The position numbers and the translations under genes were made by a program. DNA of 43,874 nt, taken from positions 1 to 43,874 of the forward strand of contig JAJYLG010000020.1 in the NCBI GenBank assembly GCA_021787985.1, read 5' to 3'. A model generated the notes under the pieces. That model saw only the letters and a program-made list of their open reading frames with translations. It did no database searches and was not told the DNA's origin. The stretch comes from Chloroflexota bacterium (GTDB lineage: Bacteria > Chloroflexota > Dehalococcoidia > DSGV01). Below, one piece after another: positions 1-43,874 of this stretch (its first letter is position 1; each line of letters opens with the position of its first letter).

Positions 1-2
1 TC

Positions 3-839
3 TTCGTGGCGACGGGCGCGACGACGTGGGGCAGGGACTTCGCGCAGTACCCATGCACCCTGGGCTGGCAGCCGGACTACGAGTCCGAGAGTGAGATCTA
101 CGCGCAGTACCTGCTGAAGAACATGCCCGACGCCAAGATCGCCGTGCTGTACCAGAACGACGACTACGGCCAGGACTACCTGAACGGCTTGGTGAAGGGT
201 CTGGGCGACAAGGCGTCGTCGATGATCGTGGCCAAGGAGTCCTACGCGACCAGTGAGCCGGACATCTCGCCGCACGTCGCCAAGCTGAAGGGCACGGGCG
301 CGAACGTCCTGTTCCTGTTCACGACGCCGGCGTTCACGGTGCAGGCGCTGAAGGCGAAGCAGCAGCTCGGCTGGAACCCAATTGTCTTCGACAACTCGGT
401 CTCCAGCTCGTTGACCATCATGAAGGCCGCGGGCGACGCCGCCAGCCAGGGCGCGCTCAGCGCCGTGTACATCAAGGACCCGTCGGACCCGAAGTACGCG
501 AGTGATCCGACGGTGCAGCAGTACAAGCAGGTCCTGAAGCAGTACCTGCCGCAGGCGGACCCCAACAACGGTCTCTTCTTCTACGGGTTTGCCCTGGCGG
601 ACCAGTTCGTGTACGTGCTGAAGCAGATGGGGAGCAATGTGACGCGGGACAACCTGTGGAAGGTGGCCCGGAACATGGACTACGTGAGTCCTTACATGCT
701 GCCGGGGATCAAGGTCCACACGTCGGATAATCCGCCGGACTACTTCCCGCTCCAGCAGATGCAGTTGGAGAAGTACGACAAGGGGGCGTGGGTGCCGTTC
801 GGCGAGGTGTACAACACGGCGCAGTACGCGGCGAAGTAG
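3..839 (+). CDS. ABC transporter substrate-binding protein, branched-chain amino-acid type (5' truncated)
   Basis: C-terminal 278 residues of a periplasmic-binding-protein type 1 fold (Peripla_BP_6/LivK-like). The frame is open through the left edge, so the signal peptide and N-lobe start lie outside. Visible features are a lobe-crossing segment resembling KIAVLYQNDDYGQDYLNG (residues about 40-60), a second-lobe segment ANVLFLFTTP, and a C-terminal FFYGFALADQFVYVLKQMG helix, all typical of solute binders for amino acids, amides or aromatic acids. It would act outside the membrane with LivHMGF-type permease and ATPase subunits, none of which are in the window. The substrate cannot be assigned from sequence. 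It is followed by two hairpins, so it probably ends a transcription unit. Confidence 0.85.
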   Translation, partial: FVATGATTWGRDFAQYPCTLGWQPDYESESEIYAQYLLKNMPDAKIAVLYQNDDYGQDYLNGLVKGLGDKASSMIVAKESYATSEPDISPHVAKLKGTGANVLFLFTTPAFTVQALKAKQQLGWNPIVFDNSVSSSLTIMKAAGDAASQGALSAVYIKDPSDPKYASDPTVQQYKQVLKQYLPQADPNNGLFFYGFALADQFVYVLKQMGSNVTRDNLWKVARNMDYVSPYMLPGIKVHTSDNPPDYFPLQQMQLEKYDKGAWVPFGEVYNTAQYAAK

Positions 840-885
840 TAGCGGCCTCCGCAAGGACCGGCGGCCCGCAACCGGCAAGGGCCGA

Positions 886-955
886 GACGGGGCTGGGGAA
901 CCCCCCGGCCCCGTCAGGTGTGCGTGCTCTGCACTCGCAGGGGCCCGGCCCTGCG
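886..955 (+). terminator. Tandem hairpins after the ABC binding-protein gene
   Basis: Two strong stems lie in the 261-bp gap before the methyltransferase. The first is GACGGGGC at 886-893 with GCCCCGTC at 908-915, 8 perfect pairs with further G/C pairing inside. The second is CGCAGGG at 936-942 with CCCTGCG at 949-955 around a 6-nt loop. Neither is followed by a T-run, so an intrinsic terminator or 3'-end processing stem is inferred from position and stability only. The rest of the gap (956-1085) shows nothing I recognise. Confidence 0.45.
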
Positions 956-1085
956 AAAGCGGGGGGCAGTGCGCGGCGGCCCGCCGTGGCTGATCGGCGG
1001 GACTCACAGCGCCGGGACGACACTGTCCACGCTGGTGGTCGGTGTCGCTCTCGGCGGTGGCCGCCTCGTGTGGGGGCAGCATGCC

Positions 1086-1094
1086 TGCTATCGT
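1086..1094 (+). promoter_or_regulatory. Extended -10 element for the methyltransferase (possible leaderless start)
   Basis: TGCTATCGT has the TGn extension and a TATCGT -10-like hexamer (1089-1094) ending 6 nt before the ATG at 1101. That spacing would put transcription initiation at or next to the start codon. No Shine-Dalgarno is visible. The same 6-nt spacing recurs at birA and at 24805. Confidence 0.4.
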
Positions 1095-1100
1095 GCAGCC

Positions 1101-1877
1101 ATGAAGCGGCGCCGGACGCCGGGTCCCTGGTGGTTGGAGTTCTTCGCGCGGGACTACTACGACGCCTATCGCCGCATGCCCGGCGGCATCGGCGACCCGC
1201 AGCGGGCGGAGCGCGAGGTGGCGTTCCTTCGCCAGCAGCTTGGCATCGCGCGCGGCACGCGGGTGCTGGACGTCGCCTGCGGGCACGGCCGGCACGCGCT
1301 GCGTCTGGCGGCCGCGGGCGCGCGCGTCGTTGGGCTGGACGTGTCCGCGTTCCATCTCAGCCTGGCGCGTGGCACTTCGCCAGCGGACGGGCCCCGCTGG
1401 GTCCGGGCTGACATGCGGCGCTTGCCGTTCGCCGAGGGTTCCTTTGATGTCTGCTACTCGATGTTCACCAGCTTCGGCTACTTCGCCGACGCAGCCGAGG
1501 ACGACCAGCAGCTCCGGGAGATGGTTCGCGTCCTGGTGCCCGGCGGACGGGTCCTGATCGACGTGGTCTCTCGCGACCACGTTGTGCGGAGCTTCTCGCC
1601 CGCGCACGTGGTGCACCTGGAGGACGGCGGCTTGTTCATCGAAGAGCGACGCCTGGACCTCGTGGAGGGGGTCATCCACACGGAATACACGCACGCCGCG
1701 GCGTCGGGGCAGATACGCCGGCACGTCGTGCAGGTGCGGGCGTACACCGCCACTGACCTGGTGCGGCTGCTGCGCGCGGCCGGCTGTGAGCTGGACGCGG
1801 CGTTCGGCGGGGTCGACGGCCGAGCGGTGGGTCTGGACGGGAGCCGGGCGATCGTGGTCGGCAGGAAAGTGAAGTAA
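1101..1877 (+). CDS. Class I SAM-dependent methyltransferase
   Basis: 258 aa. The SAM-binding motif I is VLDVACGHGRHALRLA at about residues 51-66, followed by the acidic end of strand 2 (VVGLDVS) and a motif equivalent to DMRRLPFAEGSFDVCYSMFTSFGYF, which is typical of Methyltransf_11/25 small-molecule or biotin-pathway-like enzymes. The start was chosen at the ATG at 1101 because upstream in-frame sequence (from 918) is low-quality and contains the hairpin region, and because an extended -10 lies directly upstream. It is a single gene between hairpins and a separate promoter at 1892. The substrate is unknown; the phenylalanine-rich post-motif region suggests a small substrate rather than RNA, but this is only suggestive. 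Confidence 0.85.
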   Translation: MKRRRTPGPWWLEFFARDYYDAYRRMPGGIGDPQRAEREVAFLRQQLGIARGTRVLDVACGHGRHALRLAAAGARVVGLDVSAFHLSLARGTSPADGPRWVRADMRRLPFAEGSFDVCYSMFTSFGYFADAAEDDQQLREMVRVLVPGGRVLIDVVSRDHVVRSFSPAHVVHLEDGGLFIEERRLDLVEGVIHTEYTHAAASGQIRRHVVQVRAYTATDLVRLLRAAGCELDAAFGGVDGRAVGLDGSRAIVVGRKVK

Positions 1878-1891
1878 GTCGGTCGAGATTC

Positions 1892-1920
1892 TTGACGAGC
1901 CCTGCCGTCCCGCGTACCGT
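1892..1920 (+). promoter_or_regulatory. Sigma-70-type promoter for the DUF4242 gene
   Basis: TTGACG at 1892-1897 and TACCGT at 1915-1920 are separated by exactly 17 bp. The predicted start near 1927 leaves a short leader containing a GGGAGGG ribosome-binding site before the ATG at 1939. It is one of the best -35/-10 pairs in the window. Confidence 0.6.
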
Positions 1921-1938
1921 ACCTGCGGGAGGGCTGCA

Positions 1939-2244
1939 ATGGCTCGTTATCTCGTCAGTCACACGGTGCCGGGCGTCACCCCGGAGCAGATCGACCAGGC
2001 GCTGGCCGCCTACCTCATCGTTTGCAACCAGGTGCCCGGCGTCGCACTGCAGCGTGGGGCGTGCAACGCGACCAAGGGCCGCATCTTCTGCGAGGTGGAG
2101 GCTCCGGACGAGACGGCCGTGGTCGACTCGTTCCGACGGATCAACTTCCCGATCGACGAGATCGTGCCGCTGGAGCGCGGCTACACCCCGGCTACCGGCA
2201 TGGTCTCGTACGAAGAGCAGGGAGCGGCGCGAACGTCGTCCTGA
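1939..2244 (+). CDS. DUF4242 (SCO4226-type) small protein
   Basis: 101 aa. It matches the DUF4242 pattern of a short ferredoxin-like alpha/beta fold: an N-terminal strand MARYLVSHTVPG, a central CNATKGRIFCEVEAPD segment with two cysteines and a conserved acidic strand, and a final strand ending PLERGY. The Streptomyces family member SCO4226 binds nickel, but metal binding here is not shown. The start ATG has a GGGAGGG site 6 nt upstream and its own promoter. The last 15 residues are a non-conserved tail. The gene ends 13 bp from the convergent end of accDA. Confidence 0.75.
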   Translation: MARYLVSHTVPGVTPEQIDQALAAYLIVCNQVPGVALQRGACNATKGRIFCEVEAPDETAVVDSFRRINFPIDEIVPLERGYTPATGMVSYEEQGAARTSS

Positions 2245-2257
2245 CCGACGGCCCTGG

Positions 2258-4087
2258 TCAGGGGATCGGCATCTCCTGGTCCTCGGCTGTCCGGCCGCGG
2301 CGCACGCGCAGGCCGAGCGACCGGAGCCAGCGGCGCAGGCGCATCCAGTTGCGCTCCAGGGAGCTCCGGATCGGGTTCGTCGCTTCGCCGACCTGGCGGT
2401 AGCGCTCTTGGCGCTCGTCCAGCAAGCGGCGCGTGGGCGTGCCCTGCAGCTCGGTGAGCGCCAGCAGCAGCGCGCCGCGAAGCTGCCGGGCCGCCGCGTC
2501 CACATCCTGGTGCGCGCCACCGGGCGGTTCCGACACGATCCGGTCGACCACCCCCAGGCGCCTGCATTCGCTCCCGGTGAGCCGCAGCGACGAGGCCGCC
2601 GCGCCGGCCCGGCTTGGGTCGCGATAGAGGAGCGCCGCCGCCTCCTCCGGCGCGATCACGTCCCAGATGGCGTTCTCGAGCATCAGCACGCGGTCGGCCG
2701 CGGCAAAGGCGACCGCCGCCTCGCTGCCGCCCTCGCCAATGATGCATGCGATGGTCGGCGTGCGCGCCGCCAGCAGGGTCTCGAGGCAAAGCGCCATCGC
2801 CGACCCGAGACCGCTCGCCTCCGGCGCCACGCGCGGGTCCGGGCCGCTCGAGTCGACCAGCGTGACGACGGGTAGCTGCAGGTCCGAGGCGATCCGGATC
2901 GCGCGCGCGGCCTTGCGGAAGCCGGACGCCCCGATCGGCGACGGCCGGTGCTGGCCGTCCTCGCCTGCAAGCCGCTGCTGGGCGACGAACATCAGCGGCT
3001 GCCCGCCGAGCGAAGCGAGGCCGGCGACCACCGCCGGCTCGTCCCCCGACTGGCGGTCGCCGCGAAACTCGACGAACGCCGTGGTGACGCGCTTGATGTA
3101 GTCCACGGCCGTCGGCCGCGTGTGCTCGCGCGCCAGCCGCACTGTGCCCCACGCCTCCTCGGGGACCGCCTGGCGGCGAACCGGCTCCTGGCGCGGGCCG
3201 GTTAGCGTGACGCGATACGGGGAGCCCGCCAGCTCGACAAACGTGGCCAGCGCGTCGCGATGGCGCTCGCGGTCGAGCACGGCATCGATCAAGCCGTGGG
3301 CGAGATGCCACTCGGCGGTGTGCGCGTTCTCCGGCAGGCTGGCGCCCTCGGCCTGCTCCATGGCGCGCATTGCGGCATAGCCCAGCAGCGCGCCCGGCTC
3401 CGCGTAGCAGACGTCGGCCTCGCTGTAGAGGCTCGCGTACAGGCTGCCCGTGCACGGGCTGACCGCCACGGCGACCAGCGGCGCACGCGCCTGCCGCATC
3501 CGCTGGCGGGCGGTGGTCAGCTTCGCCATCTGCAGCACGGAGAGCACGCCCTCTTGCAGGCGCGGTCCGCTGGACGCCACGAACGCGATCAGCGGCGCGT
3601 GCTGGCGTGCGGCCTCCTCCATCCCGTGCGCCAGCTTCTCACCCACCGCCACGCCCAACGTGCCGGCAAAGAACCGGAAATCGACCACCGCGATGACGAC
3701 CCTCCGGCCGTACAGCGCCGCACCGCCGGTTATCACCGCCTCTCGCAGGCCGCTGCGGCGCTGTTCCTCGAAGTAGCGCTCGCGATACGGCTGGCCGCGG
3801 AAGTCGATCGGGTCGATCGCCGCCACCCGGCGGCTCATCTCGCGGAACGAGCCCGGGTCGACCAGGCGTTCGATGCGCTGGCGGGCCGGGATGCTGTAGT
3901 GGTAGCGGCACTGAGGGCAGACGCGCCACGCCGCGTACAGAGGCGCGCCGGTCAGCGTGGCGCCGCAGCGAATACAACGCTCCTCGGCCCGGCCATCGGG
4001 CCGACGCTCTTGCTGTGGGGTTACCTGGCTCGCGCTCGGCTGCATGAGCAATCCCGTGCTGTCGCCCAATCCATCATCCTGCTTCAC
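2258..4087 (-). CDS. accDA: Acetyl-CoA carboxylase carboxyltransferase, fused beta-alpha (AccD-AccA)
   Basis: 609 aa joining both carboxyltransferase subunits. The AccD part has an N-terminal zinc ribbon with CIRC at 38-41 and CPQC at about 58-61, then a crotonase-like carboxyltransferase fold. The AccA part begins near VEFRGDRQSGDEPAVV. The enzyme would transfer carboxyl from biotin carrier protein to acetyl-CoA to make malonyl-CoA for the fab genes upstream in the same run. Oddities: the AccD loop usually SGGARMQEG reads SSGPRLQEG, and AccA loops usually TPGAYPG and GGSGGA read SSGPDPR and GGSEAA. These loops form the oxyanion holes in the family, so substrate or activity may differ. The GTG start at 4087 overlaps the ftsK end by 14 bp; the ATG at about 4045 is an alternative. 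Confidence 0.85.
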   Translation of the reverse strand: MKQDDGLGDSTGLLMQPSASQVTPQQERRPDGRAEERCIRCGATLTGAPLYAAWRVCPQCRYHYSIPARQRIERLVDPGSFREMSRRVAAIDPIDFRGQPYRERYFEEQRRSGLREAVITGGAALYGRRVVIAVVDFRFFAGTLGVAVGEKLAHGMEEAARQHAPLIAFVASSGPRLQEGVLSVLQMAKLTTARQRMRQARAPLVAVAVSPCTGSLYASLYSEADVCYAEPGALLGYAAMRAMEQAEGASLPENAHTAEWHLAHGLIDAVLDRERHRDALATFVELAGSPYRVTLTGPRQEPVRRQAVPEEAWGTVRLAREHTRPTAVDYIKRVTTAFVEFRGDRQSGDEPAVVAGLASLGGQPLMFVAQQRLAGEDGQHRPSPIGASGFRKAARAIRIASDLQLPVVTLVDSSGPDPRVAPEASGLGSAMALCLETLLAARTPTIACIIGEGGSEAAVAFAAADRVLMLENAIWDVIAPEEAAALLYRDPSRAGAAASSLRLTGSECRRLGVVDRIVSEPPGGAHQDVDAAARQLRGALLLALTELQGTPTRRLLDERQERYRQVGEATNPIRSSLERNWMRLRRWLRSLGLRVRRGRTAEDQEMPIP

Positions 4088-6497
4088 CGTCCGAGCTCAC
4101 AAGGAGCACCTCCCGAGAGCCGCTTCCCTCGGGTGGTCCCACCGCGCCTTCGGCCTCCAACAGGTCAATGAGCCGTGCGGCGCGTGGGTAACCGATGCGC
4201 AGGTAGCGTTGCAACAGCGAGGCCGAGATACGGGTGTGCTCGCGCGCGACCTCCAACGCGCGCTCGTAGAGCGGGTCGCCCATGTCCGGGGCGTCGTCGG
4301 CGGCGGCCGCGTCCCGCGCCTCGTCGAGCAGGTGGTCGAAGCGCTCGACCTCCAGCCCGGTGAATCGCTCGCTGGTCCAGAAGCCGACGAGCCGATCGAT
4401 CTCCGCGTCGGACACGAACACGCCCTGGACGCGCTTCGGCTTCGGTTCGTCCACCGGCTGGAAGAGCATGTCGCCGCGCCCCAGCAGCTTCTCGGCGCCG
4501 GTCGCATCGAGGATCGTGCGCGAGTCGACTTGGGACTGCACGGAGAAGGCGATGCGGGTGGGGAAGTTGGCCTTGATCAGCCCCGTGACGACGTCGACCG
4601 ACGGACGCTGCGTCGCGACGACGAGGTGGATCCCGGTGGCACGCGCGAGCTGCGCGAGCCGACAGATCTGCCGCTCGACCTCGTAGGCGGCGCTCATCAT
4701 CAGATCGGCCAGCTCGTCGATGATCACGATCCAGTAGGGCATCTTGGCCGGCACGCGCGGGCTGCGGTTGTACACTTCGATGTTGCGCACGCCGATGGCG
4801 GCGAAGCGCTTGTAGCGCTGGTCCATCTCGTTGAGCACGGCCTGCAGGGTGCCCGGGACCTCATCGACCTCGGTGATGAGGCGCGAGAGCGCCAGGTGGG
4901 GAAGACGCTCGAACGCCTTCAGCTCCACCCGCTTGGGGTCGATCATCACCAGCCGCACCTCCTCCGGCGAGGCGTGCACCAGGAGGCAGGCGATGATGCT
5001 GTTGATGCAGACGCTCTTGCCGCTGCCCGTGGCGCCGGCGATGAGCAGGTGCGGCATCTTGGCCAGGTCGGCGACGATCGCCTCACCCGAGACGCTCTTG
5101 CCCAGCGCGAGGGCCAGCTTGCCGCGCGCCGATAGCTTCTGGAACTGGGGCGTCTCGATCACCGAGCGCAAGGTGACCACCGAGGCGATGGCGTTGGGCA
5201 CCTCGATCCCGACGACGGGCTTGCCTGGCACCGGCGCCTCGATCCGGATCGAGGGCGCGGCCAGCGCGAGCGCCAGGTCGTTCTGCAGGCGCACGATGTC
5301 GTTGACGCGGACTCGGGTGCGGGAGACCTCCTCGACCCGCGTCTTGGACTGCCCGTCCTTCTCCAGCACGGGCCGCCCGCGGCCGTCGCGCTCGACCACC
5401 GTCCGGGTTTTGACCTCCCAGCCCGGCTCGACGCCGAACTGGGTGACGGTCGGGCCCTGGTTGATCTGCACCACGCGCGCGTCGACGCCGAACGAGCCCA
5501 GCGTCTGCTCGATCAGGCGCGCTCGCGCCTGGTTGTCACCCTGCAGCACCTCGGCCTCGTTGCCCGGGATGAGCAGGTCCAGTGGCGGCAGTGCCCAGCC
5601 AGTCGCCTCATCGTGGTGCATCGCTCGGCTGAGCGGAGCGAGCGGGGCGGGCGGTTCGACCGTCGCCACCTCGGGGATGGGCAGCCGCTCGGGCGCGCCG
5701 CGGCGGAACGCGCGCGCCGCGGCCGCGGGCAGGTCGGGCGCCTCCTCGGGCAGCGGCTCGTCGGCGGGCGGCGGGATCTCGATCCAGGGGACGGGGCGCG
5801 GCGGCGCCTCGAGCTGTGCCTGGTGCTCCAGCCGGCGGCGCTCACCATAGGCCCGCAGCGGCGGCACGATGGCGCTCCAGGCGACCGCCCACGCATGGGC
5901 AAGCCAGCGCGGCGCGCGCCGGACGGCGGTGCGCGTGGCGCGCGGCGCGGCCGCGTAGATGGTCGCCGCGAAGAGGCCCAGCCACAGGAGCGTGCCCGGC
6001 CAGCTTGCCAGCCACTGGCCCGCCGAGCCGCCCGCGGTGTGCTCATCGAGCGGAACGCCGCCGAAGCGGACGATCGGCCGCTGCAACCCGAGCACGCCCC
6101 ACAGGCAGAGTGTGGCCAGGAACAGAACCAGGAGCACCCGGCGGCCACGCCCGCCGGTCGGCCAGCGCCAGCCCGCCGCCACCGCGACCCCGCCGCCGAC
6201 CAGCCAGCCCGCCGCGATCAGAACCCAGAGTCCCGCGGCGCGCACGAGCCCGTGCTGCGCGGCGCCCAGCACGCCGCCCACCGAGGCCCACGGGACGAAG
6301 GCCAGCGCGACGGCGACCGCGAGCACGCCCCCGGCCCGCAGAAAGAGGGTAGGGTCGTTCAGGCGCAAGCGCCTGCTGGCGCGACGGCGCCGGGAACGGC
6401 GGCGGGGTGCACTGACGCTGCGGGCCACAGGATGGCGCTCCTGTCGCTCGCCGAGGCAGGCCCCCGCCAGTGCCTGCCTCGGGCGGGCGTGATTCAA
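4074..6497 (-). CDS. ftsK: DNA translocase FtsK/SpoIIIE
   Basis: 807 aa. A basic N-terminus (residues 30-45 almost all Arg/Ser) precedes about four membrane segments (roughly 50-70, 85-108, 119-136, 165-182). A proline-rich linker runs to about 300, followed by the translocase motor: Walker A GATGSGKSV at 488-496, Walker B-like VIIDELADLMM, and the conserved RPSVDVVTGLIKANFPTRIAF block. A winged-helix gamma domain (about 740-800) would read polar chromosome signals. It pumps DNA through the closing septum. The TTG start at 6497 forms a TTGA overlap with the rnj stop; a GTG at 6428 is an alternative. The linker is much shorter than in E. coli FtsK, as is normal outside proteobacteria. Confidence 0.93.
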   Translation of the reverse strand: MNHARPRQALAGACLGERQERHPVARSVSAPRRRSRRRRASRRLRLNDPTLFLRAGGVLAVAVALAFVPWASVGGVLGAAQHGLVRAAGLWVLIAAGWLVGGGVAVAAGWRWPTGGRGRRVLLVLFLATLCLWGVLGLQRPIVRFGGVPLDEHTAGGSAGQWLASWPGTLLWLGLFAATIYAAAPRATRTAVRRAPRWLAHAWAVAWSAIVPPLRAYGERRRLEHQAQLEAPPRPVPWIEIPPPADEPLPEEAPDLPAAAARAFRRGAPERLPIPEVATVEPPAPLAPLSRAMHHDEATGWALPPLDLLIPGNEAEVLQGDNQARARLIEQTLGSFGVDARVVQINQGPTVTQFGVEPGWEVKTRTVVERDGRGRPVLEKDGQSKTRVEEVSRTRVRVNDIVRLQNDLALALAAPSIRIEAPVPGKPVVGIEVPNAIASVVTLRSVIETPQFQKLSARGKLALALGKSVSGEAIVADLAKMPHLLIAGATGSGKSVCINSIIACLLVHASPEEVRLVMIDPKRVELKAFERLPHLALSRLITEVDEVPGTLQAVLNEMDQRYKRFAAIGVRNIEVYNRSPRVPAKMPYWIVIIDELADLMMSAAYEVERQICRLAQLARATGIHLVVATQRPSVDVVTGLIKANFPTRIAFSVQSQVDSRTILDATGAEKLLGRGDMLFQPVDEPKPKRVQGVFVSDAEIDRLVGFWTSERFTGLEVERFDHLLDEARDAAAADDAPDMGDPLYERALEVAREHTRISASLLQRYLRIGYPRAARLIDLLEAEGAVGPPEGSGSREVLLVSSDGEAG

Positions 6498-8149
6498 ACT
6501 TCGACGGTCACCGGCAGGATCATGGGTCTCCGGTGGGTCTCCTGGTACAGGAAGCCGCCAAGGGCGTCCTTAACCTTCGTGTTGATAATACTCCATTCGG
6601 CCAGATGGTCCGCCCCGTCCAGGGCGCGCACCACCACCTCGCGCGCCCGCTCGAGCAGCGTCTCGGACTCCTCGGGCTCGACGAAGCCCCGCGAGATGAC
6701 GTCCGGGCGCGCGGTCGCCTTGCCGGTCTGCTTGTCGATGCTCATGATGACGACCACCACGCCATCGCTGGCCAGGTGGCGGCGGTCACGCAGGACAACG
6801 CGGCTCACGTCACCCACGCCAAGCCCGTCCACGTACACGTACGGTGCGCTGATGCGCTCGGCCAGCCGCGCGGTGTGCCCGTCCGTCTCCAGCACGTCCC
6901 CGTCTTCGAGCACGTAGGCGTTCTCCGCCGGCATCCCCAGCTCGCGGGCGAGCTGAGTGTGGAGGTGGAGGTGGCGGTACTCGCCGTGGATCGGCACGAA
7001 GAACCGCGGCTTGACGAGGCTGAGCACGAGCTTCAGCTCCTCCTGAGCGGCGTGGCCGCGGACGTGGACGTTGGCGATGCGGTTGTAGAGCACGCGCGCC
7101 CCGAGCTTGAAGAGGTTGTCGACGACTCGGTTGACGAACTGCTCGTTGCCTGGGATGGGCGAGGAAGAGAGCACGACCGTGTCACCAGGTTGGATGTGTA
7201 CCTGGCGGTGGTCGCGGTTGGCCATCCGCGCGAGGGCCGAGGTCGGCTCGCCCTGGCTGCCCGTGCAGACGACCGCGATGCGGTTCGCGGGGAGCGAGCG
7301 AAGCTGCTCGATCGGCACCAGTACGTCCCCCGGGTCGACCAGGTAGCCGAGGTCGAGCGCCATGTGGACGTTATCGATCATGGAGCGGCCGGTGACCATC
7401 ACGTTGCGCCCATGGCGGGCAGCGGCGTCGATCACTTGCTGGATGCGGGAGATGAGCGAGGCGAAGGTGGCAACGATGACGCGGCCCGGCGCGCCGCTGA
7501 TGATGTGGTCCAGCGCTTCGCCGACGAGCTGCTCGGACGGGGTGTAGCCGGGGACCTCGGCGTAGGTCGAGTCGGCGAGGAGCAGGGTGACGCCTTCGTT
7601 GCCCCAGCGGGCGAGGCGTGACAGGTCGGTGTGCTGGCCCATCACCGGGGTGTGGTCCAGCTTGAAGTCGCCGGTGTGGACGATCCGGCCGGCGGGCGTC
7701 TCGAGCATGATGCCGCACGCATCGGGGATGGAGTGCGCCACGCGGAAGAACTCGGCCCGGATCGTGCCGAGCTGGAAGCGCTCGCCCGGATTGACCACGC
7801 GCAGGTCGGCGGGCTCCTTGAGTCGCGCCTCCTTCAGTTTCACGGAGATCAGGCCGTGCGTGAGCCGCGTGCAGTAGACGGGCACGTTCACCTGAGACAG
7901 CACGAACGGCAGCGCGCCGATGTGGTCCTCGTGCCCGTGGGTGATGAGGATGCCGCGCACCTTGTCGCGGTGCTGCACCAGGTAGGAGACGTCGGGGATC
8001 ACCAGGTCGACCCCGAGCATCTCCTCCTCAGGGAACATGAGGCCCGCGTCGACAGCGACGATGTCGTCGGCGACTTCGAACAGCATCATGTTCTTGCCGA
8101 TCTCGCCGAGACCGCCGAGTGGGATCACCCGCAGCGTGTTCCGGTTCAC
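6494..8149 (-). CDS. rnj: Ribonuclease J
   Basis: 551 aa, the usual RNase J length. The metallo-beta-lactamase motif HGHEDH at residues 71-76 and the later beta-CASP and C-terminal blocks (for example the segment around HIHGEYRHLHLH-type histidines, here PIHGEYRHLHLHTQLA) are intact. RNase J is a 5'-3' exonuclease and endonuclease in mRNA decay and rRNA maturation. The GTG at 8149 was chosen because homology begins right there (NRNTLRVIPLGGLGEIGKN), while upstream in-frame codons are only the shadow of udg. It lies 19 bp after udg and overlaps ftsK by 4 bp, so it is probably cotranscribed. Confidence 0.95.
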   Translation of the reverse strand: MNRNTLRVIPLGGLGEIGKNMMLFEVADDIVAVDAGLMFPEEEMLGVDLVIPDVSYLVQHRDKVRGILITHGHEDHIGALPFVLSQVNVPVYCTRLTHGLISVKLKEARLKEPADLRVVNPGERFQLGTIRAEFFRVAHSIPDACGIMLETPAGRIVHTGDFKLDHTPVMGQHTDLSRLARWGNEGVTLLLADSTYAEVPGYTPSEQLVGEALDHIISGAPGRVIVATFASLISRIQQVIDAAARHGRNVMVTGRSMIDNVHMALDLGYLVDPGDVLVPIEQLRSLPANRIAVVCTGSQGEPTSALARMANRDHRQVHIQPGDTVVLSSSPIPGNEQFVNRVVDNLFKLGARVLYNRIANVHVRGHAAQEELKLVLSLVKPRFFVPIHGEYRHLHLHTQLARELGMPAENAYVLEDGDVLETDGHTARLAERISAPYVYVDGLGVGDVSRVVLRDRRHLASDGVVVVIMSIDKQTGKATARPDVISRGFVEPEESETLLERAREVVVRALDGADHLAEWSIINTKVKDALGGFLYQETHRRPMILPVTVEV

Positions 8150-8168
8150 TGTACGGTTCCTCTTTCCT

Positions 8169-8813
8169 TCACTCGAACAGGGGCATCTGTTGCGCGGGCG
8201 GAGGTGCGGGCTCGACGGGTGCGGGGTCGGGCGATGCCGCGGCGGCGGCTGCCCCGGCGCGGACGCGGTCGAGCAGCGCAGGGATGCGCCCGAAGTCCTG
8301 CTGGAGGAGCGACCGGTACTGCTCCTTGTGCAGCGCGGCCGCTGGGTGGAACATCGGCAGGACCCACGTCTCGCCGACGCGGCGTGCCTGGCCGTGGACG
8401 CGAGAGATGCTCTCGCCCGGGATGTAGCGGGCCATCGAATAGCGGCCGAGCGTGACCACCAGCCGCGGCTGGATCGCGGCGAGCTGGCGGTCAAGGTAGG
8501 GCCGGCAGGCCTCGATCTCGGCCGGGTACGGGTCGCGATTGTTGGCGGGGCGGCACTTCACCACGTTGCAGATGAAGACGTCCGACCGCTTGAGCCCGAT
8601 CGACGCGAGCAGGTCCTCCAGCAGCCGTCCAGCCTGGCCGACGAACGGGCGGCCGGTGCGGTCCTCGTTGTAGCCGGGTGCCTCGCCGATGAAGACGATC
8701 TCGGCGCCAGGTGGCCCCTCGCCCGGCACAGACTGCGTCCGCCCGCGGTGCAGCGGGCATCGCGTGCAGCCGCTGACCTCGCGTGCTACCTGCTCAAGCT
8801 CCGCCAGGCTCAC
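8169..8813 (-). CDS. Uracil-DNA glycosylase, family 4 (iron-sulfur type)
   Basis: 214 aa. Motif GEAPGYNEDRTGRPFVGQAG starts at residue 43 and the product-side motif is MFHPAAALH. Four cysteines expected to hold a 4Fe-4S cluster are C16, C19, C87 (NVVKCRP) and C103. The enzyme removes uracil from deaminated DNA, a repair function fitting thermophiles and GC-rich genomes. The C-terminal 30 residues are an Ala/Pro-rich tail ending QQMPLFE; this resembles a beta-clamp-binding peptide (QxxPLF pattern), suggesting contact with DnaN, which is inference. The GTG start overlaps the preceding TSUP gene by 20 bp. Confidence 0.9.
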   Translation of the reverse strand: MSLAELEQVAREVSGCTRCPLHRGRTQSVPGEGPPGAEIVFIGEAPGYNEDRTGRPFVGQAGRLLEDLLASIGLKRSDVFICNVVKCRPANNRDPYPAEIEACRPYLDRQLAAIQPRLVVTLGRYSMARYIPGESISRVHGQARRVGETWVLPMFHPAAALHKEQYRSLLQQDFGRIPALLDRVRAGAAAAAASPDPAPVEPAPPPAQQMPLFE

Positions 8814-9210
8814 CCTCGGCTCCTTCCGATGACGACACGCCGTGCCGCCGCGCCGTGCTGATGATGAAGTGCAGCCCGACGCCCAGGACCACGACGCCGA
8901 AGCACCTCCGCAGCGTCTCGCCGTCGAGCTGAGTGGCGAGGCTCGCCCCGAGGAACGCGGCCAGCGCGGCCGGCAGCGCGAGCCAGGCCGCGAACCTCAG
9001 ATCGGCCGTACGTTGCCGCAGGTGCGCTCCCGCGCCGACAGACGCGGTAATCACGATCGCTGCCAGCGACGCCCCCTGCGCGGCGTGCTGGTCCAGGTGA
9101 TACAAGAGCACCAGGGCGGGAACGAAGATGGATCCGCCACCCACGCCGAACATCCCGCTGAGCATCCCGCCGACGAGACCGAACGCGATGGCTGCCAGGA
9201 CCTGCCCCAT
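8794..9210 (-). CDS. Half-size TSUP (TauE/SafE, DUF81) membrane protein, copy 2
   Basis: 138 aa from the ATG at 9210 with about four membrane segments and one DUF81 repeat, signature GGMLSGMFGVGGGSIFVPAL near the N-terminus. Full TSUP permeases carry two such repeats in about 250 aa; here the second repeat appears to be encoded by the adjacent gene 9215-9595. TSUP members export or import small organic or sulfur anions, but the substrate here is unknown. The start lies 4 bp after the neighbour's stop, and the end overlaps udg. The C-terminal 20 residues are hydrophilic and probably cytoplasmic. A TTG one codon upstream (9213) is an alternative start. Confidence 0.8.
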   Translation of the reverse strand: MGQVLAAIAFGLVGGMLSGMFGVGGGSIFVPALVLLYHLDQHAAQGASLAAIVITASVGAGAHLRQRTADLRFAAWLALPAALAAFLGASLATQLDGETLRRCFGVVVLGVGLHFIISTARRHGVSSSEGAEGEPGGA

Positions 9211-9214
9211 CAAA

Positions 9215-9595
9215 TCAGCTCCACAGCATCCGTATGGCGACGAGCACCAGGAAGCACCCGAACGCCAGGCGCAGCGGCTGGACGGCCAGGCGCCGCATTA
9301 CCCGCGTCCCGACGAGGACGCCGAACACCGCCGCGACGCCGATCAGGATGCCTGCCTTCCAGTCAACGGCGCCGGACCAGGCGTAGCGCGCCAGCGCTAC
9401 CGATGCGACGACGAGAACCAGCGCAAGTGACGTGCCGTGCGCACGGTGCTGCGAGAGCTTTCCGAGCCCCGTGAGCAGCGGCACGAACAACGCTCCGCCG
9501 CCGACGCCGGCAAGCCCACCGAGCAACCCTCCGGCCACTCCGGTAACGACCGCAACGAGGGCGCGTGACCGAACTGGCCGTGCCTGGTCCATCAC
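9215..9595 (-). CDS. Half-size TSUP (TauE/SafE, DUF81) membrane protein, copy 1
   Basis: 126 aa with about four membrane helices and a single DUF81 repeat, signature GGLLGGLAGVGGGALFVPLL followed by the conserved HGTSLA block. It resembles the next gene in motif order but not closely in sequence, consistent with an old duplication or split of a two-repeat permease. The two products are likely to pair in the membrane; that is inference from dosage and adjacency. It starts 30 bp after tatC. No substrate can be assigned. Confidence 0.8.
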   Translation of the reverse strand: MMDQARPVRSRALVAVVTGVAGGLLGGLAGVGGGALFVPLLTGLGKLSQHRAHGTSLALVLVVASVALARYAWSGAVDWKAGILIGVAAVFGVLVGTRVMRRLAVQPLRLAFGCFLVLVAIRMLWS

Positions 9596-9625
9596 CTTGA
9601 TGCTATCGGGAGGCCGGCCGGGCGA

Positions 9626-10441
9626 TCAATGCGACTCGGCCGCGGGCGCTTGCTGCGCGGCCGGCCGTGGCTTGCGCCCGAATACCTTCGACAGCACGAT
9701 GCCGAGGAGGTACAGCACGATGATCGGCCCGGCCACGAGCGTCTGGGTCACCGGGTCAATCGTCGGCGTGATGAGGGCGGCGAGCACGAAGGCCATCACG
9801 ATCGCGTAGCGCCACCAGCGCAGCATCCGCCCGGCCGACACCACCCCGAACCGGCTGAGCGCCAGCATGACCATCGGCGTCTCGAAAGCAAGGCCGATGA
9901 AGAGGAGCATGCGCGTCACGAAGCCGAAGTAGCGCCCGACCTGGATGGTCGCCTTGCCCGGTCCGAACTGGATGAGGAACTTGAGCGCGGGCGGCAGCGC
10001 CACGAAATAGCCGAAGGCGACACCGGTGAGGAAGAAGAGGAAGATGCCAGCGATCGACGGCAGCACCCAACGCCGCTCGCGCGGCGTCAGTGCCGGGACC
10101 ACGAACATCAGCGCCTCGTAGATGATGATCGGCATGGCGAGGATGATGCCGGCCGTGAGGGCGACCTTGAAGTAGACCGTGACGCCGTCGAGGACGTCGA
10201 GTCGGATGAGGTCGAGCTGGCCGGCTTTCTCGCGCGCCGGGTGCTCCAGCAGCGGGAAAAGATAGCGGTTGGTGATGGCGAGTCCCACGCCCGTGCCGAT
10301 CGCCACTGCCATGGCGCTGACGACGAGCCGGCGTCGCAGCTCGAGCAAATGCTCGATCAGGGTCATCGGCCGGTCGCCGGTGATTTCCTCCTGGCGGAAC
10401 CGCTGCTCGAGGTCTGGCGGGATCGGGGGCGCGGCGGCCAT
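9626..10441 (-). CDS. tatC: Twin-arginine translocase subunit TatC
   Basis: 271 aa with six membrane helices. The family hallmarks are the cytoplasmic TLIEHLLELRRRL segment (residues 27-39) before helix 1, the FxxP-type loop before helix 3 (VVPALTPRERRWVLP), and the late AFETPMVMLALSRFGV block, where the conserved FE(T)P is seen. TatC binds twin-arginine signal peptides and, with TatA/B proteins, exports folded proteins. It follows the TatB-type gene by 6 bp, so the pair is one unit. The C-terminus has a short basic, Ala/Pro-rich tail. Confidence 0.95.
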   Translation of the reverse strand: MAAAPPIPPDLEQRFRQEEITGDRPMTLIEHLLELRRRLVVSAMAVAIGTGVGLAITNRYLFPLLEHPAREKAGQLDLIRLDVLDGVTVYFKVALTAGIILAMPIIIYEALMFVVPALTPRERRWVLPSIAGIFLFFLTGVAFGYFVALPPALKFLIQFGPGKATIQVGRYFGFVTRMLLFIGLAFETPMVMLALSRFGVVSAGRMLRWWRYAIVMAFVLAALITPTIDPVTQTLVAGPIIVLYLLGIVLSKVFGRKPRPAAQQAPAAESH

Positions 10442-10447
10442 TCTGGG

Positions 10448-11410
10448 TCAATCTGCCCGGTCGGGGTCGAAGTCGCGGGTGGCGCGGGCCAGCACCTCGG
10501 GTGGGAGGGTCCGCGCCATGCGCCGAGCGGTCGCGCGGCCGCGGTTCCTGGGGGTGGTGGGCGCGTTGGTGGGGGGAGTCGTCCCCGCTGACGCGCCATC
10601 CGCGGTCGCGTCGGGCACGGGAGCGTCCGTCACCGGCGATTCCGAGGCGGGGGCCGGCGAGGCCGGCACGTACTCATGCGAGGTGTCGGTCGGAGGCGAA
10701 GCCGCGCTGGGGGCCACCGGCACGAAGTCGCCGGGCAGCCCGGCGCGCACGGTGAAGATGGGCTCGGGTGCCGCTGGCTCGGGCGTGACCGGCGCGGGGG
10801 GCGTGTCGGACGCGGCCCGCGCGTCCGCCGGCGTCGACGCGAACGGCACCTCGGGCGGGACGTGGGAATCGGCGGCCTGCCCCGCGCCGAAGAGGGCGTC
10901 AAGCGGCGCCCCGGTCGCAGTCGCGGGCGAGCCGGCTGGCGGCGGTTCGGACGACGGGGACTCGAACAGGTCGGCTCGCGGCGTATCCGGCCCCGCGGCA
11001 TCGGCGGAGGGCTCGCTCGCCGGGGGCGGGGCCGCGAGCGCGGCGGGCGCGTCAGCGGGATGCTCGACCTCGGGGCCCTCGACGGCCGTCGGCGGCGCTG
11101 GCGCTTCCGGCGTGAGCGCGGCCCGCAGCTCTTGGCGCGCGTTCTGCATGTCTTCCGCGACCGGACGGACGGCGGAGGCAAGGCTCGAGCGCGTCCGGTC
11201 CAGCTCCTGGCTGACCCCCAGCAGCTCGTTACGCAGCCCCTCTATCTCGGGACCGAACTGCTGCGTCACCTCGCCCGCGTAGCCGCGCAGGGTGCGCACG
11301 ACGCGGCCGATCTGGGCGGCAACCTCCGGGAGCCGCTCCGGGCCCACGAAGATGAGCGCCACCACCAAGATGACGCCCAGCTCGTAGATGCCGATTCCGA
11401 AGAGCTCCAT
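10448..11410 (-). CDS. tatB: TatA/TatB-type translocase subunit with very long Pro/Ala-rich tail
   Basis: 320 aa. One N-terminal membrane helix (about residues 3-19, with an early glutamate as in TatB), the hinge GPERLPEVAAQIGR, and an amphipathic helix to about residue 90. After that, some 190 residues are low-complexity Pro/Ala/Ser/Glu. Family members usually have 60-170 aa, so the tail is exceptional; it ends with a basic patch GRATARRMARTLPPEVLARA that resembles a second structured piece. It pairs with tatC 6 bp downstream. Start: the ATG at 11410 fits the family best; an in-frame GTG at 11428 lies inside a perfect hairpin. A separate TatA is not visible nearby. Confidence 0.8.
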   Translation of the reverse strand: MELFGIGIYELGVILVVALIFVGPERLPEVAAQIGRVVRTLRGYAGEVTQQFGPEIEGLRNELLGVSQELDRTRSSLASAVRPVAEDMQNARQELRAALTPEAPAPPTAVEGPEVEHPADAPAALAAPPPASEPSADAAGPDTPRADLFESPSSEPPPAGSPATATGAPLDALFGAGQAADSHVPPEVPFASTPADARAASDTPPAPVTPEPAAPEPIFTVRAGLPGDFVPVAPSAASPPTDTSHEYVPASPAPASESPVTDAPVPDATADGASAGTTPPTNAPTTPRNRGRATARRMARTLPPEVLARATRDFDPDRAD

Positions 11411-11420
11411 CGGGTTGTTC

Positions 11421-11438
11421 CGGGCCACTCGTGGCCCG
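11421..11438 (-). other. Perfect palindromic hairpin just before the tatB start
   Basis: CGGGCCAC, 2-nt loop, GTGGCCCG: 8 perfect pairs ending 10 nt before the ATG at 11410 and covering the alternative GTG start at 11428. It occupies the place where a ribosome-binding site would be expected, and no Shine-Dalgarno is evident. It could limit translation or mark an RNA end; function is inferred only from position. Confidence 0.4.
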
Positions 11439-11444
11439 CTCCCG

Positions 11445-11471
11445 ACCCTATGGTACCGCTGGCGGCGTCAA
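11445..11471 (-). promoter_or_regulatory. Possible promoter for tatB-tatC
   Basis: On the minus strand TTGACG (11471-11466) and TAGGGT (11450-11445) lie in the 60-79-bp gap between acpP and tatB. The 15-bp spacer is shorter than ideal, so this is a weak prediction. An internal promoter would let the Tat genes be expressed apart from the fatty-acid genes. Confidence 0.25.
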
Positions 11472-11489
11472 GGGGCTGTAAGCGCCAGG

Positions 11490-11750
11490 CTACTCGTCTT
11501 CGGCCCCTTGGTCCTTGATGTAATCGACCGCGTCCTGGACCGTGACGATCTTCTCCGCGTCCTCGTCGCTGATCGTGACCGGATGGTCGGGCGAGGAGAA
11601 CTCCTCCTCGATGCTCATGATCAGCTCCACAAGATCGAGCGAGTCGGCGTTGAGGTCGTCCACGAAAGATGCGGTAGCGACCACGTCCTCTTCATCGACG
11701 CCAAGTTGTTCCACGATGATCTTGCGGACGCGCTCAAACACTGTCGCCAC
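11490..11750 (-). CDS. acpP: Acyl carrier protein
   Basis: 86 aa, strongly acidic four-helix protein. Ser37 in the DSLD motif is the phosphopantetheine attachment site. It carries growing acyl chains for FabD and FabG encoded just upstream. The GTG start at 11750 has an exemplary GGAGGTGA site and overlaps the end of nusB by 17 bp. The gene is slightly longer than typical (77-80 aa) because of an insertion SSPDHPVT before helix 3 and an acidic tail GAEDE. Confidence 0.95.
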
Positions 11751-12309
11751 GGGTCACCTCCGATTGGGTGGCTTGGGTTCTCGATGGTTCGCGCGCTTCC
11801 GCCAGCCCGGCGGCAGCGCCCAGGACGCCGTTGACGAAGCGCGCGGAGTGGTCGCTGCCGAAGACCTTTGCCAGCTCCACCGCCTCGTTCACCGCCAGCG
11901 CGACCGGCGCTTGTCGAGCGAACAGCACTTCGTAGATTGCTAGACGCAGGATGTTCCGGTCAACGGCCGCGACCTGCGGCAACGGCCACGTGGGGGCGCA
12001 GCGCTGGAGCACCGCGTCCACCTGCTCCGAGTTGGCCAGCACGCCGGACACGAGCCGCTGGGCGCGCGCACAGGCGCTGTTGCTGGCGCGCAGCTCGTTG
12101 CACAGCCGCCCGAGCGCAGCCCGCGCATCGTGGTGGCCCGTGTCGGCCTCGAAGAGCGCCAGCAAGGCGAGGATACGCCCTCTCCGCTGGGCCGAGGAGC
12201 AGCGCACCAGCTCGGTGAGCGCGTCGACGTCGCCCTCGTCGAGCTGCGGCTCGATCTCCTCCACCTCGGCGTCGAAGCCGAAGGCCGGCGCTTCCCGCCT
12301 GCGTGTCAC
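11734..12309 (-). CDS. nusB: Transcription antitermination protein NusB
   Basis: 191 aa. The NusB helical core spans about residues 38-172, with the conserved C-terminal block [18 protein letters not shown] and [24 protein letters not shown]. About 37 acidic residues at the N-terminus are extra relative to the usual 130-150 aa. NusB with NusE binds boxA RNA to support rRNA transcription. The GTG start makes a GTGA overlap with the fabG stop. Placement inside a fatty-acid cluster is unusual, though the overlaps on both sides argue for real cotranscription. Confidence 0.88.
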
Positions 12310-13058
12310 GCCATCACCATCCCGCCGTCGACGTGAAAGACCTGCCCGGTGATGTACGCCGCTTCGTCGCCACAGAGGAAGGCGACCAGCGGTCCGACCT
12401 CCTCGGCCCGGCCGAAGCGTCCCAGCGGTACTTGCCGCAGGACCTCGGCGCGCAGCCCCTCGCCGAGTGTGGCCGTCATGCCCGTCTCGATGAAGCCCGG
12501 CGCGACGGCATTCACCGTGATGCCGCGCGAAGCGATCTCGCGTGCCGCCGCGCGTGTCAAGCCGATGAGCCCGGCCTTGGCAGCCGCATAGTTCGCTTGC
12601 CCCGGGTTCCCGACCACGCCCACCACGCTCGTAATGCTAACGATCCGCCCCCAGCGGGCGCGCACCATATCGCGCAGTGCGGCGCGGATGCAGAGAAAGG
12701 CGCCCCGCAAGTCCACCCGCAGGACCTCGTCCCAGTCCTCGTCACGCATGCGCAGGATGAGCTGGTCGTGGTTGATGCCGGCGTTGTTGACGAGGACGTC
12801 CACCGGACCGAGCGAGCGCCGCACGTCGCGGAAGATCGCCTCCACGGCCGCGCTGTCGCCGACATCGCCGCGCACGGTGCAGCACGGCACGTCCCGCAAG
12901 CTGAGCTCGGCCGCGAGCGGCTCGAGGGGCGCGGGGTGGGTGTGGGCGTGGAGGGCCAGAGCCATTCCGCGGGCGGCGAGGCTGCGCGCAATGGCGGAGC
13001 CAATGCCGCCCGACGCCCCGGTCACCAGCGCCACCCGACGCCCCGACTCAGTCGCCAT
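12306..13058 (-). CDS. fabG: 3-oxoacyl-ACP reductase FabG
   Basis: 250 aa short-chain dehydrogenase. The nucleotide-binding TGASGGIG is at residues 13-20, NNAG at 91-94, and the catalytic Ser144, Tyr157 and Lys161 (YAAAK) are present. The C-terminus ITGQVFHVDGGMVM is the classic FabG ending. It uses NADPH to reduce 3-oxoacyl-ACP in chain elongation. The ATG start overlaps fabD by 11 bp. Context with fabD and acpP makes the fatty-acid role more likely than another dehydrogenase function. Confidence 0.93.
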   Translation of the reverse strand: MATESGRRVALVTGASGGIGSAIARSLAARGMALALHAHTHPAPLEPLAAELSLRDVPCCTVRGDVGDSAAVEAIFRDVRRSLGPVDVLVNNAGINHDQLILRMRDEDWDEVLRVDLRGAFLCIRAALRDMVRARWGRIVSITSVVGVVGNPGQANYAAAKAGLIGLTRAAAREIASRGITVNAVAPGFIETGMTATLGEGLRAEVLRQVPLGRFGRAEEVGPLVAFLCGDEAAYITGQVFHVDGGMVMA

Positions 13059-14049
13059 GGGGTTTGAGGATCGCGTCCGCGTTCGACAGGTTGCGCAGGT
13101 TCACGCGGCCAGCGATACGCTTGATCAGCCCGGTGAGCACGCGTCCCGGTCCGATCTCAATGAAGGTCTGCACGCCGCTTCGGGCCATGAACTCGACCAT
13201 CTGCCGCCAGTGGACGGCCGTGGTGACCTGGAGCGCCAGCTCCTCGCGCAGCTCCGCCGCGGCGTACAGCGGCCGGGCGGTGGTGTTCGCGACGACCGGG
13301 ACCATCGGATCGCGGAGGTGAACGTTCCGCAGGGCCTGCTGCATCCCGCGCGCGGCCGAGTCCATCAGCGAGGAGTGAAACGCGCCGCTCACGTTCAGCT
13401 CGATCGCCTTGACGGCGCCGCGCGCGCGGGAGAGGTCCATGGCGCGCAGCACGGCTTCGCGGTGGCCGCCGATGACGACCTGGCCGGCCCCGTTCAGGTT
13501 GCAGATTTCGGCGCCGGTCTCGCGGCAGACCTCGTCGACCGCCGCGTCATCGAGGCCGAGGATGGCCGCCATCGTGCCCGGGTTACGCTCACCGGCCTCC
13601 TGCATCAGCCGCCCGCGCTCGCGCACGAGCCAGAGCGCTTCGGCGAACTCCATCGCCCCGGCGGCCACGAGCGCGGTGTACTCGCCCAGGCTGTGACCGG
13701 CGACGAAGCGAGGGATGCCCCGGAGCGCGCCGGAGTGTTGCGCAGCGCGCAAGCAGGCCATCGAAGCGGTTAGGATCGCCGGCTGAGCGTTGTACGTCCG
13801 GCGGAGCTCCTCTTCCGGTCCGTTGAAGCAGAGCTCGGACAGCGAGCTGCCGAGCACCTCGTCTGCCTGGGTGAAGATGGCGCGGGCGACCTCGGACCGC
13901 TCGCAGAGATCGCGCCCCATGCCGACATCCTGGGAGCCCTGGCCGGGAAACACCCACGCGGCCGGCTCTTGGCCGGCGACAGCGCCGGGGACCTCGCGCG
14001 CGGGCGCGACGGTCTCCCGGACGGTGGCGGGCTCGTCGACCGCCGGCAC
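13048..14049 (-). CDS. fabD: Malonyl-CoA:ACP transacylase FabD
   Basis: 333 aa from the GTG at 14049. Motifs: FPGQGSQ near residue 35, catalytic GHSLGEY, the ANLNGAGQVVIGG-like block (ICNLNGAGQVVIGG), the GAFHSSLM histidine loop, and the final EIGPGRVLTGL. It loads malonyl units onto acyl carrier protein. The start was set at 14049, 4 bp after the rpmF stop. The open frame continues up to 14112, but that would overlap rpmF by 59 bp and lies far before the homology. Even so, about 29 residues precede the usual start, an Ala/Val/Pro-rich leader of unknown use. Confidence 0.9.
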   Translation of the reverse strand: MPAVDEPATVRETVAPAREVPGAVAGQEPAAWVFPGQGSQDVGMGRDLCERSEVARAIFTQADEVLGSSLSELCFNGPEEELRRTYNAQPAILTASMACLRAAQHSGALRGIPRFVAGHSLGEYTALVAAGAMEFAEALWLVRERGRLMQEAGERNPGTMAAILGLDDAAVDEVCRETGAEICNLNGAGQVVIGGHREAVLRAMDLSRARGAVKAIELNVSGAFHSSLMDSAARGMQQALRNVHLRDPMVPVVANTTARPLYAAAELREELALQVTTAVHWRQMVEFMARSGVQTFIEIGPGRVLTGLIKRIAGRVNLRNLSNADAILKPHGD

Positions 14050-14053
14050 GGCG

Positions 14054-14251
14054 TTACTGATTGAGCTCTCTACCTTTGACAGCAACGGCTTCCCGCCCGC
14101 GGTAGTAGCCACACGTCGGGCACGCAGTGTGCGCCAGGCGCGGGCTGTGGCAGCGAGGGCACGCGATCACGTGGCCGAGCGTCGTGTGCAAGTGCTGGCG
14201 TCGCTTTCCCTGGCGCGCCTTCGGGTACTTCCGTTTTGGCAGCGGCGGCAT
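14054..14251 (-). CDS. rpmF: Ribosomal protein bL32
   Basis: 65 aa. The N-terminus MPPLPKRKYPKARQGKRR is the normal bL32 opening, and CPRC plus CPTC form a zinc knuckle, so this is the zinc-binding version. The ATG at 14251 directly abuts the TGA of the upstream DUF177 gene and is preceded by GGAGGTCC, as in the widespread DUF177-rpmF pair. Confidence 0.95.
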   Translation of the reverse strand: MPPLPKRKYPKARQGKRRQHLHTTLGHVIACPRCHSPRLAHTACPTCGYYRGREAVAVKGRELNQ

Positions 14252-14791
14252 TCAGGACCTCCGGACGTGGTGGGGTGTGTCCGTCTCGGGCGAACGACCG
14301 CCCCGAGGACGTAGCGCGCTGAGCGCCTCCCACCGCGGGTCCGCGGCGGATGCCTGGCACGCGCATGCAACCATATTACGGTTGACGCCGCACTGGGGAC
14401 AAAGCCCCCGGCAGTCTGGGCGGCAGCGCGGGGCGATCGGCTCGCTCGCTACCGCGTACTGGCGGACGCACTCCGTCAGGTCCAGGACGTGATGCTGGTC
14501 GATCACCAAGGCGCCCGCTTCGTCGGGTGGGGGCAGATGTGCGCCGGTCCAGACGTCCACGGTCGGGAAGAACTCCTCCTCGATCGGGAGGTCGAGCGGC
14601 AGGGTCATTGGCGCCAAGCAGCGGTTGCAGGCGCCTTCCCAGGTGGTGGTTACGGTGCCCCGGACCAGGATTCCGCGGTCGGTTCGCAAGAGTTGGACGC
14701 GCCCCGCCGCGCCATCGCGGTCAGCGAGCAGCTCGTAGCTGCGGGTCGCTCCCACCAGCTCCTTGAGGAGTTGCGCGACGTTGTACTGCAA
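14252..14791 (-). CDS. yceD: YceD/DUF177 family protein
   Basis: 179 aa from a TTG at 14791. The start LQYNVAQLLKELVGATRSYEL matches the family's beginning, and the zinc-like C-terminal motif CRPDCRGLCPQCGVN is present. Members accompany rpmF and are implicated in 23S rRNA or ribosome assembly in bacteria and plastids. An in-frame ATG at 14935 would add 48 residues, but a plausible promoter (14822-14851) lies inside that extension, and a GGGGGG-rich site precedes the TTG. It is the first gene of the long minus-strand run. After the zinc motif a non-conserved basic tail of about 45 residues follows. Confidence 0.82.
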   Translation of the reverse strand: MQYNVAQLLKELVGATRSYELLADRDGAAGRVQLLRTDRGILVRGTVTTTWEGACNRCLAPMTLPLDLPIEEEFFPTVDVWTGAHLPPPDEAGALVIDQHHVLDLTECVRQYAVASEPIAPRCRPDCRGLCPQCGVNRNMVACACQASAADPRWEALSALRPRGGRSPETDTPHHVRRS

Positions 14792-14821
14792 AGGTGCACC
14801 CCCCGCCTGGGTGGCGGTACT

Positions 14822-14851
14822 AGCGTACGCGCCGCCGGGAAGGGGGATCAA
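14822..14851 (-). promoter_or_regulatory. Probable promoter of the yceD-rpmF-fab run
   Basis: On the minus strand TTGATC (14851-14846) and TACGCT (14827-14822) are 18 bp apart. Initiation near 14815 would leave a leader of about 25 nt with a GC-rich ribosome-binding site before the TTG at 14791. It supports the short start for yceD. The region up to the divergent promoter (14852-14964) shows nothing else. Confidence 0.45.
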
Positions 14852-14964
14852 CCGCAAGCGGCGGCGCGCAGGGTCCGCTTCAGGACGGCGGGCAGGCGCG
14901 GATCCCTCCGGTCTTTTCACGCGATGGACTGGCATCCGCCGGGCGTCCGCTATTGCGCGCGGCG

Positions 14965-14993
14965 TTGTCCCTCGGCGCGGGCACCCCTATACT
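14965..14993 (+). promoter_or_regulatory. Promoter of the zinc-ribbon/recombinase/RNase H operon
   Basis: TTGTCC at 14965-14970 and a near-consensus TATACT at 14988-14993 with a 17-bp spacer. The predicted leader of about 40 nt carries GGAGG 6 nt before the ATG at 15041. It lies back to back with the yceD promoter. Confidence 0.6.
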
Positions 14994-15040
14994 CCGAACG
15001 TCACCCTTTCCGCCGCGTGCGTTTGGTTCTCGGAGGCATC

Positions 15041-15748
15041 ATGCCCTTCATCCGCGTGTCCGACCTCGTCGAGCTCCAGGATCTGGAGGACCAGGCGCAG
15101 GCGCTGCGCGATGAGGCTGCGACGTTGGAGGCAGAGCTCGCGGACGAATCGTCCGTCGGCCAGGCCGACGAGCAGTTGCACGCGGCGAAAGAAGCGTTGC
15201 ACCGAGCGGAGCTCAGCCGTCGCGAAGCGGAGCAGGGTGCGGAGGAGTGGCAGGCGAAGACACGCGAGGAGGAGGCGCGCCTCTATTCCGGCAAGGGCAT
15301 GACCCCGCGGGAGCTGGCGGCGATGGAGCACGAGATCGTGACTCGCAAGGAGAGGCAGCGCGAGCTGGACGAGGACGCGCTGCTGGCCATGGACGCGGTG
15401 GAAACCGCCCGTACGGACCGGCAACGGGCGCAGGTGCACGCCGCGGCGGTGAAGGAGGAGCGGGTCGGCCGGGTCGCGGAGATCGAGCGGCAGGCGGAGG
15501 AGTTCCGGCAGCGGCTGCTCGCTCTGGAGGAAGCGGCAGCGCGCAAGCGGGCGCTGACATCTCCCAGTGCGCTTCGCGCCTATGACCGTCTGCGAGCAAA
15601 CGGACGCCGCAAAGCCGTGGCGCGAGTGAGCCGCGGCACCTGCGCGTACTGTCGAATCGCCATCCCGAACAACGTGTTGCAGCGCGCCCGATCGGGCTTG
15701 GAGCTGGTGACCTGCCCGAGCTGCGGCTGCATCCTGTACGTCGGCTGA
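15041..15748 (+). CDS. Coiled-coil C4 zinc-ribbon protein (DUF164/zf-RING_7 type)
   Basis: 235 aa. Residues about 10-165 form two long charged helices with heptad character, an antiparallel coiled coil interrupted by the conserved YSGKGMTPRELAAMEHEI hinge. The C-terminus has CAYC and CPSC, a four-cysteine zinc ribbon. The family includes mycobacterial Rv2229c, which likewise sits next to an RNase HI gene; nucleic-acid or ribosome contact is commonly proposed but not settled. It has its own promoter and ribosome-binding site and is followed 4 bp later by the recombinase homologue. Confidence 0.88.
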   Translation: MPFIRVSDLVELQDLEDQAQALRDEAATLEAELADESSVGQADEQLHAAKEALHRAELSRREAEQGAEEWQAKTREEEARLYSGKGMTPRELAAMEHEIVTRKERQRELDEDALLAMDAVETARTDRQRAQVHAAAVKEERVGRVAEIERQAEEFRQRLLALEEAAARKRALTSPSALRAYDRLRANGRRKAVARVSRGTCAYCRIAIPNNVLQRARSGLELVTCPSCGCILYVG

Positions 15749-15752
15749 GATT

Positions 15753-17114
15753 GTGCGCGCCGTGGGCTTCCTGCGGCCGGGGGCCGAGGACGATCCAGAA
15801 GGCGCGTTCCGCGGGTTCTGCGAACGTAGCGGCTATGAGCCGGCAGGAGTCGTGGTCGCCCCCGCGGCGGGCGACGACACCGCGGCCTTCGTGGAGCTGG
15901 TGGACCTGCTGGCGGCCCAGCCGCGGGCGTTCTTGGCGGTGGCCGTCGAACGGCCGGAGGCGCTCGGGATGACGGCCGCGGCGGCGCTCAACCGGGTCTG
16001 GCAGTTGCAATCCCTGGGCGCGCGCGTGCTCAGCATGGACGGGAGCTCGTCACCCGGACAGGCACTGCTGGAACGCTGGCGGGATGAAGAGCGCGGCACC
16101 GCGCGCGGCGATCGGATCCGTACTGCGATGCGACGACGGGTGGTCCGTGGTGAAGCGCTGGGCCGACCGCCCTACGGCTATCGCATCGGCGGTCGGCGGC
16201 GGCTCGAGCTCGTGCCGGAGGAGGCGCAGGTCGTCCGTTACATCTTTCGCATGTCGTTGCAGGAGGGGCTGGGCGTGCGGCGGATCGCCGGACGGCTCAA
16301 CCAGGAAGGCTATCGGACGCGCAGCGACGGACCGTGGAGCATGGTGACGGTGCGTAACATCCTGCGCAACCGCGTCTACGCCGGCACGTACGTGCGCTTT
16401 GGGGTGCGGGTTGCCGGCAGTCATGCGCCGCTGGTCCAGGCGGCGGCCTTCGACCAGGTTCAGCATCGACTCGACGCTCGTGCCCCACGTTCGGAACAGC
16501 GGCGTGGCGAGCCGTTCGCGCTCGTCGGTGTGGCGCGCTGCGCCGGCTGCGGGGAGCCGATGACCGGCGTCACGCGACGCGGGCGGTGGATGCGCCGTGA
16601 CGGGACGCTGCAGGTGCGTGAGTATCGCTACTACCAGTGCTCGTCGCGCCTGAACCGGACAGTGTGCGAGTACCGGACGTGGCGCGCGGCGGATCTGGAG
16701 GAGCGGGTGCGCCTGCTTCTGGCCGACGCACTCGACGGTTTGCCGACGACCGACGTGCATCCGCCGCAGGCAGCGGCGGGGTCAGCCGATGCGCGCCGGA
16801 TGCGGCAACGGGCCGGGATGGCGCGCCGTCGGCTGTGGGCGCTGTACGACGCCGCGGTGACGGGGCGGGTGCGGGAGCAGGAGTTCGCTGACCGGGCGGT
16901 CGAGGCGGCGGGACGGCTGCTGGAGGCCGAGCGCGCGCTGGCCGGCCGCACGGCCTCGACGAGCGCCGCGACCGACCTGCGCGGTACGCTCGCTCGGCTG
17001 GTCGACGCGTGGCATACGCTGCCGCACGGGGATCTCCGGCGGATGCTCGAATCGGCCGTCGCGCGAGTCGACGTGGACCGCGACCAGGTCCAGGTGCGGC
17101 TGCGTGGCGCCTGA
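15753..17114 (+). CDS. Large serine recombinase homologue, catalytic serine absent
   Basis: 453 aa. Order: a resolvase-like N-terminal domain (1-110), the Recombinase DNA-binding domain (about 118-235, with GRPPYGYRI and the NQEGYRTRSDGPWSMVTVRNILRNRVYAG block), a zinc ribbon (C263, C266, C296, C305), and a C-terminal helical region (about 310-450). In active family members the N-terminal strand reads like YxRxS; here it is GFLRPGAED, so Arg8 is kept but the serine position holds Gly. The later LDRLxR motif reads VERPEALG, keeping one Arg and losing the other. DNA binding seems preserved while strand cleavage probably is not. It lies 4 bp after the zinc-ribbon gene and overlaps rnhA by 11 bp, with no att-like repeats or cargo, so it appears domesticated. 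Confidence 0.85.
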   Translation: MRAVGFLRPGAEDDPEGAFRGFCERSGYEPAGVVVAPAAGDDTAAFVELVDLLAAQPRAFLAVAVERPEALGMTAAAALNRVWQLQSLGARVLSMDGSSSPGQALLERWRDEERGTARGDRIRTAMRRRVVRGEALGRPPYGYRIGGRRRLELVPEEAQVVRYIFRMSLQEGLGVRRIAGRLNQEGYRTRSDGPWSMVTVRNILRNRVYAGTYVRFGVRVAGSHAPLVQAAAFDQVQHRLDARAPRSEQRRGEPFALVGVARCAGCGEPMTGVTRRGRWMRRDGTLQVREYRYYQCSSRLNRTVCEYRTWRAADLEERVRLLLADALDGLPTTDVHPPQAAAGSADARRMRQRAGMARRRLWALYDAAVTGRVREQEFADRAVEAAGRLLEAERALAGRTASTSAATDLRGTLARLVDAWHTLPHGDLRRMLESAVARVDVDRDQVQVRLRGA

Positions 17115-17523
17115 CGCTCCGCTGGTCGTGTACACAGACGGCGCTTCGCGCGGGAATCCGGGTCGGGCCGCCATCGGGGCGAGCGTCCAGGACCTTGCCG
17201 GGCGGGAGCTGCACGCGGTCTCGCGCGAGATCGGTGTGGCGACGAACAACGAGGCGGAGTACCGCGCTGCCATCGCCGGCTTGGAGGCGGCGCTGGCGCT
17301 GGGCGCCGACAGGGTGGAGCTGCGGATGGACAGCGAGCTGTGTGTTCGGCAGCTCAGCGGGCGATACCGGGTGCGCAACCCGCGGCTGCAGGAGCTGCAC
17401 GCTCGGGTGGAGCTGCTGCGGCGGCAGTTCCGCGCCTTCGGGGTGCACCATGTGCCGCGGGAGCAAAACCGGCGCGCGGACTGGCTGGCGAACGCGGCGC
17501 TGGACGGACGGTCCGTCACATAA
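17104..17523 (+). CDS. rnhA: Ribonuclease HI
   Basis: 139 aa, compact form. The catalytic acids are visible as YTDGASRGNPG (Asp11), NNEAEYRA (Glu), MDSELCVRQL (Asp) and the last Asp in NRRADWLAN. It lacks the basic handle of the E. coli enzyme and the fused phosphatase of mycobacterial Rv2228c. It degrades RNA in RNA-DNA hybrids. The GTG start overlaps the recombinase homologue by 11 bp. The stop lies only 16 bp before the rnpB -10 element. Confidence 0.93.
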   Translation: MAPDAPLVVYTDGASRGNPGRAAIGASVQDLAGRELHAVSREIGVATNNEAEYRAAIAGLEAALALGADRVELRMDSELCVRQLSGRYRVRNPRLQELHARVELLRRQFRAFGVHHVPREQNRRADWLANAALDGRSVT

Positions 17524-17539
17524 CATAAGACTGCGGTGT

Positions 17540-17545
17540 TAGGAT
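17540..17545 (+). promoter_or_regulatory. -10 element of rnpB
   Basis: TAGGAT ends 5-6 nt before the 5' strand of the RNase P P1 helix, the right distance for the RNA's first base. A -35 would fall on the rnhA stop region (CACATA/GTCACA), which matches poorly. Confidence 0.5.
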
Positions 17546-17549
17546 AGTG

Positions 17550-17921
17550 GAGCGCCAGGGGACTGGGCGGCCGCGTGGTCCGCTATCGGCGGGCCCCGAG
17601 GAAAGTCCGAGCTCCACCGGGCAGGGTGCCGGGTAACTCCCGGGCGGCGTGAGCCGACGGAAAGTGCCACAGAAACATACCGCCCCGGTCGCCTGTGACC
17701 GGGGTAAGGGTGAAATGGTGCGGTAAGAGCGCACCGGCGGGCGGGAGACCGCTCGGCCGGGTAAACCCCACCCGGAGCAAGACCGAATAGGGGGGCAAAC
17801 GGCGCCCGGCCGGCCCCCGGGTTGGTCGCTGGACTCGGCCGGCAACGGCCGGGCGAGAGAGATGGCCGCCACCGCCGCAGCGCGGCGGTACAGAACTCGG
17901 CTTACAGGTCCCCTGGCGCGA
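17550..17921 (+). ncRNA. rnpB: RNase P RNA (M1, type A)
   Basis: About 372 nt. P1 is formed by GCGCCAGGGGAC near the 5' end and GTCCCCTGGCGC at 17909-17920. The universal core is present in order: GAGGAAAGTCCG (17598-17609), ACAGAAACATACCGCC, GGGTGAAATGGTGCGGTAAGAG, GAGCAAGACCGAATAGGGG and finally CAGAACTCGGCTTACAGG. It is the catalytic RNA that removes tRNA 5' leaders together with RnpA. The ends are set by P1 and could be off by a few bases. From 17922 to 18031 I see no gene and no convincing terminator. Confidence 0.97.
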
Positions 17922-18031
17922 CATCGCAGCCGCCGTTCCATCGCGGCGCAGCAGCCCTGAGAAGGGTCAGACACCACTCGAACAACCAGCATGGAGGATG
18001 GGGGCGCCGCGCCTGTCCGCAGCAGGCGGGC

Positions 18032-18312
18032 TCATTCGCGGTCGTGGCGGAACGCCATGAGCGACTCTTCGTCGAAGAGGCGATCGAGGAGCTCGTCTCG
18101 GGACGTCTCGAAGTGCGCGGCGACTTCACTGAAGATGGCCCCGAGCGTGCCGATGCGAAGTGGGTCGTGTCGCGGGACGGTGACGTGACGCTCGCCGCGC
18201 TCCACCGTTGTCAGGCGCATGTGCTGCCGGTTGGGCGGGTCACGGCGTAGCCGAGTACTGAGAGCGCCCAGGCGAGCTTCTCGCTTGTGACGTCGCGGGG
18301 AAGCCGGGTCAT
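18032..18312 (-). pseudogene. hicA: HicA-type toxin, frameshifted
   Basis: An ATG at 18312 opens MTRLPRDVTSEKLAWALSVL, the normal HicA start. The frame then runs into TGA shortly after GSTCA. A single missing base near 18223 would restore GSHMRLTT followed by the conserved VTVPRHDPLRIGTLGAIFSEV segment, which contains the HDPL-type histidine region of HicA. The toxin (an mRNA interferase with a dsRNA-binding-like fold) is therefore broken in this sequence unless a base was missed. The intended start overlaps the hicB stop by ATGA, as in intact pairs. The end after the HicA core carries an extra tail of about 16 residues. Confidence 0.75.
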
Positions 18313-18550
18313 ACGGCGATGACGCCGTCGCGCACGAAGTGGAGCCGTACCATCCGAGGAGCCCTGCCCTCGTCGAAGTGGCAGCGGACGCATCCCGAAC
18401 GCGCTCCCGGAGCGTACCCAGGTCATCGGCCTCCGTGAAGATGGCCTGGCCGAGCGCTCGGGCCGTGAAGCCCCGCTCGGGATCCTCGGTTACCACGAAG
18501 ATGATCTCGCCCAGCAAGGGCCTCAGCGCCAGCGTGCGCGGAGCCATCAT
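18309..18550 (-). pseudogene. hicB: HicB-type antitoxin, frameshifted
   Basis: The ATG at 18550 opens a small HicB-like domain: GEIIFVVTEDPERGFTARAL, then QAIFTEADDLGTLRERVRDA. After this the expected VRCHFDEGRAPRMVRLHFVRDGVIAV continues in the next frame, so one base is missing near 18390. Members are often misannotated as 2-oxoisovalerate dehydrogenase. The stop at 18309 is the one used by the restored frame. Because hicA also has a one-base loss, the two shifts create a meaningless 172-codon open frame spanning both genes (18032-18550). Decay is likely; a double sequencing error is possible. Confidence 0.75.
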
Positions 18551-18627
18551 ACCTCGCGATGGATGCGAGCGGCGGAGACCGACGTGGGCTTGTCGAGCCA
18601 GGGCAAGTTGCCCGCGCGCCCTCCGTC

Positions 18628-18671
18628 ATTCCCGCGAAGAGTCCTGCCCCCGCGAAGGCGGAGGCGGGAAT
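18628..18671. repeat. REP-like dispersed palindrome
   Basis: ATTCCCGC (18628-18635) and GCGGGAAT (18664-18671) flank 28 bp. The flanks CGTC and CCAAC match the CGTCATTCCCGCG...CGGGAATCCA element scattered through many bacterial genomes; on the minus strand it reads out the tell-tale WIPA...FAGMTE peptide. The interior here is longer than the compact version. Confidence 0.55.
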
Positions 18672-18719
18672 CCAACACCCGCTCCCTTCGTCATTGCAAC
18701 GGAAGCGGTTCTTCCCAAG

Positions 18720-18799
18720 AAGGACTGCCGCCAACGGTCTGCGGCAGCAGACCGCGAGCGCGCCACGTTGCCGGGGCGATCTCTCCGTCGGCAGTCCTT
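18720..18799. repeat. 80-bp inverted-repeat element with an internal hairpin
   Basis: AAGGACTGCCG (18720-18730) is a perfect complement of CGGCAGTCCTT (18789-18799). Inside, CGGTCTGC (18735-18742) and GCAGACCG (18747-18754) form an 8-bp stem with a GGCA loop. It could be a miniature mobile-element relic with terminal inverted repeats (no clear target duplication seen) or a branched RNA. The right arm runs into the -35 hexamer of the following small transcript. Confidence 0.5.
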
Positions 18800-18826
18800 G
18801 ACGCGCCGGCCGCCAGCCCGGAAGAT
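18798..18826 (+). promoter_or_regulatory. Possible promoter for the small ORF transcript
   Basis: TTGACG (18798-18803) and GAAGAT (18821-18826) with a 17-bp spacer. The -35 is good and the -10 is weak. Initiation near 18833 would place the ribosome-binding site at 18838 almost at the 5' end. Confidence 0.3.
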
Positions 18827-18852
18827 GAGCGACAGGGAAGGAGGTGATGTGC

Positions 18853-18927
18853 ATGGACCATAGTCGTCGTCCGGTCACGCGGCCGGAGGGTCTGTGCCAC
18901 GCCGCCCTGGGGGTGCGCGTGGGCTAG
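18853..18927 (+). CDS. 24-codon ORF with perfect Shine-Dalgarno (possible leader peptide)
   Basis: AAGGAGGTGAT at 18838-18848 is a full-length complement of the 16S rRNA 3' end, the strongest ribosome-binding site in the window. The ATG at 18853 (or 18847, in frame) opens MDHSRRPVTRPEGLCHAALG and ends with TAG at 18925. No family is recognised. Alternative hairpins follow the ORF (GCCACGC 18896-18902 with GCGTGGC 18931-18937, versus AGGCC 18926-18930 with GGCCT 18935-18939), then a strong terminator. The arrangement resembles a leader-peptide attenuator, but there is no codon run that names a regulating amino acid, and birA downstream has its own -10. Expression is unproven. Confidence 0.35.
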   Translation: MDHSRRPVTRPEGLCHAALGVRVG

Positions 18928-18955
18928 GCCGCGTGGCCTGGCGATTGAAAAAGTG

Positions 18956-18995
18956 GGGCCGCTCGCGGAACAGCACCGCGGGCGGCCCTCTCTTT
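18956..18995 (+). terminator. Strong intrinsic terminator upstream of birA
   Basis: A 13-pair stem (18956-18968 with 18976-18988, one G-T pair) around the loop AACAGCA is followed by TCTCTTT. On the minus strand the same stem is followed by CACTTTTTC, so it may stop transcription both ways. It is the clearest terminator in the window. Confidence 0.8.
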
Positions 18996-19026
18996 GGGGT
19001 TCTCCCCCGCTCCTCGCTCCGCCCGC

Positions 19027-19032
19027 TACACT
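19027..19032 (+). promoter_or_regulatory. -10 element of birA (leaderless type)
   Basis: TACACT ends 6 nt before the birA ATG at 19039, so the mRNA probably begins at or near the start codon. No Shine-Dalgarno is present, and no good -35 lies at the standard distance. Confidence 0.5.
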
Positions 19033-19038
19033 CATTCC

Positions 19039-19827
19039 ATGCCGGAATTCGACCGCGAGCACTTCCAGGCGCTGCTGCACGCGCGCTGGTGCGGGCGGAA
19101 CCTTGAGTACCACCCGACGGTCGGCTCCACCATGGACCGTGCTCGGGAGCTGGCGAACGAGGGCTGCCCCGAGGGCGCCGTGGTGCTGGCGGACGAGCAG
19201 ACGGCCGGGCGAGGGCGCAAGGGACGCGCCTGGGTGTCGCCCCCGGGAGCGAACCTCTACTTCACCGTCGTGTTGCACCCGGACGCCCGTCTGCTGCCCA
19301 GGCTGGCGTTGGCGGTGCCGCTGGCCGTGCGCTGGGGCTGTTGGACTGTCTGCCAGGTGCGGGCGCGCATCAAGTGGCCGAACGACGTCGTGGTCGGCAC
19401 CCACAAGCTCGCCGGGGTGCTGATCGACGCGGAGCTCAGCGGGGAGACGCCGCGATTCGCGCTCGCGGGCGTTGGGCTGAACGTGAACTTCGACCCGGCC
19501 AACCAGCCCGAGGTTGCGTCGGTCGCCACCAGCCTGCTCGCGGAGACCGGCCGCTTGCAGTCGCGCGAGGCCGTGCTCGCGGCCGTCCTCGAGGCGTTGG
19601 AGCGGCGCGTGGAGCTGGAGCGCCAGGGCCACTCGATCGTCGACGAGTATCGGGACTCGCTCGCCATGCTCGGCGAGTGGGTGGAGCTGCGCTCCGGCGA
19701 CACGGTGATCCACGGCAAGGCGGTCGACATCGCGCCCGACGGTGCGCTGGTTCTGCGGCACGAGGACGGCCGCGAGGTCGCCTACCCCGCCGGCGAGCTC
19801 AGCCTGCGCCCGTTCCCTCGTCCGTGA
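19039..19827 (+). CDS. birA: Biotin--[acetyl-CoA-carboxylase] ligase (monofunctional BirA)
   Basis: 262 aa. Catalytic-domain motifs are [11 protein letters not shown], the biotinyl-AMP loop GRGRKGRAW (near residue 57), and KWPNDVVV with the following [12 protein letters not shown] small C-terminal SH3-like domain (about 215-260) is present. The N-terminal helix-turn-helix of repressor-type BirA is missing, so it is expected to biotinylate the carrier protein without acting as a regulator. The ATG at 19039 follows a TACACT element by 6 nt. Its end overlaps the convergent slipin gene by 29 bp. It serves the acetyl-CoA carboxylase whose carboxyltransferase is at 2258-4087. Confidence 0.92.
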
Positions 19828-20650
19828 CCCCGCCCGCGTCCGGCGGCTCTGCCGTGACCTCCACCGGCGCGGGCCGCACCGTGCGCGCGCCGAGCGCCGA
19901 TACACCGGTCATGAACGGCGCGAGGATATCGACCGGCACGGGAAAGACGATGGTGGAGCTGTTCTCGGTCGCGATCTCGGCCAGCGTTTGCAAGTAGCGC
20001 AGTTGCAGCGATGTCGGGGTCTGCGCCAGCAGCTTGCCGGCATCGGTCAGTCTCGCCGCCGCCTGGAACTCGCCGTCGGCCGCGATCACCTTCGCGCGGC
20101 GCTCGCGTTCCGCCTCGGCCTGCCGGGCCATCGCGCGCTGCATCGTCTGCGGCAGCTCCACGTCCTTGATCTCGACGATCGTCACCTTCACGCCCCACGG
20201 CTCGGTCTGCTCGTCGATGATCTTCTGCAGCCGCTGGTTGATACGCTCGCGTTCCGACAGCACCTCGTCCAGCTCGCTCTGGCCGATGACGTTCCGCAGC
20301 GTCGTCTGCGCGATCTGCGACGTGGCACGAATCATGTCGTAGACTTTGACGACTGCATCCTGGGGGTTCACGACGCGGAAGTAGATCACGGCATTGACCT
20401 TCACCGTGACGTTGTCGCGCGTGATCACCTCCTGGCTCGGCACGTCCATTGCCACGATCCGGAGGTCCATCTTCCGCATCCGCTCGATCATGGGGATCAG
20501 CAGGATCAGCCCGGGCCCGCGCGCACCCACCAAGCGGCCGAGGCGAAAGACGACCCCACGTTCGTACTCCTGCACCACGCGTACCGCCGACGCGAACAGG
20601 ATGATGAGCACACCGAGGATGATGAGCGGAACGACGACCACAACCGTCAT
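19799..20650 (-). CDS. Slipin (SPFH/stomatin family) membrane protein
   Basis: 283 aa. An N-terminal hydrophobic segment (2-22) is followed by the SPFH/band-7 domain: [31 protein letters not shown], then [25 protein letters not shown] coiled-coil region runs around 165-215 ([27 protein letters not shown]), the classic stomatin signature. Such proteins form ring-like membrane assemblies and commonly partner with NfeD proteins; here the ATG makes an ATGA overlap with nfeD upstream. The C-terminal 45 residues are variable and Pro/Ala-rich. Client processes are unknown. Confidence 0.92.
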
Positions 20651-22047
20651 GCTGAGCCTCCTTTCGGGTTTGAACCTTCCGGTGGTTGTTCGCGGCCGGT
20701 GACCGCCGGAGGCGGGAACTGCGCGGCCGGCTGGCGGGGGCGCACACGCAGCCGCAGCCCTTCGACCGCAACGACAATCACGGGCGTACCCGCCGAGACC
20801 GGCCCGTCCTCGGCGGTCGCACGCCAGCGCTCACCCTGTACGGCGACGTAGCCGTCGGGAGCGAGCTCGGTGCGGGCGACGCCGTTGCGCCCAAGCATCC
20901 CTTCCGCGCCTGTCACGGAGGCGCGGCGTCGTGCCCGCAGCAGGGCGGAGAATACGAAGCTGAAGAACGCGGCCACCGCCAGCGCGAGCGGCACCACGGT
21001 CCAGGGAGAGACGCCTGGCCCGCGTCCGCTGCCGCCGGTGAGCATCAACCCGCCGACGACCAGCGCGACCGCGCCACCCAGTCCCAGCGCCCCGAACCCG
21101 CCGACCATCAGCTCGGCGACGAATAGCACGAACGCCGCGCCGATGAGCACCGCTCCTGCCACGTTGACGCCCAGCACTCCCAGGCTGAAGAACGCCAGGA
21201 TGAGCAGGATCGCTCCGGCAACGCCGGGGGCGATGGCGCCCGGGTGGAAGAGCTCGAAGAGCAGCAGCACCCCACCGAGAACCAGGAAGGTGAACGCCAG
21301 GTTCGGGTCCGAGAGGAGGTTGAGGAAACGGTCCACCGGCGACATGGTGAGCTGGGCCCGCGGCGTGCCTTGGGCGATGCGAACGACCTCGGGCCGGCCG
21401 GCCACGAGCGCGGTGCGCCCGTTGGCCCCGTCGATCAGTTGGGAGGGGTCGTTGGCCAAGAAGTCCACCACGTGGAGCTGGACCGCCTGCTGCGCCGTGA
21501 TCGAGACGGCCTCGCGCACGGCCTGCTCCGCCCAGTCGGCGTTGCGTCCGTGCTGCTCGGCGAGCGAGCGGATCTGGGCGGCCGCGTCGTTGGTGATCTT
21601 CTTGCCGAGCGTGCCGCCGATGTTGCCGCCCGTGCTGCTGATGGGCGACGCGGCGCCGATGTTCGTGCCCTGCGCCATCGCCGCGATGCCGGCCGCCATG
21701 GTGATGAACGTACCAGCAGAGGCAGCGCGCGCCCCGGACGGCGCGACCCAGACGGCCACCGGCACGGTCGTGCGCTCGATCCGCTGCACGATCTGGCGCA
21801 TCGACGCCTCGAAGCCTCCGGGGGTGTCCAGCTCGATCACGGCCAGCGACGCATGCGCGCGCTCAGCGTCGCCGAGCGTCCGGTCGAGATAGCGCGCCAT
21901 GACGTCGTTGATGTCGCCGTGAGCGCGGATGAGCACGACCGCGCCGCGCGGGATGCTGCTGCCGCCGCACGCGGATGCGAGCAGCGCGACGGCAAGGACG
22001 AGGGCGGGCACGATGCGTCGCCCGGCGCGGCCCACGCGGAACTTCAT
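20647..22047 (-). CDS. nfeD: NfeD-family membrane-bound serine protease (long form)
   Basis: 466 aa. The signal region (about 10-30) ends LLASACGG, so it may be cleaved as a lipoprotein at Cys30 or thereabouts; the lipobox is weak. A ClpP-like protease domain follows, with [16 protein letters not shown], the catalytic serine in RAASAGTFI, and the lysine in TLGKKITND. Then come 4-5 membrane helices (about 255-375) and a C-terminal OB-fold domain (about 385-450). Long NfeD proteins cleave stomatin partners in archaea, which fits the overlap with the slipin gene. The start was chosen at the ATG at 22047, behind a TACACT element; the frame continues upstream but lies over the divergent hisZ promoter. 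Confidence 0.9.
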
Positions 22048-22056
22048 GGCGCCGCC

Positions 22057-22062
22057 AGTGTA
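22057..22062 (-). promoter_or_regulatory. -10 element of nfeD-slipin
   Basis: Minus-strand TACACT ends 9 nt before the nfeD ATG, giving a leaderless or near-leaderless mRNA. It shares a 90-bp divergent region with the hisZ promoter. Confidence 0.4.
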
Positions 22063-22078
22063 CGCGGTGGCCGCGCGT

Positions 22079-22106
22079 TTGCGTTGCCGTCCTGCGCTGC
22101 TACACT
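22079..22106 (+). promoter_or_regulatory. Promoter of the his operon
   Basis: TTGCGT (22079-22084) and TACACT (22101-22106) with a 16-bp spacer. A leader of about 27 nt contains CCGGAGG before the GTG at 22139. No his leader peptide or attenuator is visible in it. Confidence 0.45.
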
Positions 22107-22138
22107 TCCCTTGTACCCCTGACCGCCCGGAGGCTTGC

Positions 22139-23377
22139 GTGTCGCCCACCAGTGCCGCCCCGCTGCGTGTCCGCGGCATGCGAGACTTGCTGCCCGACGA
22201 GATGGCCGCGTTCCGCAAGCTGGAGGATGCGTTCCGCGACGTCAGCTCCGCCTGGGGCTACCGCGAGGTCCGGACTCCGGCGCTCGAGTACCTGCATCTC
22301 TTCACCTCCGCCGGCACGCTCTCGCCACAGCTCCTCGACCGCGTCTACTCGTTTCTCGACTGGGACGGCTGGAGTGGCGAACGCGTCGTGTTGCGACCGG
22401 ACGGCACGATCCCCGTCGCGCGGCTTTTCGGCGAGTCGGCGCGTGACCTGCTGCCAGCCCGCCTCGCGTACGTGCAGGAGGTGTACCGCTTCGCTACCGG
22501 CGACCAGCCGCGCTCCGAGTGGCAGTGTGGTACCGAGCTGATCGGCGCGGGCGGACCGTTGGCCGATCTGGAGCTGATCGCGGTGGGGGTGGAAACGCTG
22601 CGCCGCTGCGGGGCGCAGGCCGTGCGGGTGAGGGTGTCGCACGCCGGCATCGCCCGGGCGTTGCTCGCGGCGGCGGGGCTCGGGCGGGCCGAGCAGGTTG
22701 CGATGTACGACGCGCTGCTCGCCGGCGACCGCGCCGCGGTCGAGCGGCTGGGCGCGCTCCTGCCGGGGGCGCTCTCCGCGGCCGTCCTACTCGACGTGGC
22801 CGAGGCGGGGGTCGGGTACGTGACCAACCTGCAGGCGCTGCTCGGCGACCGCGTGCCGGGGCTGGCCGAGCCGCTGGCCGAGCTGCGCACCGTGGTGGAG
22901 ACACTCGACCGGCTGCACGTGGACTGCGCGGTCACGCCGCTGCTGGCACGCGACTTCGAGTACTACCGCGGTGTGGTCTTCCGCTTCGACGTCGGTGAGG
23001 CGGACGTGGGCGGCGGTGGTCGGTATGACGGTCTGCTCGAGTTCGTGGGGGCCGCGGACGTGCCGGCGAGCGGATTCGCCTTCGACGTGCCCAGCTTGCT
23101 CGCCGCGGTCCGCATCGAGCCCGGTGGTCCGCTGACCGTGCCGCTCGTCGTGGAGCGAGATGACCCCGCCACCTACGCCGCGGCCATGGCCGCCGCCAAG
23201 CGGTTGCACCGCGCCGGTGTGGCCGCGTCGGTGATGCGGGCGCCGGCGCCGCTCCCGCATCTGGTGGTGGATCTCGAGGACCCGGCGCGTCCGTTCGTGC
23301 TGCGCAGCGACGGCGGTGCCGAGCGCGAGGGCGATCTGGGCGCGGCGCTGGCGCGGCTGGAGCGACTCCGCCGGTGA
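22139..23377 (+). CDS. hisZ: ATP phosphoribosyltransferase regulatory subunit HisZ
   Basis: 412 aa histidyl-tRNA-synthetase-like protein. The class II aaRS core starts at RVRGMRDLLPDEM, with motif 2 around VVLRPDGTIPVARL and YVQEVYRFATGDQPRSEWQCGTELIG. The motif 3-like stretch GGGGRYDGLLEFVG is intact. The anticodon-binding domain of true HisRS is replaced by a short C-terminal domain, and the histidine-specific HisA motifs are changed (DFEYYRGVVFRF retained in part), so HisZ rather than HisRS. It pairs with short-form HisG. The GTG start with GGAGG follows a promoter, and the stop overlaps hisG by GTGA. Confidence 0.88.
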   Translation: MSPTSAAPLRVRGMRDLLPDEMAAFRKLEDAFRDVSSAWGYREVRTPALEYLHLFTSAGTLSPQLLDRVYSFLDWDGWSGERVVLRPDGTIPVARLFGESARDLLPARLAYVQEVYRFATGDQPRSEWQCGTELIGAGGPLADLELIAVGVETLRRCGAQAVRVRVSHAGIARALLAAAGLGRAEQVAMYDALLAGDRAAVERLGALLPGALSAAVLLDVAEAGVGYVTNLQALLGDRVPGLAEPLAELRTVVETLDRLHVDCAVTPLLARDFEYYRGVVFRFDVGEADVGGGGRYDGLLEFVGAADVPASGFAFDVPSLLAAVRIEPGGPLTVPLVVERDDPATYAAAMAAAKRLHRAGVAASVMRAPAPLPHLVVDLEDPARPFVLRSDGGAEREGDLGAALARLERLRR

Positions 23378-24795
23378 TCCGGATCGCGCTGCCCACCGGT
23401 GACATGCGCCGGCCGGTAGCGCAGGCGCTGGCCGGCACCCCACTCGATAGCCCGGACTATGCCGCCGGGTCGCGCGTCTACCGGCTGGGGCTGCCGGACC
23501 GCGGCGACGTGACCATCCGCGTGTTCCGCGAGCGCGACATCCCGATCCAGGTGGCCTTGGGCAACTACCAGCTCGGGGTCTGCGGCGGCGTGTGGGTGGA
23601 GGAGCTGCGCGCGCGCTATCCGGCCGAGGATCTGTCGCCGCTCTTTCCGCTGGCGGTCGGGCGTGGGCGGCTGGCGGCGCTGGCAGCGCCTGAGCAGGCG
23701 GCGCAACTCGGGCCGCTCGAGGAGTGGCAGCGCTTCAGCGGGCTGCGGGTCGTGTCGGAGTTCGGCAACCTGGCCGAGAAGATCGTTGCTCATCTGCGGC
23801 TGCGCCGCCCGCGCGTATACGCCGTGTACGGCGGGGCGCACGCGTATCCGCCGGAGGACGCCGACATCGCCCTCGTTCACCTGGGCGAGGACCAGCAGTC
23901 GCCCGATGGGCTCGTGGAGATGGCTTCGTTCCACGAGAGCGGCCTGTGGGTGGTGGCGAATCGTCGCGCGCTGGCCGGTCTGGACCTGGGCGAGGCGCTC
24001 GCGTCCCTGAGGCCGGCTGCGGCCGCTGTGGAGGGCGGGCTGCGCCTTCCGACCGTGGCGCAGTCGCTCGGCGGCCCGCCCCTGGCGCTCGAGCGGCCGG
24101 AGCGGCCCGCAGGCGTCAGGTTGGCGCTACCGGACGGCCACCAGCAACCGCACGCCCTCGCCAGCGTGCGCGATGCGGGCATCGAGCTCGACGGCTATGG
24201 CGACGCCGACGTACAACTCCGGCCCCGCATCGCGGTTGACGGCGTGACCGTGAAGGTCGTCCGGCCGCAGGATATGCCGCAGCTCGTCGCCCTCGGTCAG
24301 TTCGACATGGCGATCACCGGCCGCGACTGGCTGGCCGATTTCCTGGCCTGCTTCCCGGACGCGCCCGTCGAGATGGCGGTAGACCTCGGGCGGTCCCGCT
24401 ACCACATCGCCGCGGTCGTGGACGAGGATCTGCCGGCGACGACGGTGGACGAGGCGCTGGCGTGCTGGCATGCTCGCGGCCGCCGGATGATCCGGGTTGC
24501 CTCGGAGTACCCGAACCTCGCCGACCGCTACGCGCGCCAGCGGCGGCTGGGACGCTACCAGGTCGTGCCCATCGCCGGCGCGTCCGAGGGCTTCGTTCCG
24601 GAGGACGCGGAGATCCTGATCGAGGGCTCGGAGACCGGGAAGACGATCGTCGCCAACCGGCTGCGCGTGCTCGAGCGTGTGTTCGAGTCGACCAACTGCG
24701 TCGTCATCCACCGCGGGCGGCGGGACGACCCGGTGTTGCAGGGGCTGCTGGAACGCTTTCGCCGCGGCGTGCCGGCGACCACGGCGGTCACGTAG
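23374..24795 (+). CDS. hisG: Tandem-duplicated ATP phosphoribosyltransferase HisG (short form x2)
   Basis: 473 aa, about twice the short-form length. Two HisG modules align end to end: residues 1-225 and 246-473. Shared blocks are RIALPTGDM/RLALPDGHQ, then VTIRVFRERDIPIQVALGNYQLGV/VTVKVVRPQDMPQLVALGQFDMAI, then SEFGNLAEKI/SEYPNLADRY. The C-terminal module keeps the ITGRDWL segment and the PRPP-binding loop IEGSETGKTIVANRL. The N-terminal module has GVCGGVWV and VHLGEDQQSPDG at those places, so it is likely inactive. The enzyme starts histidine synthesis by joining ATP and PRPP. The normal complex is HisG4HisZ4; the fusion may alter that. Confidence 0.85.
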   Translation: MIRIALPTGDMRRPVAQALAGTPLDSPDYAAGSRVYRLGLPDRGDVTIRVFRERDIPIQVALGNYQLGVCGGVWVEELRARYPAEDLSPLFPLAVGRGRLAALAAPEQAAQLGPLEEWQRFSGLRVVSEFGNLAEKIVAHLRLRRPRVYAVYGGAHAYPPEDADIALVHLGEDQQSPDGLVEMASFHESGLWVVANRRALAGLDLGEALASLRPAAAAVEGGLRLPTVAQSLGGPPLALERPERPAGVRLALPDGHQQPHALASVRDAGIELDGYGDADVQLRPRIAVDGVTVKVVRPQDMPQLVALGQFDMAITGRDWLADFLACFPDAPVEMAVDLGRSRYHIAAVVDEDLPATTVDEALACWHARGRRMIRVASEYPNLADRYARQRRLGRYQVVPIAGASEGFVPEDAEILIEGSETGKTIVANRLRVLERVFESTNCVVIHRGRRDDPVLQGLLERFRRGVPATTAVT

Positions 24796-24798
24796 AAT
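24793..24798 (+). promoter_or_regulatory. Internal -10 overlapping the hisG stop codon
   Basis: TAGAAT starts on the hisG TAG stop and ends 6 nt before the GTG at 24805. It could start a leaderless mRNA for the downstream genes. No clear -35 is seen. Confidence 0.45.
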
Positions 24799-24804
24799 CG
24801 AAGC

Positions 24805-25563
24805 GTGCCACCGATCTTCTTGCACATGGCGCTCGCCCGGGACCTGTCCGGCGTGCTCGGAGGTGAGGACATCCTCGCCAACGAGGGCGCGTTCCTGCTG
24901 GGCGCGGCCACGCCCGACATCCGCGTCCTGTTGCGGTGCCCGCGCGAGCAGACCCATTTCTTCAGCCTGGCGACCGACGACCCGCAGGACTCGCTCGCCC
25001 GGCTGTGCGCGGAGCACCCGCGGTTGGCCGACCCGGCCAGGCTCTCGCCCCAGGGGCGCGCCTTCATGGCGGGTTACCTGTCGCACCTCGCCGCCGATGA
25101 GACCTGGATCGAGGACTACTTCCGCCCTTGCTTCCGCGAGGAGAGCGACGCGCCGGAGGAGCTGCGGGGCGACGTACTCGATCGCGTCCTGCAGTTCGAG
25201 CTCGACCGGCGGCGCCGTGAGGACGAGGACCTGCGCGCGCACGTGCGCGAGGCGCTGGCGCGGGTCGCCGTGCCGGAGGAGATCTGCTTCCTTGAACGGC
25301 CGGTGCTCGAACGCTGGGTGGCTGTCTCGTCCGATCAGGCGCTGCACGCACCGGACTGGAATCGTTTCGTCTACCAGGGGGGGCGGCATTTGCAACGGCC
25401 CGAGCTACAGACCGAGGAGGGGATGGCGGCCTTTCTGGAGCAGGTGCCGCGCTTCCTCGGCGCGGCTGTCGAGCGCGTCACTCCGGAGCGGGTTGACGCG
25501 TACGAGCAGACGGCGCGCGAGCGCTCCGTGCGCGTCATCGAGCGGTATCTGACGTGCGCATAG
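24805..25563 (+). CDS. Zinc-dependent phospholipase C-like protein
   Basis: 252 aa, soluble. It resembles the PF00882 group (zinc-dependent phospholipase C-like, often of unknown role): an N-terminal FLHMALARDL, the FLLGAATPDIRVL segment, REQTHFF, and FMAGYLSHLAADETW, in which His and Asp residues are placed like the metal ligands of the S1/P1-PLC fold. There is no signal peptide, so a secreted lipase is unlikely. The gene lies between hisG and hisD, overlapping hisD by 10 bp. That suggests cotranscription but not an obvious histidine role. A phosphatase acting in histidine synthesis (histidinol phosphatase) is possible, yet the motifs do not match the known HisN or HisK families. Confidence 0.6.
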   Translation: MPPIFLHMALARDLSGVLGGEDILANEGAFLLGAATPDIRVLLRCPREQTHFFSLATDDPQDSLARLCAEHPRLADPARLSPQGRAFMAGYLSHLAADETWIEDYFRPCFREESDAPEELRGDVLDRVLQFELDRRRREDEDLRAHVREALARVAVPEEICFLERPVLERWVAVSSDQALHAPDWNRFVYQGGRHLQRPELQTEEGMAAFLEQVPRFLGAAVERVTPERVDAYEQTARERSVRVIERYLTCA

Positions 25564-26879
25564 TCATCGGGGCCGACGAGGCCCGCCGCACCATTTTGCG
25601 GCGCGTGCCGCTGGACGAGTGGGACGTGCCGGATGCCCTCCGCGAGCGCGACACTGCTCTCTTTGGCGAACGCCTGCCCCTGGACGCGCTCATCGGCCGC
25701 ATCATCGCGGAGGTGCGGGCAGGTGGCGACGCGGCCGTGCGCCGGTTCAACCAGGCGCTCGACGGCTCGGCCGATATGCCGGTGGAGGTGCCGCGCGAGG
25801 AGATCGGGCGGGCGTACGCGGAGGTCCCGGCGGACGTGGTCGAGGCGCTCCGCCTCGCGGCCAGCCGGGTGCGCGCGTACCACGAGCGGCAGCTCGCCCA
25901 CAACTGGCGCTCGTTCCACGAGGACGGGCTTGGCCAGGTGGTGCGGCCGCTGCGCAGGGTGGGCGTGTACATGCCCGGCACGGCGGTCGTCTATCCGTCC
26001 TCCGTGCTGCACACCGTCGTGCCGGCGCGGGTGGCGGGGGTGAAAGAGGTGGTGCTGGCCGGGCCCGCCGGGGCGTCCGGCGCCGTCCACCCGCTCAAGC
26101 TCGTCGCGGCCGACATTGCCGGTGTGGACCGCGTGTTCCGTGCGAGCGGCGCGCAGGGGATCGCGGCGCTGGCCTACGGGACGGAGTCGGTATCGCCCGT
26201 GGACAAGATCTGTGGGCCCGGCAGTCTGTTCGTCACGCTCGCCAAACGACGCGTGTACGGCGTGGTCGGCGTCGACGCGCTCTACGGGCCCACGGAGACG
26301 GTGGTCGTGGCGGATGAGAGCGCCGACCCGCGGCTATGCGCGGCTGATCTGTTGGCGCAGGCCGAGCATGATGTGCTTGCCAGCCCGGTGCTGCTGACCG
26401 ACTCCCTCCGCCTCGCGCGCGCCGTGCAGGCGGAGGTCGACCGGCAGATCGGGCCGCTGGAGCGCGGCCACGTCGCCCGCCAGGCGTTCGACAACCGCGG
26501 CGGCGCGGTGGTGACCGCGAGCATCGACGAGGCGGTCGAGCTGGCGAACGAGTTCGCGCCCGAGCACCTGTGCCTGCTGCTACGGGACCCGTGGCGCTAC
26601 GCGGACCTGGTGCGCAACGCTGGCGGCCTGTTCGTGGGCGAGTCGTCGCCCGAGGCGCTCGGCGACTACATCGCTGGCCCCAGCCACGCGATGCCTACCG
26701 GCGGCTGCGCGCGCTTCCAGTCGCCGCTGTCGGTGAACGACTTCTTGCGGATCATCTCCGTCGTGGCGGTGGACGAGTCGACGTTCGAGCGGCTGGCGCC
26801 GGCCGCGGCGCGTATCGCTCGTGCGGAGGGGCTGACGGCGCACGCACGGGCGCTCGAGATGCGACTGGAAGGGCGATGA
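25554..26879 (+). CDS. hisD: Histidinol dehydrogenase HisD
   Basis: 441 aa. Characteristic blocks: GVYMPGTAVVYPSSVLHTVVPARVAGV, the QAEHD zinc ligands in LLAQAEHDVLASPV, the catalytic EH pair in FAPEHLCL, and AGPSHAMPTGGCARFQSPLSVNDF. The final zinc-ligand His is in GLTAHARALEMR. The family's GPSE reads GPTE and GPGN reads GPGS, conservative changes near the NAD site. It performs the last two oxidations to histidine. The GTG at 25554 overlaps the preceding gene by 10 bp and the TGA overlaps hisC by 4 bp. Confidence 0.95.
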   Translation: MRIVIGADEARRTILRRVPLDEWDVPDALRERDTALFGERLPLDALIGRIIAEVRAGGDAAVRRFNQALDGSADMPVEVPREEIGRAYAEVPADVVEALRLAASRVRAYHERQLAHNWRSFHEDGLGQVVRPLRRVGVYMPGTAVVYPSSVLHTVVPARVAGVKEVVLAGPAGASGAVHPLKLVAADIAGVDRVFRASGAQGIAALAYGTESVSPVDKICGPGSLFVTLAKRRVYGVVGVDALYGPTETVVVADESADPRLCAADLLAQAEHDVLASPVLLTDSLRLARAVQAEVDRQIGPLERGHVARQAFDNRGGAVVTASIDEAVELANEFAPEHLCLLLRDPWRYADLVRNAGGLFVGESSPEALGDYIAGPSHAMPTGGCARFQSPLSVNDFLRIISVVAVDESTFERLAPAAARIARAEGLTAHARALEMRLEGR

Positions 26880-27988
26880 ACCCGCCCGACCTGCTCGGCC
26901 GGCTCGTGCGGCCGGAAATCCAGTCTTTGCCGGGTTACGAGCCGGTGGAGCCGCTCGAGGAGTGGGTCCGCCGCACGGGCATCGCGCGCGAGCGCGTCGC
27001 CAAGCTCGACGGGAACGAGAACCTGCATGGCCTGCACCCGGTCGTGCGCGCCGCGCTCGCCGAAGACGAGGATCACCTCTACCCGGACCCGGACCAGCGG
27101 ACGCTGCGGGAGGCGATCGCCGGCTACGCCGGCTGCGCGCCCGAGCAGGTGGTGGCCGGCGCGGGGAGCGATGACCTGCTCGATCTCGTCATTCGCGCGG
27201 TCGTGCGGCCCGGGGACCGGGTGATCGATTGCACGCCGACGTTCGGCATGTATCCGTTCCTGGCGCGCATCGCCGGCGCCGAGGTGGTGGAGGCGCCGCG
27301 CCACCCGGAGACGTGGGAGATCGACCCGGCGGCCGTTGCCGAGCAGGTGGACATGCGCGCGCGCGTGGTGTTCGTGGCGACGCCCAACAACCCGACGGGG
27401 AACCTCACGTCGCCGCGGGCGATCGAGGACCTTCTGCGGCTGCCGGTGCTGGTCGTCCTCGACGAGGCGTACGGGGAGTTCGCCGGGGTCTCGAACGTGG
27501 CGCGAGTTGCCGAGCATCCGAATCTGGTGGTCACGCGGACGTTCAGCAAGTGGGCCGGGCTGGCCGGCTTGCGTGCCGGCTACGCGGTCATGCACCCGTG
27601 GCTCGCCGAGCGGCTGATGACGATCAAGCAGCCGTACAACGTCAACACGGCCGCGTACCGCGCCGCGCTGGCCGCGCTCCGCGTGCGCCACGAGCTGACC
27701 GAGACGGTGCGCGCGATCGTGGCCGAGCGCGACCGGCTGGCGCCGCTGCTGCGCGCTACCGGCTTCCTCGACCCGTACCCGTCACAGGCGAACTTCGTCC
27801 TGTGTCGCGTGAAGGGCGACGCGCGGGCGCTGCAGGGGGCGCTGCGCGAGCGGGGCGTGCTGGTACGCTACTTCCGGCATCCGGCCGTGGCCGACTGCGT
27901 CCGCATCAGCGTGGCGCGGCGGAGGGAGACCGATCTTCTGATGCGGGCGCTGGAGGAGGCGGGACGTGAGCTCGGGTACGCCACGTAA
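26876..27988 (+). CDS. hisC: Histidinol-phosphate aminotransferase HisC
   Basis: 370 aa fold-type I PLP enzyme. Motifs: KLDGNENLHG near residue 43, YPDPDQRTLREAIAGY, the TPNNPTGN loop, the LDEAYGEF aspartate-tyrosine, and PLP lysine Lys225 in TFSKWAGLAGLRAG. The C-terminal SQANFVLCR and VRISVARR complete the signature. It transfers an amino group from glutamate to imidazole acetol phosphate. The ATG at 26876 forms an ATGA overlap with hisD; hisB begins inside its last 23 bp. Confidence 0.95.
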   Translation: MNPPDLLGRLVRPEIQSLPGYEPVEPLEEWVRRTGIARERVAKLDGNENLHGLHPVVRAALAEDEDHLYPDPDQRTLREAIAGYAGCAPEQVVAGAGSDDLLDLVIRAVVRPGDRVIDCTPTFGMYPFLARIAGAEVVEAPRHPETWEIDPAAVAEQVDMRARVVFVATPNNPTGNLTSPRAIEDLLRLPVLVVLDEAYGEFAGVSNVARVAEHPNLVVTRTFSKWAGLAGLRAGYAVMHPWLAERLMTIKQPYNVNTAAYRAALAALRVRHELTETVRAIVAERDRLAPLLRATGFLDPYPSQANFVLCRVKGDARALQGALRERGVLVRYFRHPAVADCVRISVARRRETDLLMRALEEAGRELGYAT

Positions 27989-28568
27989 GGCACGGGTCGA
28001 ACGGGAGACGCGAGAAACGCGCGTGGCCGTCGAGGTGTGCCTCGACGGCGGAGGGGGCTGCGCCGTCGATACCGGCATCGGCATGCTTGACCATATGCTC
28101 GAGCAGATCGCTCGCCACGGGCTCTTCGATCTCGAGGTTTCCGCCAGCGGCGACCTGGACCGGGACGAGCATCACCTGGTGGAGGACGTCGGTCTGTGCC
28201 TGGGCGCGGCCTTCGACGAGGCCCTCGGGGACCGCGCCGGGCTCGTGCGCATGGGACACGCCGTGGTCCCTATGGACGAGACGCTCGTGCTGGCGGCGCT
28301 CGATCTCAGCGGGCGTGGTTACGCCACCGCGGATCTGAAGTTCGAGCGCGACCGTGTGGGCCAGCTTCCGACGGAGCTGGTGTCGCACTTCCTCGAATCG
28401 TTCGCTCGCACGGCGCGGATGACGCTGCATGTCCGCGAGCTGGCGGGCGGGAACGACCACCACCGTATGGAGGCGGCGTTCAAGGCGTTGGCGCGGGCGC
28501 TGGGGACGGCCGTGCGCCGCGACGCGCGCGCGGGCCAGGACGTGCCGAGCACGAAGGGCTCGCTGTAG
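27966..28568 (+). CDS. hisB: Imidazoleglycerol-phosphate dehydratase HisB
   Basis: 200 aa monofunctional form. The two metal-binding repeats are seen as MLDHMLEQIARHGLFDL with DEHHLVEDVG (HHxxED), and SHFLESFARTARMTLHV with GNDHHRMEAAFKALARAL. The last residues VPSTKGSL are the family C-terminus. It dehydrates imidazole glycerol phosphate. No fused phosphatase domain is present, so histidinol-phosphate phosphatase must come from elsewhere. It ends the his run, 8 bp from the convergent purS end. hisA, hisF, hisH and hisIE are not in the window. Confidence 0.95.
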   Translation: MSSGTPRKARVERETRETRVAVEVCLDGGGGCAVDTGIGMLDHMLEQIARHGLFDLEVSASGDLDRDEHHLVEDVGLCLGAAFDEALGDRAGLVRMGHAVVPMDETLVLAALDLSGRGYATADLKFERDRVGQLPTELVSHFLESFARTARMTLHVRELAGGNDHHRMEAAFKALARALGTAVRRDARAGQDVPSTKGSL

Positions 28569-28576
28569 TCGCCGGG

Positions 28577-28837
28577 CTACGTGCCGGGCGCCTCGCGCAG
28601 CTCGACGCTGAAGGTCTCGATCACCGGGTTGGCGAGCAGCTTGCGCGACATCTCGTCCACGCGGCGCTGAGCCGCCGCCAGGTCGGGCGCGTCCAGCTCG
28701 ATCTCGATGTGCTTGCCAACACGGACATTCGCCACCTCGGCAAAGCCGAGCTGGTGCAGGGCGCCGCGGACGGTCAGGCCCTGCGGGTCGTTCACGACGG
28801 GACGCAGCATCACGCGCACTTCGGCCACGTAGCGCAT
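28577..28837 (-). CDS. purS: Phosphoribosylformylglycinamidine synthase subunit PurS
   Basis: 86 aa. The PurS pattern is clear: AEVRVMLRPVVNDPQGLTVRGALHQLGF, then VRVGKHIEIEL and a C-terminal LLANPVIETFSVEL. It bridges PurQ and small PurL in FGAM synthase. The ATG overlaps the purC TGA by 1 bp (TGATG). Usually purQ and purL follow purS; here the run stops against hisB, so those genes must be elsewhere. Confidence 0.95.
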   Translation of the reverse strand: MRYVAEVRVMLRPVVNDPQGLTVRGALHQLGFAEVANVRVGKHIEIELDAPDLAAAQRRVDEMSRKLLANPVIETFSVELREAPGT

Positions 28838-29736
28838 CAGTCTTCTTCCAACTGCTGACCGGTGAGGCGGCGGTACGCCTCTCGGTACTTCTCGGCGGTG
28901 CGCCGCACCACGTCCGGCGGCAGCGGTGGCGCGGGCGGATTGCGGTCCCAGCCGCCCTGGGTGAGCCAGTCGCGCACGTACTGTTTGTCGAAGGAGGGTT
29001 GCGGTCGACCGGGCTGGTACTGGTCGGCTGGCCAGAAGCGGCTCGAGTCAGGTGTCAGCAACTCATCGATGACGATGATCTCGTCTCCGAGGCGGCCGAA
29101 CTCGAACTTGGTATCGGCGATGATGATGCCGCGCTGCCGGGCGTATTGCGCCGCGTAGCCGTAGAGCGCCAGGCTGCGCAGCCGCATGGCGCTGGCCGCC
29201 ACCGGGCCGACACTGGCGACGAGCTGCTCGTACGTGAGCGGCTGGTCGTGGCCCGTTTCCTCCTTGGTCGTCGGCGTGAAGATCGGCTCGGGAAGCTGGT
29301 CGCTCTCGACCAGCCCCGGGGGCAAGCGGAGACCCGACACGCGGCCGCCGGTCTCCTGATACTCCTGCCACGCGCTGCCCGCCAGGTAGCCGCGCACCAC
29401 GCACTCGACCTCGATGCGCTCGGCCTTGCGGACCATCATCGAGCGGCCGACGAGCTCGGGCGGCAACAGGAACGGCAGGTCGTCGGCCGCAGTGCCATCC
29501 GCCAGGCGAAGGAAGTGGTTGGGCACCACGGGCGCGGTCGTCCCGAACCAGTAGGCGGAGAGCCGAGTCAACACCTCGCCTTTCCCGGGGATACCGGTGG
29601 GCAGGACGACATCGAAAGCGGAGATGCGGTCGGTGGCGACCATCAGCAGGCGCTCGCCGAGGTCGTAGGTATCGCGCACCTTACCGCGGCGGAAGAGCCG
29701 CGGCAGATTCGTCTCCAGCACTACTTCTGCGGCCAT
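28837..29736 (-). CDS. purC: SAICAR synthetase PurC
   Basis: 299 aa. N-terminal [30 protein letters not shown] is the ATP-grasp-like start; signature blocks [17 protein letters not shown] and [10 protein letters not shown] are intact, along with the [13 protein letters not shown] metal/ATP segment. It joins aspartate to CAIR. The length matches the eukaryote-like/long bacterial type rather than the 240-aa E. coli type. GAGGAGC precedes the ATG, 8 bp after the membrane-protein gene. Confidence 0.96.
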
Positions 29737-29744
29737 CGTGCTCC

Positions 29745-30506
29745 TCAGTTCGTCGCGGACCCGGCAGGCGCCCGGGAGCGCGCTCGCAGGTCATCGTACA
29801 AGATGACCACCGCGAGCGCGGCAAACGGGACGGTCAGGTAGCCCAGGACCGCATCGATCGCCACGGTGGCGCCGGTGGCGAGGTGTGCTGCGCTGGCGAT
29901 CGGATCGAGCACCAGCGAGGGGACGGCCGACAGCAGCGCGACCGCCAGCAGGGTGACGGCGGTTCGCCACCAGTGGCCGCGGGTGGCCGCGAGGCTCTCG
30001 CCAAGCGCGCGAGACGTCGGCAGTCGTTGTTCGACCACCGTGAGCTCTCCGAAGGTGAACCGCACCACCAGGTAGACGCCGATCGGGATGAGGAACACGG
30101 TCAGCGTCAGCAGCGTGCAAAGGACCTGGGCCGCGCCGACGCCGTACAGGGCGGGCAGCGACCGGCGCACGGCGGACCAGCTCTCCTGTCGGCGAGGCGG
30201 GCTGTCTGCCGGGTCCAGCAGCGCCAGACCGTAGTGGAAGACGGCGCTGTATGCCGGCACGGTGAACGCGAACCACGCGACCACCAGCAGACCGGAGACC
30301 AGCAGAGTGGAGGCACGCGTCCCGTACAGGGTCGAGTCCCGGGCCAGCACCGGCGCGTAGGCCCCGAACAACGCCGCACGGCCCGCGAGCGCCGGTAGGG
30401 CGAGCAGCAAGGTGTTGGTGGCGTTGCCGATGAAGCGCGTCCACGCCCAGGCGATGACGTCCGCGAGCTGCATCGAGCCGGGCCGGGCGTCGTCGAAGCG
30501 GTTCAC
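29745..30506 (-). CDS. Six-helix membrane protein of unknown function
   Basis: 253 aa from the GTG at 30506, which makes a GTGA overlap with purB. Hydrophobic segments fall near 30-55, 75-105, 125-165, 185-205 and 215-245, consistent with about six helices. The layout (paired helices, [10 protein letters not shown] after helix 4, final [15 protein letters not shown]) is reminiscent of the glycerophosphodiester phosphodiesterase membrane-domain/DUF975-like families, but no catalytic domain is attached. The function is unknown, and its presence between purB and purC has no evident link to purines. Confidence 0.6.
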
Positions 30507-31813
30507 GGGGCCGCGTCGGCCAGCAGCCCGAGCCTGCGGTACGCGGCGTCGGTGTAGCGCAGGTACCACTCGGGGTCGAAGATCGTGTTCAGGTCGGCCG
30601 GAGCGAGGACCTGGACGGCCTCGGCATCTTGCTCGAGCAGGGTGCGCAACGGCGTGCCGGTGTCCCAGGCGCGCATGGCGTTGCGCTGCACGATGCCATA
30701 GGCATGCTGCCGGTCGAGCCCACGCTCCACCAGCGTCAGCAGCACCCGCTGCGAGAACACCAGGCCGTACGAGCTGTCCAGGTTCGCGCGCATCCGGTGC
30801 GGGAAAACGCGCATGCCGCGCACGATGCCGGTGAACAGGTCGAGCGCGTAGTCGAGCAGGCCGCAGGCGTCGGGCAGGATGATGCGCTCCGCCGAGCTGT
30901 GGCTGATGTCGCGCTCGTGCCAGAGCGCCACGTTCTCCAGCGCGGTCACTGCGTAGCCGCGGACGGTGCGCGCGATCCCGCAGACGCGCTCGCACTTCTC
31001 CGGGTTGCGCTTGTGAGGCATCGCGCTGGAGCCGGTCTGGCCTTCGCTGAAGGGCTCCTCCACCTCGCGCACCTCGGTGCGCTGCAGGTGGCGGATCTCG
31101 GTGGCGAACTTCTCGAGCGAGGCGGCGATGAGCGCGAGCGTCGTGACGTAACGCGCATGTCGGTCGCGCTGCAGGATCTGGTTGGTCACGGGGGCAGGGC
31201 GCAGGCCGAGCACGGCGCAGGTGCGCTCCTCCACCTGCGGGGGCACGGTGGCGTGCGTGCCGACGGCGCCGGAGATCTTGCCGTAGGCGACTTCCTCCCG
31301 CGCTTGCAACAGGCGGGCCCGTGCGCGCCGGATCTCGTCGACCCAGAGCGCTAGCTTCAGGCCGAAGGACATCGGCTCCGCGTGGATGCCGTGAGTGCGG
31401 CCGACGCAGAGGGTCGCGCGGTGCTCGAGCGCGCGGGCCGTGACGGCCCGCTCGAGCGCGTCCAGGTCGCGCAGGAGGATGTCGGTGGCTTGCAGGAGCT
31501 GGAGGCTCGTGGCCGTATCCCAGACGTCGGACGAGGTGAGGCCGAGGTGCACCCAGCGCCCCTCGGGGCCGAGATGGTCGGCCACGGAGCGTAGGAAAGC
31601 AGTCACGTCGTGATGGGTGATGCGCAGATACTCGGCGACCTTCTGCTCGTCGAAGGTGGCGCCAGCGCGGATACGTTGCGCGTCCTCGCGCGGCACGACC
31701 CCGGCCTCGGCCCACGCGTCGACGGCGGCGAGCTCGACCTCGAGCCAGCGGGCGAGCTTGTTGTGCTCGCTCCAGACCTGGGCCATCTCCGGGCGGGAGT
31801 AGCGTTCGATCAC
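30503..31813 (-). CDS. purB: Adenylosuccinate lyase PurB
   Basis: 436 aa. Fumarase/aspartase-superfamily signature GSSAMPHKRNPEKCE is intact. Also present are RYSRPEMAQVWSEHNKLARWLEVE, the HHDVTAFLRS catalytic-histidine block and TSSDVWDTATSLQL. The enzyme acts twice in purine synthesis, releasing fumarate from SAICAR and from adenylosuccinate. The GTG at 31813 was chosen because homology begins there (IERYSRPEM) and it makes a GTGA overlap with the cupin gene. Confidence 0.96.
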   Translation of the reverse strand: MIERYSRPEMAQVWSEHNKLARWLEVELAAVDAWAEAGVVPREDAQRIRAGATFDEQKVAEYLRITHHDVTAFLRSVADHLGPEGRWVHLGLTSSDVWDTATSLQLLQATDILLRDLDALERAVTARALEHRATLCVGRTHGIHAEPMSFGLKLALWVDEIRRARARLLQAREEVAYGKISGAVGTHATVPPQVEERTCAVLGLRPAPVTNQILQRDRHARYVTTLALIAASLEKFATEIRHLQRTEVREVEEPFSEGQTGSSAMPHKRNPEKCERVCGIARTVRGYAVTALENVALWHERDISHSSAERIILPDACGLLDYALDLFTGIVRGMRVFPHRMRANLDSSYGLVFSQRVLLTLVERGLDRQHAYGIVQRNAMRAWDTGTPLRTLLEQDAEAVQVLAPADLNTIFDPEWYLRYTDAAYRRLGLLADAAP

Positions 31814-32139
31814 TGGTCGCGATACTCCTCGCGCGGCGGGGAGAAGATGTCGATGGCGACCACCCGATCGAGGGCCCGCACGCGATGCGGCACGTTGCTG
31901 GGGACGAGCCACGAGTCGCCCGGCTGCAGCAGCCGGTGCTCGTCACCCAGCCAGAACTCCATCCGGCCGGAGACCAGGTAGCCGATCTGCTCGTGCGGGT
32001 GGGTGTGGTCCGGCACCTCGGCGCCCTCGGCGATGGTGATCTCGCAGAGCATGGTGCGGTCGCCCGCGTTCAGCGTGCGGCGCCAGACGCCCGGGAGCAT
32101 CTCGGTCTGGTGGGCCTCGTGGTTGGCGCGGAGTGGCAT
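31810..32139 (-). CDS. Small cupin-domain protein
   Basis: 109 aa single cupin barrel. Motif 1 is DHTHPHEQIGYLVSGRMEFWLG and motif 2 is LQPGDSWLVPSNVPHRVRAL, giving the metal-binding His-His-Glu-His set. No substrate can be named. GAGGAGGGC precedes the ATG, 12 bp after purE, and the stop overlaps purB. Small cupins are frequent hitchhikers in operons; a sensor or isomerase role is equally possible. Confidence 0.85.
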   Translation of the reverse strand: MPLRANHEAHQTEMLPGVWRRTLNAGDRTMLCEITIAEGAEVPDHTHPHEQIGYLVSGRMEFWLGDEHRLLQPGDSWLVPSNVPHRVRALDRVVAIDIFSPPREEYRDQ

Positions 32140-32151
32140 GTCGGCCCTCCT

Positions 32152-32652
32152 CTAGGGGCTGGGAGTCGAGTCGCGGGCCGGCGAGGAGCCGAGCGTCCGC
32201 TCGGTCTGCTCGCGACGGAAGCGAACATACGCGTCAGAAACAGTCGGGTCCTGTAGCGCCAGCACCTCCACGGCGAGCAGGGCCGCGTTGCGCGCGCCCC
32301 AGTCTCCCACGGCCACGGCCGCCACCGGCATTCCGGGCGGCATCTGCGCGATGCTCAGCAGCGCGTCCCAGCCGCCGAGGGCGCTGCTCGCCAGTGGGAC
32401 CCCGACCACGGGCAGCGGACTGTACGCCTTGATGGCACCCGGCAGGGCCGCCGCGCCGCTTGCCGCGGCGATGATCACGCGCACGCCGCGCGCCGCGGCG
32501 CCTGAGGCGAGCTCCCGCACCCGGTCGGGCGTCCGGTGGGCCGAGGCGACATGGAGCTCATAGTCAATGCCGAGCGTCTCGAGCTGGGTCGTGCAAGCCG
32601 TCATGGCCTCGATGTCGGACGCGCTGCCGAGGACGACCATCACGCGCGCCAT
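32152..32652 (-). CDS. purE: 5-(carboxyamino)imidazole ribonucleotide mutase PurE, altered active-site loop
   Basis: 166 aa. Family blocks are VMVVLGSASDIEAM, SAHRTPDRV with the catalytic His, and ALGGWDALLSIAQMPPGMPVA. The normally invariant AGAGGAAHLPG reads AAASGAAALPG, so the second conserved His (His75 of E. coli PurE) is Ala and two glycines are replaced. PurE moves carboxylate from N5 to C4 of the imidazole; in bacteria it follows PurK, which is not in the window. The change may reduce or alter activity. Start ATG, 3 bp after purD. Confidence 0.88.
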   Translation of the reverse strand: MARVMVVLGSASDIEAMTACTTQLETLGIDYELHVASAHRTPDRVRELASGAAARGVRVIIAAASGAAALPGAIKAYSPLPVVGVPLASSALGGWDALLSIAQMPPGMPVAAVAVGDWGARNAALLAVEVLALQDPTVSDAYVRFRREQTERTLGSSPARDSTPSP

Positions 32653-32655
32653 CGG

Positions 32656-33918
32656 TCACACCGCCTCCAGGCCGATATCGATGCGGAACTGACGGCCCGG
32701 AAACCGCACGCGGCGCACGTTGGCGTAGACGCGCCGCCGCGCCTCGGCCACCGTGCTCCCCGTGGCAACGACGGTCAAGACCCGTCCGCCGGAGGTGACG
32801 AGCCGCCGACCGTCGCGGCGCGTGCCGGCATGGAAGATCAACACGTCCGGGTCGACCTCGTCGAGCCCGACGATTTCGCCACCCGTGCGCGGATCGGTCG
32901 GGTAACCGGGCGCCGCCAGCACGACGCCAACCGCCGCCTCGGGCCGCACCTCGAGGTCAGAGGGGAGCGTCCCTCGCGCCGCGCCATGCAGCGCGTTCAG
33001 TAGGTCGCCGGTGAGCCGCGGCACCAAGACCTGGGTCTCAGGGTCGCCGAACCGGCAGTTGAACTCCAGCACGTGCGGCCCGGCGTCCGTCAGCATCAGG
33101 CCGGGGTAGAGCGTGCCCACGTAGGGCGCGCCGCGCGCGGCCAGCTCGGCCAGCGTGGGACGGACGACGCGCTCGAGCACGAATGTCGCCAGCTCGGGCG
33201 TGGCGAACGGCGGCGGGCTGTATACGCCCATGCCGCCGGTGTTCGGGCCGCGATCGCCGGCGCGCAGCCGTTTGTAGTCCCGCGCGAACGGCAGCAGGAC
33301 GGCGTTCGTGGCGGAGCAGAGCGCGTGGGCGCTCACCTCCTGGCCGACGAGTCGTCGCTCCAGCACCACGGTGCGGCCCGCATCTCCGAACTCACGGCGG
33401 ACCATCGCGGCCCGGACCGCGCGCACCGCCGCGGCGCGTGTCCGCGGCACACGCACGCCCTTGCCGGCGGCGAGGCCGTCCGCCTTTACGACGGGCGGCT
33501 CGGGCGCGGTGCGCAGGTACGCCTCGGCGACGGCCGGATCGTCGAAGGCCGCTCCGGGCGCGTGGGGCACTCCCGCGCGCTCCATTACCGAACGAGCGAA
33601 CGCTTTGCTGCCCTCGATGCGGGCCGCGGCCGCCGATGGGCCGTAGCAGGGCACGCCGGCGGAACGCAGGGCGTCCGCCACCCCGGCGACCAGCGGCGCC
33701 TCGGGGCCGATGACAACCAGGTCGATGGCGTTCCCGCGCGCGAACCGGACCACCGCCGAGGCGTCCGCGGGGTCGAGGCCGACGTTGTCGGCCAGGCCGG
33801 CGGTGCCACCGTTGCCCGGGGCGACGCAGAGGGCGCCGCAGCGCGGGCTGCGTGCGATCGCCCAGGCGAGGGCGTGCTCGCGCGCACCCGAGCCGAGGAC
33901 GAGGACGCGCAGGCTCAT
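32656..33918 (-). CDS. purD: Phosphoribosylamine--glycine ligase PurD
   Basis: 420 aa ATP-grasp enzyme. Opening VLVLGSGAREHALAWAIARS, then PGNGGTAGLADN, KADGLAAGKGV, the NTGGMGVYSP loop and the metal-binding EFNCRFGDPETQVLVPRL. It couples phosphoribosylamine to glycine. The ATG at 33918 is 7 bp after guaA. The length is normal, with no fused PurM or PurN. Confidence 0.96.
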   Translation of the reverse strand: MSLRVLVLGSGAREHALAWAIARSPRCGALCVAPGNGGTAGLADNVGLDPADASAVVRFARGNAIDLVVIGPEAPLVAGVADALRSAGVPCYGPSAAAARIEGSKAFARSVMERAGVPHAPGAAFDDPAVAEAYLRTAPEPPVVKADGLAAGKGVRVPRTRAAAVRAVRAAMVRREFGDAGRTVVLERRLVGQEVSAHALCSATNAVLLPFARDYKRLRAGDRGPNTGGMGVYSPPPFATPELATFVLERVVRPTLAELAARGAPYVGTLYPGLMLTDAGPHVLEFNCRFGDPETQVLVPRLTGDLLNALHGAARGTLPSDLEVRPEAAVGVVLAAPGYPTDPRTGGEIVGLDEVDPDVLIFHAGTRRDGRRLVTSGGRVLTVVATGSTVAEARRRVYANVRRVRFPGRQFRIDIGLEAV

Positions 33919-33925
33919 GTCGCGT

Positions 33926-35515
33926 TCATTCCCATTCGATGGTCGACGGTGGCTTCGACGTGATGTCGTACACCACCCGGTTCACTCCGGGCACCTCGTT
34001 GACGATCCGCTGCGCGATGCGTGCGAGCGTCTCGTGCGGCAGCCGCGCCCAGTCCGCCGTCATCGCGTCCTCGGCGGTCACGGCGCGGACCGCGATCACG
34101 TGACCGTAGGTGCGATAGTCGCCCATCACCCCCACGGAACGAGCATTCGTCAGCACCGCGAACGTCTGCCAGAGCGCGCCGTAGAGGCCGGCCGCACGGA
34201 CCTCTTCCATCACGATCGCATCGGCCTCACGAGCAACCTCCACCCGCTCGGGCGAGGCCTCGCCGAGCACGCGGACGGCCAGCCCGGGGCCGGGGAACGG
34301 GTGACGGAAGACCATGTCCTCGGGCAGACCCAGTGCGAGCCCCACGCGCCGGACCTCGTCCTTGAAGAGGGTGCGCAGCGGCTCGACGAGCTTCAGGTGC
34401 ATCCGCTCCGGCAGCCCGCCCACGTTGTGGTGCGATTTGATGACGGCGGTCGCGTTGCCGTGCACGCCCGCGCTCTCGACGACGTCCGGATAGGTGGTCC
34501 CCTGCGCGAGGAACTCGACGCCGCGCATCGGCGCCACGGTCTCCTCGAAAACGCGGATGAACGTTTCGCCGATCACCTTACGTTTCCGCTCCGGGTCGGT
34601 GATGCCGCGCAGCCCGTCGAGAAAGCGCGCGGCCGCGTCGACCGCAACCAGGGGGATGCCCATGTGGCGGCGGAAGGCCTGCTCCACCTCCTCGCGCTCG
34701 CCGCGCCGCAGCAGCCCGTTGTCCACGAAGACGCAGACCAGCCGGTCAGCGACGGCGCGATGGATCAGCGCGGCGGTGACGGCCGAGTCGACACCGCCCG
34801 AGAGCGCGCAGACGACCCCCGCTTCGCCGACTCGCGCGCGTACCGCGGACACGGTCTCGTCGATGAAGCTGCCCGGGGTCCAATCGCCCCGCAGCCCACA
34901 GACCTCGTAGAGGAAGTTCCGCAACAGCTCGCGGCCGAGCGGCGTGTGCGCGACCTCCGGGTGGAACTGCAGGCCGTAGCGCCCGCCAGGGCCCTCCATG
35001 GCGGCGACGGGCGAGCCCTCGCTCTGGGCTACCGGCCGGAAGCCGGGCGGCAGGCCGCTCACCTTGTCACCGTGGCTCATCCACACTTCGAGACGGCGGG
35101 GCAGACCGTGGAAGAGGGGAGACGTCCCGTCATGCTCCACCGTCGCGGGACCGTACTCGCGCACGGCCGACAGCGCGACGGCCCCGCCGAGCTGGCGGGC
35201 CAGCGCCTGCATCCCGTAGCAGATGCCCAGCACGGGGACCTCGAGCTCCCACACCCAGTCGGGAATGTGGGGAGCACCGGGCTCGTACACGGACGCGGGG
35301 CCACCGGAGAGGATGACGCCGCGAGGCGTGAGCGCGCGGGCGCGTTGCGGGTCGACATCCCAGGGCAGCAGCTCGCAGTAGACGTTCGCCTCGCGCACCC
35401 GGCGTGCGATCAGCATCGCGTACTGAGCGCCGAAGTCCAGGACGACGATGGTCTCGTGCGAGGTCGGATGCACGTCGTCCCGCGGGGCTGCAGGGGCGGA
35501 TTCAGGGGTGGGCAT
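33926..35515 (-). CDS. guaA: GMP synthase (glutamine-hydrolysing) GuaA
   Basis: 529 aa. Glutaminase domain: Cys99 in GICYGMQ, and FHPEVAHT supplying His and Glu. The ATP-pyrophosphatase domain has SGGVDSAV. The C-terminal dimerisation domain ends with the family's PSTIEWE. It makes GMP from XMP. The ATG at 35515 has GGAGGT upstream; the open frame continues to 35674, but that would overlap the divergent tsaC. It heads the minus-strand purine run guaA-purD-purE-cupin-purB-membrane protein-purC-purS. Confidence 0.96.
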
Positions 35516-35540
35516 GCACGGACCTCCGGGACGTCCGCAG

Positions 35541-35575
35541 CGTATCATCGCAAAGCCCGCCGGGTCAATTAAACT
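35541..35575. promoter_or_regulatory. Divergent guaA/tsaC promoter region
   Basis: On the minus strand TTGACC (35568-35563) with ATACGC or GATACG 16-17 bp on could drive guaA. On the plus strand TAAACT (35570-35575) could be the tsaC -10, overlapping the same bases, so the two promoters may compete. The 79-bp gap has no room for a purine riboswitch and none is seen. Confidence 0.35.
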
Positions 35576-35594
35576 GTTCGAGGAGGTGAGCGAT

Positions 35595-36215
35595 TTGGCG
35601 GTAGACGAGGTCGGTCTGCGCGCGACGGTCGCCGTGCTCCGCGGGGGCGGCGTCGCGATATTCCCGACCGACACGGTCTACGGCGTCGGCGCCTGCCCGG
35701 AGGCGGAGGAGGCGTTGCGCCGGATCTTCGAGGCCAAGGGACGCCCGGTGGACAAGCCGCTGCAACTGCTCTGTGCGAGCCGCGCGGCCGCTCGCCGGCG
35801 CGCCGCCGCCTGGCCGCGGACGGTCGAAGCACTGGCTCGGCGATACTGGCCGGGCGCCCTGACGATCGTGTTGCCGGCGGGCGCGGACGTCCCCGCACAG
35901 GCGCAGCGCGAGGGAACGGTGGCGCTGCGCGTACCCGGCGACGCGGTGACGCGGCGGCTGGCGCGGGCGTGCGGCGGCTGCATCGCGGCCACCTCGGCGA
36001 ACCGCAGCGGCGGACCCGACCCGCGTACCGCCGATGAGGCGCGCGCGCAGATCGGCGACCAGGTCGACGTGGTGCTCGATGGCGGTCCCGCGGCGGTGGG
36101 CACGCCGTCGACGGTCATACAATGGAGTGCTGTCGCAGGTCTGGCGGTGGTGCGCGAGGGCGCGGTGCCAGCGCGTGAGGTGCTGGCTCTGGCCGGAGCG
36201 CTGGAAGGACGGTGA
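35595..36215 (+). CDS. tsaC: L-threonylcarbamoyladenylate synthase TsaC/YrdC
   Basis: 206 aa from the TTG at 35595, which has AGGAGGTGAG at 35581-35590. The YrdC core is clear: [21 protein letters not shown], the [12 protein letters not shown] loop, [19 protein letters not shown] and [12 protein letters not shown]. It forms the threonylcarbamoyl-AMP used for t6A37 in ANN-reading tRNAs. The Sua5 C-terminal domain is missing, so it is the short TsaC type. An in-frame GTG at 35586 sits inside the ribosome-binding site and is less likely. rpiB starts 3 bp after the stop. Confidence 0.9.
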
Positions 36216-36218
36216 GCG

Positions 36219-36692
36219 GTGCGGTTCGCGGTCGGGAGTGATCACGCCGGATTCGAGCTGAAGCGGCTGGTCGTGGGCTGGCTCGAGGCGTGGGGGCATG
36301 CTGCCGATGACCTCGGCGCCTACTCGAGCGAGAGCTGCGACTACCCGGACATCGCGCTCACCGTGGCGCGCCGCGTGGCGTGCGGCGACGCGGACCTGGG
36401 TGTCTTGATCTGCTCGAATGGGGTGGGCCCGAGCATCGTCGCCAACAAGGTGCGCGGCGTACGGGCGGCCCTGTGCGACAACCCGTTCGCCTCGCGGCGG
36501 GCGCGCGAGCACACGGACGCGAACGTCCTGTGCCTGGGAGCCTGGAGCATCGGGCGCGGCCTGGCCGAGGAGGTGGTGCGCGCTTTCGCCAGCGCGGTGT
36601 TCGAGGGCGGGCGGCACACGCGCCGCGTGAGCCGGATCGCCGCTATCGAGGAGGAGCTGGCGAGCGAGGGGGCCGTTCCGGCGACGGAATAG
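36219..36692 (+). CDS. rpiB: Ribose-5-phosphate isomerase B / LacAB-family isomerase
   Basis: 157 aa. RpiB hallmarks: FAVGSDHAGFELKRL, a YSSESCDYPDIA loop, VLICSNGVGPSIVANKVRGVRAALC, and REHTDANVLCLG with the catalytic His. The base Cys is kept (ICS), but the usual CGTG(I/V)G(M/I)S becomes CSNGVGPS, losing the Thr that handles ring opening or phosphate. Ribose 5-phosphate isomerase is the default call, but a different aldose-ketose phosphate substrate is possible. It lies 3 bp after tsaC, an arrangement also seen in other Gram-positive-type genomes. Confidence 0.85.
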   Translation: MRFAVGSDHAGFELKRLVVGWLEAWGHAADDLGAYSSESCDYPDIALTVARRVACGDADLGVLICSNGVGPSIVANKVRGVRAALCDNPFASRRAREHTDANVLCLGAWSIGRGLAEEVVRAFASAVFEGGRHTRRVSRIAAIEEELASEGAVPATE

Positions 36693-36779
36693 CGCGCGGA
36701 ACGAGCCGCGCGGCGGCGAACTTTGCCGAGGAAATTCTTGTGAATTCGCTCACGATGCCTGTGTCTCCGTGAGAGTCGG

Positions 36780-36788
36780 TGCTAGCCT
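36780..36788 (+). promoter_or_regulatory. Extended -10 upstream of the cupredoxin gene
   Basis: TGCTAGCCT has the TGn extension seen at 1086. A 50-nt leader would carry GGAGGCAGG before the GTG at 36845. Just upstream, CTCACG (36749-36754) and CGTGAG (36768-36773) form a 6-bp inverted repeat that could be an operator; this is inference. Confidence 0.3.
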
Positions 36789-36844
36789 GATGCGCGGTAC
36801 GCGGGTGGGGCGGGCCCGCGCGAGCGCAGTCAGGAGGCAGGTGG

Positions 36845-37369
36845 GTGAAGAGCTCTCGCAAGCTGGGATTGACGACCCTGATGGTGTCCGTGGCCGGGCT
36901 TGCGCTGCTCGCGGCCGCGTGTAGCGGCAAGACTCCGGGCTCCAATTCCGGCAACAGCACCGCCACCAACGTCCCGCAGACGCCGGTACCGACCGCGACC
37001 GCGGCGGCGTCACCCACGACGCCGCCAGCCGCCACGGCAACCCCGGCGTCCACGGCGACGACGATGGCGACGCCGTCGGGCAGTGGCAGCACCAGCATCG
37101 TCGAGGAGATGGGCGACAACTTCTTCAAGCTGAAGACGGTCACCATCCCGGCGAACAAACCGATCACGCTCACGGTCAAGAACGACGGGCAGGCAGTTCA
37201 CACGTGGACGCTCATCGACAAGCAGGGCTTCACCGGGACCACGGACACGGGCGTGATGAACCCCGGCGAGTCGAAGACGATCACCTTCACGGCCACCAAG
37301 CCGGGGACCTATAAGTTCCACTGCGCCGTGCATCCCACGGAGATGACGGGGACGATCGTCGTCCAGTAG
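36845..37369 (+). CDS. Cupredoxin-domain lipoprotein
   Basis: 174 aa. A lipoprotein signal ends LALLAAAC with Cys26 as the lipid site. A Thr/Pro/Ala-rich linker spans about 30-85, then a plastocyanin-like barrel. The type 1 copper set is His119 (AVHTWT), Cys160, His163 and Met167 (FHCAVHPTEM). It would be an outer-face electron carrier or copper chaperone. The GTG start follows GGAGGCAGG. It is followed 60 bp later by another lipoprotein, suggesting a joint extracytoplasmic redox role. Confidence 0.88.
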   Translation: MKSSRKLGLTTLMVSVAGLALLAAACSGKTPGSNSGNSTATNVPQTPVPTATAAASPTTPPAATATPASTATTMATPSGSGSTSIVEEMGDNFFKLKTVTIPANKPITLTVKNDGQAVHTWTLIDKQGFTGTTDTGVMNPGESKTITFTATKPGTYKFHCAVHPTEMTGTIVVQ

Positions 37370-37429
37370 GCGGGCCATGGGAGACAGTTCTGCGACCGGG
37401 GGGCGCCTCGCAGGCGCAAGACGATCGAG

Positions 37430-38410
37430 ATGCCCTATTCCACCCGCGCCTTGATGAGCACCGCCGCCGCGCTCATATCTGTCGCGGCGCTCGCCGGCTG
37501 CTCTGGCAGCGGCGGCCTCGCCAGCAGCCCAGTCCAGAGGCAGACGCCGACCGCCGCGCGCGCCGCCGTGCAGCTTCCGCTGACGGCGCAGGTCGTCACG
37601 CAGGACCTGGCGATCGGCCCATCGCGCCTGTCGCTCGGGCTGCTCGACGGGGCGAACCACCCGGTGCCGGACGCGCGCGTGCATCTCGAGCTCTACCGGC
37701 TCGTAGGCAGCCAGGGCACGTTGAGCCAGGAGATGGACGCCACGTTCATTGCGCCGGGCCGCGAGGCCGGCCTGCCGGAGGCGATCACGGCCACTGACGA
37801 GCACGGGCGGGCGCACGTTCAGGCGAACATCCCGCGGGATGTGGGGGTGTACGTGGTTCGCCCGAACTTCGACACCGCGGGTCCGTGGGGTGTCCAGGCC
37901 AAAGTGACGCTCCCGGACGGCAGGACGACGGCGGCGCAGACGACCTTCGAGGTACAGGAGCGCTCAGCGATGCCGGCGGTGGGCGCGCCCGCGCCGGCAT
38001 CGGCGAACCCGACGTGGCGGGATGTGCCGGACCTGAGGATGATCGACTCCTCCGCCCAGCCGAGCAAGGACCTGCACGAGCGCTCGGTCAAGGACGCGCT
38101 TGCCGAGCACAAGCCGGTCGTGGTCCTGGTCGCCACGCCGGGCTACTGCCAGAGCCGCTTCTGTGGTCCCGAGCTGGAGATCGAGCGGCGGCTCGAGCAG
38201 CAGTACCGCGGGCAGGCGAGCTTCGTGCACATCGAGATCTGGCGCGACCCGGTGAAGCAGATCCCGTGGGACACGGTGACAGAGTGGCATGTCACGACGG
38301 AGCCGTACTTCTTCGTGGTGGACCGCGGGGGTATCATTGCGGCGAAGTTCGAGGGACCGACGTCAATCGCGGAGCTCGACTCGGCGATGCAGCGAGTGCT
38401 CAACCAATAG
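37430..38410 (+). CDS. Lipoprotein with Ig-like and thioredoxin-like domains (CX4C)
   Basis: 326 aa. Lipobox LAGC at 21-24. Residues about 50-175 look like a beta-sandwich of the YtkA/FixH kind (LLDGANHPVPDARVHLELYRL and a later PWGVQAKVTLPDG). Residues 215-325 look like a thioredoxin fold: HKPVVVLVATPGYCQSRFCGPELE, then a TTEPYFFVVDRGGIIAAKFEG strand containing the cis-proline-like EP. The cysteines (240 and 245) are separated by four residues, not two, so it may bind metal (SCO/Cox-assembly-like) rather than act as a disulfide reductase. No close family is recognised. Confidence 0.7.
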   Translation: MPYSTRALMSTAAALISVAALAGCSGSGGLASSPVQRQTPTAARAAVQLPLTAQVVTQDLAIGPSRLSLGLLDGANHPVPDARVHLELYRLVGSQGTLSQEMDATFIAPGREAGLPEAITATDEHGRAHVQANIPRDVGVYVVRPNFDTAGPWGVQAKVTLPDGRTTAAQTTFEVQERSAMPAVGAPAPASANPTWRDVPDLRMIDSSAQPSKDLHERSVKDALAEHKPVVVLVATPGYCQSRFCGPELEIERRLEQQYRGQASFVHIEIWRDPVKQIPWDTVTEWHVTTEPYFFVVDRGGIIAAKFEGPTSIAELDSAMQRVLNQ

Positions 38411-38444
38411 ATTGCCGGGTCGGGGCTGGGGAGGGCAGGCGGTG

Positions 38445-40355
38445 ATGGACTACCCAATCGACAAGGTCATCCCGACGCCCGCGCTGGACCGCGTGCAGGG
38501 GCCGCAGGACTTGCACAAGATGTCGCTCGCCGAGCTGGAGCAGCTCGCGAGCGACATTCGCGCGGAGCTCGTGCGCACCGTGCACCAGACGGGGGGCCAT
38601 CTCTCGTCCAACCTGGGAACGGTGGAGCTGACGATCGCGCTCCACTCGATGCTGGATAGCCCGCGGGACAAGATCATCTTCGATGTCGGCCACCAGGGGT
38701 ATCCGCACAAGCTGCTCACCGGGCGGCGGGCGCGCTTCTCGACGCTGCGGCAGTACGGTGGGCTGGGCGGCTTCTTGGACCGGGACGAGAGCGAGCATGA
38801 CGTCTGGGGCGCGGGGCACGCGTCTACGTCGCTGTCGGCGGCCACCGGCATGGCGGTGGCGCGCGATGTGGCGGGTGAGGACCACCAGATCGTGGCCGTC
38901 ATCGGTGACGGAGCGCTGACTGGCGGCATGGCGCTGGAGGCGCTCAACAACATCGGGCATCTGGGCCGGCGCCTGGTGGTCGTGCTCAACGACAACGGCA
39001 TGTCGATCGCGCCGAACGTGGGCGCCATCAACCGCACCTGCAACCGCTTCCGACTCGACCTGCGCTACCAGCGTGCGAAGAGCGAGATCGGGCATGTGGT
39101 GCAGCACCTGCCGATGGGGCGCGAGGTGTGGGACGCCGGCCGTCGCATCAAGCGCAGCATGAAGGCCGTGCTGATGCCGTCGCGTTTCTTCGAGGAGCTG
39201 GGCTTCCGGTACGTCGGGCCGGTCGATGGACACAACATCGCCGAGCTGCGTCGGGCGCTCTCCGTCGCCCTGGATGTGCGCGACCGCCCGGTGTTCGTGC
39301 ACGCGTTCACGGAGAAGGGCCACGGTTGGGCGCCATCCGAGGTCGACAACGTGAAGTACCACGGGGTCGCGCCGCCGAGCAGCGGCTCGCCGGGCGCGGC
39401 GAGCTACTCGAAGGTCTTTGGCGACACGGTGGCCGAGATCATGCGGGACGACCCGAAAGTCACGGTCGTGACGGCCGCGATGCCGGACGGCACGGGCTTG
39501 AAGGGCGTGCTGGCCGAGTTCCCAGACCGCGCCTTCGACGTGGGCATCTGTGAGCAACACGCCGTAACGTTCTGCGCCGGCATGGCGACGCAGGGCCTCA
39601 AGCCGATCGCCGCCATCTATTCCACCTTCTTGCAGCGGGCCTACGACCAGATCATCCACGACGTGTGCGTGCAGAACGTGCATGTGGTGCTCTGCATGGA
39701 CCGCGCGGGGGTGGTTGACGCCGACGGCAAGACGCACCAGGGGGCGTTCGACCTCTCGTACCTGTCGTGCCTGCCGAACATCGTCGTTGCCGCGCCCAAG
39801 GACGAGGACGAGCTGCGTCATCTGCTTTACACCGGCCTGCAGCACGATGGCCCGTTCGCGCTGCGCTACTCGCGGGGCTCGGGACTGGGCGTGCCGCTGA
39901 CGCCGCTGCGCGCGATCCCGATCGGGTCGTGGGAGCTGCTGCGCGAGGGTGACGGCATCGCCCTGGTGGCGGTCGGCGCGAAAGTGCAGAGTGCGCTGGA
40001 GGCGGCTGACCTGCTCGAGCGGCGCGGCATCGCGGCGTGCGTCGTGAACGCGCGCTTCGTGAAGCCGCTCGACCGCACGCTGCTGGAGCGGGTGGCCGGA
40101 CGCTGCGGTGCGGTGCTGGTGGCGGAGGAGAACGCGCCCACCGGCGGGCTGAGCACGCAGGTGCTTCACGTCCTGCACGAGCTGGGCCTGGGTCATCTGC
40201 CGTTCGCCGCCGTCACGCTGCCGGACCGGTTTCTCGAGCATGGAGCGCAGTCCATCCTGCGGCGGAAGTATGGGCTGGACGGTGAGGGCATCGCGGAGCG
40301 CGCCGTGCGCCTGCTGGCGCTGCGGGCGGGTACCAGCGTCGGCTCAACCGGCTGA
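38445..40355 (+). CDS. dxs: 1-deoxy-D-xylulose-5-phosphate synthase
   Basis: 636 aa, normal length. Thiamine-diphosphate enzyme features: DVGHQGYPHKLLTGR near residue 80, the GDGALTGGMALEALN...NDN binding motif, and the catalytic Glu in ICEQHAVTFCAGMA. The transketolase C-domain ends in an LPDRFLEHG block. It condenses pyruvate and glyceraldehyde 3-phosphate to begin the MEP isoprenoid pathway. The ATG at 38445 follows GGAGGGCAGG; a GTG one codon earlier is equally placed. It lies 34 bp after the lipoprotein gene. The 65-bp gap before pgk shows nothing. Confidence 0.96.
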   Translation: MDYPIDKVIPTPALDRVQGPQDLHKMSLAELEQLASDIRAELVRTVHQTGGHLSSNLGTVELTIALHSMLDSPRDKIIFDVGHQGYPHKLLTGRRARFSTLRQYGGLGGFLDRDESEHDVWGAGHASTSLSAATGMAVARDVAGEDHQIVAVIGDGALTGGMALEALNNIGHLGRRLVVVLNDNGMSIAPNVGAINRTCNRFRLDLRYQRAKSEIGHVVQHLPMGREVWDAGRRIKRSMKAVLMPSRFFEELGFRYVGPVDGHNIAELRRALSVALDVRDRPVFVHAFTEKGHGWAPSEVDNVKYHGVAPPSSGSPGAASYSKVFGDTVAEIMRDDPKVTVVTAAMPDGTGLKGVLAEFPDRAFDVGICEQHAVTFCAGMATQGLKPIAAIYSTFLQRAYDQIIHDVCVQNVHVVLCMDRAGVVDADGKTHQGAFDLSYLSCLPNIVVAAPKDEDELRHLLYTGLQHDGPFALRYSRGSGLGVPLTPLRAIPIGSWELLREGDGIALVAVGAKVQSALEAADLLERRGIAACVVNARFVKPLDRTLLERVAGRCGAVLVAEENAPTGGLSTQVLHVLHELGLGHLPFAAVTLPDRFLEHGAQSILRRKYGLDGEGIAERAVRLLALRAGTSVGSTG

Positions 40356-40429
40356 TCGTCCCGCCGCGGGCGCGGCAACGCATCCCGCACGATCCACCTC
40401 GGGCGGACGGACGGAGGAATGTGCTACCC

Positions 40430-41650
40430 ATGCTGCGCAAGATGACGGTGCGGGACTACCCGGTCGACGGGAAGCGGGCGCTGATCCGCGTCGACTTCAA
40501 CGTTCCGCTCGATCGCCAGACAGGGGCGGCAGCCGACGACACGCGGCTGCGCGCGAGCCTGCCGACCTTGCGCTATCTGTTGCGGCGTGGCTGCGCGCTG
40601 GTATTGTGCTCTCATCTGGGCCGGCCGAACGGCAGCGTCGTCGAGGCGCTGCGCATGGCGCCGGTTGCCACGCGGCTCGAGCGGCTCTTGCGGCGACCCG
40701 TCCTGGTGGCGCGGGATTGCGTGGGCGCGGCCGTCGAGCGACAGAGCGCGGCGCTGCAGCCCGGCCAGGTGCTGCTGCTGGAGAACCTGCGCTTCCATCC
40801 GGAGGAAGAGGAGAACGACCCGCGCTTCTCCCGAATGCTAGCGCGGCACGGCGAGGTGTTCGTGAACGACGCCTTCGGCACGGCGCACCGAGCGCACGCC
40901 AGCACCGTCGGTGTGGCAGCGTACCTCCCGGCGGTGGCCGGGCTGCTAATGGCGCGTGAGGTGCGGTTTCTCGACATGGTAGTGTCGCACCCGCGCAGGC
41001 CGGTCGCTCTGATGCTGGGTGGAGCAAAGATCAGCGACAAGATCGGGGTGCTGCGGCACTTGTTGCCGAAGCTCACGGTCGCCTGTCTCGGTGGCGGCAT
41101 GGCGAACACCTTCTGGAAGGCGCGCGGGATCGAGGTCGGTGCCAGCCTGACCGAGGACGACCAGATCGGCGTGGCGCGCGCCATCGACGCGGAAGCGCCG
41201 CGCTACGGCGCGCGCGTGGAGCTGCCGGTGGACGCCGTCGTGGCGCGCGAGGCTGTCGCGGGCGCCGAGCACCGCATCGTGACGGTCGCGGAGGGTGTGC
41301 CGCCGGGCTGGAAGGCGCTCGACATCGGGCCGGCGTCCGTGGAGCGCTTTCAGCGGGCGCTGGCAGGAGCGAGAACGGTGGTTTGGAACGGACCGCTCGG
41401 CGTCTTCGAAGTGCCACCCTTTGACGCTGGGACGCTCGCCATGGCGCGGGTGGTGGCGGGGCTCGACGCGCTCACTTTCGCCGGCGGGGGTGACACGGTG
41501 GCCGCGCTGGAGCGCACCGGGCTGGTGGGCAGGATCACGCATGTATCGACGGGCGGCGGCGCCTCGCTGGAGTGCCTCGAGGGGAAGACCCTGCCCGGGG
41601 TGGCCGCGCTCCTGGACAAGCCGGGAAGGAGGACCGCGCGTGGAGCGTGA
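40430..41650 (+). CDS. pgk: Phosphoglycerate kinase
   Basis: 406 aa from the ATG at 40430. Motifs: [51 protein letters not shown], the [12 protein letters not shown] hinge and C-terminal [12 protein letters not shown]. It interconverts 1,3-bisphosphoglycerate and 3-phosphoglycerate with ATP. A GTG at 40421, three bases after GGAGG, would add three residues; an ATG at 40442 would remove four. The stop lies inside apgM (11-bp overlap). Confidence 0.96.
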
Positions 41651-42842
41651 CCTGCTGCGAAAGCTGGCGGTGCAGAACGACACGAAGCTCGTGCTGCTGG
41701 TGTTGGACGGGCTCGGCGGACTGCCCCACCCCGACACGCGGCGGACGGAGTTGGAGCAGGCGGACATCCCCCACCTGGACCGGCTGGCCGCCGAGGGCAG
41801 TTGCGGCCTCACCATTCCGGTTGCGTGGGGCGTCACGCCGGGCAGCGGCCCCGGCCATCTCGCGCTGTTCGGGTACGACCCGCTCGTCCATGACGTCGGA
41901 CGCGGGGTGCTCGAGGCGGTGGGCATCGACTTCCCCGTCGGTCCCAACGACGTCTGCGCGCGCGGCAACTTCTGCACCGTGGACGACCAGGGGCTGATCA
42001 GCGACCGCCGTGCTGGCCGCATTCCGACCGAGGAGTCGAGCGTGCTGGTCGAGCGACTACGCACCGTTCGGCTGCCGGGCGTGGAGATCTTCGTGGAGCC
42101 GGTGCGCGAGCACCGCTTCGTGCTGGTGCTGCGCGGCGAGGGTCTGCACGACGAGCTCGATGGGACTGACCCGAACCGGGAGGGCGCTGCGCCGCTGCCG
42201 GTGCGCGCGCTGACGCCGAAGGCCCGCGCGACGGCGGACCTGCTCAACCGCTTCATCGAGGAGGCGCGCGGGCTGCTCGCTGGCGAAAAACGGGCCAACA
42301 TGGTGCTGTTGCGGGGCTTCTCTCGCTATCCGCACCTGCCGAGCTTCCGCGACGACTTCAAGCTGCGGGCCGCGGCCATCGCCGTGTACCCGATGTACCG
42401 CGGGCTGGCGCGTCTCTGCGGATTCACCTCACTGCCCGGAGGGGGGGCGTTCGCCGACGAGCTGCAGACGCTGCGTGACCATTGGGGTGAGTTCGACTTC
42501 TTCTTCGTGCACTACAAGAAGACCGACGCGGCGGGTGAGGACGGCGATTTCGAGCGGAAGGTGCACGCCATTGAAGAGCTCGATGCGCAGCTCCCACAGT
42601 TGCTGGACCTCAAGCCGGACGTGCTGGTGGTGGCCGGCGACCATGCCACCCCGTCGGTGATGGCGGCCCACTCGTGGCACCCGGTCCCGTACCTCCTCCA
42701 CAGCCGGACGGCGCGCGCCGACGAGACGGAGGCGTTCAACGAGGCCCAGTGTCGCAAAGGTTGCCTCGGCATCATCCCCGCGGTCGAGTCGATGTCGCTC
42801 ATGCTGGCGCACGCCGGCCGGCTGACGAAGTACGGCGCATGA
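41640..42842 (+). CDS. apgM: Cofactor-independent phosphoglycerate mutase, archaeal type
   Basis: 400 aa alkaline-phosphatase-superfamily enzyme. Metal ligands are in [13 protein letters not shown], the catalytic serine in [17 protein letters not shown], and further ligands in [14 protein letters not shown] and [11 protein letters not shown]. This is the ApgM group typical of archaea and some deep-branching bacteria, unrelated to GpmA and distinct from GpmI. It interconverts 3- and 2-phosphoglycerate. GTG start at 41640 within the end of pgk; ATGA overlap with tpiA. Confidence 0.93.
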
Positions 42843-43606
42843 GGGGCGACGGCCGCCGGCCGCTGATCGCCGGCAACTGGAAGATGCATACCACGGTCGC
42901 GCAGGGCCTGGCGCTGTTGGGCGAGATGCAGCCCGCGCTTGAGCGTGTGAGCGAGGCAGACGTCGTGATCTGCCCACCGTTCACCCACCTGGCGCCCTTC
43001 CGCACCGCGCTGGGCGGTTCCCCGCTGCGGCTGGGCGCGCAGGACCTCTACTGGGAGCGCGAGGGCGCCTTCACCGGCGAGGTCAGCGCGGCGATGGTGC
43101 GCGAGCTGGCGGACGCGGTGATCATCGGGCACTCCGAGCGCCGCCGGCTCTTCTGCGAGTCGGACGAGGGCGTGCGGCGCAAGCTGGAGGCGGCGCTCGC
43201 GGTCGGGCTCCAGCCGGTGCTCTGCGTGGGCGAGACGGCGGAAGAGCGGGACGGCGGGGCCACCGCCGGCGTGCTCGCCCGTCAGGTGCGCGCGGCGCTC
43301 GACGATCTGGCGCCGCAGGCATCGCTGGCGATCGCGTACGAGCCGGTGTGGGCGATCGGGACCGGCCGGGCGGCGAGCGGGGAGCTCGCGCAGGAAGCGG
43401 CGGCGCTGGTGCGGCAGACGGTGCGTGAGGTGTGGGGCGAGGCGGCGCGCGCGCTGCGGGTGCTGTACGGTGGAAGCGTGGGCGATCGTAACATAACGGC
43501 GTTCCTGACGCAGCCGGACATCGACGGCGCGCTGGTGGGCGGCGCAAGCCTGCAGCCAGCCGCGTTCGTTGGCATTGCGCGCGCGGCGGAGTCGGCCGCC
43601 CGCTAG
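42839..43606 (+). CDS. tpiA: Triosephosphate isomerase
   Basis: 255 aa TIM barrel. Catalytic Lys15 (AGNWKMH), His98 (IGHSERR) and Glu168 (AYEPVWAIGTG) are all present, as is the phosphate-binding YGGSVGDRN loop. It interconverts dihydroxyacetone phosphate and glyceraldehyde 3-phosphate. The ATG at 42839 overlaps the apgM stop by 4 bp; upstream in-frame codons are the shadow of apgM. miaA begins 8 bp after its stop. Confidence 0.97.
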   Translation: MRGDGRRPLIAGNWKMHTTVAQGLALLGEMQPALERVSEADVVICPPFTHLAPFRTALGGSPLRLGAQDLYWEREGAFTGEVSAAMVRELADAVIIGHSERRRLFCESDEGVRRKLEAALAVGLQPVLCVGETAEERDGGATAGVLARQVRAALDDLAPQASLAIAYEPVWAIGTGRAASGELAQEAAALVRQTVREVWGEAARALRVLYGGSVGDRNITAFLTQPDIDGALVGGASLQPAAFVGIARAAESAAR

Positions 43607-43614
43607 GTCTCGGC

Positions 43615-43874
43615 ATGCGTCCGGTCGTCTGGTTTGTCGTCGGAGCAACTGCAAGCGGCAAGAGCGCCGTGGCGGCCCGTCTTGCCCGTCGGCTCGCCGG
43701 GACGGTCGTCAACGCCGACTCCCGCCAGGTCTACCGGGGGATGGTCGTTGGTGCCGCCGCGCCCGGGCTCGAGGAGCAGGAGTTGGCACCGCACGTCGGC
43801 TACCACTGGCACGACCCGTGCGCCGTCGTCTCGCTGGGCGAGTGGCTGGCTCACACGGCGGGGCTCCTGCGGGA
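43615..43874 (+). CDS. miaA: tRNA dimethylallyltransferase MiaA (3' truncated by window edge)
   Basis: The first 86 codons, open through the right edge. The P-loop GATASGKSAVAARLA (residues 10-24) and the following VNADSRQVYRGMVVGAA match MiaA exactly in order. The later PHVGYHWHDP corresponds to the family's PHHLID..DP, with some drift. The enzyme adds a dimethylallyl group to A37 of tRNAs reading U-starting codons, using the isoprenoid donor whose synthesis dxs begins. The ATG at 43615 follows tpiA by 8 bp. Confidence 0.92.
   Translation, partial: MRPVVWFVVGATASGKSAVAARLARRLAGTVVNADSRQVYRGMVVGAAAPGLEEQELAPHVGYHWHDPCAVVSLGEWLAHTAGLLR

Follow-up and report, generated by a model that had tools for sequence, protein, structure and literature searches.

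A tandem hisG of Dehalococcoidia joins two HisG modules that have kept different active-site residues

The window (the whole stretch of 43,874 nucleotides that we analyzed, from a Chloroflexota bacterium of the class Dehalococcoidia) carries hisZ, hisG, hisD, a hisC-type gene and hisB on the forward strand, and its hisG encodes two HisG modules fused in a single protein. Histidine synthesis begins with HisG, the step that controls flux and is subject to feedback regulation, and HisZ is the histidine sensor of the short-form HisG enzymes. The features of the locus are as follows:

22139 to 23377, forward strand: hisZ, start approximate, overlapping hisG by 4 bases (PF13393, 190.5 bits)
23374 to 24795, forward strand: tandem hisG, two HisG modules in one frame (open reading frame and profile matches)
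23374 to 24018, forward strand: N-module, residues 1-215, HisG fold without a PRPP loop (profiles, predicted structure)
24019 to 24114, forward strand: linker, residues 216-247, variable across the fused HisG family
24115 to 24792, forward strand: C-module, residues 248-473, putative catalytic HisG module (profiles, alignment, predicted structure)
24805 to 25563, forward strand: zinc-dependent phospholipase C-like gene between hisG and hisD (PF00882, 27.4 bits, barely above the cut-off)
25554 to 26879, forward strand: hisD (PF00815, 476.8 bits)
26870 to 27988, forward strand: hisC-type aminotransferase gene, start approximate (PF00155, 204.2 bits)
27966 to 28568, forward strand: hisB, IGPD (PF00475, 207.5 bits)

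Matches of hisA/hisF type and hisI type lie on another contig of the same genome, so the histidine pathway looks functional. A sequence-only reading of this DNA had placed HisZ next door to HisG, and the 4-base overlap agrees with it. The best NCBIfam match of the window HisZ is TIGR00443, at 186.9 bits, well short of its cut-off (271.65), and automated annotation may therefore overlook this gene. A second PF13393 match, presumed to be hisS, is on another contig.

The tandem hisG is a single intact open reading frame with a GTG start, 473 codons for amino acids and no internal stop. The Pfam HisG profile (PF01634, gathering cut-off 25.5 bits) scores 120.5 bits on the whole protein, and each half passes when run separately (N-half: 34.5 bits, residues 52-198; C-half: 89.6 bits). 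The NCBIfam profile TIGR00070 (cut-off 75.75 bits) gives 148.7 bits for the whole protein, 100.1 for the C-half and 52.7 for the N-half, which alone is thus below that cut-off. The two halves are 29% identical (E = 3e-14), and their similarity is far above chance, since the Smith-Waterman score is 160 whereas 300 shuffles gave a mean of 34.7 (sd 5.7) and a maximum of 67. The sequence-only reading, which took the protein for two fused short-form HisG modules, is therefore borne out, and the repeat blocks that it quoted are present in both halves in the order claimed. In the window's genome, a profile search returned no match to HisG_C (PF08029), the long-form C-terminal domain, and no second HisG, leaving the tandem gene as the only one found.

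The fused form is spread through the class. We sampled Dehalococcoidia genomes at least 80% complete and found one HisG match in 97, two in 176, three in five and none in 15, so that 176 of the 278 HisG-bearing genomes have two. HisG_C is present in 81 of the 97 single-HisG genomes vs. 2 of the 176 two-match genomes. Reading part of the two-match genomes together with public records, we retrieved and aligned 117 distinct proteins that carry the two modules in a single frame; this number, drawn from many genomes, rules out an assembly artifact or chimeric contig. This class-wide spread had escaped the sequence-only reading, which had called for a survey of fused vs. single hisG and of hisZ among relatives. 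hisZ lies upstream of hisG in all 111 fused loci in which the sequence reaches back about 600 bases or further, a count slightly biased in that about 20 loci were selected via their hisZ match; the remaining six begin within 400 bases of hisG and were left out of it. Replacement of HisZ by the N-half is thereby ruled out as a general rule. Outside the class, five genomes of a 251-genome phylum sample have two HisG matches, none of them tandem, the matches being on separate contigs or fragments. A scan of 84,980 species genomes, which detects close relatives only, returned Chloroflexota records alone. As far as sampled, the tandem hisG is confined to one class. Two assemblies (G113 and G235) contain a tandem HisG alongside one of the long form, which may be coexistence, horizontal transfer or contamination.

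In a tree of HisG modules, a quick one with no bootstrap and no known root, the N-modules, the C-modules and the single HisGs are each set apart from the rest by a single branch (SH-aLRT 100, 96 and 98, respectively). Because the N-modules and C-modules form separate clades, the tree is consistent with a single event of duplication and fusion that predates the diversification of the class. In one genome (G056, locus L157, 2494-4251, forward strand), each module has its own gene, the stop of the first and the start of the second overlapping as TGATG, and the N-gene retains the arginine discussed below and has no PRPP loop. We considered this locus as the ancestral unfused state and rejected it: its modules branch from within the N and C clades, at weakly supported forks, which makes fission as likely. 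In another (G040, locus L138, 2327-3693, forward strand), the tandem is broken at the module junction, apparently by a single frameshift.

We counted residues over the 117 fused proteins, with positions in the numbering of Psychrobacter arcticus HisG (PaHisG), and compared 76 single HisGs. At 62% identity the effective number of sequences is about 51 for the N-modules and about 19 for the C-modules. The relevant sites in the window are:

23473 to 23475, forward strand: codon of R34, equivalent of PaHisG Arg56, which acts across the dimer there; R or K in 116/117 N-modules
23875 to 23910, forward strand: residues 168-179 of the N-module, VHLGEDQQSPDG, at the site of the missing PRPP loop; the alignment of the fused family is gapped here and shows no conservation
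24133 to 24141, forward strand: DGH, residues 254-256, vs. KGR (PaHisG R32) of short-form HisGs; D in 116, G in 117 and H in 117 of 117 C-modules
24211 to 24213, forward strand: V280, the Arg56 position of the C-module, arginine lost; R or K in 2/117 C-modules
24262 to 24264, forward strand: R297, equivalent of PaHisG Arg73 (ATP gamma-phosphate); 117/117 C-modules, 26/117 N-modules
24319 to 24327, forward strand: GRD, residues 316-318; G and D in 117/117 C-modules
24622 to 24663, forward strand: PRPP loop of the C-module, residues 417-430, EGSETGKTIVANRL; T421 and G422 in 116/117, residue 424 T in 106 and S in 10

The C-module keeps the residues of a substrate pocket. Besides R73, positions G92, D94 and E163 are conserved in all 117 C-modules, D/E176 in 116, and T180, G181 and T/S183 of the PRPP loop in 116 each. 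The PRPP loop, the GRD-type motif and the equivalent of Arg73, which contacts the ATP gamma-phosphate in HisG (PMC10795190), are all found there, as in the catalytic module of short-form enzymes. The N-modules have G92 in 59, D94 in 57, E163 in 95, and essentially no PRPP-loop residues. This agrees with the claim of the sequence-only reading that GRD and the ETGKT-type loop are confined to the C-module: in the window, the loop core SETGKT is at residues 419-424 of the C-half, and the N-half has GGV at the GRD place and VHLGEDQQSPDG at the loop place.

The pattern is reversed at the Arg56 position. The arginine is retained in nearly every N-module and lost from nearly every C-module, so that, unlike in short-form HisGs, it and the PRPP loop belong to different modules. 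The single HisGs have R there in 63 of 76, and several of the others have an arginine one column off. The placement of R34 was reproduced by a profile of the N-half against PDB HisG sequences, and the C-half alignment is gapless on either side of position 280. Scanning the positions conserved in single HisGs, we found just L33, R56, G89 and P166 to be retained by the N-modules and missing from the C-modules, and Arg56 is the sole charged residue among the four; D176, G181 and T183 show the opposite pattern, with R73, G92 and D94 graded likewise. Not every change of the first kind needs a catalytic reading, because position 33, beside the KGR/DGH motif, shows it too.

Structure prediction gave a mean pLDDT of 94.8 and a pTM of 0.92 for the whole chain, and 95.9 and 0.89 for the N-module alone. 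For both models the best 50 PDB matches are all HisG entries, with TM-scores by query length of 0.70-0.83 for the N-module, so the N-half has a predicted HisG fold. The sequence-only reading had named a foreign fold or conserved PRPP residues in the N-half as findings that would overturn it; the fold is HisG and the PRPP loop is not conserved, so it withstands both checks. For a chain of two modules, so high a pTM indicates that their relative placement is confidently predicted; we infer that N and C pair in canonical dimer geometry, with R34 at the C-pocket.

When PaHisG is activated by HisZ, Arg56 of one catalytic subunit extends over the dimer interface to the pyrophosphate of the PRPP in its partner (PMC9734150), and the mechanism of HisZ activation has been argued from the positioning of this arginine. 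The R56A substitution lowers activity 42-fold; some activity remains, and HisZ largely rescues it (PMC9734150). The homodimers of Acinetobacter baumannii HisG are arranged head to tail, and their active sites flank a crevice between the subunits (PMC10795190). Retention of Arg56 in N and its loss in C is the pattern expected if the two modules pair as an ordinary dimer does. The explanation we favor, with a probability of roughly 0.6, is an obligate pseudo-heterodimer with one composite site per chain, made of the C-module pocket and the N-module arginine. The halves of the usual HisG homodimer would have been joined in one chain and then specialized. The C-module would hold the substrate pocket with its PRPP loop, GRD and ATP-contacting arginine and would carry out catalysis, whereas the N-module would have given up its own pocket and would pack on the C-module as dimer partner, supplying R34 to the C pocket, where it would stabilize the leaving pyrophosphate. 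If the modules pair canonically, the C-module's own arginine would face the N pocket, which is dead, and could be lost freely. Activation of the fused enzyme, and its feedback inhibition by histidine, most likely still go through HisZ. The sequence-only reading had proposed the N-half as a built-in dimerizing partner, a suggestion that the reciprocal retention of Arg56 supports and sharpens; its term "non-catalytic" holds in that the N-half has no PRPP loop, but is probably too strong, because the N-half keeps a residue that acts in the partner's site in a characterized HisG. Its further suggestion of a changed HisG/HisZ ratio would follow from the fusion by inference only.

Two features of the C-module speak against a composite site. 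The first is an arginine pair near the lost Arg56, at PaHisG positions 58 and 59 (R282 in 93/117 and R283 in 99/117; 24217-24222), which could substitute for Arg56 if the register of the hairpin were shifted; the window itself has L282-R283 at these positions, and in N-modules R37, at the position equal to C-module R283, is present in 103/117. The second is that the C-module has DGH for KGR and thus no equivalent of Arg32, so its leaving-group chemistry may differ from that of PaHisG more broadly; R32A costs PaHisG 25-fold, and KGR is also variable in other Chloroflexota HisGs. In the window, residues 254-258 (24133-24147) contain the DGH, invariant in C-modules, and a nearly invariant Q258, which together are a possible family-specific catalytic motif. 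We do not grade the composite-site reading higher because DGH or the arginine pair could take over stabilization of the leaving group.

These same residues are the strength of the foremost rival, in which the N-module is a scaffold only (a pseudo-dimer half and docking surface for HisZ) and the C-module catalyzes through its own R282/R283 and DGH. Both arginines are conserved and sit two or three residues past the site of Arg56, DGH hardly varies, and R56A in PaHisG is partly active and largely HisZ-rescued (PMC9734150). A pure scaffold, however, leaves unexplained why R34 is kept in 116 of 117 N-modules while the position is lost in 115 of 117 C-modules, and the gapless alignment on both sides of position 280 also argues against it; we regard it as unlikely, although deserving serious weight. 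We think it improbable that the N-module is a regulatory domain, in which histidine, AMP or another signal would bind a modified pocket and control the C-module. N-modules are conserved and retain parts of the pocket, such as E at position 163 in 95 of 117, but HisZ, the histidine sensor, is encoded beside every fused gene with enough upstream DNA, which means that the customary regulator is still in place, and the sequence that stands where the PRPP loop was varies among members, with no new conserved motif; the regulatory subunit suggested by the sequence-only reading thus finds no support. That the N-module is redundant sequence decaying after duplication, as its low HisG scores in the window (about 35 bits) and one relative (32.6 bits) might suggest, is very improbable given 117 different proteins with unbroken frames, an N-half in which six alignment columns are invariant and 22 more nearly so, a mean pairwise N-half identity of 43% (52% for the C-half), a fold predicted at pLDDT 95.9, and far higher scores in most other members (up to about 100 bits). 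Having lost its catalytic loops, the N-half is "degraded" in that respect, but its conservation across the fused family despite this loss makes it look specialized.

Returning to the composite site, we hold more tentatively, at somewhat under even odds, a broader proposal: a dead module kept for lending its arginine is combined with a re-tooled leaving-group site (DGH, R282-R283), giving one site per chain and half the usual number of sites per HisZ tetramer.

The fused protein shares with short-form HisGS enzymes that work with HisZ (P. arcticus, A. baumannii, Lactococcus lactis, Thermotoga maritima) the catalytic fold, the PRPP loop, the absence of HisG_C and an adjacent hisZ. The cross-dimer arginine is common to both, but in the fused protein it is on the N-module only. 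Short-form enzymes consist of a single module of about 200-230 amino acids with KGR, whereas the 473-residue fused protein has two modules per chain, one of them without a PRPP loop, with arginine and pocket split between them and DGH in the putative catalytic module. Long-form HisGL (Escherichia coli, Mycobacterium tuberculosis, and sister genomes of the class) is likewise a single-gene HisG with a PF01634 module, but the fused protein has no PF08029, its second half is a HisG module and not an ACT-like regulatory domain, and we infer that it needs HisZ. A parallel in the pathway is the gene elongation of hisA/hisF (fused half-barrels), where a unit that had worked as a dimer was likewise duplicated and fused; that event is ancient and universal, whereas the fused hisG is of one class as far as sampled, and its halves would divide the catalytic residues of one active site. 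hisG thus joins the his genes shaped by duplication and fusion. Two reviews give his gene fusions without hisG among them, hisZ-hisG fusions have been mentioned (PMC9413887), and we found no tandem or fused HisG in the open literature searched, which is weak evidence as most subscription papers lie outside it. In an ordinary homodimer any mutation strikes both subunits together; here the arginine donor and the pocket are apparently separated on one chain and so independently mutable. The plain automated name "ATP phosphoribosyltransferase" hides this distinct architecture in a whole class.

Some neighbors of the locus deserve mention. A homolog of the phospholipase C-like gene lies 3′ of the fused hisG in 64 of the 117 loci; no HisJ above its cut-off was found in the window's genome, an inositol-phosphatase-family gene is present there, and the phospholipase C-like gene may serve histidine synthesis, for example as a phosphatase. 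Upstream, adjacent genes for a Band-7/SPFH protein and an NfeD protein (19799-22218, reverse strand) point away from hisZ, and a bacterial RNase P RNA of class A (17555-17920, forward strand, 278.6 bits) adjoins a serine-recombinase-type gene (15753-17114, PF07508).
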